Origin: Falsiroseomonas bella
GTDB taxonomy: Bacteria > Pseudomonadota > Alphaproteobacteria > Acetobacterales > Acetobacteraceae
Direction of reading: 5' to 3'
Length of the DNA stretch: 64,000 nt
Assembly: GCF_003173615.1 (NCBI RefSeq)
Contig: NZ_QGNA01000006.1
Location: 248,001 to 312,000 of the forward strand
Of the stretch, positions 1-64,000 are shown piece after piece. The position numbers and the translations under genes were made by a program. Within the stretch, counting starts at the first letter, position 1. Every line of letters begins with the position of its first letter. The notes under the pieces were generated by a model. It was not told the DNA's origin. It ran no database searches and saw only the letters and a program-made list of their open reading frames with translations.

Positions 1-96
1 TGGATAACCGTGGCCGTGCTCTATCTCTGTGTCACGGTGCTGCTCTCATTGGGCGTCGGGCTGCTGGAAAGGCGGCTCAAGGGCGCCATGGCCTGA
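1..96 (+). CDS. Amino-acid ABC transporter permease, C-terminal end only
   Basis: The window opens inside a reading frame whose last 31 residues are visible: a hydrophobic segment (roughly residues 3-22 of the visible part) followed by a short basic tail, LLERRLKGAMA, and a TGA stop. A final membrane helix ending in LERRL/R is typical of HisM/GlnP-type polar amino-acid permeases. The next two genes are a family-3 binding protein and a second permease of that class, which supports the call. The start lies outside the window. Confidence 0.6.
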   Translation, partial: WITVAVLYLCVTVLLSLGVGLLERRLKGAMA

Positions 97-123
97 CCAC
101 TGGAAGAAGAAGGAACCCCGACC

Positions 124-987
124 ATGACCGATGAATCCGGCTTCCGTCGCCGCCTGATCGCCCCCGCCGCCGGCGGGCTGGCCGCGCTCGGCGCCTTCGC
201 CTTCGGCCGCCCCGCGGCGGCGCAGGGCGCGGATGCGCGCGCCGCCCTCGCCGCCACCTCCATGATCGAGGAGGTGAAGCGTCGCGGCACGCTGCGCGTC
301 GGCATGTCCACCTTCGTGCCATGGGCCTTCCGCAACCGCGCGGGCGAGCTGGTGGGCTACGAGATCGACGTGGCGAATCGCCTGGCGCAGGACATGGGCG
401 TGCGCGCGGAATTCGTGCCCACCGCCTGGGACGGCATCATCCCCGCGCTGCTCGCCGGCCGGTTCGACGCGATCATCGGCGGCATGACGATCACGCCGCA
501 GCGCAATCTGAGCGCCAACTTCACCAACGCCTATTCCGCGACCGGCGTGGACATGGCGGCGAGCAAGCGCCTCGCGGCCAACATGACCACACTGGAGGCC
601 TACAACCGCCCTAACGTGACGATCGCGGGCCGCCGTGGCACCTCCGCCCTCGCCGCCGCGCAGCGCCTGCTGCCCCGCGCGACCTTCCGCCAGTTCGACG
701 ACGACGCGCAGTCCATCCTGGAAGTGGTGAACGGCCGCGCGCATGCGATGGTGGGCAGCATCCCGCGCCCGCTCTTCGCCGTGCTGGACAACCCCGATGC
801 GCTGTTCAGCCCGTTCCCCGAGCCGATGGCGCGGCAGGCCGACGCGATGGCGGTGCGCAAGTCCGACCCGGACGCGCTGAACTTCCTCAACAACTGGATC
901 CTGCTGCGCCAGCTCGATGGCTGGCTGGAGGAACGGCAGAAATACTGGTTCAGCGCCCGCGAATGGCGCGACCAGCTGCCCGGCTGA
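124..987 (+). CDS. Amino-acid ABC transporter substrate-binding protein (family 3)
   Basis: A 287-residue periplasmic binding protein, predicted to capture a polar amino acid or related compound for the flanking permeases. The N-terminus has an arginine-rich twin-arginine-like leader (FRRRLI) and a hydrophobic stretch ending in AAAQ, so export is expected. The mature part shows family-3 features: LRVGMSTFVPWAF near residue 60, then GYEIDVANRLA, then WDGIIPALLAGRFDAIIGGM and ITPQR. It sits 27 bases after the partial permease and 9 bases before the next one, so all three are probably co-transcribed. The ATPase is not in the window and may lie upstream. The ligand cannot be read from the sequence. 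Confidence 0.88.
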   Translation: MTDESGFRRRLIAPAAGGLAALGAFAFGRPAAAQGADARAALAATSMIEEVKRRGTLRVGMSTFVPWAFRNRAGELVGYEIDVANRLAQDMGVRAEFVPTAWDGIIPALLAGRFDAIIGGMTITPQRNLSANFTNAYSATGVDMAASKRLAANMTTLEAYNRPNVTIAGRRGTSALAAAQRLLPRATFRQFDDDAQSILEVVNGRAHAMVGSIPRPLFAVLDNPDALFSPFPEPMARQADAMAVRKSDPDALNFLNNWILLRQLDGWLEERQKYWFSAREWRDQLPG

Positions 988-996
988 ACGGCGCCG

Positions 997-1893
997 ATGG
1001 ACCTGCCGGGCGGGCCCTATGCCCGCCGGCCCCGTCGCCCGGCGCTCGATGCGCTGGTCATCCTCGCCGTGCTCGGCGCGCTGGGCCTGCTCGCCTGGCG
1101 GGCCGGCACGGCGCTCGACTACCGCTGGAACTTCGCGCCGGTCTGGGGCTTCGTGCTGCGCCACGACGCGGAGCGCGGCTGGGTGGCGAACCTGCTGCTG
1201 CAGGGGCTGCTCACCACGCTGCGCGTCAGCTTCTGGGCGGCGATCGTCGCGGCCGTGGTCGGCGTGGCGATGGGCGTCGCGCGTACCTCCCGCGCGCTGC
1301 TGCCGAGGCTGATCGCCGGCTTCTATGTCGAGACGATCCGCAACATCCCGCCGCTGGTCTTCGTCTTCGTCTTCTACTTCTTCGCCACCAGCCAGATCCT
1401 GCCCGCGCTCGGCGTGGAGGACTGGATCCGCAGGCAGGACCCCGCGACGCTCGCCTGGATCGAGCTCTTCTTCGGCCCGCCGCAATTCGCCGCCGGCGTC
1501 ATCGCCGCCATCCTCTGCCTCGGCCTGTTCGAGGGGGCCTATGTCACGGAGATCGTGCGCGCCGGTATCCAGTCCCTGCCGCGCGGCCAGTGGGAAGCGG
1601 CGGAGGCGCTCGGCATGTCGCGCTTGCGCGCGTTGCGCCATGTGATCCTGCCGCAGGCGGTGGCGCGCACCGTGCCGCCGCTGGCCGGGCAGGCGGTTTC
1701 GCTGGTGAAGGATTCCTCGATCATCTCGCTGGTCTCGATCCAGGACCTCGCCTTCCTGGGCAACGAGGTCGCGGCAACGACGAGCCGTGTCTTCGAGACC
1801 TGGCTTCTCGTCGCCGCCTTCTACTTCATCGTCTGTGCCGCGCTGTCCTTCGTCGCGGCCCGTCTCGAACGCCGCTTCGCCACGCGCGGCTGA
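997..1893 (+). CDS. Amino-acid ABC transporter permease (HisM/GlnP type)
   Basis: A 298-residue inner-membrane permease. It has an N-terminal hydrophobic helix, then a binding-protein-dependent transport domain with several helices. The EAA loop that docks onto the ATPase is visible near residues 195-215 (EAAEALGMSRLRALRHVILP) and is followed by the usual Q-A-V-x-R-T-x-P-P-L segment. It pairs with the partial permease at the window start, matching the two-permease layout of polar amino-acid importers. A long loop between the early helices (residues about 145-165, with charged and aromatic residues) is characteristic of the YhdX/YhdY-like branch, so a general L-amino-acid importer is possible. 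The ATG start lies 9 bases after the previous stop. Confidence 0.87.
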   Translation: MDLPGGPYARRPRRPALDALVILAVLGALGLLAWRAGTALDYRWNFAPVWGFVLRHDAERGWVANLLLQGLLTTLRVSFWAAIVAAVVGVAMGVARTSRALLPRLIAGFYVETIRNIPPLVFVFVFYFFATSQILPALGVEDWIRRQDPATLAWIELFFGPPQFAAGVIAAILCLGLFEGAYVTEIVRAGIQSLPRGQWEAAEALGMSRLRALRHVILPQAVARTVPPLAGQAVSLVKDSSIISLVSIQDLAFLGNEVAATTSRVFETWLLVAAFYFIVCAALSFVAARLERRFATRG

Positions 1894-1913
1894 ACCGCAG
1901 GAGAACACGCGTC

Positions 1914-2540
1914 ATGCCGGCCACGGCCGAGAATCCCGCCTGGATCCGCCTCGTCCCCTACGACGAAAGCGAGGGCTATCTCCGCACCCTCTACGACCGC
2001 GTGAAGGGGCCGGGCGGGCTGATCGACAACGTCATGAAGGCGCACAGCCTGCGGCCGCACACGATGGAAGGCCACAGCGCGCTGTACAAGTCGGTGCTGC
2101 ACCACACCGGCAACAGCATGCCCGTGTGGTTCCTGGAATGCCTCGCGGTCTACACTTCACTGGCCAACAAGTGCGACTATAGCGTGGCGCACCATTTCGC
2201 CGGCCTCTCCCGCCTGCTGCAGGACGATGCCCGCGCGCAGGCGATCTACAAGGCCTTCGCCGCGGCGAAGCCGGAGGCGGTCTTCTCGGGCAAGGAGCTC
2301 GCGCTGCTGCGCTACGTGCGCAAGCTCACCCTCGAACCGCAGCGCATGGAGGAGGCCGACATCCTCGCGGTGCGGGAGGCCGGCGCGACGGATGGCGAGA
2401 TCCTGGAGGCCAACCAGGTCTGCGCCTATTTCAACTACTCCAACCGGCTGCTGAACGGCCTCGGCGTGACGACGCAGGGCGACATCCTCGGCACCTCGCC
2501 GCCGAACACCGACAGCCTGGACGACTGGGAACACCGCTGA
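1914..2540 (+). CDS. Peroxidase-related / carboxymuconolactone-decarboxylase (AhpD-like) family protein
   Basis: A 208-residue all-helical cytoplasmic protein of the AhpD/CMD superfamily. The core reads E-C-L-A-V-Y-T-S-L-A-N-K-C-D-Y-S-V-A-H-H. Cys87 and His93/His94 sit where the family carries its CxxC-xxx-H redox centre, but the second cysteine is replaced by Ser90. Disulfide-based peroxidase cycling is therefore doubtful, and a one-cysteine or non-redox role is possible. I chose the ATG at 1914 because longer versions run into the preceding permease in another frame. It follows that permease by 20 bases with a GCAGGAG ribosome site, so it is probably the last gene of the importer operon. 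The substrate is unknown. Confidence 0.75.
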   Translation: MPATAENPAWIRLVPYDESEGYLRTLYDRVKGPGGLIDNVMKAHSLRPHTMEGHSALYKSVLHHTGNSMPVWFLECLAVYTSLANKCDYSVAHHFAGLSRLLQDDARAQAIYKAFAAAKPEAVFSGKELALLRYVRKLTLEPQRMEEADILAVREAGATDGEILEANQVCAYFNYSNRLLNGLGVTTQGDILGTSPPNTDSLDDWEHR

Positions 2541-2559
2541 TCCCGGCGCGATGCAATCG

Positions 2560-2586
2560 GGGCGCGAAGGTTTCGCCTTCGCGCCC
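2560..2586. terminator. Bidirectional hairpin terminator between convergent genes
   Basis: A perfect 11-bp stem (GGGCGCGAAGG at 2560-2570 and its complement at 2576-2586) closes a TTTCG loop. It lies between the stop of the AhpD-like gene at 2540 and the converging stop of the hydroxyacid dehydrogenase at 2592. There is no clear U-tract, which is common in very GC-rich genomes, so termination efficiency is uncertain. Confidence 0.6.
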
Positions 2587-2591
2587 GCGTT

Positions 2592-3704
2592 TCAGTACCC
2601 CCGCTCCGGCTCCGCCAGCAGCGGGAAGGCGGAGTGCACATGCGGCAGAACGGTCGGCGCCGCGGCGACGACCTGGTTGCGCTCCACCTCCGCGAAGCAG
2701 GTCGCGCCGAGCAGGCCGAGGCAGGTCTGCACCTCGTCCTCCAGCAGCTGCAGCACGCGCAGCACGCCCTGCTCGCCGGCCGCCGCCAGCCCGTAGCAAT
2801 AGAGCCGCCCGATCCCGACCAACTCCGCGCCGAGCGCCACGGCCTTCACCAGGTCCGTGCCGCGGCTGATGCCGCCATCCATCCAGACCCGCGCCTTGCC
2901 ACCGACGGCCTGCACGACCTCCGGCAGCACCGCGAGCGAGCCGCGGCCGTGGTCCAGCTGGCGTCCGCCATGGTTCGAGACATGGACCACCTGCACACCG
3001 TGCTTCACGGCGATCTCGGCGTCCTCCGCCATGCCGATGCCCTTCAGGATCAGCGTGACGTCCGGGTGCTTCTCCCGGAAGCGTGCGATGTCCGACCACG
3101 CCAGCGCGGCCTGGTAGTTCATCCCTTCCGATCGCGCGCGCCAGTGCTTGACGAAGCGCTTCGCGATGTCGCGCTCGCGCCGGCTGTAATGGGCGCTGTC
3201 CACGGTGATGCAGAAGGCGTCGTAGCCCACATCCATCGCGCGCTTCACATGGTCGTCCACGAAGTCCGGCCCGCCGCGCACATAGAGCTGGAAGATTTTT
3301 GGGCCCTCCGCAGCGGCCTTCGCGCTTTCCTCAAGCCCCGGCTGCGTCACGGAGGAAACCATGATCGGCACGCCGAAGGCCGCCGCCGCGCGGCCCGCCG
3401 TCGCCGCGCCGCCCGGTTCGAAGCTGTCGAGCGAGCCGACCGGGCATAGCATCACCGGCAGCCGGATTTTCCGCCGCCCCAGGAAGGTCGCGCTGCTGTC
3501 CACCTTGCTGACGTCGCGCAGCACGCGCGGCCGGAAGGCGACGGAATCCAGCGCGGCGCGGTTGCGCTGCATCGTCGTCTCGGTCTCGGTAGCGCCGACC
3601 AGGTAGTCCCAGATATTCGCGTTCAGCTTGAGCTTCGCCGCCTTCACCAGTTCGTGCAGCGTCTGGAAGCGTTCCTGGCCTTCGCTCGACATGGCGTTCC
3701 CCAT
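2592..3704 (-). CDS. FMN-dependent alpha-hydroxy-acid oxidizing protein
   Basis: A 370-residue TIM-barrel flavoenzyme of the lactate/glycolate/mandelate oxidase-dehydrogenase family, predicted to oxidise a 2-hydroxy acid to the 2-oxo acid using FMN. The signature SNHGGRQLDHG, with the catalytic histidine and substrate-binding arginine, is present near residue 245. The phosphate-binding DGGISRGTDLVKAVALGA follows at about residue 285, and the early R-P-R-V-L-R-D-V motif is present. An internal ATG (MSSEGQ, four residues in) is an equally plausible start. It has its own converging terminator downstream and lies 41 bases beyond the stop of the glycogen operon, so read-through from that operon is possible. 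The substrate is not deducible. Confidence 0.85.
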   Translation of the reverse strand: MGNAMSSEGQERFQTLHELVKAAKLKLNANIWDYLVGATETETTMQRNRAALDSVAFRPRVLRDVSKVDSSATFLGRRKIRLPVMLCPVGSLDSFEPGGAATAGRAAAAFGVPIMVSSVTQPGLEESAKAAAEGPKIFQLYVRGGPDFVDDHVKRAMDVGYDAFCITVDSAHYSRRERDIAKRFVKHWRARSEGMNYQAALAWSDIARFREKHPDVTLILKGIGMAEDAEIAVKHGVQVVHVSNHGGRQLDHGRGSLAVLPEVVQAVGGKARVWMDGGISRGTDLVKAVALGAELVGIGRLYCYGLAAAGEQGVLRVLQLLEDEVQTCLGLLGATCFAEVERNQVVAAAPTVLPHVHSAFPLLAEPERGY

Positions 3705-3745
3705 CAGTCCGTGGCGGGCATTTTGCCCCGGCGGGGCCGGGCTTC

Positions 3746-6700
3746 CTAGCCTGGGCGGGATTCGCGCAGCCGCTCGAGGATCGCGCGTGCCCGCGGCAGC
3801 AGCACAAGCCCCTCCGGTGTCGCAGGCAGGCGGCGGCGCCAGTTCGGCCGCTCCCTATCCGTGCCCGGCAGGTTCACCGCCACCGCCTCCCCCGCCAGAT
3901 CCTCAAGCTGCGTGAGCATCAGCGCCGACGGCGCGCGCGCGACGAGCGCATGGATGGCGGCCGCGAGCCCGTCATGCAGCGGCGTGTCCGGCCCGTCGCC
4001 TTCCGGCAGCAGGCCCTCCGCCGCCAGCAGCGCGCAGAGTGCCGCGCGGTCCCGCGCGCGTTCGGCCAGTGCGGCATCAAGATCGGCCAAGTGGCCGAGC
4101 GCCGCGCGCTCCCGCAGGTCCTCCCCGGTCCAGAATCCCGCGAGCGTCGGCAGGTCATGCGTGCTGACGCAGGCCGTGGCGCGCGCGGGCCAGTCCTGCA
4201 CCGGCGCGAAGCCGTCGCCGCGCCGCTCGAACCACAGCACGCGGTAGGAGAGGATGTCGGCCTCCCGCAACTGCGCGCCTAGCCCTTCCGGCACCGTGCC
4301 GAGATCCTCGCCCACCACCAGGCAATGTGCGCGTTGCGATTCCAGCGCGACCTGGCCGAGCAGCTCCGCCAGCGGAAAGCGCAGATACGCGCCCTCGGTG
4401 GCCGCGGCGCCGTCCGGCACCACGAACAGGCGCTGCAGGCCGAGCACATGGTCGATGCGCAGCGCCGCGGCGTGGCGCATGTTGGCGCGCAGCAGTGCGG
4501 CGAAGGCGGCATGGCCCTGCGCGGCGGAGGCTCGCGGATCGGGCGGCGGCAGGCCCCAGACCTGCCCGGCGGCGGAGAAGGGATCGGGCGGCGCGCCGAT
4601 CGAGAAGTTCGGCAGGACGCGCTGGTCGCCCGACCAGGGCTCCGCCCCGTCCGGCGCCGCGCCGACCGCGAGGTCGCGATACAGCCCCGCGCCGGCACGG
4701 CCCGCTTCCGCAAGCTGCATGTCGGCCAGCATCTGCTGGAAGGCGGCGAAGGCGACTGCCTCCTCGTGCCGCGCAACGAACGCCGCCACGCCCGCATCAT
4801 GGCCGTGGCGCAGCCCGGCCGGCCAGCGTCGCGCATCAGTGTGACCCTGCTGCTCGGCGATGGCGGTGAAGGCGCAGAAATGGGCGAGCGCCGCGCCGCC
4901 CTCCGCGCGGAAACTTCCGAGCGCATCGCGCACGCCATCGGGCATCGCACGGTAGGCGGCCTCCAGGACGGCGCGCTTCGCCTGCCAGACTTCCGCGTGG
5001 CGCACCGCATCGCCTTCGCGCAGCGCCGCGAAGACCGACGCGTGCTGCGCGAGCACCGCGCGCACCGCGGGCAGATCGTGCAGCAGCGGCAGCGTACCGA
5101 CGTCGATCAGGATCGGATCGAGGAAGCGGCGGTCGGCGGGGTGATAGGGGCTGGCGCGTGCGCGATCCGTCGGGAACAGCGCATGCGGCGGGCTGAGGCC
5201 GAGCAGCGCCGCACCCTCGCGCCCGGCGAGCTCCGCCATCTCCGCCACCGCCCGGAAGTCGCCGATGCCCTGATCCTGCGCGCGCCGCAGCGCGTAGATC
5301 TGCGCCGCAAGGCCGAAGCGCCGCCCGCCCTCGCGTAGCCAGGACGGCAGGAAGGCGCCGCGCGGCACCACGGCGAGGTGGCAGGGCTCCTCCGGCGCGG
5401 CGTCGTCGCGCACCACATGTCGGCCGGGTGGCAGGCCGGGCAGGTCGAGCAGGCGGCGCGCACCGGCGCTGCCATCGGCCCGCACCAACCGCTCCGTGCG
5501 GCCGGCATCCGGCGGCACGGGCAGGTGCCGCACCTCGCCATCCTCCAGTTCCAGCCGCAGCCGAACGGGCCGGTCGGAGAGCGCCAGCGGGAGGCAGGGC
5601 GCCGCCACCGGCGCGGTGTGCGCCCGCGGCAAGGCACGCGGCGCCGAAAGCCGCGCCAGGCTGTCGCGGATCGTCGCCGCATTGCCCGCGGGCAGGTCCA
5701 TCGCGCCAAGCAGCGCGCGCAGCGTCTCCTGCGGCACCGCATGCGCGCGCCCCGAAATCTCGTGCCAGCTCGTCGCGATCCCTGCCGCATCGGCGAGCCG
5801 CGCAAGCAGCGCCTCGTCCCCCGCCGGAGGCGTGATGCGCTCCTCGGCGAGCAGCAGCACCGCGCGGCCAGGCAAGTAGTCGGGCGTCTCGCGCCGCCCG
5901 GGCGCGCTGCTGTCCGCGATGAGCCGCCACCGGCGACGCGCGCGCGGCGAGGGCAGGGCGAGCGGCAGCGCCGCCTCGCCGGCGTTCAGCGCCAGGACAC
6001 ATCGGTCGCCGCCCGCCTCCAGCAGCAGAACCAGCGCGCGCCGCTCTGCGTCATGCCACTCCGCCTCGGTCATCGGCGCGCCATCCGGCCGCAGCCAGGT
6101 TGCGTCTCCATTGCCGCTGAGTGGCGCGTCACCATGCAGCGCGGGATGCGCCCGCCTTGCTGCGATCATCCGTGCGGTGAACTCGACGAGCTCGTGGTCC
6201 ATCGCCGCCCAGTCGAGCCAGCTCGTCGGATTGTCCTGCGCATAGGCGTTGTTGTTGCCGCCCTGGCTGCGCCCCGCCTCGTCGCCCATCGCCAGCATCG
6301 GCTTGCCGCGCGCCACGAGCAGCGTGGCGAGTAGCGCGCGGATGTCGGCGTGTCGGCGCGCCCGGACTGCGGGATCGTCGCTCGGACCTTCCACGCCGTT
6401 GTTCCAGGCGTGGTTGGCATCCGTGCCGTCTCGGTTGGCCTCGCCATTGGGGTGGTTGCGCTTGGCGGTGAAGCTGACGAGATCGGCCAACGTGAAGCCG
6501 TCATGCGCCGCCACGAAGTTCACGCTGTCCGATAGCGGGCGGCTGCGAAACGCGTCGGCCGACCCCGCCAGCCGCGTCGCCAGCGCGCCGACCATTCCCG
6601 CATCGCCGCGCCAGAAGCGCCGCACATCGTCGCGGAAGCGGTCGTTCCACTCTCCCCAGCCGGCCGGGAAGGCGCCGAGGCGGTAGCCTTCCGGCCCGAT

Positions 6701-7807
6701 ATCCCAGGGCTCCGCGATGATCAGCCTCTCGCGCAGCAGCGGGTCCTGGCGCATCGCCTGGATCAGCGGCGCATCCGCATCGAACCCTGCCTCCCGCCGC
6801 GCCAGCGTGGTGGCGAGGTCGAGCCGTATCCCGTCGAAGCCCGCCGCCGCCCAGTGCCGCAGCGCATCCATCGCCAGCCGCAGCGGCCAGGGGCGGTCCA
6901 GCGCCAGTGCATTGCCGCAACCCGCATCGTCCACGTAGCGCCCGTCTTGCAGGCGGTAGAAGGCGGCGTTCCCGAGACCCTTCAGCGACAGCGTCGGCCC
7001 CAGCGCATCGCCTTCGCCGCTGTGGTTCAACACCACGTCAAGGATCACCGCTATGTCCGCTTCCTGCAGCGCGCGCACCGCCGCGTGCACCTCCGCCATG
7101 CCGCCCGGCGCAAGCCGCGGATCGGGGCAGAGGAAGGCCACCGGATTGTAGCCCCAGTAATTGCTGAGCCCGAGCGGCGGCAGGTGCCGCTCATCCACCC
7201 AGGCCGCACCTGGCATGATCTCCACAGCGGTCACGCCGAGCCGCCGCAGATGCGAGATGGCGGCGGGATGCGCCAGGCCCGCGAAGGTGCCGCGGATCGC
7301 CCCCGGCACCTCGGGATGCAGCGCGGTGAAGCCTTTCGCGTGCAGTTCGTAGATCACCTGCGGCCCGCGCGGGCGCACGCGCGGCGGGGCAGGGGGCGTC
7401 GGCGCCGTCAGGATCGCCTTCGGCAGGAACGGCGCGCTGTCCGCGGCGTCGGGCGCGACGCCGGTGTCGAACAGTGCTGCGTGCAGCGCGAAGGGCCGGT
7501 CCAGCGCGCGGGCCCAGGGATCCACCAGCAGCTTTTGGGGGTTGAATCGATGGCCTCGGGAGAGGTCCCAGCGCCCCTCGACGCGCAGCCCGTAGCGCGC
7601 GCCTTCTTCGATTCCTGCTATCTCGCCGTGATGCACATCGCCCGTACGGCCCGGCAGCCTTATCCGCCCCACCTCGCGATCCTGCGTGTCGAAGACGCAG
7701 ATGAAGATCGCCGTCGCATCCGGTGCAGGAAAGGCGAAGTTGGCACCGTGCGCGGTGACGGTCGCGCCGAGCGGCTCAGGCGAGCCGGCCGCGGCCTCAG
7801 CCTGCAT
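3746..7807 (-). CDS. GlgX-MalQ fusion: glycogen debranching enzyme joined to 4-alpha-glucanotransferase
   Basis: A 1353-residue cytoplasmic protein joining two enzymes of glycogen breakdown. Residues 1 to about 640 are GlgX/TreX-like: an N-terminal CBM48-like domain, then a GH13 barrel with [14 protein letters not shown], nucleophile Asp in GIRLDLA (about 330), acid/base Glu in IIAEPWD (about 366) and transition-state Asp in [10 protein letters not shown] (about 436). From about residue 650 the chain is a GH77 amylomaltase with [20 protein letters not shown] and [12 protein letters not shown], so all three catalytic carboxylates survive there too. I placed the start at the ATG that overlaps the end of glgA by 11 bases; the frame stays open further upstream only as antisense to glgA. 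It is the last gene of the operon. GlgX would release branch oligosaccharides and MalQ would disproportionate them, so tethering could channel malto-oligosaccharides back to phosphorylase. Confidence 0.9.
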
Positions 7808-9248
7808 CCGCCACCATCTCGTGGAACAGCGCCGCATAGCGCGAAGCGGAGCGCGCCCAGGAGACATCCGCGCGCAGCGCATTCGCCTGCAGCCGCCGCC
7901 ACATCGCCTGGTCGCGCCAGAGCCGCGCGACGCGCAGTATCGTGGCGGCCAACATCTCCTGCGTCGCCGGCGAGAAGTGGAAGCCCGTGCCGATGCCCTC
8001 GGCGAGTGCCATCTCGTTCGCGTCCACCACGCTGTCCACCAGCCCGCCGACATGCGCCACCAGCGGCAGCGCGCCGTAGCGCAGCGCCGCAAGCTGCGCC
8101 AGGCCGCAGGGTTCGAAGCGGCTCGGCACCAGGATGACATCGGCGCCGGCATAGACCAGCCGCGCCAGCGCCTCGTCGAAGCCGACATGGGCGCCGATGC
8201 GTCCGGGATGCGCCGCCGCCGCGCCGCGGCAGCCTTCCTCCAGCCCCCATTCGCCGGTGCCGAGCAGCGCAAGCTGCGCGCCTTCGCCGAGCATCGTCGG
8301 CACGGCGCCCAGCAGCATGTCCACGCCCTTCTGCCAGGCGAGCCGCCCGACGAAGCCGAAGAGCAGCGTGTCGCGCGATTCCGCCAGTCCCATGCGCCGC
8401 TGCAGCGCCGCCTTGTTCGCCGCACGCGAAGCGGGATCCGTCGCATCGAAGCGTGCCACAAGGCGCGGATCGCGCGCCGGATCGAAATCCACCGTATCGA
8501 GCCCGTTCAGGATGCCCGAGACATGCCCGCCCCGCCCGCGGAGCAACCCATCCAGCCCCATGCCGAGCGTCGGCGTGCCAATCTCCGCCGCATAGGTCGG
8601 CGAGACGGTGGTGATGCGATCGGCATACCACAGGCCTGCCTTCAGGAAGCCGACCGTGCCGTAGTACTCGAGGCCCTGCACCGAAAGCGCCTCGGCCGGC
8701 AGCCCGAGCCGGTGGAACAGAGACAGCGGGAATTTCCCTTGGAAAGCCAGGTTGTGCACGGTGAACATCGCCGGCTTCCGCGGCCCCGGCGCGAAGCGCA
8801 GATAGGCCGGCACCAGCCCCGCCTGCCAGTCATGCGCATGCACCGCGTCGAAGCTGAGCCCGCCCACTGCGCCCGTCGCGGCCAGCGCCGCCGCGACGCC
8901 GAGCGCCGCGAAGCGGATGCCGTTGTCCTCCCACTCGCCGCCATGTGGCGCCAGGTAAGGACTGCCCGGCCGGTCATAGAGATGCGGCGCATCGAGCACC
9001 AGCAGGTCGAGCCCGGCGGCGCTGCCGCGCAGCAGCCGCGCCGGCCCGCCGAACAGGTCGTCGAAGCGGCGCAGCGCGCTCGTCGCGCCCAGCGCCTTCA
9101 TCACCGCGGGATAGCCCGGCAGCAGCGTCGTGACCGCGACGCCCTGCGCGGCCAGCACGCCCGGCAGCGCGCCGACCACATCGGCGAGGCCACCGGTCTT
9201 CAGCAGCGGCGCGCATTCCGACGCGACCGCGAGAACCCGCAGCGCCAT
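7797..9248 (-). CDS. glgA: Glycogen synthase (ADP-glucose)
   Basis: A 483-residue GT5 retaining glucosyltransferase that extends alpha-1,4-glucan from ADP-glucose. The N-terminal Rossmann domain begins with the ADP-glucose motif KTGGLADVVGALP near residue 17. HAHDWQAGLVPAYLR follows near residue 140, and the C-terminal domain has FGFVGRLAWQKGVDMLLGA and the catalytic-loop segment VPSRFEPCGLAQL. Length matches the bacterial family. It starts 3 bases after the glgC stop and its stop overlaps the glgX-malQ start, which implies translational coupling. It belongs to the single minus-strand glycogen operon. Confidence 0.95.
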   Translation of the reverse strand: MALRVLAVASECAPLLKTGGLADVVGALPGVLAAQGVAVTTLLPGYPAVMKALGATSALRRFDDLFGGPARLLRGSAAGLDLLVLDAPHLYDRPGSPYLAPHGGEWEDNGIRFAALGVAAALAATGAVGGLSFDAVHAHDWQAGLVPAYLRFAPGPRKPAMFTVHNLAFQGKFPLSLFHRLGLPAEALSVQGLEYYGTVGFLKAGLWYADRITTVSPTYAAEIGTPTLGMGLDGLLRGRGGHVSGILNGLDTVDFDPARDPRLVARFDATDPASRAANKAALQRRMGLAESRDTLLFGFVGRLAWQKGVDMLLGAVPTMLGEGAQLALLGTGEWGLEEGCRGAAAAHPGRIGAHVGFDEALARLVYAGADVILVPSRFEPCGLAQLAALRYGALPLVAHVGGLVDSVVDANEMALAEGIGTGFHFSPATQEMLAATILRVARLWRDQAMWRRLQANALRADVSWARSASRYAALFHEMVADAG

Positions 9249-9251
9249 CGC

Positions 9252-10520
9252 CTAGCCGAGCTTGTCGAGCATCGCCTGGGTGATCAGGCAGATCCCTTTC
9301 TCGGTGCGACGGAAGCGACGCGCATCCTCGACCGGATCCTCGCCGACCACCAGCTCGTCCGGGATTCGCACGCCGCGGTCCACGACGACGTTCTTCAGCC
9401 GCGCGCCGCGCCCGACATCCACATAGGGCAGCAGCACCGCGCCCTCCACGGCCGCGAAGGAATGCATGTGTACGCCGGTGAACAGCAGTGACCGCCGCGC
9501 GCTGGCGCCGGAGAGGATGCAGGCACCCGACACCAGTGACGAAATGGCCTCGCCCCGCCGCCCATCCTCGTCATGCACGAACTTCGCCGGCGGCGTTACC
9601 TCGGCATAAGTCCAGATCGGCCAGTCGCGGTCGAACAGGTCGAGCTGCGGCACGATGTCCGTCAGGTCGATATTGGCTTCCCAATATGCATCGACCGTGC
9701 CGGCGTCGCGCCAATAGGGCGCCGCCTCGGCCGAGGAGCGCACGCAGGAGGCTTCGAAGCGATGCGCCACCGCCTTCCCGTTCGCCACCAGGAAGGGGAT
9801 GATGTCGCGCCCGAAGTCGCGCTGGCTGCCCGGCGTCGCGGCGTCGCGCCGCAACTGGTCGAACAGCAGCTTCGTCTCGAACACGTAGATGCCCATGGAG
9901 GCCAGCGCCATGTGCTCCTGCCCCGGGATGCCGGGCGGGTCCTTCGGCTTCTCGACGAAGGCGATGATGCGGTCCTCGGCGTCCACATGCATCACGCCGA
10001 AGCCCGTCGCTTCCATGCGAGGCACGCTGACGCAGCCCACCGTGACATCGGCGCCGCTTTCCACGTGCTGCGCCAGCATCCGCTCGTAGTCCATCTTGTA
10101 CACGTGGTCGCCCGCGAGGATGACCATGTAGCGCGGCGCGTGGTCCTCGATGATGTCGATGTTCTGGAACACCGCATCGGCGGTGCCCTCGTACCAGGCC
10201 GTCTCGCTGGTGCGCTGGCTGGCGGGCAGGATGTCGAAGCTCTCGTTGCGCTCGGGGCGCAGGAAGTTCCACCCCCGCGTCAGGTGGCGGATCAGGCTGT
10301 GCGCCTTGTACTGCGTCGCCACCGCCACGCGCCGAATGCCGGAATTCACCGCATTCGACAGCGCGAAGTCGATGATGCGCGACTTGCCGCCGAAGAAGAC
10401 GGCCGGCTTGGCGCGCCGGTCGGTCAGCTCCATCAGCCGCGATCCGCGCCCGCCCGCCAGCACGAAGGCCATGGCGCCGCGCGCCAGCGGCGCCGAAGCG
10501 GTGTCAGCCCTGCCTGCCAT
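9252..10520 (-). CDS. glgC: Glucose-1-phosphate adenylyltransferase
   Basis: A 422-residue nucleotidyltransferase making ADP-glucose from glucose-1-phosphate and ATP, normally the committed, allosterically controlled step of bacterial glycogen synthesis. The N-terminal pyrophosphorylase signature [20 protein letters not shown], then [23 protein letters not shown] and [11 protein letters not shown] are present. A left-handed beta-helix-like C-terminus follows. I chose the ATG giving [11 protein letters not shown]; a longer open frame only reads through glgB in another frame. The start lies inside the end of glgB (17-base overlap), and glgA follows after 3 bases. Confidence 0.95.
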
Positions 10521-12738
10521 CGTCTGCCTCCCGTTCCTTGTCCGCATCATCGGGCACCAGCCAGATGCTGGCCAGCGGCGGCAGCACGACCTCCGCCGAG
10601 GCGGGGGAGCCGTTGTGCGGCACCTCCTCCGCCTGCACGGCGCCCAGATTCCCCATGCCGGAGCCGCCATAGGCGACCGCATCGGTGTTCAGCACCTCCC
10701 GCCAGCGTCCGGCGCGCGGCAGGCCGACGCGCACGGCGTCGCGCGGCATCGGCGTGAAGTTGCACAGCACCGCCACCGGCGGGTCCGCGGCCGCGCCGAA
10801 GCGCAGCCAGCTGAAGCTGGCATGCTCCGCATCGTCGGCTTCGATCCAGCGAAAGCCGCCCATCTCGCCGTCCCGCCGATGCAGTGCCGGTTGCGCGCGG
10901 TAGAGCGCGTTCAGGTCGCGCACCAGCCGCTGCACGCCCTGATGGGGCGCCCACTGCAGCAGGCCCCAGTCGAGTTCCCGCGCTTCCGACCATTCGCGCC
11001 ACTGCGCGATCTCGTTGCCCATGAACAGCAGCTTCTTGCCCGGATGTCCCCACATGAACGCGTAATAGGCGCGCAGCGTGGCGAATCGTTCCCAATCGTC
11101 CACGCTGCGTCCCTGCGGCAGTCGGCCGAGCAGCGATCCCTTGCCATGCACCACCTCGTCATGGCTCAGCGGCAGCACGAAATCCTCGCTGAAGGCATAG
11201 GTGAGCCCGAAGGTCACCAGGTTGTGGTGCCAGCGCCGGTGGATGGGATCGAGCGCCACGTAGCGCAGCGTGTCGTTCATCCATCCCATGTTCCACTTGA
11301 ACCGGAAGCCGAGCCCGCCTTCGGTCGCCGCGCGCGTCACGCCGGGCCAGGAGGTCGCTTCCTCCGCGATCATGGCGGCGCCCGGATGCTCCTCCGCGAC
11401 CTGCGCGTTCACCTGGCGCAGGAAGGCGATGGCCTCCTTGTTGTCGGTGCTGCCATCCGCGTTCGGCGCCCAGTCGCCGGGCGCCCGCCCGTGGTCCAGC
11501 CACACCATGGAGCTGACCGCATCCACCCGCAGCCCGTCGGCATGGAAGCGCTCCAGCCAGTGCAGCGCCGAGGAAGCGAGGAAGGCCGCAACCTCCCGCC
11601 GCCCATAGTCGAACACGGCTGTGCCCCATTCCTTGTGCGATCCGCGCCGCGGATCGGCATGTTCGTAGAGCGGCTGCCCGTCGAAGCGGATCAGCCCATG
11701 CGGATCGCGCGGGAAATGCGCCGGCACCCAGTCCAGGATCACGCCGAGCCCCGCGCGATGCGCCGCATCCACGAAGCGCATCAGCCCGCGCGCATCGCCG
11801 AGCCGCGCGGTGGGCGCGAACATCCCGATCGGCTGGTAGCCCCAGCTCTCATCCAGCGGATGCTCCATCACCGGCAGCAGCTCGAGATGGGTGAAGCCGA
11901 GATCGGCGGCATAGGGCACCAGCGTCTCGGCCAGCTCATCCCAGTCATAGAGGCGCCCATCCGGGTGCCGCCGCCAGGACGCCGCATGCACCTCGTATAT
12001 CGAGATCGGCGCGTTGCGCGCCTGCCTGGCCTCGCGCCGCGACAGGAAATCTGCATCGCCCCAGTCGAACGCCGCTTCCTCTGCGACGAGCGAGGCGGTG
12101 GAGGGCCGAAGTTCCGCAGACAACCCGAAGGGATCGGCCTTCCAGGGCTGCTCCTCGCCCTCCCGCGACAGGATCGCGAATTTGTAGGGCTGCCCGGCAC
12201 CGATCCCGGGGATGAAGATCTCCCACAGGCCGGAATCCACGCGCTTGCGCATCGGGTGGCGCCGCCGGTCCCAATCGTTGAAGCCGGCGACGAGCGCGAC
12301 GCGTTCCGCGTTCGGCGCCCAGACCGCGAAGCGCACCCCCGCCACGCCCTCATGCGTCACGGCGTGCGCGCCGAGCCGCTCATGCAAGCGCCGATGCGTC
12401 CCCTCAATCAGCAGATGATCGTCGAGCGGCCCGAGTGCCGGTCCGAAGCGATAGGGGTCATCGATCTCCCAGGCGCCGCCTGCATTGCGCGCCGCCAGGC
12501 GGTAGGCGAAGGGCAGGGCGCCCGGCACCAACCCCTCGAAGAAGCCCGCATCGTCGCGCCGCTCCAGCGGAAGGCGGCCGGATGCGGTCACCACGTCCAG
12601 GAACTCGGCATGCGGCACGAAGGCGCGCACCACCACACCGCCGGGCGCCCCATGCGGCCCGAGCAGCGCGAAGGGATCCGCATGGCGCGCGGCGAGGAAG
12701 GCGTCGAGCTCCGCCTGTGACGCGCGCCAGGCGGTCAT
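10504..12738 (-). CDS. glgB: 1,4-alpha-glucan branching enzyme
   Basis: A 744-residue GH13 enzyme that introduces alpha-1,6 branches into glycogen. It has the long N-terminal region of proteobacterial GlgB, a CBM48 domain ([16 protein letters not shown] near residue 125), then the catalytic barrel. The nucleophile Asp lies in [10 protein letters not shown], the acid/base Glu in [11 protein letters not shown] and the stabilising Asp in [26 protein letters not shown], typical of branching enzymes, is present. The ATG overlaps the glgP stop by the ATGA arrangement and its own stop lies inside the start of glgC, so expression is coupled both ways. Confidence 0.95.
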
Positions 12739-15203
12739 CCGCGCCGCACCGGGACGTTCCAGATCTCCTCCGCATACTCCGCGATCGCGCGGTCGGAGGA
12801 GAACCAGCCGACATTCGCGGTGTTCAGCACCGCCGACCGCCACCACCGGTCCGGCTCGCGCCAGCGCGCATCGACGTCGCGCTGCGCGGTGAAGTAGCTG
12901 TCGAAGTCGGCGGCGACCATGAACCAGTCGTCGCCACGCAGCCCCGCCACCAGCTCCTTGTAGCGGTCGGGATCGTCCGGCGAGAACACGCCCTTCTCGA
13001 TCTGCTCCAGCGCCTCCTCCAGCCGGCGGGACCGCGAGACCGCGCTTTCGCCGCGCCAGCCCTTTCCGCGGTGCTCCGCAACCTCCTCCGTCGTCAGCCC
13101 GAAGATGAAGATGTTCTCGTCGCCGACATGCTCCTTGATCTCGACATTCGCGCCGTCGAGCGTGCCGATCGTCAGCGCGCCGTTCAGCGCGAACTTCATG
13201 TTGCCGGTGCCGGACGCCTCCATCCCCGCCGTCGAGATCTGTTCGGAGAGATCGGCCGCCGGTACGATCAGCTCCGCGAGCGAGACGTTGTAGTTCGGCA
13301 GGAACACGACCTTCAGCAGGTTGCGCACCGTGGGATCGCTGTTGACCACGCGCGCCACGTCATGCGCCAGCTTGATGATCAGCTTCGCGCGGTGGTAGCT
13401 CGCCGCCGCCTTGCCGGCCAGGATCTTCACCCGCGGCACCCAGCTGCGCGTGGGCTGGCTGCGGATCTCGTCGTACAGCGCAACCGCCTCCAGCACGTTC
13501 AGCAGCTGGCGCTTGTACTCGTGGATTCGCTTGATCTGCACGTCGAAGATCGCGCGCGTGTCGAGCTGCAGGTACAGGCGCTCCTTCACCAGCTTCGCCA
13601 GCGCTTCCTTGTTGGCCCGCTTGACGGCCGCGAAGCGCTCGCGGAAGGCCGCGTCATCCGCCAGCGGCCGCAGCTTCTCCAGCGCCTTCTCGTCGTCCAG
13701 CACGGCGGGCCCGACCGCCTCCACCAGCAGCGATGTCAGCGCCGGATTGGACTGCTGCAGCCACCGGCGGAAGGTGATCCCGTTGGTCTTGTTGGTGATC
13801 CGCCCCGGCGCGATCCGGTTGAAGTCCGAGAACACGGTCTTCTTCAGCAGATCGGAGTGCAGCGCCGAGACGCCGTTGACCTTGTGCGAGCCGACGAAGG
13901 CCAGGTGCCCCATCCGCACGCGCCGCCCATGCCCTTCCTCGATCAGCGACACGGCCGAGAGCAGCGCGTCGTTGCCCGGAAAGCGTTGGCGCACATCGTC
14001 CAGATGCAGCGCGTTGATCAGGTAGATCAGCTGCATGTGCCGCGGCAAAAGCCGCTCCATCAGCGGCACCGGCCAGCTTTCCAGCGCCTCGGGCAGCAGG
14101 GTGTGGTTGGTGTAGGCGATGGTGCCGCGGGTCGCCTGCCAGGCCTCGTCCCAGGGCAGGTCGTGCAGATCGATCAGGATGCGCATCAGCTCCGCCACCG
14201 CGATCGCCGGATGCGTGTCGTTCAGCTGCACCGCCACGCGCTCGGGCAGGCTGCGCAGGTCGCCATGCACGCGCAGATGCCGTCGCACCAAATCCTGCAG
14301 CGCTGCCGAGGTGAAGAAGTACTCCTGCCGCAGCCGCAGCTCCTGCCCCGCCGGCGTCTCGTCCGACGGATAGAGCAGCTTGGAGATGCTCTCCTGCCGC
14401 ACCTGCTCGGCGAGCGCGCCCAGGAAATCGCCCCGGTTGAAGGCGTCGAGGCGCAGCGGATCGGCGGCGCGAGCCGACCACAGGCGCAGCGTGTTCACAT
14501 GGCTGCCGCGCCAGCCGACGATCGGCGTGTCATAGGCCACCGCCTGCACCGTCTCGGCCGGCTTCCAGACATGGCGCACCCGCGCCTCGCTGATCGGCAC
14601 CGCCTCCACCGTGCCGCCGAAGCCGATCTCATGCGCGATCTCGGGGCGCGCGAATTCCCATGGATTGCCGAAGTCCAGCCAGGTCTCGGGGTATTCGCGC
14701 TGTTTTCCGTCGCGGATCAGCTGGCGGAACAGCCCGTGGTCGTAGCGGATTCCGTAGCCGAAGGCGGGAATGGAGAGCGTCGCCATGCTTTCCATGAAGC
14801 AGGCCGCGAGCCGCCCCAGGCCGCCATTGCCCAGCGCCGCATCGGGCTCTGCCTCCCGCAGCGCCTCGAAGGAGACGCCGAGATCCTCGAGCGCCGCCTT
14901 CACCTCGTCCATCAGCAGCAGGTTGGAGACGTTGTCCCGCAGCAGCCGCCCGATCAGGAATTCCAGGCTGAGGTAATAGACCTGCTTCGCGCCAACCTCG
15001 TAGCTGGCGCGGGTCTGGTCGATCCAGCGGTCCACGATCCGGTCGCGCACCGCCAGCGCGGTCGCGATGAACCAGTCGCGGTCGCGCGCGCCGAGCCGGC
15101 TCTTGCCCAGGTCGTAGGTGAGCTTGTGCAGGATCGCATTGCGCAGCGGCCGGGCCTCTGCGCCGGGCTCGGCCGTGGCGACCTTGGGCGGCGTGGTGTC
15201 CAT
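12735..15203 (-). CDS. glgP: Glycogen/starch/alpha-glucan phosphorylase
   Basis: An 822-residue GT35 pyridoxal-phosphate enzyme that releases glucose-1-phosphate from non-reducing ends of glycogen. The phosphorylase hallmark around SGTGNMKFALNGALTIGT (about residue 650-675) includes the PLP lysine, and YYLSLEFLIGRLLRDN and LGNGGLGRLAACFMES are seen in the N-terminal half. It is the first gene of the operon whose downstream members are glgB, glgC, glgA and glgX-malQ, so degradation and synthesis genes share one transcript. A 136-base gap separates its start from the glucokinase stop. I see no clear promoter there, so the operon may begin in this gap or further upstream. Confidence 0.95.
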   Translation of the reverse strand: MDTTPPKVATAEPGAEARPLRNAILHKLTYDLGKSRLGARDRDWFIATALAVRDRIVDRWIDQTRASYEVGAKQVYYLSLEFLIGRLLRDNVSNLLLMDEVKAALEDLGVSFEALREAEPDAALGNGGLGRLAACFMESMATLSIPAFGYGIRYDHGLFRQLIRDGKQREYPETWLDFGNPWEFARPEIAHEIGFGGTVEAVPISEARVRHVWKPAETVQAVAYDTPIVGWRGSHVNTLRLWSARAADPLRLDAFNRGDFLGALAEQVRQESISKLLYPSDETPAGQELRLRQEYFFTSAALQDLVRRHLRVHGDLRSLPERVAVQLNDTHPAIAVAELMRILIDLHDLPWDEAWQATRGTIAYTNHTLLPEALESWPVPLMERLLPRHMQLIYLINALHLDDVRQRFPGNDALLSAVSLIEEGHGRRVRMGHLAFVGSHKVNGVSALHSDLLKKTVFSDFNRIAPGRITNKTNGITFRRWLQQSNPALTSLLVEAVGPAVLDDEKALEKLRPLADDAAFRERFAAVKRANKEALAKLVKERLYLQLDTRAIFDVQIKRIHEYKRQLLNVLEAVALYDEIRSQPTRSWVPRVKILAGKAAASYHRAKLIIKLAHDVARVVNSDPTVRNLLKVVFLPNYNVSLAELIVPAADLSEQISTAGMEASGTGNMKFALNGALTIGTLDGANVEIKEHVGDENIFIFGLTTEEVAEHRGKGWRGESAVSRSRRLEEALEQIEKGVFSPDDPDRYKELVAGLRGDDWFMVAADFDSYFTAQRDVDARWREPDRWWRSAVLNTANVGWFSSDRAIAEYAEEIWNVPVRRG

Positions 15204-15339
15204 CGTGCTCCCGGTTCCTTTCGGCGGTTTGTGCCGGACTGCGCCTCCCCCGCGGCGTCGCTGCGCCTTGCAGTCCTATGTGCCCGAGGGACTGCGCGAT
15301 TAGAAGCTTCGGCTCAGTGGTTCGTGAGCGCCTGGCGGC

Positions 15340-16290
15340 TCACGGCTCCGTCAGCCGGGCCAGCGCGGCGAGCCCGAGGAAGGCGGGGGCGGGGTGAATG
15401 ACGAGCGCGAGGGGGATGCGTGCCATCCAGCCTTCCATTGGCGCCTTGGCCGCGAAGCGGGTGCGGAAGGCGGTCTTGTCCAGCTGTCCGGCAAGCCGCG
15501 GCAGGATGCCGCCCGAGAGAAACACGCCGCCGCGCGCCCCCCAGGCCAGCGCCAGGTCGCCTGCTGTCCCCGCCAGGAAGCCGAGGAACAGGTCCACCGT
15601 CTCGCCCGCGACCGGGCAGGTTTCGGCGGCGGCCAGGATCTCCGGGGCATCGCGCGCCGGCACCGCGGCCGCTCGCAGCCCGGCCACGACGGCATGCAGG
15701 TTGGCGAGCCCGCGGCCCGAAAGGGCCTCCTCCGCTCCGGCCCGGCCGACGAGGCGGCGGAGCCCCGCCACCACCGCATCCTCCCGCGCATCGGTCGGCG
15801 CCAGGCCGATATGCCCGCCCTCGGTCGGTACCGCCGTCCCGCTCTCCGGCAGGAAGCCGGCGACGCCGAGCCCGGTGCCCGCGCCCAGCACCAGCATGGG
15901 CGCGCCCGGCATGCGCACCCCTGTCCCGATCGGGAGCAGGTCGGACGCGCCGAGCCAGGGCAGGGCATGGGCCTGCGCCAGGAAATCATTGACCAGGCGC
16001 ACCCGGCGGAAGCCGAAGCGTGCCGCGAGCGCCGTGGAGGAGACCTGCCAGGCCGCATTGGTCAGCCGCACCGGTTCGTCCAGCACCGGCCCGGCGAGCG
16101 CCAGCACCGCCCGGTCCACGCCGCCTTCGGGGGCGAGCGCGGCCAGGGCCGTGGCGACGGCGTCCTCCACCGTCGCGAAGCCGGCGACCGGCAGCACCAG
16201 GGGCGGGCCGTGCGCCGCCCCTTCCATCAGGGCGAAGCGCGCGTTCGTACCGCCGATATCGGCCAGCAGCGCCTTCAGCGGCCGGGCCAC
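15340..16290 (-). CDS. glk: Glucokinase
   Basis: A 316-residue bacterial glucokinase (Glk, not ROK type) that phosphorylates glucose to glucose-6-phosphate. The ATP-binding phosphate-1 motif DIGGTNARFALM lies at the N-terminus, LVNDFLAQAHALPW near residue 100, VLGAGTGLGVAGFLP near residue 130, and the glucose-contacting PTEGGHIGLAP near residue 155. It starts with GTG. A short inverted repeat (GTGAGC at 15324-15329, GCTCAC at 15338-15343) straddles the stop and may attenuate transcription into glgP. Placement just upstream of the glycogen operon fits use of free glucose released by GlgX/MalQ. The start is 30 bases after the small cytochrome stop. Confidence 0.9.
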   Translation of the reverse strand: MARPLKALLADIGGTNARFALMEGAAHGPPLVLPVAGFATVEDAVATALAALAPEGGVDRAVLALAGPVLDEPVRLTNAAWQVSSTALAARFGFRRVRLVNDFLAQAHALPWLGASDLLPIGTGVRMPGAPMLVLGAGTGLGVAGFLPESGTAVPTEGGHIGLAPTDAREDAVVAGLRRLVGRAGAEEALSGRGLANLHAVVAGLRAAAVPARDAPEILAAAETCPVAGETVDLFLGFLAGTAGDLALAWGARGGVFLSGGILPRLAGQLDKTAFRTRFAAKAPMEGWMARIPLALVIHPAPAFLGLAALARLTEP

Positions 16291-16320
16291 CCGATCAGGC
16301 TTCCGCCCGGCCGGCCGCGC

Positions 16321-16629
16321 TCACTGCGCGCCGCCCTGCGCCTTCACATAGGCCGCCAGGTCCTGCGCCTGGCGCAGCGTCAGCCCGTGGTCCGGCATCC
16401 CGGCATGCGGCGTGCGGAGGAAGGTCGCGATCGCTTCCTCCGTCCGGCCCGGCCGCGCGGCGATCACGTGGAAGGCCGGCACGGCATCGGTCACCGGTCC
16501 CGGCCCGCCGCGGGCGATCAGGTGGCAACTCGCGCACCACTGCTCGGCCAGCCGCCGCCCTTCGGCGGGATCGGCCGCCTGCGCGGCGATCGGCATGGCC
16601 AGAACCAGCAGCGGCAACATCCAGCGCAT
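16321..16629 (-). CDS. Small class I c-type cytochrome, periplasmic
   Basis: A 102-residue protein with a cleavable Sec signal peptide (hydrophobic residues 4-18, cleavage near AQA-AD) and one covalent haem site, C32-A-S-C35-H36. The probable axial methionine is Met78 in HAGMPDHGLT, followed by a C-terminal helix (QAQDLAAYVKAQ). That is the layout of a minimal class I cytochrome c acting as a periplasmic electron carrier. It lies between an SDR dehydrogenase (stop 13 bases upstream) and glucokinase (30 bases downstream), all on one strand. A donor or acceptor enzyme is not obvious nearby, although the SDR genes may be metabolically linked. Confidence 0.85.
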   Translation of the reverse strand: MRWMLPLLVLAMPIAAQAADPAEGRRLAEQWCASCHLIARGGPGPVTDAVPAFHVIAARPGRTEEAIATFLRTPHAGMPDHGLTLRQAQDLAAYVKAQGGAQ

Positions 16630-16642
16630 GCAAGAACCCTTT

Positions 16643-17395
16643 CTAGTAGGTGGCGCGACCGCCCGAGATGTCGAACACCGCGCCCGTCGAGAAGGAGCAG
16701 TCCGGGCTGGCGAGCCAGCAGATGAGGGAGGCGATCTCCTCCACCTCCACGAAACGCCCCATCGGGATCTTCGACAGCATGAAGGCGATATGCTGCTCCG
16801 TCATCTGGTCGAAGATGTCGGTCTTGGCGGCGGCCGGCGTCACGCAGTTCACCAGCACGCCCTTCTGCGCCAGCTCCTTCGCCAGCGACTTGGTGTAGCC
16901 GATGAGCCCCGCCTTGGAGGCGCTGTAATGCGCCGCGTTCGGGTTGCCTTCCTTCCCGGCCACCGAGGCGACGTTCACCACGCGCCCCCATCCGTTCTTC
17001 AGCAGATGCGGCACCACGGCGGAGGCAACGATGAAGGGGGCGTTGAGGTTCACCTCCACCACGCGTCGCCACTGCGCCACCGGGATCTCCCAGCTCGGCG
17101 CATTCCCGCCGGTGATGCCGGCATTGTTCACCAGGATGTCGAGCTTGCCGTGCGCCGCCACCGTCTTCGCCGTGGCCTCGGCGACGGCGACCTCGTCCGA
17201 GAGGTCGAGCACCTGCGCCGTCACCGTCCCGTCGGCCGCCAGCGCCGCACGGCTTTCCTCGGCCTTCGCCGCATCCATGTCCCAGATCGAGACGGCGGCG
17301 CCCGAGGCCACCATGCGCCGCGCCACCGCGAGCCCGATGCCGCGCGCCCCGCCGGTCACGATCGCGACCCGGCCGGCGAGATCCAGCCTGTTCAT
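16643..17395 (-). CDS. SDR-family NAD(P)-dependent oxidoreductase (FabG-like)
   Basis: A 250-residue classical short-chain dehydrogenase. The cofactor loop TGGARGIG is near residue 14, the adenine-pocket NNAGI near residue 88, and the catalytic Ser and Y-x-x-x-K appear in NVASVAGKEGNPNAAHYSASK. The first acidic residue after the second strand (WDMDAAKAEE) suggests NAD rather than NADP. Start: ATG giving MNRLDLAGR; the longer open frame is antisense-like reading through the neighbouring gene. It ends 13 bases before the cytochrome. Substrate unknown: families with this sequence range from 3-oxoacyl reductases to sugar and polyol dehydrogenases. Confidence 0.85.
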   Translation of the reverse strand: MNRLDLAGRVAIVTGGARGIGLAVARRMVASGAAVSIWDMDAAKAEESRAALAADGTVTAQVLDLSDEVAVAEATAKTVAAHGKLDILVNNAGITGGNAPSWEIPVAQWRRVVEVNLNAPFIVASAVVPHLLKNGWGRVVNVASVAGKEGNPNAAHYSASKAGLIGYTKSLAKELAQKGVLVNCVTPAAAKTDIFDQMTEQHIAFMLSKIPMGRFVEVEEIASLICWLASPDCSFSTGAVFDISGGRATY

Positions 17396-17487
17396 GTGTG
17401 TTCTCCCATGCGATTCACGCCTGCGGTGCTCGCCGCCCCGCGGGCGTCTGCGCCCTCCGGCGACCGCATCGGCGCGTGCTCCTCCGC

Positions 17488-18231
17488 TCAGCCGCGCCCG
17501 ACGAAGGGCATCTTGGTCGCCATGATGGTCATGGTCAGCACATTGGTCTCGAGCGTCCAGTCCGCCATCTGCGCCACCGCGCGGCCGACATGCGCCACGT
17601 CCATCAGCGGCTCCGCCTTGATGGACCAGTCCGCCTGCGGCACGCCGCGCGCCATCCGCTCCGCCATGGCGGTCATCGCGTTGCCGATGTCGATCTGCCC
17701 CACCGCGATGTCGAAGCGGCGCCCGTCCAGGTTCATGGACTTCGTCAGCCCCGTCACCGCGTGCTTCGTCGCGGTGTAGGGCGCGCTGCCCGGCCGCGGC
17801 GCATGCGCGCTGATCGAGCCGTTGTTGATGATCCGCCCGCCCTGCGGCGACTGCTCCTTCATCATCCGGAAGGCGGCGTTGCCGCAGAGGAACATCCCGT
17901 CCAGGTTGACCGCGACCACCGAGCGCCACTGCGCCCAGGTAAGCTCCTCGAAGGGCGTGCCGGGCACGTTGGTGCCGGCGTTGTTGAACAGCATGTCGAG
18001 GCGCCCGAACTCCGCCTTCAGCTTCGCGAAGGCCGCCTCGACCGAGGCCGGGTCGCTGACATCGGCCGGCAGCGCCAGGGTGCGCGCGGTGCCGCAGAGG
18101 CCTGCCGTTTCCGCGAGCATCTCCGCCCGCCGCCCGAGCAGACCCACCGCCCAGCCGGCCTCCGCCAGCGCCACCGCCGCGGCGCGCCCGACGCCAGAAC
18201 CCGCACCGGTGACCAGCGCATACCTCGCCAT
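17488..18231 (-). CDS. SDR-family oxidoreductase
   Basis: A 247-residue short-chain dehydrogenase with cofactor loop [12 protein letters not shown] near residue 83 and catalytic residues in [21 protein letters not shown]. It is upstream of a second SDR, separated by 92 bases. I chose the ATG giving MARYALVTG because it puts the Rossmann strand at the usual distance and has an AAGGCTT-like ribosome site; upstream extension lacks any homologous content. The gene is divergent from the large transglutaminase gene across 166 bases. The substrate cannot be inferred. Confidence 0.83.
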
Positions 18232-18397
18232 GAAGCCTTTCCTCGTTCCGTGTGAGACTTGGCGCGAAGGTGCGCCGCGACCGGTTCCCTGTCCAGGCGC
18301 ATCCCTGGCATGCCGCTTGCCGTCACCGTTCCGCCCTTGCCGCCGATGGCGCTCCAATGGGATAGCGAACCGAACTCCCCGGGATCTCCCTGCAGCC

Positions 18398-21300
18398 ATG
18401 AGTATCCACGCCGCCCTCACGCACCGGACGCGTTACAGCTACGACCGGCTGGTCGGGCTCTCGCCGCAGCTGATCCGGCTACGCCCGGCGCCGCACAGCC
18501 GCACGCCGGTGCTGTCTTATTCGCTGAACATCGCGCCGAAGCCGCATTTCCTGAACTGGGTGCAGGACCCGCAGGGCAATTTCTGCGCCCGCGTCGTCTT
18601 CCCCGAGCGCGTGCGCTTCTTCGAGGTGACGGTGGACCTCGTCGCCGACATGGCGACCATCAACCCCTTCGACTTCTTCGTGGAGCCGCAGGCCGAGAGC
18701 TTTCCCTTCGCGTACGACCCGGTGCTGGCCGAGGAACTCGCGCCCTTCCGCCGCGTGACCGCGCCCGGCCCGCTGCTCGACGCCTACGTGCGGAAGATCC
18801 CGCGCGAGGCGCCGAACACGGTCAACTTCCTGGTGGACCTCAACCAACGCCTCGCCGCCGAGATCGGCTACATCGTGCGCATGGAGCCCGGCGTCTGGAC
18901 GCCGGAGCAGGTGCTGTCCAACCGCAAGGGCTCCTGCCGCGATTCCGGCTGGCTGCTGGTCAACATCCTGCGCCATCTCGGCTTCGCCGCGCGCTTCGTT
19001 TCCGGCTACCTGATCCAGCTGGTCCCCGACGTGAAGCCGGTGGAGGGCCCCGCCGGCCCGCCCGCCGACTTCACCGACCTGCATGCCTGGTGCGAGGTCT
19101 ATGTGCCCGGCGCCGGCTGGATCGGCCTCGACCCCACCTCCGGCCTGCTGGCCGGGGAGGGCCACATCCCGCTTGCCGCCACGCCCGAGCCCGCCTCCGC
19201 CGCGCCGATCACCGGCGCCTCCGACAAGGCCGAGGTCGAGTTCGATTTTCATATGGAAGTCCGGCGCATCGCCGAGACGCCGCGCGTCACCAAGCCCTAC
19301 ACCGAGGACCAATGGGCCGCCGTGCAGGCCATGGGCGCCAAGGTGGATGCCGCGCTGGAGGCCGGCGAGGTGCGCCTGACCCTGGGCGGCGAGCCGACCT
19401 TCGTGGCGGACAGCGACCGCGACGCGGCGGAATGGAACACCGATGCGCTCGGCCCGACCAAGCGCCGTTTTGCCGGCAAGCTGCTGCGCCGCCTGCAGCC
19501 ACTCTGGGCGCCCGGCGCCGCGCTGACTTACGCGCAGGGCAAGTGGTATCCCGGCGAGCAGCTGCCCCGCTGGGCGCTCTACTGCCATTGGCGCGCGGAT
19601 GGCGAGCCGGTCTGGACCGACCCGTCGCTGCTCGCCTCCGACGAGGACACCGGCGACGCCACGCCGAAGGACGCGGCGGAGTTCGCGACGCTGCTCGCCG
19701 GCAAGCTCGGCGTGGACCCGCGTCTGCGCATCCCGGGGCATGAGGACGTCCACTACTACCTGTGGCGCGAGGGCCGGCTGCCCGCGAATGTCCTGGCGGA
19801 GGACAGCCGGCTCCGCGACCCGATGGAGCGCGAGCGGCTGCGCCGCGTCTTCGGCCAGGGCCTGGCCGGCGAGGTCGGCTCCGCGCTGCCGCTGCGCCGC
19901 GTGGGCGTCGGCGCCGACCGCGTCTGGGAAAGCGGCCGCTGGAGCTTCCGGGACGGCGCGATGTTCCTGATTCCCGGTGACAGCCCCATGGGCTTCCGCC
20001 TGCCGCTCGACAGCCTGCCCTGGGCGAGCGAAGCGAGCATCGAGACCGAGGGCGAAGCCGACCCCTTCGCGCCGCGCAGCCCGCTCGCGCCGCGCCGCGA
20101 CTACCCCGCCGGCCGCGGTCGCGTCGTCGGCCGCGACGGCCGCCCCCTGCATCCCGAGCTCGCGGAGGGCGAGTCCGGCCGCGACGCCCTCGCCTTGCGC
20201 CGGCCCGGCCGCCCCGAGGAGGACCCGCGCGCCCGTGCCCGCATCGCCGAGCAGCCCGTGCCGGAGCCCGGCCGCGAGGAGCCGGGCGTGGTCCGCACCG
20301 CGCTCTGCGTCGAGCCGCGCAACGGCATGCTCCATGTCTTCCTGCCGCCGCTCGCGCTGGCCGAGGACTGGCTCGACCTGGTCGCCGCCATCGAGGCGAC
20401 GGCGAAGGAAACCGGCCGCAAGGTCTTCCTGGAGGGCTATCTTGCGCCCTCCGACCCGCGCCTTCTGCACTTCTCGATCACGCCCGATCCCGGCGTGATC
20501 GAGGTCAACATCCACCCCGCCACGCGCTGGGACGAGCTGACCGAGCGCACCACGACGCTCTACGAGGAAGCGCGCCAGGTCGGGCTCGCGGCCGAGAAAT
20601 TCGCGCTCGACGGCAAGCATGTCGGCACCGGCGGCGGCAACCACATGGTGCTCGGCGCCGCCGAGCCGGCGGACAGCCCCTTCCTGCGCCGGCCCGACCT
20701 GCTCAAGTCGCTGGTCGGCTTCTGGCACAACCATCCGAGCCTGTCGTACCTCTTCGCCGGCCAGTTCATCGGCCCGACCAGCCAGCATCCCCGCGTGGAC
20801 GAGGCGCGCACCGACGCAGTGTACGAGCTTGAGACTGCGTTCTCCCAGGTGCCGCCGCGCGGCAGCAACACCCCGCCCTGGCTGACCGACAGGATCTTCC
20901 GCAACCTGCTGGTGGACATGACGGGCAACACGCACCGGACGGAGTTCTGCATCGACAAGATGTACGACCCCTCCGGCCCCTCCGGCCGCCGCGGCCTGGT
21001 CGAGGTGCGCGGCTTCGAGATGCCGCCCCATGCCCGCATGTCCCTGGTGCAGCAGCTTCTGCTGCGCGCCCTCGTCGCCGGCTTCTGGGAGAAGCCCTAT
21101 GAGCGCCGGCTGATCCACTGGGGCACGCGGCTGCAGGACGACTTCATGCTGCCGCACCACGTCGCCCAGGATTTTTCCGACGTGCTGGACGAGCTGCGCG
21201 GCCTCGGCTTCGCCTTCGACCCTGCCTGGTTCGCGCCGCATCTGGAATTCCGCTTCCCCCAGGTCGGCCGCATCGCGGTGCGCGACATGGAGCTGGAGCT

Positions 21301-21799
21301 GCGCGCCGCGCTGGAGCCCTGGCATGTGCTGGGCGAGGAAGCGACGGCCGGCGGCACAGCGCGCTACGTGGACAGCTCCGTCGAGCGGCTGCAGGCAAAG
21401 GTCACGGGCTGGACGCCTGAGCGCTTCGTGCTGGCCTGCAACGGCGCCGCCGTCCCGCTCGCGCCGACCGGCACCGCGGGCGAATATGTCGCGGGCGTGC
21501 GCTTCAAGGCCTGGGACCCGGTCTCGGCCCTGCACCCCACCATCCGCGCCCAGTCGCCGCTCGTCTTCGACATCTGGGACAGCTGGACCGGCCGCAGCCT
21601 GGGCGGGGCGACGCATCACGTGGCGCATCCGGGCGGGCGCAACTACCAGACCTTCCCGGTCAATGCGAACGAGGCCGAGGCGCGCCGCATGGCCCGCTTC
21701 TTCCCCTTCGGCCACACGCCGGGTGCCATGCCGGAACCGCGGGCGGTTCCTTCGCGTCAGCATCCCCGCACGCTTGATCTTCGGCGGTCGGTCGGGTGA
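18398..21799 (+). CDS. Transglutaminase-like protein with C-terminal DUF2126 domain
   Basis: A 1133-residue protein. Residues 1-290 form a bacterial transglutaminase N-terminal domain plus papain-fold core with a complete triad: Cys180 in KGSCRDSGW, His229 in DLHAWCEVY and Asp245 in GLDPTSGL. The remaining ~840 residues match the DUF2126 (COG4196) family, with motifs [10 protein letters not shown], a central region [31 protein letters not shown] and [15 protein letters not shown]. These acidic and glycine-rich patches resemble an ATP-using amidoligase, but that is only a prediction. No signal peptide is seen. It is followed by an ATP-grasp/alpha-E gene and a second transglutaminase, a partnership widely conserved in bacteria and proposed to make or cleave peptide-like amide bonds. 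The real substrate is unknown. A repeat element sits just after the stop. Confidence 0.9.
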
Positions 21800-21835
21800 C
21801 CTAGCGCCGCTCACGCTTCAGGGAGTCGCGGCCCG

Positions 21836-21947
21836 GCCCCCACCCCAACCCTCCCCCGCTGCGCGGGAGAGGGAGCAGGTCGAGCCAGGCTTCCCTCTCC
21901 CGCGCAGCGGGGGAGGGTGGCCGAGCGCAGCGAGGCCGGGTGGGGGC
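21836..21947. repeat. Large nested inverted repeat (palindromic intergenic element)
   Basis: Two 26-bp arms are perfectly complementary (21848-21873 and 21893-21918, beginning ACCCTCCCCCGCTGCG) around a 19-base loop. A second nested 10-bp pair lies outside them (21836-21845 with 21938-21947). The element fills most of the gap between the DUF2126 gene and the ATP-grasp gene. A 20-base part of its left arm recurs exactly, inverted, at 46721-46740, so this is a dispersed family. Similar GC-rich dyads are common between genes in Proteobacteria. It could stabilise or attenuate the mRNA. Confidence 0.85.
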
Positions 21948-22002
21948 ACGACCGCCTTAAGTCCAAAGGGACCGCCCGAAACGCGGCCGCCATTCATACG
22001 CC

Positions 22003-22018
22003 GGAGAGGAAACGCCTG
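22003..22018 (+). promoter_or_regulatory. Strong ribosome-binding site aimed at a CTG codon
   Basis: GGAGAGGA at 22003-22010 is an excellent Shine-Dalgarno sequence with a 5-base spacer to an in-frame CTG at 22016. No ATG, GTG or TTG lies at a suitable distance in that frame. It suggests that the following ATP-grasp protein initiates at CTG. Confidence 0.45.
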
Positions 22019-24505
22019 AACGACAGCCCGGCGCCCGCGGCATCCGCCCCGCCCCAGCTCGATGAGATGGTGGACGGCCAGGGCCGCATCCGCGCGCCCT
22101 GGCGGCCGCTGCTCGGCGCCTTCTCCGCCCTCGGCTACCCGCAGCTCGCCGAGCGCGCCCGCCGCCTCGACCGCGCCTTCGAGGAGGAGAGCGTGGCCAC
22201 CGTGCTGGAAGCGGCCGCCGAGGGCGAGCCGGGCCGCACCCGCCGCCCCTGGCGCTGCGACCCGGTGCCGCTGCTGCTCACCGCCCCGGAATTCGCCACG
22301 CTGGAAGCCGGCCTCGCGCAGCGCGCGCGCCTGCTCTCGGCGCTGCTCGACGACCTCTACGGGCCCCAGCGCCTGCTGGAACAGGGCACGCTGCCGGCGC
22401 GCCTGATCTACGCCAACCCGCATTTCCTCCGCCCCTGCCGCGCGCCGGCCCGCAAGCCCTTCCCGCGCCTGACCTTCTACGGCGCCGACCTGCTGCGCGG
22501 CCCCGACGGGCGCTGGCATGTGCTGGCCGATCGCTGCGGCGGCGCCAACGGCGTCGGCTTCGCCGCGGAGAACCGCACCCTGCTCGGCCGCGCCCTGCCG
22601 GAGGCCTTCCGCGCCATGCAGGTGCGCGCGCTGCGGCCCTTCTTCGATACCTGGGTCGGCGCCCTGCAGGGCCTGGCGCCGGAGGGCGTGGACAACCCGC
22701 GCATCGCGCTGCTGACGCCGGGCGTCCGCCAGGAGACCTGGCTCGAGCACCTGTTCCTCTCGCGCGAGCTCGGCCTCGAACTCGTCGAGCCAGGCGACCT
22801 GACCGTCCGCGGTGGCGAGGTCTTCCTCAAGACGCTGCGCGGCCTGCGCCGGGTGGACGTGATCCTGCGGCGGGTGAAGGGCGACCAGTGCGACCCGCTG
22901 GAATTCCAGCACGGCGCCGGCGTGCCCGGCCTGATGGGCGCGCTGCGCGAAGGCGCGGTGCGCATGGTCAACGCGCCCGGCTCGATGGTCGCCGAGGCGC
23001 CGGGCCTTGCCCCCTATCTCCCAGCCGCCGCCCGCACCCTGCTGGACGAGGATCTTGCGCTGCCGCAGATGGAGACGCTCTGGCTCGGCGATCCCGCCGC
23101 GCGCGAGCATGTGCTGGCCACGCCCGATGCCTGGCGTCTGCGCTCCGCCTTCGACCCGGGCCGTCCGGTGCGCCTCGGCGCGCTGGAAGCCTTCGCCGGC
23201 CCGGGCACGGCCGAGCCCTGGCGCCACGCCGCCACCCGCCCGTTGCTCCCCTCCGCCGCGCCCTGCCTGGTCGGCGAGCGGCTCGCTCCCGCGCCCGTGG
23301 TGCTGCGGATGTTCCTCGCCAGCGACGGCGCCGGCGCCTGGCACACCATGCCCGGCGGCCTTGCCCATGTGCTGGCCGGAACGGGGGAGGAGGGCATCGC
23401 CGGCCCGCCCACCCGGCGCGGCGCCGCCAAGGATGTCTGGGTGCTGGCCGAGGACAGCACCGACATCGTCGGCCCCGCCCTGCCGCGCGTCGCCAGCCTG
23501 CCGATCCGCCGCTCCTCCGGCGAGCTGCCGAGCCGCGTCGCCGATGAGCTCTACTGGCTCGGCCGCTACCTGGAACGGCTGGAATCCGCCGCCCGCCTGA
23601 CGCGTGCCCTGCTGATGCGCCTGCTGCGCGGCGCCGCCCTGCCGCGCGAACTGGCCGAGATGCGCGCGCTTGCCCGCTGCCTGCATGCCGCCGGCGTGCT
23701 CGGCGCCGATGCCGCCGCCAGCCCGCCCGACGGCGCGCTGCTGCCGCGGGCGCTCGTCGCCGCCGCGGGCCCCGGCGGCGCGCTGGCGCATCTGCTGGAA
23801 GCGGTGGAGCGGCCGCAATCCGCGGTGCGCGACCGCCTGACGCACGACATGTGGGCGACGCTCGCGCAGCTCAGCCAGGAAGGCGACCGCTTCGCCCAGG
23901 CGGCCAGCCTGGATTCCCTGGCCGGGATGGCGACCGCGATCATCCGCGCCTGCACCAACCTCTCCGGCCTCGCCGCCGAGAACATGGTGCGCGGCGGCGC
24001 CTGGATGTTCCTCGACCTCGGTCGCCGGATCGAGCGCGCCCAGGCCACGGCGCGCAATGTCGGCCACGCCTTGTCGGAGCCCGCGCCGCGCATCGAGGCC
24101 GGGCTTCGCCTCGCGCTGGAGCTCTGCGATTCCGCCCTGACCTATCGCGCGCGCTACCTCGGCGCCGTGCAGCCCGCGCCCGTGCTCGACCTGGTGCTGG
24201 CCGATCCCGGCAATCCCCGCGCCCTCGGCTTCCAGCTCAACGCCGTGGCCGAGCGGCTGGAGGAGATCGGCGAGGTGGAGGACCGCCTCGCCGCGACCGC
24301 CGCCGCGCTCGCCGCGCGGCCGCAGGCGCTGGTGGACGAGGTGCTGCTCGCCGCCGACCGCAATGCCGCTGCCGCCGCCTTGCCGGGCGCGCTCTTCGCG
24401 CTGGAGGACGAGGTCGGTTCGCTCTCCGACGCCGTGGCGCGGCGCTATGTCTCGCATGTGCGCGCGCGCGTGCTCGGCGAGGACGAGCCGGAGGCCGGCG
24501 CGTGA
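22016..24505 (+). CDS. Circularly permuted ATP-grasp protein fused to alpha-E domain
   Basis: About 829 residues. The N-terminal part (to about residue 480) is a circularly permuted ATP-grasp: FYGADLLRGPDGRWHVLADRC, ANGVGFAAENRT, then VDVILRRVKGDQCDPLEF and NAPGSMVAEAPGLAPYLP. From about residue 495 (PSRVADELYWLGRYLERLE) the protein is an all-helical alpha-E domain to the end. Many bacteria encode these as two proteins; here they are one chain. The start is uncertain: ATG 22067 cuts into the family N-terminus, GTG 21917 lies inside a repeat, and CTG 22016 has an ideal ribosome site, so I use it. The stop overlaps the next gene as GTGA. Predicted role: ATP-dependent amide ligation in concert with the two transglutaminases, target unknown. 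Confidence 0.82.
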   Translation: MNDSPAPAASAPPQLDEMVDGQGRIRAPWRPLLGAFSALGYPQLAERARRLDRAFEEESVATVLEAAAEGEPGRTRRPWRCDPVPLLLTAPEFATLEAGLAQRARLLSALLDDLYGPQRLLEQGTLPARLIYANPHFLRPCRAPARKPFPRLTFYGADLLRGPDGRWHVLADRCGGANGVGFAAENRTLLGRALPEAFRAMQVRALRPFFDTWVGALQGLAPEGVDNPRIALLTPGVRQETWLEHLFLSRELGLELVEPGDLTVRGGEVFLKTLRGLRRVDVILRRVKGDQCDPLEFQHGAGVPGLMGALREGAVRMVNAPGSMVAEAPGLAPYLPAAARTLLDEDLALPQMETLWLGDPAAREHVLATPDAWRLRSAFDPGRPVRLGALEAFAGPGTAEPWRHAATRPLLPSAAPCLVGERLAPAPVVLRMFLASDGAGAWHTMPGGLAHVLAGTGEEGIAGPPTRRGAAKDVWVLAEDSTDIVGPALPRVASLPIRRSSGELPSRVADELYWLGRYLERLESAARLTRALLMRLLRGAALPRELAEMRALARCLHAAGVLGADAAASPPDGALLPRALVAAAGPGGALAHLLEAVERPQSAVRDRLTHDMWATLAQLSQEGDRFAQAASLDSLAGMATAIIRACTNLSGLAAENMVRGGAWMFLDLGRRIERAQATARNVGHALSEPAPRIEAGLRLALELCDSALTYRARYLGAVQPAPVLDLVLADPGNPRALGFQLNAVAERLEEIGEVEDRLAATAAALAARPQALVDEVLLAADRNAAAAALPGALFALEDEVGSLSDAVARRYVSHVRARVLGEDEPEAGA

Positions 24506-25389
24506 CGCTCGCCGCGACGAGCACGCGCTATGCGCTGCGCCACGCCACGCTCTATCGCTACGCCGCGCCGGTGGATATCGCCGCGCATCTGCTGCACCTG
24601 ACGCCGCGCAGCCTGCCCGGCCAGGTGGTGGAGGCGATGGCGCTGGAGGTCTCGCCAACGCCGGCCTACCGCACCGAGGGCCAGGACCACTTCGGCAACG
24701 GCGTCTCCTGGCTCTCCATCGAGGCGCCGCATGCCTCGCTGGAAGTGGTGCTGGAGGCGGTGCTGGATGTCGGCTTCGCCCCGCCGCCGCCGGCCGCCGC
24801 GACGCCCCCCTGGGAAGCGGTGCGCGACGCCGCGACGCGGCCCGAGGGTTTCCGCGCCGCGGAATTCGCGCTGCCGAGCGCGCTCGTTCCGAATGATGCC
24901 GGCGCCGGCGCCTATGCCGCGCAGAGCTTCCCGCCGGGGCGCCCGGTGCTGGCGGGGCTGCTCGACCTCAATGCCCGCATCAAGCGCGACTTCGCCTTCC
25001 GTCCCGGCGTGACGACGATCTCGACGCCGGTCGCGCAGGTGCTCGCGCTGCGCGCCGGCGTCTGCCAGGATTTTTCGCACCTCATGATCGCCGGCCTGCG
25101 CGCGCTCGGCCTGCCGGCGCGCTACTGCTCCGGCTATGTCCGCACGCGTCCGCCCCCCGGCCAGAAGCGACGCCAGGGCGCGGACCAGAGCCATGCCTGG
25201 GTGGGCTGCTGGCTCGGCCCCGAGCATGGCTGGGTGGACCTCGATCCCACCAACGACCTGGTCGTGCAGGACGAGCATGTCCTGCTCGCCTGGGGCCGCG
25301 ACTATGCCGACATCAGCCCTGTGCAGGGCATCCTGCTCGGCGGCGGCCGGCAGACTCTGGAGGTCAGCGTGGACCTGGTGGAGGCGTAG
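24502..25389 (+). CDS. Transglutaminase-like cysteine peptidase/ligase
   Basis: A 295-residue protein with a bacterial transglutaminase N-terminal beta domain (residues 5-95) and a transglutaminase core with the full triad: Cys188 in GVCQDFSHL, His231 in DQSHAWVGCW and Asp248 in VDLDPTND. Lack of a signal peptide suggests a cytoplasmic protein. It starts at GTG, overlapping the stop of the ATP-grasp/alpha-E gene by four bases (GTGA), so the two are translated together. Such stand-alone transglutaminases accompany ATP-grasp/alpha-E proteins in many genomes. They may hydrolyse or transfer the amide bond the ligase makes. It is followed by a very strong terminator. Confidence 0.88.
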   Translation: MTLAATSTRYALRHATLYRYAAPVDIAAHLLHLTPRSLPGQVVEAMALEVSPTPAYRTEGQDHFGNGVSWLSIEAPHASLEVVLEAVLDVGFAPPPPAAATPPWEAVRDAATRPEGFRAAEFALPSALVPNDAGAGAYAAQSFPPGRPVLAGLLDLNARIKRDFAFRPGVTTISTPVAQVLALRAGVCQDFSHLMIAGLRALGLPARYCSGYVRTRPPPGQKRRQGADQSHAWVGCWLGPEHGWVDLDPTNDLVVQDEHVLLAWGRDYADISPVQGILLGGGRQTLEVSVDLVEA

Positions 25390-25390
25390 C

Positions 25391-25430
25391 GCCTGCGGCG
25401 TGATCCACTTTCTCGGATCACGCCGCAGGC
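25391..25430. terminator. Strong bidirectional terminator hairpin
   Basis: A perfect 16-bp stem (25391-25406 with 25415-25430, beginning GCCTGCGGCGTGATCC) closes an 8-base loop and is followed by TTGGTT. It begins two bases after the transglutaminase stop and faces the converging BI-1 gene, whose stop is at 25494. Confidence 0.8.
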
Positions 25431-25493
25431 TTGGTTCGAGCGACTGATTAGCCGCTTCGGCGATTCGCCGATTCCGCCTCCGCGGATCAGGCG

Positions 25494-26192
25494 CTAGCGC
25501 CGCTGCCCCGTCAGGCTCAGCAGCGCGACGAAGATGTTCACCACGTCCAGGTAGAGGCTGAGCGCCCCGAGTGCCGCCATCTGCGCCGGCGCGCCGCCAT
25601 TCTGCAGATACATCACGCGCAGCCGCTGCGTGTCCCAGGCCGCGAGCCCGGTGAACACCAGCACCGCGAGCGCGGAGATGGCGAACTGCAGGCCGCTCGA
25701 CTGCAGGAACAGGTTGACCAGCCCGGCGATCACCAGCCCGATCACCGCCATGATCAGGATCCCGCCCATGCGCGAGAGATCCACCCCGGTGGTGTAGCCG
25801 ACCAGGGAGGCGGCGCCGAAGGTGCAGGCGGTGATCAGCAGCGCGCGCACCACGCTCTCGCCGGTGTAGATGATCAGCATCGCGGAGAGCGTGACGCCCA
25901 TCACCGCCGCAAACACCAGCAGCCAGCCGGTGGCGCCGGCGGGCGTGCTATTGAGCATCGCGCGGCCCATGAACAGCGCCATGACCAGCGGCGCCAGCAG
26001 CACCACCCAGTGCAGCGGCGTGCCGAAGATCGCCTGCAGCAGCGCGGGCGAGGAGGCGACGATCAGCGCGGTCGCGGCGCTGACGGCCAGCGCCATGCCC
26101 ATGCGGGCATAGACCGCGACGAAGAAGGCGCGCAGCCCCTCGTCACGGCCTGCGACGGCACCACGCGAGGGATCGCGCATCGAATAGGACAT
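25494..26192 (-). CDS. Bax inhibitor-1/YccA family inner-membrane protein
   Basis: A 232-residue integral membrane protein with about seven hydrophobic helices after a charged N-terminus (MSYSMRDPSRG). It ends with the family-typical VFTGLAAWDTQRLRVMYL and LGALSLYLDVVNIFVALLSL, which carry the conserved Asp residues of BI-1/TMBIM proteins. Bacterial homologues include YccA (FtsH modulator) and calcium-leak channels; which applies here is unknown. Start: the ATG giving MSYSM, with GGGGGAGTACC-type upstream sequence read on the minus strand; a longer frame adds non-conserved sequence. It is a single gene facing the transglutaminase cluster. Confidence 0.88.
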   Translation of the reverse strand: MSYSMRDPSRGAVAGRDEGLRAFFVAVYARMGMALAVSAATALIVASSPALLQAIFGTPLHWVVLLAPLVMALFMGRAMLNSTPAGATGWLLVFAAVMGVTLSAMLIIYTGESVVRALLITACTFGAASLVGYTTGVDLSRMGGILIMAVIGLVIAGLVNLFLQSSGLQFAISALAVLVFTGLAAWDTQRLRVMYLQNGGAPAQMAALGALSLYLDVVNIFVALLSLTGQRR

Positions 26193-26312
26193 CGGGGGTA
26201 CTCCCGGTTGGCGTTCCGGGACGGAGATTGCGCCCGCCTGCGCGCCAGTGAACCCCCCGACGGATGACAACACGGCAAGGATGCCGCGGCGCGTGCGCCG
26301 CGGCGCGCCCCG

Positions 26313-27299
26313 TCACTCCACCACGATGTTCTGCGCCCGCGCCAGTTCCCGGAAGGTCGCCAGCTCGCGGACCATGAACGCGCGAAAGGCCTCCGGCGTG
26401 GTCTGCTGCGGCATCTCCAGGTAGGTGGTGCGGTAGCGCTCGATCGTCTCCGGCATCCGCAGGAAGGCCTGCGTCTCGGCCGACAGCCGCGCCAGGATCG
26501 GCGCCGGCGTGCCCGCGGGCGCGGCCAGCCCGTGCCAGGAGGCGAGCTCGGCGCCCGCATAGGTCTCGTTCAGCGCCGGCAGGTCCGGGTAGCTCGGCAT
26601 GCGCGTGGGCGCGGTGGTGGCCAGCGCGCGGATCTTGCCGTCGCGGATGAGCTGCGCGGTCGTCGCCGCGACGTCGAGCGAGCAATCCACCGTGCCCGCC
26701 AGCAGCGCCTGCAGCAGCGGCCCGCCGCCGGCGAAGGGCACATGCGTCATGCGGATGCCGGCCTTCGCCATGAACAGCTCCATGCCGAGATGCAGCGAGG
26801 AGCCGACGCCGGAGGAGCCGAAATTGATCGCCTCCGGCCGCGCCTTCGCCGCCGCCACGAGGTCGGCGACCGTGTTCACATTCGGCAGCTTCTGCGGGTT
26901 CACCAGAAGCAGTGCCGGCGTCACCGCCAGGTTGGAGATCGGCGCGAAGTCGTCCACCGGCCGATAGGGCAGGGGCTGGCGCCGCACCGCGGGCACGATG
27001 GCGTTCGCCGCGATGTTGATCAGCCCGATCGTGTAGCCATCCGGCGCGGATTTCGCGAGCGCATCCACGCCGATGGTGCTGCCCGCGCCGCCGCGATTCT
27101 CCACCACCACGGAGCGCCCGAGCGCGGACTGGAAATGCGCCGCGAGCATGCGCCCCACCAGGTCGGCCGCGCCGCCGGGCGGGAAGGGGACGATGAAGCG
27201 GATGTTGCGCGACGGCCAGGCCTCCTGCGCGCGGGCGAGGCCCGGCATGGCGAGGCCGCCGAGACCGAGCATCAGGGCGTGGCGACGTGTGGCGCGCAT
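26313..27299 (-). CDS. Tripartite tricarboxylate transporter (Bug/TctC) substrate-binding protein
   Basis: A 328-residue periplasmic binding protein of the Bug family. It has a twin-arginine-like leader (ATRRHALML, hydrophobic core, cleavage near ARA-QE). Then come the hallmark WPSRNIRFIVPFPPGGAADLVGR, the ENRGGAGSTIG loop and the HVPFAGGGPLLQALLAGTVD region. No TctA/TctB membrane genes are adjacent; orphan Bug proteins are common in Acetobacteraceae and Burkholderiales. It is divergent from an IclR-SMP30 fusion with an IclR-type operator between, so its ligand is probably the sugar acid or lactone handled by the genes at 27401-31189. That is inference from position. Confidence 0.88.
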   Translation of the reverse strand: MRATRRHALMLGLGGLAMPGLARAQEAWPSRNIRFIVPFPPGGAADLVGRMLAAHFQSALGRSVVVENRGGAGSTIGVDALAKSAPDGYTIGLINIAANAIVPAVRRQPLPYRPVDDFAPISNLAVTPALLLVNPQKLPNVNTVADLVAAAKARPEAINFGSSGVGSSLHLGMELFMAKAGIRMTHVPFAGGGPLLQALLAGTVDCSLDVAATTAQLIRDGKIRALATTAPTRMPSYPDLPALNETYAGAELASWHGLAAPAGTPAPILARLSAETQAFLRMPETIERYRTTYLEMPQQTTPEAFRAFMVRELATFRELARAQNIVVE

Positions 27300-27336
27300 C
27301 GGGCTTTCCTCCGGTTCCGTTCCGCGGCTTGTCACG

Positions 27337-27355
27337 CGTGGAACTTGGTTCCACG
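27337..27355. promoter_or_regulatory. IclR-type operator in the divergent intergenic region
   Basis: Perfect inverted repeat CGTGGAAC-TTG-GTTCCACG, 8-bp arms with a 3-base spacer. The TGGAAC/GTTCCA half-sites resemble known IclR-family operators. Extra GTTCC half-sites lie at 27314-27323, close to the binding-protein gene. It sits between the divergent TctC-type gene (start 27299) and the IclR-containing gene (start 27401), the classic place for autoregulation and control of the neighbour. Confidence 0.65.
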
Positions 27356-27400
27356 ATATGGACACGCGACAGGCGGGTCAACCGCGCGCGCAGGAGGATC

Positions 27401-29089
27401 ATGCGCCCACGCCCGCGCCCGGCCGAAGCGGAGGAGGATGGCGTCGCCGTTCCCGGCACCCAGGCGCTGACGCGCGGCCTCGCGCTGCTGAACTTGGTCG
27501 CCGACGCACCCGCGCCGCTGCGCTTCAGCGAGATCGCCGAGCGCGCCGGCCTCGCCCGCCCCACCGCGCATCGCATCCTCGCCGCGCTGACCGAGGCGCG
27601 GCTGCTGCGCCACGAGCCCGCGACGCAGACCTACGCCCTCGGCCCGCGCCTGATGGAGATGGCGCATCGCGTCTGGGAAGGCTTCGACCTGCGCGCCACC
27701 GCCGCGCCGGAACTCGAACGCCTCGCGCGCCTGGCCGGCGAGACGGCGCGGCTTGCCGTGCTGGATGGCGACGGCGTGCTCTATGTGGACCAGCGCGAAG
27801 CCGAGCAGGAGGCGATCCGCCTGGTCAACCGCGTCGGCGCCCGCGTGCCGCCGCATGCGAGCGCGGCGGGCAAGGCGATGCTCGCGCAGCTTCCCGCCGC
27901 CGAGCGCCGCGCGATGCTGGATCGGCTCGCGCCGGATGCCGCCGACGCCATCGAGCGCGACTGCACCCTCTCCGCCGCGCGCGGCTATGCGCTCTCGCTC
28001 GAGGAAGCCTCGGCTGGCGTGAATGCCGTGGCCGCCGCGGTGCTGGACCGCCGCGCCCGCCCGCTCGGCGCCATCGCGCTCGTCGGCCCGGCCTTCCGGC
28101 TGCCGGAGGCGAAGCTGCATGCCCTCGGCCGCGAGGTGATGGAGGCGGCGCGCCGCGTCTCCGGCAACGCCGCGCAATCGGCGATGACGCTCGCGGTCGC
28201 GCCGCGCCCCGCCGGCGTCTCGCCGGGCGTCGAGGTCGCGGTGCGCGCAGAGGCGCTGCTCGGCGAAGGCCCGCTCTGGTCGCCGGCGGACCAACGGCTT
28301 CTCTGGGTGGACATCCTCGCACCCGCCATCCACCTCAGCGATCCCGCCACCGGTGCCGACCGCGTCGTCGCGACGGAGGAGATGGTCGCCGCGCTGGCAC
28401 CGCGCGCCGCGGGCGGCTTCGTCGCCGCCGCGCGATCCGGCCTGCGCGCCTTCGACGGTGCGACGCTCGGCCCTGTGCTGGCCGCACCCATCGCCGAAGG
28501 CGCGGCGCTGCGCCTGAACGATGGGCGATGCGACGCGCGCGGCCGCTTCTGGGTCGGCAGCCTCGCGCTCGACTCCACGCCAGACGCCGGCGCGTTGCAT
28601 CGCCTCGACGAGACCGGCGCGCGCGTCATGCAGGCCGGTCTGCATGTGCCGAACGGCCTCGGCTTCAGCCCCGACGACACGCGCCTGTATCTCGCCGACA
28701 GCGCGCGCCGCCGGGTGGATGTCTTCGACTTCGACCTCGCCACCGGCGCCATCGCCAACCGCCGTCCCTTCGTCGCGCTGGCAGAAGGCGAGGGCGTGCC
28801 CGATGGCCTGGCCGTGGATGAAGAGGGCGGCGTCTGGATCGCGCTCTGGGATGGCTGGCGCGTGGCGCGCTACGCGCCCGATGGCCGCCTCGACCGCGAG
28901 ATCCACCTGCCCGTGCCGCGCCCGACCAGTTGCTGCTTCGGTGGCGCCGATCTCGCGACGCTGTATGTCACCAGCGCGCGCGTGCGCCTCTCCGCCGCGC
29001 AGCTTGCGGAGGCGCCGCTCTCAGGCAGCGTCTTCGCCCTCGATCCGGGCGGCGCGCGCGGCCTGCCCGAATCTTCCTTCCGCGCCTGA
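27401..29089 (+). CDS. IclR-family regulator fused to an SMP-30/gluconolactonase-like domain
   Basis: A 562-residue two-part protein. Residues about 20-260 are an IclR regulator: winged HTH (FSEIAERAGLARPTAHRIL) and the effector-binding domain with ARVPPHASAAGKAMLAQL. Residues about 270-562 form an SMP-30 six-bladed propeller whose divalent-metal ligands are all recognisable: Glu in GEGPLW, Asn/Asp in LNDGRCD, Asn in VPNGLGF and Asp in VPDGLAVDE. The lactonase part is therefore probably active, or at least binds the sugar lactone. The ATG is preceded closely by AGGAGG. Downstream genes encode a DapA-family enzyme and an enolase-superfamily dehydratase, so the effector could be a sugar lactone or acid. 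It may couple sensing with hydrolysis of the inducer. Confidence 0.87.
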   Translation: MRPRPRPAEAEEDGVAVPGTQALTRGLALLNLVADAPAPLRFSEIAERAGLARPTAHRILAALTEARLLRHEPATQTYALGPRLMEMAHRVWEGFDLRATAAPELERLARLAGETARLAVLDGDGVLYVDQREAEQEAIRLVNRVGARVPPHASAAGKAMLAQLPAAERRAMLDRLAPDAADAIERDCTLSAARGYALSLEEASAGVNAVAAAVLDRRARPLGAIALVGPAFRLPEAKLHALGREVMEAARRVSGNAAQSAMTLAVAPRPAGVSPGVEVAVRAEALLGEGPLWSPADQRLLWVDILAPAIHLSDPATGADRVVATEEMVAALAPRAAGGFVAAARSGLRAFDGATLGPVLAAPIAEGAALRLNDGRCDARGRFWVGSLALDSTPDAGALHRLDETGARVMQAGLHVPNGLGFSPDDTRLYLADSARRRVDVFDFDLATGAIANRRPFVALAEGEGVPDGLAVDEEGGVWIALWDGWRVARYAPDGRLDREIHLPVPRPTSCCFGGADLATLYVTSARVRLSAAQLAEAPLSGSVFALDPGGARGLPESSFRA

Positions 29090-29108
29090 CCGGAGTCTTT
29101 TGCGAGTC

Positions 29109-30014
29109 ATGACCCAGATCGCCGGCGTCTTTCCCGTCCTGCCCACGCCCTTCACGCCGGAAGGGCCGCCCGATGTCGCGGCCTTCCTGCGGCTTGCCGA
29201 TTTCGCGCTGGAGGCCGGCGTGGACGGCGTGGTGTTCCCCGGCATGGCGAGCGAGGTGGAGACACTCTCCGCCGAGGAACGCGCGCAGATGGTCGCGGCG
29301 CTCGGAAAGCACCTCGGCGGCCGCACCACCTTCGTCGTCGGCGCCTCCCACGCCGATCCCGCGCAATCCGCGGCACGCGCGCGGGAAGGGCAGGCAGCGG
29401 GCGCGGTGGCCGCAATGATCATGGCGCCGCCCGGCTGCGGCCAGGACGTGGCGCAGCATGTCGCCTTCTATCGCGCGGTCGCGGAGGCCGCGCCCGGCGT
29501 CGTCATCATGCTGCAGAACGCCCCCGCGCCGAACGGCGCGGGCCTGCCGCCGGAGAAGGTCGCCGCCATCGCCGCGGAAGTCCCCGCCATCCGCTACGTC
29601 AAGGAAGAAACGCTGCCCTGCGGCCAGCACGTCACGCGCATCCTGGCGGCAGCGACGACGCTGGACGGCGTGATGGGCGGCGCCGGCGCGCGCTTCATCC
29701 TGGACGAGCTCGCCCGCGGCGCCTGCGGCACCATGCCGGCGCTGGAACTCGCCGATGCGCATGTCGCGCTGTGGAAGGCGTGGCAGCGCGGCGACCGCGC
29801 GGAGGCGCGTCGCATCTACACCCTCACCTTGCCGCTGCTCGCCTTCCAGATGACCTTCCGCGTGCGCGCCACGAAGGAGGTGCTGAAGCGCCGCGGCCTG
29901 CTCACCCACACCGGCGCGCGCGCCGCCGGGCCGAAGCTGGACGAGGGCGACGTGGCCGAGATTGGCGAGCTGATCGCGACCGCGAAGCCCGCCATGACGA
30001 TGCACGTCCCATGA
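29109..30014 (+). CDS. Dihydrodipicolinate synthase (DapA/NanA)-family lyase
   Basis: A 301-residue TIM-barrel class I aldolase-type enzyme. The N-terminal GVFPVLPTPFTPEG and the GMASEVETLSAEER loop (where DapA has G-T-x-E) mark the family, and Schiff-base Lys165 lies in IRYVKEETLP. The C-terminal sequence shares RATKEVLKRRG with the 2-keto-3-deoxy sugar acid aldolase/dehydratase branch rather than biosynthetic DapA. It begins 19 bases after the IclR-SMP30 gene, and its stop overlaps the next start as ATGA. With a lactonase and an enolase-superfamily dehydratase beside it, a role cleaving or dehydrating a 2-keto-3-deoxy sugar acid is likely. Confidence 0.85.
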   Translation: MTQIAGVFPVLPTPFTPEGPPDVAAFLRLADFALEAGVDGVVFPGMASEVETLSAEERAQMVAALGKHLGGRTTFVVGASHADPAQSAARAREGQAAGAVAAMIMAPPGCGQDVAQHVAFYRAVAEAAPGVVIMLQNAPAPNGAGLPPEKVAAIAAEVPAIRYVKEETLPCGQHVTRILAAATTLDGVMGGAGARFILDELARGACGTMPALELADAHVALWKAWQRGDRAEARRIYTLTLPLLAFQMTFRVRATKEVLKRRGLLTHTGARAAGPKLDEGDVAEIGELIATAKPAMTMHVP

Positions 30015-31189
30015 CCGACAGGATCGAACGGGTCACCGCCTACGTCGCGGAAATCCCGCGCGACGTGCCCTATCTCGGCCCGTTGCGCGCGGGCGAGACG
30101 GTCAATCGCCGTGGCTACATCGTCCGCCAGGGCAACCGCACCCTCTACCCCACCGCCGACCGCTCCGTGCTGCTGCGGATCGACACCGAAAAGGGCCTCA
30201 CCGGCTGGGGAGAGACCTACGGAATCGTCGCCCCGGAAGCCGTGCGCGCCATCGTGGACGACGTGCTCGCGCCGGTCCTCGAAGGCCGCGATCCCTTCGC
30301 GCCCGCGGTGATCCACGAGGACCTGTACGACCTCATGCGCGTGCGCGGCTTCTTCGGCGGCTTCTATCTCGACAGCCTGGCCGCGGTGGACATCGCGCTG
30401 TGGGACCTGCTCGGGAAGCGTCTCGGCGCGCCGATCTCCACCCTGCTCGGCGGCTGCCGGCACGAGCGCATCGCCGCCTATGTCTCCGGCCTGCCGAAGG
30501 CGACGCTTTCCGAGCGCGTGGAGTTCGCGCGCGACTGGCAGGCCAAGGGTTTCGGCGGCTTCAAATTCGCCGCCGTCGTCGCCGATGACGGCGCCGAGGC
30601 CGAGATCGCTGCACTGCGCGAGGGATTGGGCCCGCAGGCGCGGATCATGGCCGACCTGCATTGGCGCCACACTGCGCCCGACGCCATCCGCCTGATCCGC
30701 CGCCTGGAACCGCACGGCCTCGCCTTCGCCGAGGCCCCCTGCGCGCCGGAGGACATCGAGGGCATTGCCCAGGTCGCGCGCGGCGTCGGCGTGCCGGTGG
30801 CGCTCGGCGAGGAATTGCGCACCGTCCACGAATGGCAGCCGCGATTCGCCGCGCGCTGCATGGGCATCGGCCAGCCCGAGATGGGCCGCACCGGCATCAC
30901 GCAATTCGTCCGCATCGGCGCGCTGTGCCAGGCCAATCACGTGGCCGTGATGCCGCATGCGACGATCGGCGTCGGGATCTTCATGGCGGCAAGCCTGCAG
31001 GCCTCCGCGACGTTGCAGAACCTCCCCTGGCACGAATACCAGCACAGCATCTTCGCGCCGAACCTGGCACTGACCCGCCCGACAGGCACGCGGCACATGG
31101 CGTGCGAGGCGGGCTTCTACACCCTGCCGGACGGCCCCGGCCTCGGCGTCGAGCCCTCGGAGGACCTGCTCGCGCGGATCGGGGCGTAA
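30011..31189 (+). CDS. Mandelate racemase/muconate lactonizing enzyme family protein (sugar-acid dehydratase-like)
   Basis: A 392-residue enolase-superfamily enzyme. Predicted magnesium ligands are Asp215 (MADLHW), Glu241 (FAEAPC) and Glu267 (ALGEEL). Catalytic His316 sits in VMPHATIG, as in the mandelate-racemase subgroup. The second-strand lysine region reads GFGGFKFAAV, carrying one lysine rather than the usual K-x-K. The capping domain contains RGFFGGFYLDSLAAVDIALWDLLGK. Likely a sugar-acid dehydratase giving a 2-keto-3-deoxy acid for the preceding DapA-like lyase. It overlaps that gene by ATGA. Exact sugar acid unknown. Confidence 0.87.
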   Translation: MTDRIERVTAYVAEIPRDVPYLGPLRAGETVNRRGYIVRQGNRTLYPTADRSVLLRIDTEKGLTGWGETYGIVAPEAVRAIVDDVLAPVLEGRDPFAPAVIHEDLYDLMRVRGFFGGFYLDSLAAVDIALWDLLGKRLGAPISTLLGGCRHERIAAYVSGLPKATLSERVEFARDWQAKGFGGFKFAAVVADDGAEAEIAALREGLGPQARIMADLHWRHTAPDAIRLIRRLEPHGLAFAEAPCAPEDIEGIAQVARGVGVPVALGEELRTVHEWQPRFAARCMGIGQPEMGRTGITQFVRIGALCQANHVAVMPHATIGVGIFMAASLQASATLQNLPWHEYQHSIFAPNLALTRPTGTRHMACEAGFYTLPDGPGLGVEPSEDLLARIGA

Positions 31190-31243
31190 CCTCCGCCCCG
31201 GGCCGGGCGAAGACGGGGCGAACCCAGCGAGGAACGCCGCGCG

Positions 31244-32413
31244 ATGGCGCGACCCGTCTCATCTGCCCGGCCGCTCGTCCGTCCGCCGCGCGACGTCCGC
31301 CTGGACGTGCTGCGCGGCTGGATGCAGGTCTCGATCTTCATCAGCCATGCCCAGGCCAGCGTCTTCTTCTTCGGCATCAATGCCGCCTGGGGCATCTCGG
31401 ACAGTTCGGAGCAGTTCGTGCTGCTGTCCGGCCTGGCGCTCGGCTCCGTCTTCACGCTGAAGCGCGTGCGGGACGGCTTCGCCGCGGCATCAAGCGACCT
31501 CGCCGGCCGGATCTGGCGCCTCTACCTCACGCATCTGGTGGTCTTCGCCCTGTTCGGCGCGATGGTGATCTGGGCCGAGCGCTTCGTGCCGCTGCCTGGC
31601 GCGGTGGAGTATGGCGGCTGGAAATGGCTGATGACCGAGCCCTGGTTCGCGGTGCCGGCCGCGCTGGCGCTGCTCTACCAGCCGAGCTTCATGGACATCC
31701 TGCCGATCTTCATTGTCTGCATGATCGGCCTCGCGCCCTTCCTGTGGCTGCTGGAGCGGGTGGGCGACCGGGCGCTGCTGGTACCCTTCGGGCTCTATCT
31801 CGCCACGCAGGTGTTCGGGCTGCAGCCGCTGGTGCTGGGCGGCACGGGGCTGACCTTCGACCCCTTCGCCTGGCAGGTGCTGTTCATGCTCGGCGCCTGG
31901 GTCGGTCGTCGCGCGCTGCTGGGCGAGCCGCCGCTGCCGCGCTACCCCGCGGTCTTCGTCGCCGCGGCGCTGTTGCTGGCGGTCGGGCTCTGGGTGCGGC
32001 TCGGCCTGCAGGGCGTGGTGGCGCCCCCCTCGGCGCTGGTGGAGGCGCTGTCGGACAAGTCCCGGCTCGGCCCGTTGCGCCTGCTGCACGCGCTGGCGCT
32101 CGCCTGGCTGGTGGCCGCGCTGGTGCCACGCGACGCGCCTTGGATGCACGGCCTGGTGCCGCGCCTGCTCGGCGTGATCGGCCGGCACAGCCTGCAGGTC
32201 TTCTGCGTCGGCCTGTTCCTGAGCTGGTGGGTCGCCGCCGCGCTGCACGAACTGCCGGCGCAGGCCTGGTGGATCGACCTGCTCGCTATCCCCGCCGGCG
32301 TCGTCGTGCTGACCGCTTTCGCTGTCTGGCGCGAATCCCAGCGCCCCCTGAAGGCAGGGGCCCGGGGAGCATCATGCTCCCCGGCGGGGCGCGGGGCGGA
32401 GCCCCGCAGCTAA
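31244..32413 (+). CDS. OpgC-like membrane acyl/succinyltransferase
   Basis: A 389-residue multi-pass inner-membrane protein with about ten predicted helices. It opens with RDVRLDVLRGWMQVSIFISH, then NAAWGISDSSEQFVLLSGLALG, which fits the OpgC family that decorates periplasmic glucans. The WIDLLAIPAGVVVLTAF helix closes the membrane part. The last ~18 residues (GARGASCSPAGRGAEPRS) are encoded by a palindromic repeat and are probably not native family sequence. Its stop overlaps the converging adenine deaminase stop by four bases. No other opg genes are visible here, so the acceptor glucan is uncertain. Confidence 0.75.
   Translation: MARPVSSARPLVRPPRDVRLDVLRGWMQVSIFISHAQASVFFFGINAAWGISDSSEQFVLLSGLALGSVFTLKRVRDGFAAASSDLAGRIWRLYLTHLVVFALFGAMVIWAERFVPLPGAVEYGGWKWLMTEPWFAVPAALALLYQPSFMDILPIFIVCMIGLAPFLWLLERVGDRALLVPFGLYLATQVFGLQPLVLGGTGLTFDPFAWQVLFMLGAWVGRRALLGEPPLPRYPAVFVAAALLLAVGLWVRLGLQGVVAPPSALVEALSDKSRLGPLRLLHALALAWLVAALVPRDAPWMHGLVPRLLGVIGRHSLQVFCVGLFLSWWVAAALHELPAQAWWIDLLAIPAGVVVLTAFAVWRESQRPLKAGARGASCSPAGRGAEPRS
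32362..32407. repeat. Double-hairpin palindromic element forming the 3' end of the OpgC-like gene
   Basis: Two adjacent dyads: an 11-bp pair around one central base (32362-32372 with 32374-32384, CCGGGGAGCAT arm), and a 7-bp pair with GGA loop (32391-32397 with 32401-32407). They lie in the coding end of the OpgC-like gene, right before the convergent gene boundary. The element may act as a bidirectional terminator. Confidence 0.65.
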
Positions 32414-34176
32414 CCCGCGAGAACCTCCGCCGGATCGAACACTTCCCCGGTGGTTCCATCCGAGATCCCGAGATCCGTCGGATGCGGCCCCGGATTACAC
32501 GCCAACGCGATCCCGGTCAGTCCGCGGAAGATGCGGAAGGGCGGGTGCCAATCCATCACCCGGTCGGCCGCCCTGCGCAGCGCCGCGAAGTTCGCCGCGG
32601 TCTCCTCCGGCGGCGTCTCGGCCAGCAGCCCGGCGATGGGCAGCGGCAGCAGCGCCGTCACGCGGCCGCCTTCGGCCACCGCCATGCCGCCGCCGCAGGC
32701 GATCAGCGCGTTCGCCGCCGCCTGCATGTCGGCGGCCTCTCGCCCCAGCACCAACAGGTTGTGGCTGTCATGGGCGATGGTGGTCGCGATGGCGCCGCGC
32801 GGCGCGCCCCAGCCATCCGTCAGGCAGGTCCGCGGCACCGCGGGCGCACGGCCGTGGCGATGGATCATGGTGATCAGCGCATGGCCCTCGGGCACCACCG
32901 CCACGCCGTTGCGCACCGCGACCTCCGCCTCGCCCCAGCTCACGAAGCGCGCGCCCACCACCTTGCGGAGCCGCGCCTTGCCATCCGCCACCCCGTTCGG
33001 GCGAAGCTGGAAGGCCTCGAGCGGCTGCGGCGCCAGGCGCATCGTGTCGCGCGGCCCTGCCGTGCGCGGTGGCGGCGTCAGCAGCTTTCCATCGCGCGCC
33101 ACGAGCCTGCCCGCCGTGAAGACGCGCTCGACAGCCACCGTCGTGAGCTCGGACAGAACAACGATATCCGCCTGCCGCCCAGGCGCGACCAGGCCGAGGT
33201 CGTCGCGCTTCAGCCGCATCGCCGCATGCAGCGTCGCGAGGCGGATCGCCGCGATCGGCGAGACACCGCGCGCGATGACGCGCGCGATGGTGTCGCGCAT
33301 GCCGCCCTTCTCCAGCAATTCGTCGGGGAAGATGTCGTCGGTGCAGAGCACGAGGTTCGGCGGCAGCATCGGCAGCGCGGCGAGTGCCGTCAGCGCATGC
33401 GGCAGCACGTAGTCATGGCTGCCGCGCAGCTCCACTGTCATCCCCGCGCGCAGCTTCTGGACGAAATCCTCGGCGTCGGTGACCTCGTGGTCGGAGGTGA
33501 CGCCGGCCGCCGCATAGGCCTGCAGGTCGGCGTCGCGCATGCCGCGCGCATGGCCATTGACGTTCTTGCCGGAAGCCAGCCCCGCGCCGACGATGCCGCG
33601 CATATGCGCCGTGCCGCGCAGCACGCCCGGCATGTCCATCACCTCCGCGACGCCCGCGACCTCCGGCCAGGACAGCATCTCGGCCATCTCCGCCGCGCCG
33701 AACGCGGCTCCGGCCATCTCGAGGCCCGGCGCGGAGGGCACGCAGGAGGGGGCGGCGATCAGCGTGCGCAGCGGCAGGCCGCGGCTCGCTTCGATCGCCC
33801 AGCGCACGCCGGGCAGGCCCAGCACGTTGGCCAGCTCATGCGGGTCCCAGACGCAGGTGGTGGTGCCGGCCGGCACCACCGTGGCGGAATAGTCCGCCGG
33901 CGCCATCAGGCTGCTTTCGTAATGCAGGTGGCTGTCGATGAAGCCCGGCGCGAGGAATTTTCCTTCGACACTCTCGACCGCCGCGGCGTCCTCGCGCGTG
34001 CCCGGCTGATGCACGCTCGCGATCAGCGGCCCGACGATCCCGACATCCGCCGCGCGCAGTTCCCCGGTCGCGACGTCCACCACCGTGCCGCCGGCCAGCA
34101 GCAGGTCGAAGGGCGCCGCGCCGCGCGCCGCCTGAACGGCGCGCGCACGGATCGCGGCGTCCACCGGATCGTTCAT
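32410..34176 (-). CDS. ade: Adenine deaminase
   Basis: A 588-residue amidohydrolase of the Ade (COG1001) family, predicted to convert adenine to hypoxanthine and ammonia. The metal-binding motif GFIDSHLHYESSLM is near residue 75, then TTTCVWDPHELANVLG. The C-terminal half has THS-like HDSHNLLVLGREAADM and CGGGMAVAEGG, characteristic of adenine deaminases rather than dihydroorotases. It overlaps the upstream binding protein by ATGA, and a phosphoribosyltransferase lies before that, so the operon looks dedicated to nucleobase salvage. It ends against the OpgC-like gene. Some family members act on other aminopurines. Confidence 0.86.
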   Translation of the reverse strand: MNDPVDAAIRARAVQAARGAAPFDLLLAGGTVVDVATGELRAADVGIVGPLIASVHQPGTREDAAAVESVEGKFLAPGFIDSHLHYESSLMAPADYSATVVPAGTTTCVWDPHELANVLGLPGVRWAIEASRGLPLRTLIAAPSCVPSAPGLEMAGAAFGAAEMAEMLSWPEVAGVAEVMDMPGVLRGTAHMRGIVGAGLASGKNVNGHARGMRDADLQAYAAAGVTSDHEVTDAEDFVQKLRAGMTVELRGSHDYVLPHALTALAALPMLPPNLVLCTDDIFPDELLEKGGMRDTIARVIARGVSPIAAIRLATLHAAMRLKRDDLGLVAPGRQADIVVLSELTTVAVERVFTAGRLVARDGKLLTPPPRTAGPRDTMRLAPQPLEAFQLRPNGVADGKARLRKVVGARFVSWGEAEVAVRNGVAVVPEGHALITMIHRHGRAPAVPRTCLTDGWGAPRGAIATTIAHDSHNLLVLGREAADMQAAANALIACGGGMAVAEGGRVTALLPLPIAGLLAETPPEETAANFAALRRAADRVMDWHPPFRIFRGLTGIALACNPGPHPTDLGISDGTTGEVFDPAEVLAG

Positions 34177-35732
34177 CGGCTACGGCCGGCGCTGAAGGCG
34201 AGCGTCATCTCGTCCGTCCGCGCCACATAGGTGATGCCGCGTCGCATCGCCCAGGTGTTCACCTGGAAATACAGCGGGACCAGCGCCGTCTGGTCGCGCA
34301 GTGCCATGCGCGTCGCCTGCTGCGTCAGCGCGCGGCGCTGCTCGTTGTCGATGGTGGTGCGCGCGCGCTGGATGATCGCGTCGATCTCCGGGTTGCTGAA
34401 GCGCCCGCGATTCGCCGTGCCGAGGCCGAGCTGCGGATTCCAGGAATGGATCTGCGTCTCCAGCATCCCCAGGATCTCCGGGTTCGGCGAGAAGCCCGCG
34501 AGGTTCACGGAATACTTCAGCTGCGCCGCCTCGCTCAGCCAGACCGATCGCGTGCGCGTCTCCACCGTCGTCGTGAGGCCGAGCCGCGTCCACATCTGCG
34601 CGATCGCCTGCACGATCTGCTCGTCGTTCGGAAAGCGGTCGTTCGGGCCGTTCACCTGCACCGCGAATCCGTTCGGCAGCCCTGCCTCCGCCATCAGCCG
34701 ACGCGCCTGCTCCAGGTCGAAGGGCGGCGGCGTCAGGTCGGGGGAGGTGCCGAAATAGCCCGGCGGGCCCAGGTCGCCGGCCGCCAGCGCCTGGCCCTGC
34801 ATGATGCGGCTGACAAGCGCTTCCCGGTTGATCGCCAGGCTCAGGGCGCGGCGCACCCGCGCGTCGCGCAGCGGATTGGCGATGGGGCCGCCATCCTTGG
34901 CGCGGACATGCGGGCTGGTCTCCCGGTCGGAATCGAGGGTCAGGAAGATGAGGCGGTTGGACGGGCTCTCCGCCGTCGCGAAGCGCTGGTCGGTGCGCAG
35001 CCGGGCGAAATGGTCGGGCGGCACGATCTCGATCAGGTCCACGTCGCCCGCCTGCAGCGCCGCCACGCGCGCGCCGGGGTTGACGATCGGGCGGAACTCC
35101 ACGCGCGCGAAGGCCGGCGCGCCGCCAGCGAAATCCGGGTTGCGCTCCATCACCACCGGGCTGCCGGGCTGCCAGGAGACGTGGCGGAACGGCCCGGTGC
35201 CCACCATCGCGCGACCGGCATTGTAGTCCGCCGTCGTCGCCCCCTCGCCGTGCTTCTTCGACACGATCATGACCAGCGCCAGGAAGTTCGGCAGCAGCGG
35301 CGTCGGCTGGTGCGTGCGGATCCGCACCGTCGTCGGGTTCACGGCCTCCACCGCCGCGATCGGCCGCGTCGCGTAGCGGAAGCTCGAGGGGCTGTTCGGC
35401 ACGTCCCCGGCGCGCCCGATGGTGAAGGCGATGTCCTCCGCCGTCACGGGCGCGCCGTCGTGGAAGCGCGCGCGCGGATCCAGCGTGACCTCCCACGTCG
35501 TGTCGTCGATCACGCGCATCGCGGTGGCGATCGCCGGGCGCAGGTTCTGCTGGTGGTCCTGCTCCATCAGCGGCTGGAAGACATGCCTGCTGAAGGCGAT
35601 GTTGGTGATCAGGCTGGCGAAATGCGGATCGAGGCTGGTCGGCCCCGCCTCCACGCCGATGCGCAAATTGTCCTGTGCAATCGCCGGGGTGGCGAGCAGG
35701 GTGGCGGCGAGCAGGGCGGCACGCATCTTCAT
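34173..35732 (-). CDS. ABC transporter substrate-binding protein, family 5 (DppA/OppA type)
   Basis: A 519-residue exported binding protein. A short signal peptide (MKMRAALLAATLLATPAIAQ) precedes the family-5 domain: LRIGVEAGPTSLDPHFA, then ARFHDGAPVTAEDIAFTI and VGTGPFRHVSWQPGSPVVM. Such proteins usually bring peptides, nickel or glycosides to Dpp-type permeases, but no permease or ATPase lies near. It overlaps the phosphoribosyltransferase stop upstream and the adenine deaminase start downstream (both four-base overlaps), so it is embedded in a purine salvage operon. Its ligand may be a nucleobase or nucleoside derivative. That is inference only. Confidence 0.85.
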   Translation of the reverse strand: MKMRAALLAATLLATPAIAQDNLRIGVEAGPTSLDPHFASLITNIAFSRHVFQPLMEQDHQQNLRPAIATAMRVIDDTTWEVTLDPRARFHDGAPVTAEDIAFTIGRAGDVPNSPSSFRYATRPIAAVEAVNPTTVRIRTHQPTPLLPNFLALVMIVSKKHGEGATTADYNAGRAMVGTGPFRHVSWQPGSPVVMERNPDFAGGAPAFARVEFRPIVNPGARVAALQAGDVDLIEIVPPDHFARLRTDQRFATAESPSNRLIFLTLDSDRETSPHVRAKDGGPIANPLRDARVRRALSLAINREALVSRIMQGQALAAGDLGPPGYFGTSPDLTPPPFDLEQARRLMAEAGLPNGFAVQVNGPNDRFPNDEQIVQAIAQMWTRLGLTTTVETRTRSVWLSEAAQLKYSVNLAGFSPNPEILGMLETQIHSWNPQLGLGTANRGRFSNPEIDAIIQRARTTIDNEQRRALTQQATRMALRDQTALVPLYFQVNTWAMRRGITYVARTDEMTLAFSAGRSR

Positions 35733-36421
35733 GCGGCGATATCCTTGGGCATGAGGGGGCAGAGATCGTGGCGCGCGCTGCCTGGCGCCGGCACCCAGCC
35801 GTCGTCGGCGCGCGCGAAGAGAGGCGTGGCGAAGACGGCACGCAGCGGGATGTCGTGCGGCCAGTCGGTGGCCCAGCGGTCGCCCTGGATCATCGCGACC
35901 AGCAGCGCCACCGGCGTCACGCCGGCCGCGGCCAGCAGCGCGAGGCCCGCGCGCGCCGATCCGCCGGTGGAGACCACGTCGTCCACCAGCAGCACGCGCC
36001 GCCCCACGAGGCGCGGCAGCAGCCGCGGATCGAGCCAGAGCCGGCGCTCCACCGGAGAGGTGATGGAGGCGGCGTTCACGCTCAGCCGCTCCTCGTACCA
36101 GCGCTTGCGCGACCAGCCCGGCGCCACCCAGTTCGGATGGCCCAGCGCCTCCGCGACGGCGGGCGCGAAGACCTGGCCGAGGGTGGGCAGGCCCACCACA
36201 ACCTCCGCGCCGAAGGTCCGCGCCAGTTCGGTCATCCAGGCCGAGAGCCGGCGCACCACCCCGAAGCTCGCCTGGTTCGCCACGAAGCCGGCCACCGCCG
36301 TCTCGCCCAGGTCGCGCAGCGGCAGCCGCAGCGCGCTGCCATCCGGCATCGGCGCGTCATAGGTCGTTGTCCAGGCGCGCGGCGGCGCGGCGCGCGGCAC
36401 GAAGCTCTGCCAGAACTCCAT
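35729..36421 (-). CDS. Phosphoribosyltransferase family protein
   Basis: A 230-residue type I phosphoribosyltransferase. The PRPP-binding loop RVLLVDDVVSTGGSARAG is near residue 145, with an earlier EVVVGLPTLGQVFAPAVAEALG strand-loop segment. Length and context suit purine salvage: it heads the operon containing adenine deaminase, and a nucleoside hydrolase is transcribed divergently 88 bases away. It could use hypoxanthine, the deaminase product, or adenine directly. Base specificity cannot be read from the motif. Start ATG giving MEFWQSFVPR; the longer frame is antisense to the nucleoside hydrolase. Confidence 0.8.
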   Translation of the reverse strand: MEFWQSFVPRAAPPRAWTTTYDAPMPDGSALRLPLRDLGETAVAGFVANQASFGVVRRLSAWMTELARTFGAEVVVGLPTLGQVFAPAVAEALGHPNWVAPGWSRKRWYEERLSVNAASITSPVERRLWLDPRLLPRLVGRRVLLVDDVVSTGGSARAGLALLAAAGVTPVALLVAMIQGDRWATDWPHDIPLRAVFATPLFARADDGWVPAPGSARHDLCPLMPKDIAA

Positions 36422-36509
36422 CGGGTCTCGGCTGGGTGGCTGCGCCGCAGCGTGGCATGCTGCCTGCACGGACCGCAACCGGCGGCCCGCTTCAGGGAAG
36501 CGAGACGGC

Positions 36510-37439
36510 ATGGCGCCGAAGCCCACCATCATCGATTGCGACCCCGGCACCGACGATGCCATCGCGCTGTGGCTTGCGTTGGCCTCGCCCGAGCTCGACG
36601 TCAGGCTGGTCACCGTCGCGGGCGGCAATGTCGGCCTGGAGGCGACCACCGCCAATGCGCGCGCCGTTATCGGCCTGACCGGCCGCGCGGTGCCCGTGGT
36701 CGCCGGCGCCGAGCGCTCGCTGCTGGCCGATTTCCGCGCGGAGCCGGCGGTGCACGGAACCGACGGCCTGGGCGGCGTCCGCCTGCCGGATGGCCCGCCG
36801 CTCACCCCCGGCATCGCGGCCGACGCCATCCGCGACCTGCTGCGCGCCGCGGCCCCGGACTCGGTCACGGTGATCGGCCTAGGCCCCGTCACCAACCTGG
36901 CGCTCGCGCTGGCGACGGAGCCCGCGCTCGCCGGCCGCATCGCGGAAATCGTGCTGATGACCGGCGCCTGGAGCGAGGGCAACATCACACCCGCCGCCGA
37001 ATTCAACGCCTGGAACGACCCCGAGGCGCTGGCGATGCTGCTGAACCTCGGCCGCCCGCTGGCGATGGCGACCCTCGACCTCACCGCCCAGGCCTTCGTC
37101 ACGCCCGATCTGGTCGCGCGCATGGCGGAGCGCCCGGGCGGCGCCTGCTGGCAGGCCGCGCTGGCGATCCTGCGGGCGCTGCCGGCCTCCAAGCGCTTCG
37201 GCCATCGCGGCTATCCGCTGCACGATCCGTGCGCCGTCGCCTGGGCGATCGCGCCCGCGCTGTTCGGCGCGCGGCACGCCCATGCCGAGGTGGATCTCGG
37301 CTCCGGCCCCTCGCGCGGGCGCACCGTGGTGGACCGCTGGAACCGGCTCGGCCGCCCGGCGAACCATTCGCTGCTGGAAACGCTGGACGCGCCGGCCTTC
37401 TTCGACCTGCTCGCCGCGCGGATCGCCGCGCTGCCGTGA
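36510..37439 (+). CDS. Inosine-uridine preferring nucleoside hydrolase family protein
   Basis: A 309-residue calcium-dependent N-ribohydrolase. The N-terminal cluster DCDPGTDDAIALWLA is the family signature that binds calcium and the ribose. VTVAGGNVGLEATTANA, HGTDGLGG and EFNAWNDPEA follow in the expected order, and HDPCAVAWAI near the end supplies the last Asp. It would split nucleosides into base plus ribose. Divergent from the phosphoribosyltransferase/adenine deaminase operon, it provides bases for that pathway. A three-hairpin array follows its stop. Confidence 0.9.
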   Translation: MAPKPTIIDCDPGTDDAIALWLALASPELDVRLVTVAGGNVGLEATTANARAVIGLTGRAVPVVAGAERSLLADFRAEPAVHGTDGLGGVRLPDGPPLTPGIAADAIRDLLRAAAPDSVTVIGLGPVTNLALALATEPALAGRIAEIVLMTGAWSEGNITPAAEFNAWNDPEALAMLLNLGRPLAMATLDLTAQAFVTPDLVARMAERPGGACWQAALAILRALPASKRFGHRGYPLHDPCAVAWAIAPALFGARHAHAEVDLGSGPSRGRTVVDRWNRLGRPANHSLLETLDAPAFFDLLAARIAALP

Positions 37440-37483
37440 CGCGGCGCGGCGGGTCCATGCTCTGCGGACGAAGGACCGACCTG

Positions 37484-37586
37484 CAGCCGCCGAAGGCGGC
37501 TGAGGCCGCGAATGCGGCCCGCGCCGCGTGGCGCGTAGCCAAGCGAAGCGCCGGCGACTGAGGCGACGAGGGCGAAGCCTTCGTCG
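37484..37586. repeat. Array of three GAA/GAAT-looped hairpins between convergent genes
   Basis: Hairpin 1: CAGCCGCC, GAA loop, complement (37484-37502). Hairpin 2: GGCCGC, GAAT loop, GCGGCC (37504-37519). Hairpin 3: a 10-bp stem with one G-T pair and a GAA loop (37564-37586). They lie between the nucleoside hydrolase stop (37439) and the convergent kinase stop (37601) and probably end both transcripts. No gene is seen in this gap. Confidence 0.6.
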
Positions 37587-37600
37587 GCCCGCTACATGTC

Positions 37601-40522
37601 TCAGTCCGCGCTGCCGTGCATCGCGAGGCGCGGCGGCTCGGCCGGCCGGCTGTCGTTGACCGGCTGCGGTCGCAGCGCGGCTTCCAGCGCCGGCACCGTC
37701 GCCGCACCCACCACCCGCACCTGCTGCAGCGCTTCGCCCACCGGGGCGGCGGTGCGCAGCCGCTGCTGCAGCGCCTCGATCGCCTGGGTCAGCCGCCGCG
37801 CGCCGAGGGTGCGGGCGGCGCCGAGCAGGCGATGCGCGGCCTGGCGCAGGCGCTGCTGGTCGCGCTCCATCGCCTCCGCGCCCAGCGTCTCGACGCCGAG
37901 GCGCAGCTCCGCCACGAACTCGGCGATCACCACGGCCGAAGTCGGGCCGAGATCGGCGGCGAGGCTGGCGAGCGCAGCGCTGTCCACCAGCGGCGCATCG
38001 GGCAGGGGGGGCGCCGGCGCCGCGGCGCTGTCCGGCGGCTCGCCGGCGGCGAGCCGGCCGACGACGGCCAGCAGCGATTCGCGGTCGATCGGCTTCGCCA
38101 GGTGCCCGTCCATGCCGGCCTCGTGGCAGGCGGCGATCTGCTCCGGCAGCGCGGAGGCGGTGACCGCCAGGATCGGGATGCGCCCGCGCGTGCCCGGCAG
38201 TGCGCGGATGCGCCGCGTCGCCTCCAGCCCGTCCATCACCGGCATCTGCACGTCCATCAGCACGACGTCGTAGGTCTCGCGCTCCACCGCCGCCACCGCC
38301 TCGGCGCCGTCCGAGGCGCTGTCCACCCCGTGGCCGGCTGCGACCAGCATCGCGCGCGCCACCATCCGGTTCGCCGCCACGTCGTCCGCCACCAGCACCC
38401 TGAGCCGCCGGGCATCGCCGGTGCCGAGGCGCGGCGGCGGCTCGGTACGCGGCGGCGCCGGCGGCGCGACCTCGCGCAGCGGCAGCTCCACCCAGAACAG
38501 CGCGCCGCGCTCGAGCTCGGTGTCGCAGCCGATGCGTCCGCCCATCGCGCCGGCCAGCCGCGCGGAGATGGCGAGACCGAGGCCGGTGCCCGGCTGCTCC
38601 TGCCCGGGGGCGGCGGCAAGCTGGGCGAAATCCTCGAACAGCAGGTGCCGCTTCTCCGCCGGGATGCCCGGGCCGCTGTCCTGCACCTCCAGCCGGATGC
38701 CGAGGCCGTCCGCCAGGCGCCGGGCGCGCAGCTGCACGCGCCCGCCCTCCGGCGTGAACTTCACCGCATTGCCGAGCAGGTTCAGCAGCATCTGCCGCAG
38801 CCGCGTCGGGTCCGCCTCGACGCCGTCCGGGGTGCCGGGCGCGACATCGAGGGTGAAGCGCAGCCCCTTTCGCGCGACCTCGGGCGCGAGCAGCCCGGCG
38901 CAGGCGTCCAGCAGCGGGCGCAGCGCCACCGGGCGCGGATGCAGCTCCAGCTTGCCGGCCTCGATCTTCGAGAGGTCGAGCAGCCCGTTCACCAGCTCCA
39001 GCAGGTGCCGCCCTGCCTCGTTCAGCGTCGCCACCTGCTCGCGCTGCGCGGTGTTCAGCGCGGGATCGTTCAGCAGCACCTGCGCGAAGCCGAGGATGCC
39101 GTTCAGCGGCGTGCGCAGCTCATGCGACATGCGCGCGAGGAACTGGCTCTTCGCCTCGCCCGCGGCGCGCGCCGCGTCGCGTGCCGCGGCCAGCTCCTCC
39201 ATGGTGCGCTTGAGCTGGGTGATGTCGGTGCGGATGCCGACGGTGCCGCCATCGGCGGTGCTGCGTTCCGTGATCAGCACCCAGCGGCCATCGGGCAGCA
39301 GGCGCTCGATCGGCGGGTTGTTGGCGTGCCGCCAGGCGTCCATCGCGTTGATGAACGCGTCGATGTCCGGCCCGGCCTGCGGATACTGCCCGCGCACCGC
39401 GCCCTCGCGCATGATGTCGCGGAAATGCGCGCCCTGGTGGATGAAGGGCGCGGAGATCGCGTAGAAATCCCTGTAGCGCTGGTTGCAGGCGATCAGCCGG
39501 TCGTCCGGGCCGAACATCACGAAGCCGTCCGACATGCTCTCCAGCGCGTTCTCGAGCCGCGCGCGCCAGCTTGCGCGCTCGGCCTCCACCTTCTCGCGCT
39601 GGCGCAGCCCGACCAGCAGCGCCGCCGCCAGCGCCAGCACCAGCAGGGAGAACAGGCCCGAGACGGCCAGCGCCCGCTGGCTGTCCTGCCGCCAGATCGC
39701 CAGCGCGGCCTCGGTCTCGATGGTCGCGGTCACCAGCAGCGACGGGTAGAGCGTCGGCCGCACCGCCACCAGCACGTTGCGATCGTCGAAGCGGCTCGTC
39801 GCCTGGCCCGCGCTCGGCAGGCTCGAGGCCTGGCTCGAAAGCAGGCGACCGATCCGCGTCTCGTCATGCGGCAGGGAGGCGAGCAGCAGGCCGTCCTCCC
39901 GCTCCAGCGTCACGCGCAGGCCGGGCGAATCGCCGCCCACGGCCAGCAGCGTGCCGATCAGCGGCACCGGCACCTCGGCCACCGCGGCCAGGGTGCCGAC
40001 CCCCGGCATGGTCACCGGCCGCGAGAAGAACAGCGACCACTCGCCGGTCACCGGGTTGCGCACCGGCCCGCCGATCGTCAGCCCGCCGCCGCTCGTCCCG
40101 GCATCGAAGAAGGACGGGCCGAGGGGCACCGGCAGCGGCCGCCTGCGCGACACGGAAAGCCCGGTCGCGAGTGGCGTGCTGTCCGCACCGAACAGCAGCA
40201 CGTCGCGGAAGGCGAAGTTCTGGTTGTTGAGTTCGCGCAGCACCCGCGCGGCCCCGTTGGCGTCGAAGCCGGTGTCGGAGATGAAGGGCCGCAGCACCGC
40301 CGGCAGGCCCGCGAGCATGGCGTCCACCTGCACGAAGTTGCGGTTGATCGAGGCCTCCACCGCGCGGCCGATCCGGTTGACCGTGTCGAGGGCGGAAAGC
40401 AGGGCCGCGTCCCGCGCGCGGGAGACCAGCAGCGCCGTCGCCACGCCCTGCATCAGCAGCAGCGTGATCGCCGCGGCGACGAGGGCGAGCCGCAGGCGGC
40501 GGGTGGTCTGCAGCAGCGACAT
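37601..40522 (-). CDS. Hybrid sensor histidine kinase with PAS, receiver and HPt domains
   Basis: A 973-residue membrane kinase. A first helix (about 12-33) and a second (about 290-310) bracket a ~250-residue periplasmic sensor region (Cache/CHASE-like by length). Then come a PAS-type domain (ESMSDGFVMFGPDDRLIACN, about 325-440), HisKA with phospho-accepting His467 (MSHELRTPLNG), HATPase (NLLGNAVKFTPEGG, GPGIP, GTGLGLAI), a receiver with Asp757 (VLMDVQMPVMDG) and a C-terminal HPt with His897 (AAHRLLGAARTLG). The full phosphorelay up to HPt is in one chain; the final response regulator is not in the window. It starts one base after the stop of a TRAP-type binding protein, so that protein may present ligand to the periplasmic sensor domain. 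Confidence 0.92.
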   Translation of the reverse strand: MSLLQTTRRLRLALVAAAITLLLMQGVATALLVSRARDAALLSALDTVNRIGRAVEASINRNFVQVDAMLAGLPAVLRPFISDTGFDANGAARVLRELNNQNFAFRDVLLFGADSTPLATGLSVSRRRPLPVPLGPSFFDAGTSGGGLTIGGPVRNPVTGEWSLFFSRPVTMPGVGTLAAVAEVPVPLIGTLLAVGGDSPGLRVTLEREDGLLLASLPHDETRIGRLLSSQASSLPSAGQATSRFDDRNVLVAVRPTLYPSLLVTATIETEAALAIWRQDSQRALAVSGLFSLLVLALAAALLVGLRQREKVEAERASWRARLENALESMSDGFVMFGPDDRLIACNQRYRDFYAISAPFIHQGAHFRDIMREGAVRGQYPQAGPDIDAFINAMDAWRHANNPPIERLLPDGRWVLITERSTADGGTVGIRTDITQLKRTMEELAAARDAARAAGEAKSQFLARMSHELRTPLNGILGFAQVLLNDPALNTAQREQVATLNEAGRHLLELVNGLLDLSKIEAGKLELHPRPVALRPLLDACAGLLAPEVARKGLRFTLDVAPGTPDGVEADPTRLRQMLLNLLGNAVKFTPEGGRVQLRARRLADGLGIRLEVQDSGPGIPAEKRHLLFEDFAQLAAAPGQEQPGTGLGLAISARLAGAMGGRIGCDTELERGALFWVELPLREVAPPAPPRTEPPPRLGTGDARRLRVLVADDVAANRMVARAMLVAAGHGVDSASDGAEAVAAVERETYDVVLMDVQMPVMDGLEATRRIRALPGTRGRIPILAVTASALPEQIAACHEAGMDGHLAKPIDRESLLAVVGRLAAGEPPDSAAAPAPPLPDAPLVDSAALASLAADLGPTSAVVIAEFVAELRLGVETLGAEAMERDQQRLRQAAHRLLGAARTLGARRLTQAIEALQQRLRTAAPVGEALQQVRVVGAATVPALEAALRPQPVNDSRPAEPPRLAMHGSAD

Positions 40523-40523
40523 C

Positions 40524-41606
40524 TCAGTCCGCCGAGGCCCGCACGCCCACCAGCGGCGCCAGATGCGTGTTCCAGGCGTCCACGCAGTCCTGCCCGCAGC
40601 GGTTCACCCAGCGCGGCAGCACCACCTCGGTCAGCAGCCTGAGGCGGCGCTCCTCGTCCGCCGGGCTCACCGGCACCACGGTCATCGTGCCGCGCCGGCC
40701 CGCGGTGCAGCCGGGCAGGTTGGCGTTGCAGGCAAGCCCCTCGCCGGTCTCGTGCTCCGCGGCGCGCCAGATGCGCTCCTCCAGGTCGCGCACGCCCTCG
40801 CGGATCGTCTCCCTGAGGTCGGGCGGCAGCGCGGCCCAGGCGCTGGCGTTCGCGGCGAAGGCGGAAAGCCCCCAGCTCAGCGCCAGCGCATGCACATGCG
40901 TGGTCACGTTGTAGAGCCCGATGGCATGGCCCGAGAGGGTCCCGGTGATGGCGCATTCCACCACGCCGCTGCGGAAGGCGGGGATGATCTCGGCGAAGGG
41001 CGTCACCACCGGGCTGCCGCCCAGCGCCTGGATCAGTTCCGACTGTCCGACCGAGGATGTCCGCACCCGTCGCCCGGCCAGGTCCGACAGGCCCGAGAAG
41101 GGCCGGTTGCAGAACACGACCTGTGCCGGATAGGTGTAGATCGCGAGCAGCTCGATGCCGTAGCGCTCGCGCAGGAGACCCTCCAGATAGGGGCGGAAGG
41201 CGCCGACCGTCCGGCGCAGCGTGGCCATGTCGGGTGACAGCGCCGGCAGGTCCACCGCGTTGAATTCCGGCTCTTCCGTGGCGGCCAGCGGCAGGATGAC
41301 CGTGCCGAACGGCACCACGCCGAGGCGCATCAGCTGCAGCATCTCCTGCCCGCGGATGCCGCTGCGGTCGAAGGGCGAGATCTCGGCGACGATGCGCCCG
41401 TTCGTCAGCTCGCCGATGCGCCGGTGCCAGAAGGGCTCCTCGAAGCGCACGAACTGGCTGACGCCCGCCAGGCCGCCGATGACCTTCAGGCGATACGCCT
41501 GCTCCTGCGCCGCCGCCTGGCCAGCCAGCAGCATGGCCAGCAGGGCGCCGGCAACGTGGGCGCCCACCAGGCGGGCGAACAGGTTCCGGCGCGGGACCGG
41601 TGGCAT
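40524..41606 (-). CDS. TRAP-type (DctP-like) periplasmic binding protein, orphan, paired with a kinase
   Basis: A 360-residue exported protein with a basic-plus-hydrophobic leader ending in GQAAAQ. The DctP fold is recognisable by the sequence LSDLAGRRVRTSSVGQSELIQALGGSPVVTPFAEIIPAFRSGVVECAITG. The C-terminal part has four cysteines (CNANLPGC and RCGQDC) that could form two disulfides, unusual for the family. No DctQ/DctM genes adjoin it; instead it is followed after one base by the hybrid kinase. Its likely job is ligand sensing for that kinase rather than transport, as known for some binding protein-kinase pairs. Confidence 0.82.
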   Translation of the reverse strand: MPPVPRRNLFARLVGAHVAGALLAMLLAGQAAAQEQAYRLKVIGGLAGVSQFVRFEEPFWHRRIGELTNGRIVAEISPFDRSGIRGQEMLQLMRLGVVPFGTVILPLAATEEPEFNAVDLPALSPDMATLRRTVGAFRPYLEGLLRERYGIELLAIYTYPAQVVFCNRPFSGLSDLAGRRVRTSSVGQSELIQALGGSPVVTPFAEIIPAFRSGVVECAITGTLSGHAIGLYNVTTHVHALALSWGLSAFAANASAWAALPPDLRETIREGVRDLEERIWRAAEHETGEGLACNANLPGCTAGRRGTMTVVPVSPADEERRLRLLTEVVLPRWVNRCGQDCVDAWNTHLAPLVGVRASAD

Positions 41607-41737
41607 CGCGAACTCCCTGCTGGACGCGGTGGAGCCTGGGCATGACACGGCACCGGTCGCTGCCATCACATCCGGTCGGCAGAAAATAGCAAGCCGGCGG
41701 CAACCGTTGCGCGAAGAACTTACATTACATGGAATTT

Positions 41738-43042
41738 TTACGAACGTCTCCTCACACCCCCTGGCTTTGTCGGTTGTGCAACGGATGGCTCCGCTCGCCC
41801 GACCTCCGTCGCGCCGGGCGAGAGCCCATAGGGCCGGACCAGCCGCCAGACATGCGGGGGCACCATGCTGCGCAGACGGCGCGGCGCCATGTGGCGGAGG
41901 AACAGCACGGTCTCGACTGCCTTCATCTCCACCCGGGCACGCGCGAATTCCAGCCCGCGCGGGCCGATCCGCGGCATCAGCCAGCCGAGCAGCGGCCGCA
42001 GGAAGTTGGGCATGCGCCGCAGCGGCAGCCCGCCCGCCGCGCGTTCCGTATTCGCCAGGAACCCCTTCACCGCGCCCGCCCGCCGCCCGGCGGAGACCGG
42101 CGCCGCCGCCTCCAGCTCGGCTTCCAGCAGCCCGACCAGCTCCTCGCCGCGCGCATTGCGCACCAGCAGCCATTGCGCGCCGGTGCCGCCCATGTAGCCC
42201 ACGGTGATGTCCGCCAGAACGTTGGTGTAGTCCACGCAGGTGCGGCAGGTCAGCGGGAAGAAGTCGGGCGGCAGCCGGCTGATCGGCAGCTGCAGGAAGG
42301 GGATGGTGCGCACCCGGCCGTCGGCGTGGCGCAGCTCCACATGGTAGTCGGCGCGGAACTCCAGATAGGTGATGGAGGCAGGGTCCGGGTCCAGCAGGTC
42401 CAGGAACCGGTGGAACATCTCTGTCGTGGTGTTGTCGGAACACGGCGTGCCGATGACATACAGCCGCTCCAGCCCCAGCTCGGCCTCGATCGCGCGCAGC
42501 GCGTGGACCTGGCAGGGAATGCCGATCACCGCCAGGCGCCGATGCCCCGCCCGCGCCGCCGGCTCCAGCAGCGCGAGCAGCGGCGCGAAGCCCATTTTCA
42601 TACCGCGGCACGCCGCCATGTCCTCCGCCCGCGTCACCAGCACCGGCACCGGCTTCCAGCGATCCTCCGGATTGGCGGCCATGGCCAGCACGGCATCCAC
42701 CGCGCGCGTCTCCAGCAGCCGCTCGCCGATGCGTGTCGCGATACCGGTCCATTGCGCGCCGTCCGAAGGGGTTCGCAGCGCCGCGCGCAGCATCCGGCGG
42801 AAGGGGCCGAAATGCAGCTCGTCCGGCCGCGCGGGATCGCGCGCGCGGCCATGCACCTGCGCTTCCAGCGCCCCGTAGTCCGGGCGGAGGAACTGGCAGG
42901 CGCGGCCGCAGGCCTTGGCGAGCGCGGTGCGCGACAGCCCGCAATCCGTGCAGAGCGCCCGCGGCGCGGCCGGCGCCAGGGCAGGGGCCCAGGGGCCCGT
43001 CGCGGGGGGCATGGGCACGGTCTGCACGAGGTCGTGGGGCAT
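41738..43042 (-). CDS. Coenzyme F420 hydrogenase/dehydrogenase beta-subunit family protein (BciB/FrhB-like)
   Basis: A 434-residue soluble iron-sulfur flavoprotein. Near the N-terminus C31-T-D-C34-G-L-S and C45-G-R-A-C49 form a cysteine cluster, followed by QFLRPDYGALE. The centre has GIPCQVHALRAIEAELG and IGTPCSDNTTTEMF, and the C-terminal CRTCVDYTNVLADITVGYMGG holds further cluster cysteines. This is the architecture of FrhB and of BciB, the ferredoxin-dependent divinyl-(proto)chlorophyllide reductase. No bch, crt or puf genes lie nearby, so a pigment role is only a possibility. Start chosen at MPHDLVQTVP; a longer frame reaches into the intergenic region shared with the divergent OsmC gene. 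Confidence 0.78.
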   Translation of the reverse strand: MPHDLVQTVPMPPATGPWAPALAPAAPRALCTDCGLSRTALAKACGRACQFLRPDYGALEAQVHGRARDPARPDELHFGPFRRMLRAALRTPSDGAQWTGIATRIGERLLETRAVDAVLAMAANPEDRWKPVPVLVTRAEDMAACRGMKMGFAPLLALLEPAARAGHRRLAVIGIPCQVHALRAIEAELGLERLYVIGTPCSDNTTTEMFHRFLDLLDPDPASITYLEFRADYHVELRHADGRVRTIPFLQLPISRLPPDFFPLTCRTCVDYTNVLADITVGYMGGTGAQWLLVRNARGEELVGLLEAELEAAAPVSAGRRAGAVKGFLANTERAAGGLPLRRMPNFLRPLLGWLMPRIGPRGLEFARARVEMKAVETVLFLRHMAPRRLRSMVPPHVWRLVRPYGLSPGATEVGRAEPSVAQPTKPGGVRRRS

Positions 43043-43131
43043 CGGCGGCGAGGCTAGAGGCAGCGCCCCGCCCATGTCACGCTTTCCATCATGCGCGGCC
43101 GCTTCGGCCGGCGCGACGGGAGAACGGAAAG

Positions 43132-43566
43132 ATGGCATCCATCCGGCGCGAGGGCTCGGCGCTCTGGCAGGGCAGCGGCAAGGAGGGCAAGGGCACGCTG
43201 ACCACGCAGAGCGGCACGCTGAGCAAGACGCCCTATTCCTTCACGGCCCGCTTCGGCGACGGGCAGGGCACGAACCCGGAGGAGCTGATCGCCGCCGCCC
43301 ATGCCGGCTGCTTCTCTATGGCGCTCGCCTTCCAGTTGAGCGGCGCCGGCCATCCGCCGCAGGAGCTCGCGACCACAGCGCGCCTGACGATGGAGCAGGA
43401 GTCCGGCGGCTGGAAGATCGCCGCCATCGTGCTCGTCCTGAAGGCGAAGGTGCCGGGCATCGCGAAGGAAAGATTCGACGAGCTCGCCGCCGCCGCCAAG
43501 GCGAACTGCCCCGTCAGCAAGGTGCTGAACGCAGCGATCACGCTGGACGCGACGCTCGAGGCATAG
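43132..43566 (+). CDS. OsmC-family peroxiredoxin
   Basis: A 144-residue OsmC/Ohr-fold protein, predicted to reduce organic hydroperoxides using two cysteines: Cys in AHAGCFSMALAFQLS (about residue 60) and Cys in KANCPVSKVLNA (about residue 125). The N-terminal SALWQGSGKEGKGTL and SFTARFGDGQGTNPEEL match the OsmC rather than the Ohr subgroup. ATG 43132 is preceded by GAACGGAAAG. It is divergent from the BciB-like flavoprotein and convergent with the chemoreceptor across only 9 bases. Confidence 0.92.
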   Translation: MASIRREGSALWQGSGKEGKGTLTTQSGTLSKTPYSFTARFGDGQGTNPEELIAAAHAGCFSMALAFQLSGAGHPPQELATTARLTMEQESGGWKIAAIVLVLKAKVPGIAKERFDELAAAAKANCPVSKVLNAAITLDATLEA

Positions 43567-43575
43567 CCCTGCGCG

Positions 43576-45282
43576 TCACGCCGCGCGCATCTGCTCCAGG
43601 AAGCGGTCGATCTGGCCGCGCAGCGCCTCCGCGCCGCGGCTGAGCTCGCGCGCGGCGGCCTGCACCTGCGTCGCCGCCGCGCCGGATTGCGCCGCTGCCT
43701 CGTCCACGCCGGCGATGCTCGCGGTGACCGTGCCGGTGCCCTGCGCCGCCTGGTTCACGTTCCGCGCGATCTCGGCCGTCGCGGCGCCCTGTTCCTCCAC
43801 CGCGGCGGCGATCGCTGTCGCGATCTCGTTGATCCGCTCGATCACCTGGCCCACCGCGCCGATCGCGGCGACGACGCGTGCCGTCTCGCCCTGCACGGCC
43901 TGGATCTGACCGGCGATCTCCTCCGTCGCGCGCCCGGTCTGCGCGGCGAGGCTCTTCACCTCCGAAGCGACCACCGCGAAGCCCTTGCCGGCCTCGCCCG
44001 CCCGCGCCGCCTCGATCGTCGCGTTCAGCGCGAGCAGGTTGGTCTGGGCCGCGATCTCGCTGATAAGGCGCACCACCTCGCCGATGCGGCTCGCCTTGTC
44101 CGAAAGGCTCTGCACCGCCTCGCGCGTGCGGCCGGCCTCGTTCACCGCCTCCGCGGCCATGCGGCTGCTCTCGGCCATCTGGCGCGTGATCTCGCCGACC
44201 GACGAAGCGAGTTCCTCCGCCGCGGCGGCGACCTGCTGGACATTGGCGCTGGCCTCGCCGGCGGCGTTCCGGACCGTGCCGGCCTGCCGCGCGGTCGCCT
44301 CGGCGCCGCCGGCCATGGCGCTGGCCGTCGCCTCCATCTCCGTCGCCGCGGCGGCAACGGCCTTCACCACGCCGGCCGTCTCGGCCTCGAAGCCGCGCGT
44401 CAAAGCGGCGACGCGGTCGGCGCGCGCGGCCTTGGTCGCTGCTTCCGCGACCGCGGCGTCCTGCATGGCGCGGTTTGCGACCAGCTTCTCGCGGAACACC
44501 GCCATCGCGCCGGCGATGTCGCCCACCTCGTCCCGCCGGGCGGCGAAGGGGATGGCGCTGTCGGTGTCGCCATCGGCCAGGCTGCGCAGCCTTTCCGCCG
44601 CGGCGCCAAGCGGGCGGCCGATCGCGCGGCTGCCGATCAGCCAGCCGAGCAGGATTGTTGCGGCGAGGCCGGCGAGGGAGACCAGGACAATGGTCAGTTC
44701 CAGCTGGGCAATGTCGGATTGCGCCGCGGCTTCGGCATCGACGGCAACCTCCTTCGAGGCCGCCTCCATCCCCCGCAGCGCGGCCCGCACCGCGCCGAGC
44801 TGCGCCGTCGCAGGCTCCGCCGCCGTCACGTAGCGCTGGCGCATCGCGGCGGAAAAGTCGTTGCTGCGCTCCGCATCCGCCACGACCGCCAGGGCGGCGT
44901 CGAGCGTGCGGTTGAACGCCGCGAGAGGCTCGCGCACCTGTGCCAGCGCGGCAAGCCGCTTCGGGCCGGCTATGGCTTCAAAGTTGCGCAAGGCGTCCGC
45001 CACGCTCGCCCGCAGCCGAGCGGTTTCACGAAGGTTGCGGGCCGCCTCCGCCGCGCTGAAATTCTCCGTCAGCCGATAGCGCTCGATGGCGATGGCCAGG
45101 ACTTCCTGGTGGATGCGGGCGGCGTGGGTCAGCGCCTCCGCGGCTTCCGCAGCCGTCGTGATCTCCCCCGTCGTGTCTCGCGACTTCAGCGTCACGGCGG
45201 TGCCGAGAACCAGCAGGATCAACGCGAAGGCGGCGCAGAGCGCGGCAAGCTTGGCGCCGATGCGCAGATTGGCGAAGGACAT
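43576..45282 (-). CDS. Methyl-accepting chemotaxis protein
   Basis: A 568-residue chemoreceptor. TM1 is about residues 13-33; a ~155-residue periplasmic helical sensor follows (four-helix-bundle type by length and helix pattern). TM2 (about 192-212) and HAMP ([17 protein letters not shown]) come next, then a cytoplasmic signalling domain. The conserved tip reads [21 protein letters not shown] and [19 protein letters not shown], where CheA/CheW bind. It ends in RFLEQMRAA with no CheR-tethering pentapeptide. It is a single gene after the TRAP transporter on the same strand; the linkage may mean taxis toward the TRAP substrate, which is a guess. Confidence 0.93.
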
Positions 45283-45354
45283 GCATGGGGCTCCCTGCGC
45301 GTGACCTGTCGGGCACGCCCCAAGGGCTTAGCCGGGCAAAATTAATGGCACGTA

Positions 45355-45360
45355 ATTATA
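45355..45360 (-). promoter_or_regulatory. Possible -10 element (TATAAT) upstream of the chemoreceptor gene
   Basis: Read on the minus strand, TATAAT occurs in an AT-rich island unusual for this GC-rich window, 73 bases upstream of the chemoreceptor ATG and next to the dctM stop. No good -35 box is visible at the normal distance. Confidence 0.3.
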
Positions 45361-45368
45361 CATCCACG

Positions 45369-46700
45369 TCACCACCCGATCGCCTTGGGAAGCCAGGTCG
45401 CCAACGCCGGAAACAGGAACACCAGCCCGACCGCCAGCACCTGCATCCCCACGAAGGGCACGACGCCGCGATAGATGTCGCCCGTCGTCACCTCCGGTGG
45501 CGTCACGCCGCGCAGGAAGAACAATGCCCAGCCGAAGGGCGGTGTCAGGAAGGAGGTCTGCAGCATCACGCAGATCAGCATTGCCAGCCACACCGGATCC
45601 ACGCCCGCGCTGGCGAAGACCGGCAGGAAGATCGGCACGGCGATGTAGGAGATCTCGATCCATTCCAGGAAGAAGCCGAGCACGAAGATCAGCGCCAGCA
45701 TGAACCAGATGTCGGCCGCGACGCCGCCGGGCAGGAAGGCGAACAGGTCGTGCACCATCTGCTCGCCCTGCAGGCCGCGGAAGGAGAGGGCGAAGACCTG
45801 GGCGCAGATCAGGATGAACATCATCATCGCCGTGATGCGCGCAGTGCTCCGCAGCGTCTCCACGACGAGACCCGGCGTCAGGCGCCTCCCCACCGCGCAG
45901 ACCACCAGCGCACCGAGCGCTCCCATCGCCGCCGCCTCGGTCGGCGCCGCAACGCCCGCGATGATGGAGCCGAGCACGGCGACCACCAGCCCGACCGGCG
46001 GCGCGATCACCCTGACCAGCTTCGCCAGCAGGTCGCGCGTCGAGGTCAGCGCCCGTTCTTCCGCCGGCACGGCCGGCACCATCTCCGGCCGGATGATCCC
46101 GAGGACCAGGATATAGGCGCAGTAGATCCCGGCCAGCATCAGCCCGGGAAACACCGCCGCGGCGAAGAGCGTGCCGACCGAGAGGTTCATGATGTCGGCA
46201 AGCAGGATCAAAATCAGCGAAGGCGGGATGATCTGTCCCAGTGTGCCGGAGGCGCAGATGACGCCGCAGGCCAGCCCCTTGTCGTAGCCGCGGCGCAGCA
46301 GCGCCGGCAGCGTGAGCAGGCCGAGCGTGACCACGGTGGCGCCGACGATCCCCGTCGTCGCGCCCATCAGCACGCCGACGAAGACGATGCCGAGGCCGAG
46401 GCCGCCCCGCAGCGCGCCGGAAAGCCGCCCCACCACCTCCATCAGGTCCTCGGCGAGCCGCGATTTCTCCAGCGCCACGCCCATGAAGACGAAGAGCGGG
46501 ATGGCCAGCAGCGAGTAGTTGGTGACCACGCCGAAGATGCGGTGCGGCAGCAGGTTGAACAGCATCGGCCCGAAGCCGAGCCAGCCGAAGACGAAGCCCG
46601 TCACGGCCAGCGTCAGCGCCACGGGCATGCCGATCATCAGCAGCCCGAAGAAGCCGACGAGCATCAGGATCGCATAGACTTCGGTGATCGGCATGGTCAT
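45369..46700 (-). CDS. dctM: TRAP transporter large permease (DctM)
   Basis: A 443-residue membrane protein with about twelve helices, the ion-coupled transport subunit of a TRAP system. Family features include LMIGMPVALTLAVTGFVFGW at the start, SLLAIPLFVFMGVALEKS, GATTGIVGATVVTLGLLTLPALLRRGYDKGLA and GTLGQIIPPSLILILLAD. The long central loop with EERALTSTRDLLAKL fits the DctM branch. It is third in the SBP-DctQ-DctM operon, 57 bases after dctQ, with a perfect palindrome in that gap. An ATG two codons later (MPITE) is an alternative start. Substrate probably an organic acid, not determinable here. Confidence 0.93.
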   Translation of the reverse strand: MTMPITEVYAILMLVGFFGLLMIGMPVALTLAVTGFVFGWLGFGPMLFNLLPHRIFGVVTNYSLLAIPLFVFMGVALEKSRLAEDLMEVVGRLSGALRGGLGLGIVFVGVLMGATTGIVGATVVTLGLLTLPALLRRGYDKGLACGVICASGTLGQIIPPSLILILLADIMNLSVGTLFAAAVFPGLMLAGIYCAYILVLGIIRPEMVPAVPAEERALTSTRDLLAKLVRVIAPPVGLVVAVLGSIIAGVAAPTEAAAMGALGALVVCAVGRRLTPGLVVETLRSTARITAMMMFILICAQVFALSFRGLQGEQMVHDLFAFLPGGVAADIWFMLALIFVLGFFLEWIEISYIAVPIFLPVFASAGVDPVWLAMLICVMLQTSFLTPPFGWALFFLRGVTPPEVTTGDIYRGVVPFVGMQVLAVGLVFLFPALATWLPKAIGW

Positions 46701-46707
46701 CGGCTCT

Positions 46708-46740
46708 CCCTCCCCCGCGCGCGGGGGAGGGTTGGGGTGG
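46708..46740. repeat. Palindromic element between dctQ and dctM
   Basis: A 24-bp perfect palindrome (46708-46731, CCCTCCCCCGCG and its complement) followed by TTGGGGTGG. The 20 bases 46721-46740 are the exact inverse complement of 21840-21859 in the large repeat after the DUF2126 gene. Inside an operon such a structure could lower or stabilise the downstream dctM message. Confidence 0.8.
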
Positions 46741-46757
46741 TGGCAGGGATCAAGGTG

Positions 46758-47279
46758 TCAGGTCGCTTCGCGCGCGGTCCTGAGCTGCGCAAACGCTCGC
46801 AACGTCTCCGCGGTGAACTGCAGCAGCAGCAGCGCGAAGCCCACCGGGATGAAGGCCTTCAACGCCCAGCGGAACGGGATGCCGCCGGGATTGGGCGAGC
46901 CCTCGTCCTGCGCGAAGGACACGCCGACATAGCGCCAGGACAGCCAGATCACGAGCACGCAGACGGCAAGCCCCGCCACGCCGGCGAAGAGGTCGATCGC
47001 CGCCCGCACCCGGGGCCGGAACTGCGCATAGAGCACGTCCACCCGCACATGCTCGCCATGCCGCAGGGCATAGGCCGCGCCGAGCAGCGCGATAGGCGAC
47101 ATCAGGTGCCATTCCAGCTCCTGCGCCCAGACGCTGCCCAGCGAGAAGCCGTAGCGCAGCAGCACATTGGCCGACATCACGACGACGAGCGCCGCGACCG
47201 CCACGGCCGAAAGCTGGCCGAGGCGGTCCACGACGGCATCGATCGCGCTGGCCAGGCGCGTGGCGGTGTCCTGCGCCAC
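46758..47279 (-). CDS. dctQ: TRAP transporter small permease (DctQ)
   Basis: A 173-residue membrane protein with four predicted helices. The second helix region VLLRYGFSLGSVWAQELEWHLMSPIALLGAAYALRHGEHVRVDVLY is the family hallmark, with conserved W, E and HVRVD. It pairs with DctM to form the transmembrane part. It starts at GTG two bases after the binding-protein stop. Between it and dctM lies a GC palindrome. Confidence 0.9.
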   Translation of the reverse strand: MAQDTATRLASAIDAVVDRLGQLSAVAVAALVVVMSANVLLRYGFSLGSVWAQELEWHLMSPIALLGAAYALRHGEHVRVDVLYAQFRPRVRAAIDLFAGVAGLAVCVLVIWLSWRYVGVSFAQDEGSPNPGGIPFRWALKAFIPVGFALLLLQFTAETLRAFAQLRTAREAT

Positions 47280-47281
47280 GC

Positions 47282-48367
47282 TCAGCCCTGGCGGATGCGG
47301 CTGTGGTACACGGCCTCGGAGTAGCCGGCCCAGGCATCGTATTTCGCCTTGTAGGCGAAGTAGCTGTCATGCACGCGCTTCGTCACCGGATCGCGCGACA
47401 CGGCTTCGTCCAGCACAGCCATCGTCTCCGTCCGCATGCGCTCCACGATGGGGTCCGGCAGCGGCTGCGCGATCACGCCCTGGTTCTTCACCAGGTCCTC
47501 CATCGCCTCGGCATTGTTCTTCTGGCACCACGCCTCGGAGATCACGTTGCAGGCCGCGACGGCGTTCTCGACGATGGCCTTCAGGTCGTTCGGCAGCCGC
47601 GCCCAGGCAGCCTTGTTGATGATCAGCTCGGACGCCGTCGCCGTCTCGTGCCAGCCGGTGGTGTAGTAGTGCTTGGCCACACGCTGCAGGCCGAGCTGGC
47701 GGTCCAGGAAGGGCCCGACGAACTCCGCCGCGTCGATCACGCCACGCTCGAGCGCCGGGAAGATCTCGCCGCCCGGCAGCAGCCGCACATCCACGCCGAG
47801 CCGCTGGTAGACGCGCCCCGCGAGGCCCGGGATGCGCATCTTGAGGCCGCGCAGATCCTCAACCTTCTCGATCGGGCGGCGGAACCAGCCGGTCATCTGC
47901 ACGCCGGTGTTGCCGCAGAGGAAGGGCACCAGGTTGAAGCGGTCGTACACCTCGCGCCACAGGTCGAGTCCGCCGCCGTCGTACATCCAGCCATTCAGCC
48001 CCTGGTAGTTCAGGCCGAAGGGCACGGCGGTGAAATACTGCGCGGCGAAGGTCTTGCCGGTCCAGAAATAGGCATTCGCGTAGTTCATCTCGACGATGCC
48101 GGAGGAGACGGCGTCGAAGCCCTCGGCGGCCGGGATCAGCTCGCCCGCGCCGAAGAACTGGATGCGGATGCGGTTGTTCGACATGCGCTGGATGCGGTCG
48201 ATCAGGTCGCGCGCGCTGCCCGGGCCGGTGGAGTAGAACGCGGCCTGCGGCCCGTAGAAGCTCGTCATCCGCCAGTTGAAGGTGGTCTGCGCCGTCACGA
48301 CGGCGGGCGTGGCGAGCGCGCCGGCAAGGCCGCCGGCGGCGCCGGCGACGAGGTTGCGACGATTCAT
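47282..48367 (-). CDS. TRAP transporter substrate-binding protein (DctP)
   Basis: A 361-residue periplasmic binding protein and first gene of the TRAP operon. The leader MNRRNLVAGAAGG with RR is twin-arginine-like. The mature protein has FNWRMTSFYGPQAAFYSTG and VEDLRGLKMRIPGLAGRVYQRLGVDVRLLPGGEIFPALERGVIDAAEF, the ligand-carboxylate arginine region of DctP/TakP-type proteins. WHETATASELIINKAAW and a FfgaGELIPAAEGFDAVSSG-type segment resemble the alpha-keto acid (TakP) group, so a keto acid is a candidate ligand, with lactate possible. It diverges from the agmatinase-family gene across 201 bases. Confidence 0.9.
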   Translation of the reverse strand: MNRRNLVAGAAGGLAGALATPAVVTAQTTFNWRMTSFYGPQAAFYSTGPGSARDLIDRIQRMSNNRIRIQFFGAGELIPAAEGFDAVSSGIVEMNYANAYFWTGKTFAAQYFTAVPFGLNYQGLNGWMYDGGGLDLWREVYDRFNLVPFLCGNTGVQMTGWFRRPIEKVEDLRGLKMRIPGLAGRVYQRLGVDVRLLPGGEIFPALERGVIDAAEFVGPFLDRQLGLQRVAKHYYTTGWHETATASELIINKAAWARLPNDLKAIVENAVAACNVISEAWCQKNNAEAMEDLVKNQGVIAQPLPDPIVERMRTETMAVLDEAVSRDPVTKRVHDSYFAYKAKYDAWAGYSEAVYHSRIRQG

Positions 48368-48402
48368 CGTATGAAGTCTCCCGGACGAGATTTTCGCTCT
48401 GT

Positions 48403-48430
48403 CTTCAGCAACCCGCCTTCAGCAATCCGC
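48403..48430. repeat. Tandem 14-bp direct repeat in a divergent promoter region
   Basis: CTTCAGCAACCCGC (48403-48416) is followed directly by CTTCAGCAATCCGC (48417-48430); 13 of 14 bases match. It lies 36 bases upstream of the TRAP binding-protein gene and 139 bases before the agmatinase-family gene. A regulator binding two direct half-sites is conceivable. Confidence 0.55.
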
Positions 48431-48568
48431 GTGCCAGCGGGCTGCCGCGCGTGACGCTGCCTGCGTCGTCGCTGATGGTCGCAGACAGCGCATCAAGCCA
48501 CCGTCGTGTGCCCGCTTCCTGGGCAATCCACGCTGGCATCCCCCGGCGCAAACGGGCAGGAGTGGCCC

Positions 48569-49456
48569 ATGAGCCTCGTCCCGACCTTCGCCACCCCGCC
48601 CGGCTTCCTCGGCCTGCCGCCGCGCGCGGGCAGCACCGGGACGACGATCGCCGGCATCCCGCTCGACCTCGGCACAACCAACCGCGCCGGCACCCGCGAG
48701 GGCCCCGCCGCGATCCGGCGTGCCTCCCGCATGCTGGTGGATGGCGCGCATCCGGTGACGCGGGTGGATCCCCGCGCGCTGGACCTCGCCGACATCGGCG
48801 ATTTCCGCCTGGCGCTCGGCGACCTCGCCGGCAGCCTGGCGCTGATCGAGCAGCAGGCCGCGGAGCATCAGCACCTGGTCGCGCTAGGCGGCGAGCACGG
48901 CATCACGCTGCCCCTGCTGCGCGCGCTGGCGAAGCGCGTCGGCGGCCCGCTCGCGCTGGTGCATTTCGACGCGCATTGCGACACCTGGCCCGAGAGCTTC
49001 GGCCAGCGCTTCTCGCACGGGCAGCCCTTCTTCCATGCGATCGAGGAGGGACTGCTCGATCCCAAGCGTATGATCCAGATCGGCATCCGCTCCCCGGTGG
49101 AGCCGGAAACGATGGCCTGGACGCTGGGCAAGGGGGTCACGATCCTCTCGGCGCAAGCGGTGCACGAGATGGGGCCGGCATCCGTGGCGGCCGGGATCGT
49201 GGACGTGGTCGGCCCCGCGCCCGCCTATCTCTCCTTCGACATCGACGCGCTCGACCCCGCCTTCGCGCCCGGCACCGGCACGCCCGAGATCGGCGGCCTG
49301 GCGAGCTGGCAGGCGCAGGCGATCCTGCGGCGCATCGGCGGCCTCGATTTCCGCGGCATGGACGTGGTGGAGGTGGCACCCGCCTACGACCACGCCGAGA
49401 TCACCGCCCTCGCCGCGGCGACCATTGCCTGGGAATATCTCTGCCGCGCCGTATAA
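48569..49456 (+). CDS. Agmatinase/arginase (ureohydrolase) family protein
   Basis: A 295-residue binuclear-manganese ureohydrolase. Metal-binding motifs are complete: GGEHGITLPLL, VHFDAHCDTW, and SFDIDALDPAFAPGTGTPE. In this family the enzyme hydrolyses agmatine, arginine or a guanidino acid to urea plus amine. The next genes are ornithine decarboxylase and homospermidine synthase, so agmatinase activity supplying putrescine is the most natural guess, though no arginine decarboxylase lies in the window. ATG 48569 has AGGAG at 48558-48562. It ends at 49456, where a TATAAT-like sequence overlaps the stop. Confidence 0.85.
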   Translation: MSLVPTFATPPGFLGLPPRAGSTGTTIAGIPLDLGTTNRAGTREGPAAIRRASRMLVDGAHPVTRVDPRALDLADIGDFRLALGDLAGSLALIEQQAAEHQHLVALGGEHGITLPLLRALAKRVGGPLALVHFDAHCDTWPESFGQRFSHGQPFFHAIEEGLLDPKRMIQIGIRSPVEPETMAWTLGKGVTILSAQAVHEMGPASVAAGIVDVVGPAPAYLSFDIDALDPAFAPGTGTPEIGGLASWQAQAILRRIGGLDFRGMDVVEVAPAYDHAEITALAAATIAWEYLCRAV

Positions 49457-49534
49457 TTCGGTAACATTTCCGGCCAATTCTCACCGGGGCAGGGTGGGTC
49501 GGTCGAGATCGCGTGCGTCGGCCGAAAAATCCCC

Positions 49535-49563
49535 TTGCAATCGCCCCAGGCCGCCGCTATTTC
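49535..49563 (+). promoter_or_regulatory. Candidate sigma-70-type promoter for the ornithine decarboxylase leader
   Basis: TTGCAA (49535-49540), exactly 17 bases, TATTTC (49558-49563). Transcription from here would give a leader of about 450 bases before the decarboxylase ATG. The match to consensus is partial. A TATAAT at 49452-49457 is another possible -10. Confidence 0.4.
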
Positions 49564-50022
49564 TCCGGCCGTCGCCGCGGCCTGTCCGTGGCGGCGAGTT
49601 CCGACGCCAGCGCACGTGCCGCGAGGCCCCGTTTCCGGGCCACAGCAACGACGGGACGCGTCTCTTGTCCGTGCCGGCCACCCATGGGCCGGAAAGTTCG
49701 GGGGAGCCGCCTGTGTCGCCTGAATGCCGCGGCGCGAGACGATCTCGCGACCCAGCCAGCGCCTGATCCGGCGCGCCACGCCCCGGCCCGCACCGCCGCA
49801 GTCCCCACGGGCTGCGCGCGGCGAGCGCCCGCGGCGCCGGCGCCCCGGTTGAGCGCGGCGCCCTGCCACGTCCCGCCCGCCCGCAAGGGCGGCGCGCCGT
49901 GCGCCAGGGGGCTGCGTCAGGCCGCCTCGCGGCTCCCTCCTTCCCCGCCGCCGCGCCGTGCCCGACAGGGCAGGGGCGTGGCGGCGGGGCGTCCTGCCAC
50001 TCTGCGCTTCGGAACCCCTGCG
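49564..50022 (+). promoter_or_regulatory. Long structured 5' leader of ornithine decarboxylase (candidate speF-type RNA)
   Basis: This is the only gap above 300 bases and no convincing ORF lies in it. It holds a run of hairpins: 49573-49596 (CGCCGC arms), 49625-49641, 49674-49692 (CCGGCC arms), 49733-49749 (CGCGAGA, CGA loop), 49877-49892 (CCGCCC with GCAA tetraloop) and a large one at 49943-49989 with a 15-bp outer stem and nested TGCCC/GGGCA stem, ending 33 bases before the ATG. Alphaproteobacterial ornithine decarboxylase genes are known to carry a conserved leader RNA, the speF motif, at this position. I cannot confirm the match by eye. Confidence 0.5.
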
Positions 50023-51258
50023 ATGACCGATCTCCGCTTCCGCGGCGCCGTCAGCCCGCTCTCCCGCGCGCCTGGCGGCGCGACGCTCCGCCGCCCTGAC
50101 CAGAAGCTCCCCCGGAGCGTCGACGCGCTCGTCGCGCGCCTGCGCCCGGAAGCGCCGCTGCACTGCATCCGCCCCGCCACGATCGAGGGCGCGGCGCGGT
50201 CCTTCCTGGCCGCCTTCCCCGGCGAGACGCTCTACGCCGTGAAGTGCAACCCGGAGCCCGCGGTGCTGCGCGCCCTCTGGCGCGGCGGCGTGCGCCGCTT
50301 CGACTGCGCCTCGGAAGCCGAGGTGCGGCTGGTGCGCAACATGTTCCCGGACGCCGCGATCCACTTCATGCACCCCGTGAAGTCCCGCGGCGCCATCCGC
50401 GAGGCCTGGCAGCGCCAGGGCGTGCGCGACTTCGTGCTCGACAGCGCGGAGGAGCTTGCGAAGCTTCGCGAGGAGACCGGGGGCGGCGAGGGGCTTGGCC
50501 TCGTTGTGCGTCTCGCGCTGCCGAAGGGCGGTGCGATGTACGACCTCTCCGGCAAGTTCGGCGCCGCGCCGGCCGATGCCGTCGCGCTGCTGCGCGCCGC
50601 GCGGCCGCATGCGCAAAAGCTCGGCGTCAGCTTCCATGTCGGCAGCCAGTGCCTGGACCCCTCCGCCTATTCCCGTGCCATCGCGCTGGCCGCGGCGGTG
50701 ATCCGGGAGGCGGGCGTGGCGGTGGACCTGCTCGATGTCGGCGGCGGCTTCCCGGTCGCCTACCCCGATGTCGTGCCCCCGCCGCTCCCCGCCTTCATGG
50801 CGGCGATCCGACAGGCCGTCGCGGCGGAGGGCCTTTCGGGCCTCGCGCTGTGGGCGGAGCCGGGCCGCGCGCTGGTCGCCGCGGGCACCTCCGTGGTGCT
50901 GCAGGTGCAGCACCGGCGCGGCGATGCGCTGTTCGTGAACGACGGCGTCTACGGCGCGCTGTCGGATGCGGGCGCACCGGGCTTCCGCTTCCCGGTGCGG
51001 CTGCTGCGCGACAGCGCCGCGCCGCTCGTCGCCTGCAGCTTCTTCGGCCCCACCTGCGACAGTGCGGACCACATGAAGGGTCCGTTCCTGCTGCCGGGGG
51101 ATGTCGCCGAGGGCGACTGGATCGAGGTCGGCCAGCTCGGCGCCTATGGCGCCTCGCTGCGCACCGCCTTCAACGGCTTCGACCGCGCGGGCATTGCCGA
51201 GGTGGCGGACCCGCCGCTGCTCGAGACGCCTGGATACGAACTGGGCAAGGCCGCCTGA
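50023..51258 (+). CDS. Ornithine (or lysine/ornithine) decarboxylase, PLP fold III
   Basis: A 411-residue fold-III PLP decarboxylase. PLP lysine Lys74 lies in YAVKCNPEPAVLRAL; SFHVGSQC and DVGGGFPVAYP follow, and the partner-subunit active-site segment FFGPTCDSADHM contains Cys345. The C-D-S-x-D form groups with ornithine/lysine decarboxylases, because diaminopimelate decarboxylases have C-E-S-x-D. It would make putrescine from ornithine, feeding homospermidine synthase directly downstream. I chose ATG 50023: the frame is open for ~500 bases upstream, but that sequence is low-complexity leader without family content. The product may be regulated through the leader. A perfect stem-loop overlaps the stop. 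Confidence 0.9.
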   Translation: MTDLRFRGAVSPLSRAPGGATLRRPDQKLPRSVDALVARLRPEAPLHCIRPATIEGAARSFLAAFPGETLYAVKCNPEPAVLRALWRGGVRRFDCASEAEVRLVRNMFPDAAIHFMHPVKSRGAIREAWQRQGVRDFVLDSAEELAKLREETGGGEGLGLVVRLALPKGGAMYDLSGKFGAAPADAVALLRAARPHAQKLGVSFHVGSQCLDPSAYSRAIALAAAVIREAGVAVDLLDVGGGFPVAYPDVVPPPLPAFMAAIRQAVAAEGLSGLALWAEPGRALVAAGTSVVLQVQHRRGDALFVNDGVYGALSDAGAPGFRFPVRLLRDSAAPLVACSFFGPTCDSADHMKGPFLLPGDVAEGDWIEVGQLGAYGASLRTAFNGFDRAGIAEVADPPLLETPGYELGKAA

Positions 51259-51270
51259 GCGGCCTTGCCC
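51243..51270 (+). terminator. Perfect stem-loop over the decarboxylase stop codon
   Basis: GGGCAAGGCCGC (51243-51254), loop CTGA containing most of the TGA stop, and the exact complement (51259-51270), followed by a run of C. No U-tract, so partial termination or mRNA processing between the decarboxylase and homospermidine synthase is more likely than full stop. Confidence 0.5.
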
Positions 51271-51296
51271 CCCACCCCTCATCGGAGACACCGACG

Positions 51297-52715
51297 GTGA
51301 AGCACGCGACCTTCCGCGGCCGCCTGGTCATGCTCGGCTTCGGCTCGATCGGCCAGGGCGTCCTGCCCCTCATCCTGCGTCACATCGAGATCGCGCGCGA
51401 CGACATCACCATCGTCACCGCCGAGCCGCGCGGCCGCGAGGTCGCCGCCGAATACGGCATCCGGTTCGTCGAGCAGGCCGTCACGCGCGACAATCTGTCC
51501 GAGCTGCTCTCGCCACTGCTGCGGGCCGGCGATTTCCTGCTGAATCTGTCGGTGGACGTGTCGTCGGTGGCGCTGATGAAGCTCTGCCAGGAGCGCGACG
51601 TGCTCTATCTCGACACCGTCGTGGAGCCCTGGGCCGGCGGCTACACCGATCCCGCCCTCACGCCCTCCCAGCGCTCCAACTACGCGATGCGCGAGGAAGC
51701 GGTGGCGCTGCGTGAGATGGCCCGGGGCGGTCCCACCAGCATCACCGCGCATGGCGCCAATCCGGGCCTCGTCAGCCATTTCGTGAAGCAGGCGCTGCTC
51801 GACATCGCGCGCGACACCGGCGCGCCGATTGCCGCGCCGCCGCCGGCGTCCGACCGTGCCGCCTGGGCGAAGATCGCGGCCGATCTCGGCGTGAAGGTGA
51901 TCCACATCGCGGAGCGCGACACGCAGGTCGCCGACCGCCCGAAGAAGCCCGGCGAGTTCGTCAACACCTGGTCGGTGGACGGCTTCGTGGGCGAGGGCTG
52001 CCAGCCCGCCGAGCTCGGCTGGGGCACGCATGAGAAGGCGCTGCCGGCCGACGGCCACCGCCACGGCTTCGGCTGCGACGCGGCGATCTACCTGATGCGC
52101 CCGGGTGCGAGCACGCGCGTCCGCACCTGGACGCCGCTCGAAGGCCCGTTCCACGGCTTCCTGATCACCCACAACGAGAGCATCTCGATCGCCGACTACT
52201 ACACGCTGCGCGACGCCGACGGGCGCGTGCTGTACCGCCCGACCGCGCACTACGCCTACCATCCCTGTGACGATGCGGTGCTGTCGGTGCACGAGCTGGC
52301 GGGCAAGAACTGGCAGATGCAGCCGGAGAAGCGGCTGATGACGGACGAGATCGTCTCCGGCATGGACGAGCTCGGCGTGCTGCTCTGCGGCCACGCCAAG
52401 GGCGCCTACTGGTACGGCTCGCGGCTCACCATCGGCCAGGCGCGGGAGCTGGTGCCGCACAACAACGCCACCTCGCTGCAGGTGACGGCGGCCGTGCTGG
52501 CCGGCGTGATCTGGGCCATCGAGAACCCGCGCCGCGGCCTGGTCGAATCCGACGAGATGGACCACGACCGCATCCTGGAGATCTGCCGCCCGTATCTCGG
52601 CGAGGTCGTCGGCGTCTATTCCGACTGGACCCCGCTGCAGGATCGCGGCGTGCTGTTCCCCGAGGAGGTGGACGCCACCGACCCCTGGCAGTTCCGCAAC
52701 ATCCGCGTGGCCTGA
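51297..52715 (+). CDS. hss: Homospermidine synthase
   Basis: A 472-residue NAD-dependent enzyme that joins two putrescines (or putrescine and spermidine) into homospermidine. The Rossmann motif LGFGSIGQGVLPLILRH is at the N-terminus; TITAHGANPGLVSHFVKQAL and VDTVVEPW-like LDTVVEPWAGGYTDP follow, and the C-terminal GMDELGVLLCGHAKGAYWYGS and PHNNATSLQVTAAVLAGVIWAIENP are highly conserved in alphaproteobacterial HSS. It starts at GTG 38 bases after the decarboxylase. Homospermidine is a main polyamine of many Alphaproteobacteria, so this pair is probably the housekeeping route. Confidence 0.95.
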   Translation: MKHATFRGRLVMLGFGSIGQGVLPLILRHIEIARDDITIVTAEPRGREVAAEYGIRFVEQAVTRDNLSELLSPLLRAGDFLLNLSVDVSSVALMKLCQERDVLYLDTVVEPWAGGYTDPALTPSQRSNYAMREEAVALREMARGGPTSITAHGANPGLVSHFVKQALLDIARDTGAPIAAPPPASDRAAWAKIAADLGVKVIHIAERDTQVADRPKKPGEFVNTWSVDGFVGEGCQPAELGWGTHEKALPADGHRHGFGCDAAIYLMRPGASTRVRTWTPLEGPFHGFLITHNESISIADYYTLRDADGRVLYRPTAHYAYHPCDDAVLSVHELAGKNWQMQPEKRLMTDEIVSGMDELGVLLCGHAKGAYWYGSRLTIGQARELVPHNNATSLQVTAAVLAGVIWAIENPRRGLVESDEMDHDRILEICRPYLGEVVGVYSDWTPLQDRGVLFPEEVDATDPWQFRNIRVA

Positions 52716-52791
52716 CGGCGCCCGTGCCCGCTCGCCTTCCTAACCCGCCCATTCCGCCCTAGCCTGCGCCCCGGTTCGGGAGGGTCCAGGC

Positions 52792-53787
52792 ATGCATGTC
52801 CTCGTCATCGGCGCCGCCGGCATGGTCGGCCGCAAGCTCGTCGCGCGGATCGCCGCGGATGGCGCGGTGGGCGGGCGGCCAGTCACCAAGCTCAGCCTGA
52901 TGGACGTGATCGCGCCGCAACTGCCCGAAGGGATGGCGGGCGAGGCCTGGGCGGCGGACATCTCCGCCGGCGGCGCCGCGGACCGCATGATCGCCGGCCG
53001 GCCGGAGCTGATCTTCCACCTCGCCGCCATCGTCTCCGGCGAGGCCGAGGCCGATTTCGACAAGGGCTACCGCATCAACCTGGACGGCACGCGCCTGCTG
53101 TTCGAGGAGATCCGCCAGGAATCGCTGCGCGCCGCCGGCGAGGGCGCGGAGTACAAGCCCCGCGTCGTCTTCACCTCCTCCATCGCGGTCTTCGGCGCGC
53201 CCTTTCCGGACGCGATCGGCGACGAGTTCTTCACCACGCCGCTCACCAGCTACGGCACGCAGAAGGCGATCGGCGAGCTGCTGCTGGCCGACTATTCGCG
53301 CCGCGGCTTCTTCGACGGCGTCGGCATCCGCCTGCCCACCATCTGCATCCGCCCCGGCCTGCCCAACAAGGCCGCCAGCGGCTTCTTCTCCAGCATCCTG
53401 CGCGAGCCGCTGGCCGGGAAGGAGGCCGTGCTGCCCGTGCCCGACACGGTGATGCACTGGCACGCCAGCCCGCGCGCCGCGGTCGGCTTCCTGCTGCACG
53501 CCGCGACGCTCGATACCGAACCACTCGGCGCGCGCCGCAACCTGACGATGCCGGGCCTCGCCGCGACGGTCGCCGAGCAGATCGAGGCGTTGCGCCGCGT
53601 CGCCGGCGACAAGGCCGTCGCGCTGATCCGCCGCGAGCCCGACGAGACCATCATGAGGATCGTCGCCGGCTGGCCCCGCCGCTTCGACGCGAAGCGGGCG
53701 GAATCGCTCGGCTTCCAGGCCGAGAAGAGTTTCGACGAGATCATCCGCGTGCATGTCGAGGACGAGCTGATGGGGAAGGTGCCGTGA
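52792..53787 (+). CDS. denD: NAD-dependent epimerase/dehydratase, D-erythronate dehydrogenase-like
   Basis: A 331-residue extended-SDR enzyme. Rossmann GAAGMVGRKL at the N-terminus, HLAAIVSGEAEADFDKGYRINLDGT, then catalytic VVFTSSIAVFG and Y-x-x-x-K in TSYGTQKAIGELL. GVGIRLPTICIRPG and the SAASGFFS-type loop (NKAASGFFSSILREPLAG) match DenD, which oxidises D-erythronate in tetronate catabolism. The other genes of that pathway (otnK, otnC, otnI) are not here. The following 2-hydroxyacid dehydrogenase overlaps it by GTGA, suggesting joint action on a small hydroxy acid. Confidence 0.8.
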   Translation: MHVLVIGAAGMVGRKLVARIAADGAVGGRPVTKLSLMDVIAPQLPEGMAGEAWAADISAGGAADRMIAGRPELIFHLAAIVSGEAEADFDKGYRINLDGTRLLFEEIRQESLRAAGEGAEYKPRVVFTSSIAVFGAPFPDAIGDEFFTTPLTSYGTQKAIGELLLADYSRRGFFDGVGIRLPTICIRPGLPNKAASGFFSSILREPLAGKEAVLPVPDTVMHWHASPRAAVGFLLHAATLDTEPLGARRNLTMPGLAATVAEQIEALRRVAGDKAVALIRREPDETIMRIVAGWPRRFDAKRAESLGFQAEKSFDEIIRVHVEDELMGKVP

Positions 53788-54722
53788 AGCCCGGCGTTCT
53801 TGTCGTCGGGGAGCTGCCTGACTGGGATCTCGGGGCGCTGGCCGAACGCTTCGAGGTCCATCTCTACTACGCCACGGCCGACAAGCCCGGCATGCTCGCG
53901 CGGCACCGCGACACCATCCGCGCCATCGCAACGAAGGGCGAGGTCGGCGCCAGCGCCGAGCTGATGGACGCCCTCCCGAAGCTCGAGATCATCGGCTGCT
54001 ACGGAGTCGGCTACGACCTGATCGACGTCCCCGCCGCCAAGGCGCGCGGCATCCGCGTCACCAACACGCCGGACGTGCTGACCGAGGAAGTGGCCGACAT
54101 GGCCATAGGCCTGCTGCTCGCCGCCGCGCGCCGCATCCCGGCCGGCGATGCCTGGGTGCGCGACGGATCCTGGAAGACCAAGGGCTCCATGCCGCTGCAG
54201 ACCCGCGTCTGGGGCAAGCGCATCGGCATCGTCGGCCTTGGCCGCATCGGCGCCGCCATTGCCCGCCGCGCGGAGGCCTTTCGCATGCCCATCGCCTACA
54301 GCGCGCGGCAGAAGAAGGACGTGCCCTACGACTGGTATCCCACCCCCGCCGCGCTGGCGCCGCATGTGGACATCCTGATGGTCTCCGCCGCCGGCGGGCC
54401 GGCCACCAAGGGCCTGGTGGACAGGACGGCGATCGAGGCACTGAAGCCCGGCGCGATCTTCTGCAACGTCTCCCGCGGCACGGTCGTGGACGAGGCCGCG
54501 CTGCTCGCCGCACTGAGGACGAAGCGCATCGCCGCTGCCGGCCTTGACGTGTTCCTGAACGAGCCGGACATCGACCCGGAATTCCTCACCTTCGACCATG
54601 TCGTGCTGCAGCCCCACGCCGCCAGCGCGACGGTCGAGACGCGCAAGGACATGGGCGCGCTGATGCGGGCCAATCTCGAAGCCCAGATGGAAGGCCGCCC
54701 CCTGCTCACGCCGGTCGCCTGA
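53784..54722 (+). CDS. D-isomer-specific 2-hydroxyacid dehydrogenase (glyoxylate/hydroxypyruvate reductase-like)
   Basis: A 312-residue NAD(P)-dependent dehydrogenase. The N-terminal catalytic domain has GCYGVGYDLIDVPAAKARGI and NTPDVLTEEVADMAIGLLLA. The cofactor loop is GIVGLGRIGAAIARR, the arginine that holds the carboxylate is in NVSRGTVVDEAAL, and Glu and His appear in DVFLNEPD and LQPHAASAT. It probably reduces glyoxylate, hydroxypyruvate or a related keto acid. GTG start, overlapping the DenD-like gene stop by four bases. Confidence 0.9.
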   Translation: MKPGVLVVGELPDWDLGALAERFEVHLYYATADKPGMLARHRDTIRAIATKGEVGASAELMDALPKLEIIGCYGVGYDLIDVPAAKARGIRVTNTPDVLTEEVADMAIGLLLAAARRIPAGDAWVRDGSWKTKGSMPLQTRVWGKRIGIVGLGRIGAAIARRAEAFRMPIAYSARQKKDVPYDWYPTPAALAPHVDILMVSAAGGPATKGLVDRTAIEALKPGAIFCNVSRGTVVDEAALLAALRTKRIAAAGLDVFLNEPDIDPEFLTFDHVVLQPHAASATVETRKDMGALMRANLEAQMEGRPLLTPVA

Positions 54723-54861
54723 CCGGCTCGCCGCGGCCTGGTCGCCATGGCGGCCGGTCGCCGCCTGGCGTTTTCCGCCGCAGCGGGGTCGCCAGCGCGG
54801 GAACCCATCCGCCGCGCCGCGCTTTCCGGAAGGAAGGCGATGCGCGCGAAGGGAGGCGGCG

Positions 54862-55614
54862 ATGCTCTGGCGATCCACCACGCTCATCGGCAGCGGGCTC
54901 CGTGCGCGGGACGGCGGGATCGGCAGCATCGCCGACCTGCTCTTCGATGAAACCGACTGGAATGTCCGCTGGGTGGTCGTGGACACGGGCGGTTGGCTCA
55001 CGGGGCGGAGGGTGCTGCTGCCGCCCTCGTGCTTTGGCGCGGCGGGCGGCACCACGCTGGAATATCCGGTGGACCTCACGCGCCGCCAGGTTGAGGAAAG
55101 CCCCGAGATCGGCTTCGACGCACCCGTTTCCCGCCAGCTCGAATCACGCGTCTACGGCCATTACGGCTGGACGCCCTATTGGAACCTCAGCTTCGCGCCG
55201 CCCTTCGCCGCGCCCACCGCCGTTCCCGCCGCGGGCGAGCCGCCCCGCTCCACCCCCGAGACGCGCGAGGAGCCGAGCGGCGACCCGCATCTGCGCAGCG
55301 CGAAGGAGGTCACCGGCTACTACATCCAGGCGACCGACGGCGACATCGGTCATGTGGAGGAGTTCCTGGTGGACGACGACCCCTGGGCCATCCGCTACGT
55401 GGTGGTGGACACCGCCAATTGGTGGCCGGCGCGCAAGGTGATCCTCTCGCCGCGCTGGTTCAGCGGCATCGACTGGGCGACGCAGCAGGTGCATGTCACC
55501 GTCACGCGCGACCAGGTGAAGGCGAGCCCGGAGTACGAGCCCTCCAGCCTGCTCGCGCGCGAGCATGAGGAACGGCTGCACGCGCATTATGGCGCACGCC
55601 CCTACTGGGGCTGA
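54862..55614 (+). CDS. PRC-barrel domain protein with two repeats
   Basis: A 250-residue protein containing two PRC-barrel units: residues about 1-85 (LRARDGGIGSIADLLFDETDWNVRWVVVDT) and about 150-235 (YYIQATDGDIGHVEEFLVDDDPWAIRYVVVDT), joined by a proline- and acid-rich linker. No signal peptide. PRC barrels are small beta domains found in RimM and photosynthetic reaction-centre H subunits; stand-alone tandem versions have unknown or stress-related roles. The start has GGGAGG at the right distance. It converges with the Pot-type importer operon (20 bases apart). Confidence 0.85.
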   Translation: MLWRSTTLIGSGLRARDGGIGSIADLLFDETDWNVRWVVVDTGGWLTGRRVLLPPSCFGAAGGTTLEYPVDLTRRQVEESPEIGFDAPVSRQLESRVYGHYGWTPYWNLSFAPPFAAPTAVPAAGEPPRSTPETREEPSGDPHLRSAKEVTGYYIQATDGDIGHVEEFLVDDDPWAIRYVVVDTANWWPARKVILSPRWFSGIDWATQQVHVTVTRDQVKASPEYEPSSLLAREHEERLHAHYGARPYWG

Positions 55615-55634
55615 GCCGACGCGGGGTCACCCAT

Positions 55635-57338
55635 TCACCGCCGCCACACCCGGTCCAGCGGCATCAGCCGGTTCACCAGCAGCAGCAGCGCGATCGTCAC
55701 CAGGATGAAGATGGTGCTGATCGCGTTCACCGTGTTCTCGAGACTGAAGGTCGCCTCGGCATAGATGCGCACCGGCAGCGTCTGCATCCGCGCCGTCGTC
55801 AGGAAGGCGGTGACCGTGACCTCGCCGAAGGAATTCAGGAACCCGATCACGCAGGCCACGCCGATGCCGGGGCCGAGCTGCGGCAGGATCACCCGGCGGA
55901 ACACCCGCGCGGGCGTGGCGCCAAGCCCGCCCGCCGCCTCCTCCAGGCTGCGGTCAAGCTGCGCCACGGAGGCGCGCAAAAGCATGAGCATGAAGGGCGC
56001 GATCAGCACCACATGCACCGCCAGGATGCCGAGGAAGGGCGGCACCATGTTGAACCATTGCAGCAGCCGCAGCATGCCGAGCCCGATGGCGATGCCCGGC
56101 AGCGCCAGCGGCAGCACATAGAGCGCGCCCAGCGCCTCCCGCCCCGCGAAGCCGCCGCGCACCAGCGCGAAGGCGGCCGGCAGGCTGATCGCCAGCGCGA
56201 TCGCCACCGCGCAGAGCGCCAGCTGCAGGCTGGTCCAGGCGTCTTCCAGGTAGCGCGGATTCTCGAGGATCAGCGCATACCATTTCAACGTGAAGCCGAC
56301 GAACTGCGCGACGGTCGCCTGCGGGCTGTCGTTCACGCTGGCTACGGCGACCAGCAGCAGCGGGAAGACCAGCAGCAGGATCGCAATGGCCAGCAACAGC
56401 CGCGAGACGATGGGCGCCAACGCTTCCGCCACCGCCACCAGCGCGCGGCGCAGCGCCGGCGGCAGCCTCAGGCGCGGCAGGGGCGGGCGGCCGGGAATCC
56501 AGGGTGTCAGAAGCGCGATGGCGCGGCCGATCAGGAAGGTGGCCAGCACGCCCGCGAACAGCATGAGCATCGCGAGCGCCGAGGCGAGGGGATAGTTCAT
56601 CACCTCGATGCCTTCCTTCAGCACGATCATGCCGCTGACCAGCACCTTCCGGCCGCCCACCAGCGCCGCCGAGACATAGGATTCCGAAGCGAGCAGGAAG
56701 GTGATGACCAGCCCCGCGCGCAGCCCCGGCAGCGACAGCGGCAGCACCACGCGAAAGAAGCGCATCGCCGGCCCGGCGCCGAGGCTCGTCGCCGCCTCGT
56801 CAAGCCGCTTCTCCTGGCCTTCCAGCACGTCGTAGAGCGCCAGCACCATGAAGGGCAGGAAGACCTGCGTCAGCGCCAGCCCCACCGCGAACCAGCCGAA
56901 CAGCAGGTCCGGCCGCGGCAGGCCGAGCTCCACCGCGAGCGAGGCAACAATGCCGCGCGGCGCCAGCAGCAGGATGATGCCGAGCGAGCGCACCACCACG
57001 TTGGTCAGCAGCGGCACCAGCACGATCGCGAAGCCGAGCGGCTTCCAGCGCGGCGGCAGCCGCGTCAGCCACAGCGCCAGCGGATAGCCCAGCACCGCGC
57101 AGGCCGTCGCCACGCCGACGCCGAGCAGCAGCGTGTTGAGGAACACGCGCATGTAGAAGCGGTCGCCGACCAGCTCCACATACTGCTCGGTGGAGGGCAC
57201 CAGCAAGATCGGGTCGAACATCCCGCCCGTCTGCTGCACCGACAGCAGCGCGACGGCGCCGAGCGGCGCGGCGAAGGCCGCAAGCAGCCAGACGCCGTAG
57301 GGCAGGGCCAGCAGGCCCGAGCCGACCCTGCCCGTCAT
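55635..57338 (-). CDS. Pot/Afu-type ABC transporter permease, two permease domains fused
   Basis: A 567-residue membrane protein with two complete permease halves, like PotB joined to PotC (or the FbpB-type iron permease). The first half carries its EAA loop in DEAATSLGAGPAMRFFRVVLP (about residue 195), the second in EEAAGGLGATPARVFRRVILP (about residue 470). About twelve helices. It is last in the order ATPase, binding protein, permease and starts 13 bases after the binding-protein stop. Length matches single-chain permeases for Fe(III), thiamine or 2-aminoethylphosphonate importers as well as polyamines. Confidence 0.88.
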   Translation of the reverse strand: MTGRVGSGLLALPYGVWLLAAFAAPLGAVALLSVQQTGGMFDPILLVPSTEQYVELVGDRFYMRVFLNTLLLGVGVATACAVLGYPLALWLTRLPPRWKPLGFAIVLVPLLTNVVVRSLGIILLLAPRGIVASLAVELGLPRPDLLFGWFAVGLALTQVFLPFMVLALYDVLEGQEKRLDEAATSLGAGPAMRFFRVVLPLSLPGLRAGLVITFLLASESYVSAALVGGRKVLVSGMIVLKEGIEVMNYPLASALAMLMLFAGVLATFLIGRAIALLTPWIPGRPPLPRLRLPPALRRALVAVAEALAPIVSRLLLAIAILLLVFPLLLVAVASVNDSPQATVAQFVGFTLKWYALILENPRYLEDAWTSLQLALCAVAIALAISLPAAFALVRGGFAGREALGALYVLPLALPGIAIGLGMLRLLQWFNMVPPFLGILAVHVVLIAPFMLMLLRASVAQLDRSLEEAAGGLGATPARVFRRVILPQLGPGIGVACVIGFLNSFGEVTVTAFLTTARMQTLPVRIYAEATFSLENTVNAISTIFILVTIALLLLVNRLMPLDRVWRR

Positions 57339-57351
57339 GGAACGCCCCGTG

Positions 57352-58392
57352 TCAGCCAGCGATCTCGCGAGTGAAGCGGGAGGACCAGCGCGGCTCGTTC
57401 TGCGCCACCACGCCCCAGTCGAAATCCACCAGCTTCTCGACCGCCGCCTGGCCCATCACCAGCTTCGCCGAAAGCTCCGCCGGCAGCGTCAGGTTGGTGA
57501 TGGTCGGGCTGTAGTAGATCTGCTCGGCATAGGCCTGCTGGCATTCCGGCGAGAGATGCAGGTTCACCCAGGCCTCGGCCAGCGCCTGGTTGCGCGTGCC
57601 CGTGGTGATGCAGGCCACGTTCATCGCCACCACCTGGCCCTCGGTGGGATCGGCAACGACGATGTTCGGGTTGCGCGTCTCGGCATAGCGGCGGGTGAAG
57701 CTGCCGAACTCCACGCTCGCCGCGCCGACGCCGCTGTCGAACATGCCGTAGAGCTGGTCCTGGCTGCCCTGGATCGCGGCGAAGGGCTTCAGGCGCGCGA
57801 TGTTCTGGAAGGCCGGGTCGATGTTGCGCTCGCTGCCGCCCCAGACCTTGGCCGACATCAGCAGCGCGGAGGTGCCCTGCGCGCCCGGGTAGGTCGGCCA
57901 GATCACCTTGCCCTTCAGGTCGTCGCGCCAGAAATCCTTCCACGACGTCATCGGTGACGCGACCGCGCGGCGGTCATAGACGATGGTGACGGGGTTGAAG
58001 GCCACGCCGTAGCCGCCCTGCCGCGCCAGCGGATAGAGGTTGGCGAAGTTCGGCACATTGGCGGTCGGCGCCTGCGTCACGCCGTCGCGCACCGCCTGGC
58101 GGCTTTCCGAGATGTTCAGGTACAGCACGTCGAAGCTCGGCCGGCCTCGCTCGGCATAGGCGCGCGCGCGCCGCTCCGTGGTGCCGCCGAGCACGTAGTT
58201 GATCTTCACGCCGTGCTGCTGCTCCAGCGGCGTGCCGCAATACTGGCGCACGATCCGCTCCTGCACGCCGCCCCAGACGCCGACGGTGAGCTCGTCACCG
58301 CGCCTGATCTGCGCGACGGCGTCCTTGCCCCAGATGGCCGGCGCGGCGAGCGCGGCGCCGAGCATCGTGCGACGGGTGGTGCGAGCGGTCAT
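57352..58392 (-). CDS. Spermidine/putrescine-type (PotD-like) ABC substrate-binding protein
   Basis: A 346-residue exported protein with a twin-arginine leader (TARTTRRTMLGAALAAPAIWG). The mature part opens ELTVGVWGGVQERIVRQYCGTPLEQQHGVKINYVLGGT, the pattern of family-1/8 binding proteins for polyamines and related ligands. SFDVLYLNISESRQAVRDG and SWKDFWRDDLKGKVIWP are typical for this group. It overlaps the ATPase gene upstream by four bases. Polyamine is a candidate ligand, given nearby polyamine synthesis genes, but the residues for amine recognition cannot be assessed by eye. Confidence 0.83.
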   Translation of the reverse strand: MTARTTRRTMLGAALAAPAIWGKDAVAQIRRGDELTVGVWGGVQERIVRQYCGTPLEQQHGVKINYVLGGTTERRARAYAERGRPSFDVLYLNISESRQAVRDGVTQAPTANVPNFANLYPLARQGGYGVAFNPVTIVYDRRAVASPMTSWKDFWRDDLKGKVIWPTYPGAQGTSALLMSAKVWGGSERNIDPAFQNIARLKPFAAIQGSQDQLYGMFDSGVGAASVEFGSFTRRYAETRNPNIVVADPTEGQVVAMNVACITTGTRNQALAEAWVNLHLSPECQQAYAEQIYYSPTITNLTLPAELSAKLVMGQAAVEKLVDFDWGVVAQNEPRWSSRFTREIAG

Positions 58393-59465
58393 GCGGCTTC
58401 TCCTGCAGCGGTCTCGAAATCCTCGATCCAGCTCATCGCATCCGTGGGCGCGACCAGCATGGCGTGAGCGCCCGGCGAGAGGGCCGGCTCGGCGGTGGGG
58501 CGGCGCACGCGCAGCCGGTGCGCCCCGACCGCGAGCTCGTAATGCACCGCGTCATCCAGCCGCGTCGCCGCCTCGATCCTCGCCGCGGCGACCAGCGGCG
58601 CGTCCGGCGCGCTGTCGGGCCCCGTCAGCCGCAGCCGCGCGGCGCGCAGCACCAGATGAGTCGGGCGCGCGCCCGCGGGCAGCGGGATCGGCGGCAGCCC
58701 CGCCGCGCGGAACATGCCGGCCTCGGCGCGCCCTTCCAGCACGCTGCGCGCACCCAGGAAGCGCGCGGTGAAGAGGTGGCGCGGATGCTCGGTCAGTTCC
58801 GCCGGGCTCGCGCATTCCACGATGCGGCCGCGATCCATCACCGCGACGCGGTCGGCCAGCGCCAGCGCCTCCTCCTGGTCATGCGTTACGAACAGGGTGG
58901 TGATCCCGGCCTGGGTGCGCAGCCGCGCGATCTCCTCGCGCATCTCCACGCGCAGCCCGGCATCCAGGTTGGACAGCGGCTCGTCCAGCAGCAGCAGTTC
59001 GGGCCGGATCACCAGGGCGCGGGCCAGCGCCACGCGCTGCTGCTGCCCGCCCGACATCCGCGCCGGATAGCGATCCGCCAGCCGGTCCAGCCCGACCATC
59101 GCCAGCGCCTCCGCCACGCGCGAGTCGCGTTCGGCGCGGGACACGTTGCGCATCTCCAACCCGAAGGCGACGTTGCCCGCGGCGGTCAGGTGCGGGAACA
59201 GCGCGTAGTTCTGGAACACCATGCCGATCTGGCGGCGATGCGGCGGATCGCGCTCCACCGCGCGTCCGCCGATCAGGATGCGGCCCGAGTCGGGCGCGAT
59301 GAACCCGGCGACGAGCCGCAGCGTGGTGGTCTTGCCGCAGCCTGATGGCCCCAGCAGCGCGATGCACTCGCCCCGCGCAACGTCGAGGGAGACGCCGTCC
59401 ACGGCGGCCATGGCACCGTAGCGCTTGATCAATGCGTCAAGCCGGAGATGTGGGGCGGGCTGCAC
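58389..59465 (-). CDS. ABC transporter ATP-binding protein (PotA/FbpC type) with TOBE domain
   Basis: A 358-residue ATPase. Walker A GPSGCGKTTTLRLVAG, Q-loop VFQNYALFPHL, signature MSGGQQQRVALARAL, Walker B LLLLDEPLSNLD and H-loop FVTHDQEEALAL are intact. The last ~120 residues form a TOBE-type regulatory domain. It heads the minus-strand importer operon and is divergent from the sigma-54-controlled operon at 59621. The 251-base divergent region (59466-59716) carries a poly-T run at 59551-59557, the sigma-54 promoter and a palindrome. Confidence 0.92.
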   Translation of the reverse strand: MQPAPHLRLDALIKRYGAMAAVDGVSLDVARGECIALLGPSGCGKTTTLRLVAGFIAPDSGRILIGGRAVERDPPHRRQIGMVFQNYALFPHLTAAGNVAFGLEMRNVSRAERDSRVAEALAMVGLDRLADRYPARMSGGQQQRVALARALVIRPELLLLDEPLSNLDAGLRVEMREEIARLRTQAGITTLFVTHDQEEALALADRVAVMDRGRIVECASPAELTEHPRHLFTARFLGARSVLEGRAEAGMFRAAGLPPIPLPAGARPTHLVLRAARLRLTGPDSAPDAPLVAAARIEAATRLDDAVHYELAVGAHRLRVRRPTAEPALSPGAHAMLVAPTDAMSWIEDFETAAGEAA

Positions 59466-59620
59466 GCCGGAAGGGTAGGCAATCCCGATGCCACACCGCT
59501 AGCGCGTCGGATCGCGGATTTCGTTCGCATCCCGGCGGTGGCCTGCCCAATTTTTTTGCGTCTGCCCGCTTTCGCGCCGCACCCGTGCCGGGCTATGTCG
59601 GCCGCGCCGGGGCGACGCCC

Positions 59621-59636
59621 TGGCACGCCCCTTGCT
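59621..59636 (+). promoter_or_regulatory. Sigma-54 (RpoN) promoter
   Basis: C-TGGCACG-CCCC-TTGCT is a complete match to the -24/-12 consensus YTGGCACG-N4-TTGCW. The GG is at 59622-59623 and the GC at 59634-59635. A start near 59647 would leave a leader of about 70 bases before the ATG at 59717. RpoN promoters need an enhancer-bound activator such as NtrC, which I could not locate. Confidence 0.7.
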
Positions 59637-59649
59637 GCGACTGCGCCGA

Positions 59650-59663
59650 CTGCCATTTGGCAG
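59650..59663. promoter_or_regulatory. Palindrome just after the predicted sigma-54 start site
   Basis: CTGCCA-TT-TGGCAG, 6-bp arms with two central bases, about three bases after the predicted start. It could be an operator or a short mRNA hairpin. Confidence 0.4.
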
Positions 59664-59716
59664 GGCGCGCGGCGCCGGTTGGCGCGCGGCCGAGACGCGA
59701 CGGAGGATTCACCCGC

Positions 59717-60748
59717 ATGGGCACCACGAACCGCACCCGCTACCGCGTCGAACGTCGCGCCCTGCTTGGCGGTGCCGCCGGCTTTGTCCTGGCCGCGGTG
59801 CCGGGCGCCCGCGTGCCGGTGGCGCAGAGCCTCGACAAGGTGTCGTTCCAGACCAATTGGCGCGCCCAGGCCGAGCATGGCGGATACTACCAGGCGGTCG
59901 CGGCCGGCATCTATCGCCGCCACGGCCTGGATGTGGAGGTCCGCATGGGCGGGCCGCAGCAGAACCCCGCACAGCTCCTGCTCGCCGGCCGCGTGGACAT
60001 GATCATGTCCAACGGCTTCCAGGCGCTGAACTACGTGCGCGAGAACCTGCCCTTCATGACCATCGGCGCCATCATGCAGAAGGATCCGCAGATCCTGATG
60101 ACGCACGAGGGCAACGGCATCAATTCCTTCGAGGACATGCGCGGCCGCCCGATCCTGATCGGTGCCTCCGGCCGCGTCACCTTCTGGCCGTTCCTGCGCC
60201 GCCGCTTCGGCTTCGCCGACGAGCAGATCCGGCCCTACACCTTCAACGTCGGCCCGTTCATGGCCGATCGGAACGCCATCCAGCAGGGCTTCCTCTCCTC
60301 CGAGCCCTACGCCGCGATCGAGGCCGGCGCGCGTCCGAAGGTCTTCCTGATCGCCGATGCCGGCTACAACAACTACAACACCACCATCGACATCTCCCGC
60401 CGAATGGTGGAGCAGAAGCGCGACGTGGTGCAGCGCTTCGTCAACGCCACCATCGAGGGCTGGACGCAATACATGACCGGCCAGGGCATCGAGGAGGCGA
60501 ATGCGCAGATCAAGCGCGACAACCCCGAGATGACGGACGCCAAGATCGCCTACGCGATCCGCGTGATGAACGAGAACGGCATCGTCCGCTCCGGTGAGGC
60601 GCTGAGCCTCGGGATCGGCGCCATGACCGATGCGCGCTGGCAGTCCTTCTACGAGACGATGCGCGATGTCGGCCTCTATCCGCCCGGCATGGACGTCAAG
60701 CGCGCCTACAGCCTGGACTTCGTGAACAAGCGGGTCGGTCTTGCCTGA
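59717..60748 (+). CDS. NMT1/THI5-type ABC transporter substrate-binding protein
   Basis: A 343-residue exported protein with twin-arginine-like leader (RVERRALLGGAAGFVLAAVPGA). The core begins KVSFQTNWRAQAEHGGYYQAVAAGIYRRHGLDVEVRMGG, the hallmark of the NMT1/THI5 and SsuA/TauA group, which bind pyrimidines, sulfonates or aromatic N-compounds. ATG 59717 follows GGAGG with a 10-base gap. Downstream genes supply the ATPase, permease and an amidohydrolase, and a sigma-54 promoter precedes it, pointing to uptake of a nitrogenous compound under nitrogen limitation. Confidence 0.88.
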   Translation: MGTTNRTRYRVERRALLGGAAGFVLAAVPGARVPVAQSLDKVSFQTNWRAQAEHGGYYQAVAAGIYRRHGLDVEVRMGGPQQNPAQLLLAGRVDMIMSNGFQALNYVRENLPFMTIGAIMQKDPQILMTHEGNGINSFEDMRGRPILIGASGRVTFWPFLRRRFGFADEQIRPYTFNVGPFMADRNAIQQGFLSSEPYAAIEAGARPKVFLIADAGYNNYNTTIDISRRMVEQKRDVVQRFVNATIEGWTQYMTGQGIEEANAQIKRDNPEMTDAKIAYAIRVMNENGIVRSGEALSLGIGAMTDARWQSFYETMRDVGLYPPGMDVKRAYSLDFVNKRVGLA

Positions 60749-61535
60749 CCATGGCTTTCCGGCGGCGACAGGCGTGACGGCGGGACCGCCCGTCGTCACC
60801 CTGCGCGGCGTGGCGAAGCGCTACGCGAACGGCACGCTGGCCGTGCAGGGCGTGGACCTCGCGATCGGGCAGGGGGATTTCGTCTCCCTGCTCGGCCCGT
60901 CGGGCTGCGGCAAGTCCACCGTCCTGCGCATGATCGCGGGGCTGATGGGGCCGAGCACCGGCAGCATCGAGATGGCCGCCGGCGGCAACGCGGCAGGCGA
61001 CATCGGCTTCGTCTTCCAGGAGCCGACGCTGATGCCCTGGTCCAGCGCGCTGAAGAACGTGATGCTGCCGCTGCGCCTCGCCGGCACCGCGCGCAGCGAG
61101 GCAGAGGACCGCGCCGCCGCGGCGCTCGCCGAGGTCGGCCTCAAGGGCTTCGAGAAATCCTATCCCCGCGCGCTGTCCGGCGGCATGAAGATGCGCGTCT
61201 CCATCGCCCGCGCCCTGGTCACCAAGCCGCGCCTGCTGCTGATGGACGAGCCCTTCGCCGCGCTCGACGAGATCACGCGCCACCGGCTGAACAACGACCT
61301 GCTCACCCTCTGGGCGCTGGAGCGCTTCACCGCCGTCTTCGTCACCCATTCGGTGTTCGAGAGCGTCTACCTCTCCCGCCGCATCGTGGTGATGGCCGCG
61401 CGCCCCGGCCGCGTGGTGGAAGACATGGAGGTCAACGAAGCCTATCCGCGCGGCGAGGTTTTTCGGACCTCCGCCGAATACGCGGCGCATTGCCGCGCGG
61501 TGTCGGAGGCGCTGCACGGCGCCATGGGCGAATAG
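60741..61535 (+). CDS. ABC transporter ATP-binding protein (SsuB/TauB type)
   Basis: A 264-residue ATPase. Walker A GPSGCGKSTVLRMIAG, Q-loop FVFQEPTLMPW, signature LSGGMKMRVSIARAL, Walker B LLLMDEPFAALDE and H-loop VFVTHSVFESVYL are all present; the Q-E-P-T-L-M-P-W pattern is typical of nitrate/sulfonate/taurine importers. The given start is a TTG overlapping the binding-protein stop; GTG 60774 (10 residues shorter) is an alternative. It is followed by the permease after 9 bases. Confidence 0.9.
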   Translation: MPDHGFPAATGVTAGPPVVTLRGVAKRYANGTLAVQGVDLAIGQGDFVSLLGPSGCGKSTVLRMIAGLMGPSTGSIEMAAGGNAAGDIGFVFQEPTLMPWSSALKNVMLPLRLAGTARSEAEDRAAAALAEVGLKGFEKSYPRALSGGMKMRVSIARALVTKPRLLLMDEPFAALDEITRHRLNNDLLTLWALERFTAVFVTHSVFESVYLSRRIVVMAARPGRVVEDMEVNEAYPRGEVFRTSAEYAAHCRAVSEALHGAMGE

Positions 61536-61544
61536 GGGGCGCGC

Positions 61545-62405
61545 ATGGGTGTTTCCGTCTCGGCCAACGAAGTCGCCGACGCGCCGCAGGAGGCGCGGGA
61601 GCGCACGATCCTCGGCCTCACCGGCGAAGGCTGGGCTCGCATCCTGGCGCCGCTCGCCATCGGCATCATCGCGCTCGGCCTCTGGGAATGGGCGGTGCGC
61701 GTCAACGAGATCCCGCCCTACATCCTGCCCGGCCCCATCGAGGTCGGCCGCACCCTGATCCGGGACTGGCACACGCTGCAGGTCTCCCTCTGGATCACGC
61801 TGCAGATCACCTTCGCCGCCCTCTTCGTCGCCGCGGCGCTCGGCCTGGCGCTCGCCGTGCTCTTCGCCCAGTCGCGGGTGATCGAATTGTCGCTGTTCCC
61901 CTACGCCGTCATCCTGCAGGTAACGCCGATCGTCGCCATCGCGCCGCTGATCATCATCTGGGTGGACGACATCCGCATCGCGCTGCTGATCTGCGCCTGG
62001 ATCGTCGCCTTCTTCCCGATCCTGTCGAACACGACGCTCGGCCTGAACAGCGCCGACCACAACCTTCAGGACCTGTTTCGATTGTATCGCGCCAGCCGCT
62101 GGCAGGTGCTGATGCGCCTTCGCCTGCCGACGGCGATGCCCTATTTCCTCGGCGGTCTGAAGATCTCGGGCGGCCTCGCGCTGATCGGCGCCATCGTCGC
62201 GGAATTCGTCGCCGGCACGGGCGGCCGCGCTTCCGGCCTCGCCTACCGCATCCTGGAAGCCGGCTACAACCTGCAGATCCCGCGGATGTTCGCCGCCCTC
62301 GTCCTCGTCTCCGCCACCGGCATCGCGATCTTCCTGGCGATGACCCTGGTGTCGCACCTCGCGCTGCGCCACTGGCACGAAAGCGCGATGAAGGAACGCA
62401 AGTGA
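61545..62405 (+). CDS. ABC transporter permease (SsuC/TauC type)
   Basis: A 286-residue inner-membrane permease with about six helices after a charged N-terminus. NEIPPYILPGPIEVGRTLIRDW, then VTPIVAIAPLIIIWVDD, and a coupling loop around DLFRLYRASRWQVLMRLRLPTAMPYFLGGLKIS, matching the BPD_transp_1 family for NMT1/SsuA-linked systems. Its stop overlaps the amidohydrolase start as GTGA, so transport and metabolism genes are translationally coupled. Confidence 0.92.
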   Translation: MGVSVSANEVADAPQEARERTILGLTGEGWARILAPLAIGIIALGLWEWAVRVNEIPPYILPGPIEVGRTLIRDWHTLQVSLWITLQITFAALFVAAALGLALAVLFAQSRVIELSLFPYAVILQVTPIVAIAPLIIIWVDDIRIALLICAWIVAFFPILSNTTLGLNSADHNLQDLFRLYRASRWQVLMRLRLPTAMPYFLGGLKISGGLALIGAIVAEFVAGTGGRASGLAYRILEAGYNLQIPRMFAALVLVSATGIAIFLAMTLVSHLALRHWHESAMKERK

Positions 62406-63730
62406 AGGATATGCTTCAGCGCGCCGGCAGCCGCTTCTGGCTGCGCGATGCGCGCGCCCCCGGCGTGCTCGTGCCAGGGCTCGACGCCGACCGCGACCAG
62501 GACGGGCTGATCCGTCTCGACATCCGCATTGAGGACGGGAAGGTCGCCGCGGTCGCGCTGCCCGGCACCGCGCCGGATGGCGTGGATATGCGGGGCGGCC
62601 TGGTCTGGCCTGCGCCGGTGGATGCCCACACGCATCTCGACAAGGGCCATATCTGGCCGCGCACCCGCAACCCCGAAGGCAGCTTCATCGGCGCGCTGAC
62701 CGCCGTGATGTCCGACCGCAACGCCGCCTGGAGCGGCGAGGACATCCGCGCCCGCGCCGATTTCGCGCTGCGCTGCGCCTATGCCCATGGCACGGTTGCG
62801 ATCCGCACCCATCTCGACACCTACCTGCCGCACGCCATGACCACCTGGCGCGTCATGCGAGAGCTGCGCGACGCCTGGGCCGGGCGCATCGCGATCCAGA
62901 TGTCCTCGATCTGCCCGGTGGATCGCTTCTCCGGCCCGGACGGCAAGGCGCTGGCGGATCTCGTCGCCGCCTCGGGCGGCGTGCTCGGCATGGTCACGCG
63001 CCCCTCCGGCGGTATCCATGACGACCTGCCCCCCGGCTTCCAGCAGGAACTCGACACCTTCTTCGCACTCGCCGAGGAACGCGGCCTCGACCTCGACCTG
63101 CATGTGGACGAAAGCGGCGAGACCGGCGCGCGGGCCCTGCGCGAGATCGCGCTGACCGCGCTGAAGCGGAAGTTCAAGGGCCGCATCCAATGCGGCCATT
63201 GCTGCTCCCTTTCCATCCAGCCGGAGGATTTCGCGCGCGAGACCATCGCCCGCGTGGCCGAGGCCGGCATCGACATCGTCGTGCTGCCGATGTGCAACAT
63301 GTATCTGCAGGACCGCGTGCCCGGCCGCACGCCCCGCTGGCGCGGCGTGACGCTGGTGCATGAGATGCGCGCCGCCGGCATCCGCGTCTCCGTCGCCTCC
63401 GACAACACGCGCGATCCCTTCTACGCCTATGGCGACCTCGACATGGTCGAGGTCTTCCGTGAAGCGACGCGCATCCTGCATCTCGACCATCCCTTCGGCG
63501 ACTGGCACCGCGCGATGGCAGCCAACCCGGCGGAGGCGATGGGGCTGCAGGGCAGGGGGCTGATCGCCGCCGGCGCGCCGGCCGACCTGATCCTGTTCTC
63601 CGCGCGCTTCATGACGGAGCTGCTCTCCCGCCCGCAATCGGACCGCATCGTGCTGCGCGACGGCCGCGTGCTGGAAGCGACCGCGCCGCATTGGCGCGAG
63701 CTGGACGCGGTGGTGGGTGTTTCCGGCTAG
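62402..63730 (+). CDS. Cytosine-deaminase-like amidohydrolase
   Basis: A 442-residue metal-dependent hydrolase of the CodA branch. The metal site H-x-H is His76 and His78 (DAHTHLDKG). DLDLHVDESGETGARAL provides the third His and the catalytic acid region; GHCCSLS and SDNTRDPFYAYGD supply the remaining His and Asp as in cytosine deaminase. A deamination releasing ammonia from a cytosine-like heterocycle would suit the sigma-54 promoter. GTG start overlaps the permease stop; ATG 62411 is an alternative. Other family activities include isoguanine and creatinine-like deamination. Confidence 0.85.
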   Translation: MKDMLQRAGSRFWLRDARAPGVLVPGLDADRDQDGLIRLDIRIEDGKVAAVALPGTAPDGVDMRGGLVWPAPVDAHTHLDKGHIWPRTRNPEGSFIGALTAVMSDRNAAWSGEDIRARADFALRCAYAHGTVAIRTHLDTYLPHAMTTWRVMRELRDAWAGRIAIQMSSICPVDRFSGPDGKALADLVAASGGVLGMVTRPSGGIHDDLPPGFQQELDTFFALAEERGLDLDLHVDESGETGARALREIALTALKRKFKGRIQCGHCCSLSIQPEDFARETIARVAEAGIDIVVLPMCNMYLQDRVPGRTPRWRGVTLVHEMRAAGIRVSVASDNTRDPFYAYGDLDMVEVFREATRILHLDHPFGDWHRAMAANPAEAMGLQGRGLIAAGAPADLILFSARFMTELLSRPQSDRIVLRDGRVLEATAPHWRELDAVVGVSG

Positions 63731-63734
63731 CCGC

Positions 63735-64000
63735 CTACCATTTGGCGAAATGCGCTCGCACCTTCGCCACGAACGCCTCGCATTCGGCGCGCGTGCGCTG
63801 GTCCATGCGCGTCAGCGTCACCCACTCCACCTTGCAGTCCCGCGCGCAGAGCCGCCGCATGCCGCGCCCGAACAGCTTGCGGTCGATCCGCCCGATATAC
63901 CACAGCAGCCAGGTCGGCGAGCCATAGGTGGTCACAACGGCGATGCGGCGGATGTTGGTCAACGCCGGCTCGATCGCGCCCGCACCGAGATGGAATGCCA
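63735..64000 (-). CDS. Flavodoxin-fold NAD(P)H oxidoreductase, C-terminal part
   Basis: The minus-strand frame stays open to the window edge, giving about 88 C-terminal residues; the N-terminus lies outside. AFHLGAGAIEPALTNIRRIAVVTTYGSPTWLLWYIGRIDRKLFGRGM and the following RRLCARDCKVEWVTLTRMD resemble the end of NQO/YwrO-type NAD(P)H dehydrogenases that carry FMN. It converges with the amidohydrolase, 4 bases apart. A TTG at 63962 is internal, not the start. Confidence 0.7.
   Translation of the reverse strand, partial: AFHLGAGAIEPALTNIRRIAVVTTYGSPTWLLWYIGRIDRKLFGRGMRRLCARDCKVEWVTLTRMDQRTRAECEAFVAKVRAHFAKW

Follow-up and report, generated by a model that had tools for sequence, protein, structure and literature searches.

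Which part of a gene cluster that combines two transglutaminase-like proteins, a DUF2126 domain and a fused ATP-grasp/alpha-E protein provides its chemistry, and does such a cluster in Falsiroseomonas bella represent an undescribed system? Within the window, the whole stretch of 64,000 nucleotides that was analysed, codon-model gene calls place three genes (A, B and C) on the + strand at 18398-25389, as in the preliminary description; all features given below lie on that strand, except for one repeat listed without strand. The gene identities previously proposed are borne out by Pfam, as is the proposed link to the predicted amidoligase/Anbu network. The cluster's standing as the best candidate for a system not yet described is not borne out, as an amidoligase peptide-modification network was reportedly predicted by Iyer et al. 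in 2009, and the cassette belongs to that network, best known as the Anbu operon. To our knowledge no substrate or product of the amidoligase/alpha-E network has been established, which agrees with the preliminary description. What is new in our analysis is that, in gene B, the ATP-grasp half has the appearance of a pseudoligase; no report of ATP-site loss in fused copies was found in the literature searched, which did not cover Iyer et al. 2009.

The cassette and its relatives

Gene A (18398..21799; Pfam and gene calls) encodes a protein of 1133 aa with a transglutaminase-like head (core at approximately 18785-19135; Bact_transglu_N 84.5 bits, Transglut_core 56.6) followed by DUF2126 (19223-21784; 1278 bits). 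Gene B (21917..24505), a frame of 862 aa, fuses a circularly permuted ATP-grasp (22268-23371) to an alpha-E domain (23525-24448), with Pfam scores of 364 bits for CP_ATPgrasp_2, 240.9 for CP_ATPgrasp_1 and 201.7 for Alpha-E, and retains the alpha-E ER pairs E553-R554 (23573) and E706-R707 (24032; together 23573..24037). Gene C (24502..25389) encodes a transglutaminase-like protein of 295 aa (Bact_transglu_N 81.6 bits, Transglut_core 66.3), and its GTG start overlaps the TGA of gene B, with four bases shared. Both transglutaminase triads are intact, as noted earlier, and this extends to all compared proteins: C180 (18935), H229 (19082) and D245 (19130) of gene A (18935..19132) are present in 119/119 gene A proteins, the window's included, and C188 (25063), H231 (25192) and D248 (25243) of gene C (25063..25245) in 74/74 stand-alone transglutaminase-like proteins of the compared loci. 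Where gene B starts is not certain, because the 21917 frame opens within a palindromic repeat, dispersed in the genome, that lies between genes A and B (21830..21945; repeat search and folding) and most relatives have a later start; judging from these sequences, the true start is probably at about 22000-22070. The repeat has 62 matches in the genome, with both strands of the palindrome counted, and a predicted fold of -113.5 kcal/mol (z -9.7).

Among class-wide loci, 30 of 41 have A, B and C adjacent in this order, as do 34 of the 81 loci in a second set made up of the window and 80 named relatives, a frequency far above chance. The other 11 class-wide loci include one at an edge (L106), one in too short a stretch (L007), one in which a 114-aa call interrupts the order (L111) and eight lacking the cassette. 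The remaining 47 of the 81 comprise nine that are partial or lie at an edge, plus 38 scored as without cassette. The latter number is a maximum, since the cassette of L060, L079 and L086 comes later, past inserted genes. DUF2126 genes without an adjoining cassette are common (8/41 class-wide, up to 38/81 in the other set), and a fused gene with a transglutaminase is also found where DUF2126 is missing from the vicinity or from the genome (L175, G046).

The Anbu operon also carries a circularly permuted ATP-grasp, alpha-E and a transglutaminase in one operon, as described in the relevant parts of PMC5666114 and PMC6376114. In contrast to that operon, the window's ATP-grasp is fused to alpha-E and is without catalytic residues, a putative DUF2126 ligase is present, and no Anbu was detected in the genome. 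Of the features of the Anbu operon, the cassette has an alpha-E with the ER motif and a Cys-His-Asp transglutaminase, and lacks an ATP-grasp with an intact ATP site. E. coli Gss, the fold of which is distantly similar to gene B, pairs an amide-forming part with a papain-like amidase part, a likeness to the cassette; Gss carries its ligase and CHAP domain in one chain and has kept the motif that the window's ATP-grasp half has lost. The Rlo system of Pseudomonas aeruginosa likewise places an ATP-grasp, a transglutaminase-fold protein and a protease in one pathway, but differs in that, in the portion of PMC12239564 describing it, its transglutaminase is membrane-bound and lacks activity, and it has a RimK-like ATP-grasp and a retropepsin-like protease.

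Gene B and DUF2126 as candidate ligases

Two elements of the ATP site have been lost from gene B. The Glu-x-Asn motif, whose residues we take to be the magnesium ligands in glutathionylspermidine synthetase, is E-D-N in solo relatives and A204-D205-R206 here (22526..22534). Both residues are present in 52/52 solo ATP-grasps, and either residue (E164, N166) in 0/77 fused copies, counts that left out fused copies below 700 aa and solo copies below 415 aa. A Lys and Gly-rich loop, K...SGGYG in solo copies, reads R409...PGRP in the window (23141..23167), and the loop is lost or altered in the fused copies. The Glu-x-Asn loss extends to fused copies from Enterobacter, Caballeronia and Granulicella (Acidobacteriota), and fused ATP-grasp/alpha-E proteins lacking ATP-site residues have been retained across two phyla. 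In a quick tree with the trait columns masked (108 rows, with every one of the 52 solo copies and 56 of the 77 fused), the fused copies form a single branch (SH-aLRT 100) with the Acidobacteriota copy inside it. From these sequences the residue loss is old and common to the fused copies, rather than local decay. E. coli Gss carries the solo-type letters E-Y-N and KPIAGRCGSN, a match based on the letters of its sequence and on its magnesium ligands; profile comparison with E. coli Gss was not significant. The structure model of gene B (38 rows, named loci only) retains the 3n6x fold (E 1.8e-25), with glutathione synthetases and glutathionylspermidine synthetase as fold neighbours. Because key ATP-site residues are lost in all fused copies compared, the chemistry of the cassette probably comes from parts other than the fused ATP-grasp, which looks like a pseudoligase and is unlikely to act as a ligase on its own.

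With these residues lost from gene B, DUF2126 is the likely ligase of the cassette. Pfam describes DUF2126 (PF09899) as a putative amidoligase, and the match is full-length (profile 1-826 of 826); in Acidithiobacillus caldus the domain stands unfused, at 842 aa. E702-x-N704 (20501), N748-H749 (20639) and E869-x-R871-x-x-E874 (21002; together 20501..21019) are each invariant in 119/119 gene A proteins and presumably form a catalytic core like that of glutamine synthetase and YbdK, which allows for a ligase role. The preliminary description had held that a lack of nucleotide-binding residues in either domain would speak against its proposal, and by sequence this is the case for the ATP-grasp half but not for DUF2126. 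The structure prediction that it had also called for, built from 78 rows of named loci only (pLDDT 73.6), shows a weak resemblance to the glutamine-synthetase superfamily: the 50 Foldseek matches listed, of 445, are all glutamine-synthetase-type, YbdK-type or glutamate-cysteine ligase structures, GmaS and YbdK among them, with a best E of 0.002, none at or below 0.001 and a TM to target of at most 0.38 among the matches listed. At the sequence level, profile comparison of DUF2126 with E. coli YbdK gave no significance, including for an aligned 'VEVR' stretch, and no relatives were found by sequence in the PDB, where one search gave only two matches with E of at least 0.5 and another gave none.

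The solo pair and possible nitrogen control

An intact solo ATP-grasp and alpha-E pair is located 132 kb from the cassette in the same genome, and at this second locus (L006:5697-7190) the circularly permuted ATP-grasp has intact ATP-site residues. In PMC6376114, the ATP-grasp of the Yersinia bercovieri Anbu operon is reported to release phosphate. The only two Bact_transglu_N matches of the genome are both in the cassette, so the solo pair lacks a dedicated transglutaminase of this type. Of the 289 genomes sampled across the class, 120 have alpha-E, as do 44/44 DUF2126 genomes; 43 of these 44 have a solo-type match (at least 248.9 bits), and the solo ATP-grasp precedes solo-type alpha-E in 20/20 fetched loci (19 genomes). 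The solo pair and the cassette set are adjacent in Enterobacter, Caballeronia, Burkholderia and some loci of the class. This co-occurrence, with kinship ignored, and the operons with adjacent sets are consistent with the cassette and the solo pair acting together in trans. Of the larger neighbour clusters listed, SDR and glycogen genes were rejected as partners because they track host taxonomy, and ABC components because they are common everywhere.

In Burkholderia cenocepacia, the I35_5080-5083 cluster, with genes homologous to the cassette, is listed among common NtrC/sigma54 targets and changes in an ntrC mutant by log2 -8.2, -9.4, -9.4 and -6.0 (from the relevant part of PMC5491218). Our gene calls for another strain (L131) give the order solo ATP-grasp, solo alpha-E, transglutaminase, transglutaminase-DUF2126, fused ATP-grasp-alpha-E, transglutaminase; the first gene, the solo ATP-grasp, is preceded by both an NtrC palindrome and a sigma54-like site. 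There the two sets lie side by side behind a sigma54/NtrC-type promoter, whereas in the window's genome 132 kb separates them and the evidence for such a promoter is weak. In the data shown in PMC7801951, Pseudomonas putida PP_2686-2688 are 11- to 37-fold up under nitrogen limitation and remain 14- to 20-fold up when rpoN is mutated, and for PP_2685, the Anbu gene, the rise in the wild type is only 1.12-fold; PP_2685 and PP_2688 are reported at log2 4.44 and 3.99 in nitrate versus ammonium in part of PMC8050072.

Upstream of the cassette, a sigma54-like -24/-12 site with one mismatch (TGGCATG-CCGC-TTGCC, 18306..18321) lies 92 nt before gene A; four such sites with one mismatch were observed in the window against 1.04 expected. 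Of 11 close relatives, one, Roseomonas sp. AR75 (L018), retains the site, and because it is missing from the others (L008-L017, among them L013, the cassette locus of Falsiroseomonas stagni), sigma54 control of the window's cassette is weakly suggested. A pair TTGC(C/G)G-18-GATAGC (18337..18366), found by aligning the window's upstream region with those of 11 close relatives, has its first half in 12/12 and its second in the 11/11 having sequence there (the L012 start was called early), and we read it as a putative promoter. Sigma54-like sites with at most one mismatch precede 6/38 solo operons versus 0/248 other genes, and 6/40 class-wide DUF2126 genes versus 7/384; with at most two mismatches the second set gives 19/76 versus 17/872, a difference inflated by kinship. 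Counting required at least 250 nt upstream, which held for 40/41 class-wide and 76/81 other DUF2126 genes. No sigma54-like site was found before the window genome's own solo operon, even with up to three mismatches, and an exact GCAC-N7-GTGC NtrC palindrome was found within 300 nt of 0/116 DUF2126 genes, the window's included. Other groups have shown a nitrogen response in relatives from Burkholderia and Pseudomonas, and in this genome one is weakly suggested.

Proposed mechanism and alternatives

The most likely reading, which we offer tentatively, is of an amide-ligation module, nitrogen-linked in relatives, that acts in trans with the solo pair. From its fold and invariant residues, DUF2126 would be a glutamine-synthetase-like carboxylate-amine ligase that activates a carboxylate with ATP and joins an amine. 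The head of gene A, with its triad, may be a papain-like amidase or acyl-transferase, and gene C, the second transglutaminase-like protein, may trim the amide or transfer it. Gene B, its ATP-grasp probably inactive after loss of the catalytic residues, would serve through its fusion to alpha-E as a non-catalytic binding or docking subunit, and the solo pair, given its co-occurrence and its operons with adjacent sets, would supply ATP-grasp chemistry in trans. The network would answer nitrogen limitation in relatives, and Anbu and the zinc metallopeptidase, neither found in this genome, would be optional accessories. Against this reading stand the DUF2126 and fused genes found apart from the cassette, the unfused DUF2126 of A. 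caldus, the weak structural and non-significant profile matches and, for nitrogen control, the P. putida induction that persists in the rpoN mutant, the poor conservation of the sigma54-like site and the missing NtrC palindromes. We consider it unlikely that the cassette is an enzyme-pseudoenzyme ligase system in which the dead ATP-grasp/alpha-E holds the acceptor and couples DUF2126 to an active glutathionylspermidine-synthetase-like solo ligase, forming new amide conjugates under nitrogen shortage.

It is conceivable, if somewhat doubtful, that the compound made or recycled by the cassette is a small gamma-glutamyl or peptidyl amine and that no protein is targeted; this is a special case of the main explanation, and their likelihoods overlap. 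The fold neighbours of gene B and DUF2126 named above are consistent with it, and in the part of PMC5491218 listing them, NtrC-regulated neighbours in B. cenocepacia are concerned with urea, putrescine and dipeptides. In four loci a gamma-glutamyltranspeptidase gene (PF01019) is found no more than six genes away, immediately 5' of DUF2126 in L113, but four is an uncontrolled count and few of the 122 loci, and these neighbours stand at varying distances with 29-33% identity.

A peptide-tagging role, in which proteins would be marked for turnover as suggested for the Anbu operon and a different host protease would stand in for Anbu, appears improbable. Network membership argues for it, and Anbu is present in 89/120 alpha-E and 32/44 DUF2126 genomes (profile A4, matching in 92/289 genomes of the class). 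The zinc metallopeptidase Peptidase_Mx is at most eight genes away in 11 loci, and 21/21 genomes with a full-length match to it carry alpha-E. However, the earlier observation that the window has no Anbu extends to the whole genome, in which the search that the preliminary description had proposed found none with the specific profile A4 (E 1e-20; 9/30 candidates scored there), and Peptidase_Mx was not found by profile search; both are missing from this genome and seven others of the 44 DUF2126 genomes. In addition, the tests presented in part of PMC6376114 found neither Anbu peptidase activity nor specific operon complexes. PF00227 was rejected for counting Anbu, as two Anbu proteins score 20.0 and 18.6 bits against its cut-off of 22.4. 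The single proteasome-family match of the genome adjoins an AAA ATPase gene, and we read the two as probable hslV and hslU.

That gene B is still a ligase through altered residues, such as a conserved Arg, or another activated donor, giving two active ligases, seems more improbable. The substituted position is constrained, with Arg in place of the Asn in 71/77 fused copies, and the other pocket residues D287, R434 and D472 are invariant in 77/77; against this, both motif residues and the Gly-rich loop were lost together, and the loop region is gapped and variable in fused copies. A decayed remnant without present function, which the inserted repeat and the lost ATP site of gene B could suggest, is very improbable given open frames, invariant triads and DUF2126 residues, a 1-4 nt B/C overlap in 22 of the 30 intact class-wide cassettes, and an ATP-site loss that is not local.

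The amidoligase network is common in the class, judged by its alpha-E genes. Telling the likely live from the likely dead ATP-grasp shows which protein to assay, and the distinction between solo and fused proteins helps to explain the independence of the cassette from Anbu. It also names candidate partners, the solo pair, Peptidase_Mx and gamma-glutamyltranspeptidase, and nitrogen limitation as a candidate condition under which the system may act.

Gene content and layout of the cassette

Gene reading and domain assignment confirmed the three genes of the preliminary description and their location: gene A (18398-21799, + strand), in which a transglutaminase-like head is fused to DUF2126; gene B (+ strand, start uncertain, end 24505), a circularly permuted ATP-grasp fused to alpha-E; and gene C (24502-25389, + strand), a second transglutaminase-like protein whose GTG start overlaps the gene B stop. 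The neighbours on both sides, a short-chain dehydrogenase upstream and Bax1-I downstream, lie on the opposite strand, and the operon therefore consists of genes A, B and C. The catalytic triads described for both transglutaminases are likewise intact, with Cys-His-Asp invariant in 119 gene A proteins and all 74 stand-alone transglutaminase-like proteins encoded in these loci keeping the gene C triad. The only two Bact_transglu_N matches in this genome are both in the cassette, and their products are probably amidases or acyl-transferases.

An intact cassette, with genes A, B and C side by side, was found in 30 of 41 loci across the Alphaproteobacteria (the other 11 being one at an edge, one on too short a stretch, L007, one with a short intervening call, L111, and eight without the cassette there), and in 34 of 81 loci comprising the window and 80 named relatives, where the remaining 47 were nine edge or partial loci and 38 scored as without, some carrying the cassette after inserted genes. 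In 22 of the 30 and 21 of the 34 intact cassettes, respectively, the last 1-4 nt of gene B are shared with gene C. Among the fetched named relatives, Roseomonas sp. AR75 has the nearest DUF2126 (best segment 90% identical), which places the window in the Alphaproteobacteria. Enterobacter, Caballeronia and Granulicella also carry all three genes. The gene A fusion is not universal, since Acidithiobacillus caldus encodes DUF2126 in an 842-aa frame of its own. In Enterobacter roggenkampii the whole set is on a 90-kb plasmid, with arsC approximately 2 kb away and an IS6-family transposase nearby, and may thus have moved between lineages.

Between genes A and B (21830-21945) lies a dispersed palindromic repeat with 62 matches in the genome, both strands counted, and a predicted fold of -113.5 kcal/mol (z -9.7), which may be an attenuator or a small mobile repeat. 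Elsewhere in the window, a single open frame at 27401-29089 encodes both an IclR-type regulator and an SMP-30/gluconolactonase domain, giving the appearance of a sensor and an enzyme combined in one polypeptide. A 1353-aa frame at 3746-7807 (- strand), in surroundings resembling a glycogen gene cluster, has a CBM48 region with weak matches of GlgX type at its front and MalQ (GH77) at its back.

The solo pair, and loss of the ATP-grasp motif in fused copies

The Glu and Asn of the E-D-N motif were present in 52 of 52 solo ATP-grasp proteins, not fused to alpha-E, and in none of 77 fused copies of the gene B type, counting solo copies of at least 415 aa and fused copies of at least 700 aa. In the fused copies the Glu position is A (51), S (11), G (6), Q (3), M (3), C, R or D (one each), and the Asn position R (71), H (5) or L (1); the Lys preceding the Gly-rich loop is K in 9 of 77, versus 51 of 52 in the solo type, and the SGGYG loop is missing, gapped or changed. 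The corresponding letters of the E. coli glutathionylspermidine synthetase/amidase Gss (VYEYN, VKPIAGRCGSN) match the solo type, and we take these residues to hold magnesium and ATP in Gss. Motif loss is identical in the fused copies of Enterobacter, Caballeronia and Granulicella, and a quick tree with the motif columns masked placed the fused copies on one side of a single branch (SH-aLRT 100). The fold is retained, as the gene B model (pLDDT 83.7) matches 3n6x, a solo-type sequence (760 bits against the solo profile), at E 1.8e-25; D287, R434 and D472 are kept in all 77 fused copies, and both alpha-E ER pairs in nearly all. Judged from its motifs, the gene B ATP-grasp is degenerate, and it is probably catalytically inactive.

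This genome also encodes a solo ATP-grasp (L006:5697-7190) followed by a solo alpha-E (L006:7196-8137), on the same contig as the cassette and 132 kb upstream of gene A. Beside the pair, on the opposite strand (L006:8171-11737), are an FAD-binding protein, another frame of similar appearance and a creatininase-family amidohydrolase. In a sample of 289 alphaproteobacterial genomes DUF2126 occurred in 44 and alpha-E in 120, including all 44 with DUF2126 (hypergeometric P 6e-20, ignoring kinship). A solo-type alpha-E match (at least 248.9 bits, the lower alpha-E type in these genomes reaching 236.4 bits at most) was found in 43 of the 44; the lone exception, G221, an assembly in about 110 contigs, has an in-frame stop in its DUF2126 gene, and DUF2126 stops are also found in G106, where both alpha-E types are present. 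Twenty solo loci were fetched from 19 genomes with DUF2126, and every one showed the order ATP-grasp then alpha-E.

Nitrogen and sigma54 regulation

In nitrogen-limited Burkholderia cenocepacia H111, mutation of ntrC shifts I35_5080-5083 (DUF404/407, DUF403, transglutaminase and large transglutaminase) by log2 -8.2, -9.4, -9.4 and -6.0, and these genes are counted as common NtrC/sigma54 targets (PMC5491218). By analogy with the gene order in another strain (L131), the large transglutaminase is probably TG-DUF2126; L131 has the I35-like order followed by a fused gene and a second transglutaminase, and its first gene is preceded at -81 by a sigma54-like site and at -160 by an NtrC palindrome. 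The set on the Acidithiobacillus caldus megaplasmid is near ntrC, glnL and an amidase. For Pseudomonas putida, two reports describe PP_2685-2688 as nitrogen-responsive (PMC8050072; PMC7801951), with PP_2686-2688 induced 14- to 20-fold in an rpoN mutant versus 11- to 15-fold in wild type, and PP_2685 rising only 1.12-fold in wild type (PMC7801951); the persisting induction and small PP_2685 rise speak against a strict sigma54 requirement in P. putida.

When no more than one mismatch was allowed, sigma54-like sites in the class sample preceded 6 of 38 solo operons versus 0 of 248 other genes, and 6 of 40 DUF2126 genes versus 7 of 384 others. The genome of the window encodes sigma54, and a site at 18306, one mismatch from the sigma54 type, is shared with AR75 alone among close relatives; ten others have no such site at this position and have a different promoter-like pair in common instead. 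No sigma54-like site was found at the solo operon of this genome with up to three mismatches. The cassette may be under nitrogen control in this lineage. Two perfect sigma54-type sites, at 48421-48436 (- strand) and 59621-59636 (+ strand), are upstream of a DctP-type and an NMT1-type binding protein.

The candidate ligase and the amidoligase network

A lack of nucleotide-binding residues in the ATP-grasp or the DUF2126 part would, according to the preliminary description, count against the proposed system; by sequence, such a lack was seen for the fused ATP-grasp and not for DUF2126, in which a long list of residues is invariant across the 119 gene A proteins. A sequence search of the PDB found no relative of DUF2126, and Foldseek matches to its model (pLDDT 73.6) were weak (best E 0.002); the best 50 of 445 matches at E 10 or better are all glutamine-synthetase-type, YbdK-type or glutamate-cysteine ligase structures, in agreement with the Pfam name 'putative amidoligase'. 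DUF2126 is the part of the cassette likeliest to spend ATP, and would be the ligase, with gene B as a binding subunit and the cassette acting in trans with the solo pair.

Anbu, the proteasome-like peptidase of the predicted network, was found with a profile of our own in 92 of the 289 genomes, 89 of the 120 with alpha-E and 32 of the 44 with DUF2126; its reported absence from the window extends to the whole genome searched with this profile. Peptidase_Mx, a zinc-ribbon and metallopeptidase domain with an HESGH stretch, is near DUF2126 in 11 loci (e.g. L030:15188-16213), in four of them as the next gene behind gene C, in the same orientation. Full-length copies, leaving aside 8 further partial or weak matches, occurred in 21 of 289 genomes; every one of these 21 also has alpha-E (P 3e-9), and 14 have DUF2126. 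A search of the present genome found none. In four loci (L113:6002-7588, L097:867-2558, L055:17678-19192 and L102:17074-17997) a gamma-glutamyltranspeptidase gene is no more than six genes away from DUF2126; this uncontrolled count hints weakly at a partner of the DUF2126 set.

The cassette had been put forward as a candidate for an undescribed system, and is better regarded as a variant of a network already predicted and studied in part. One point, the loss of the ATP-grasp motif in gene B, changes how that network should be tested.
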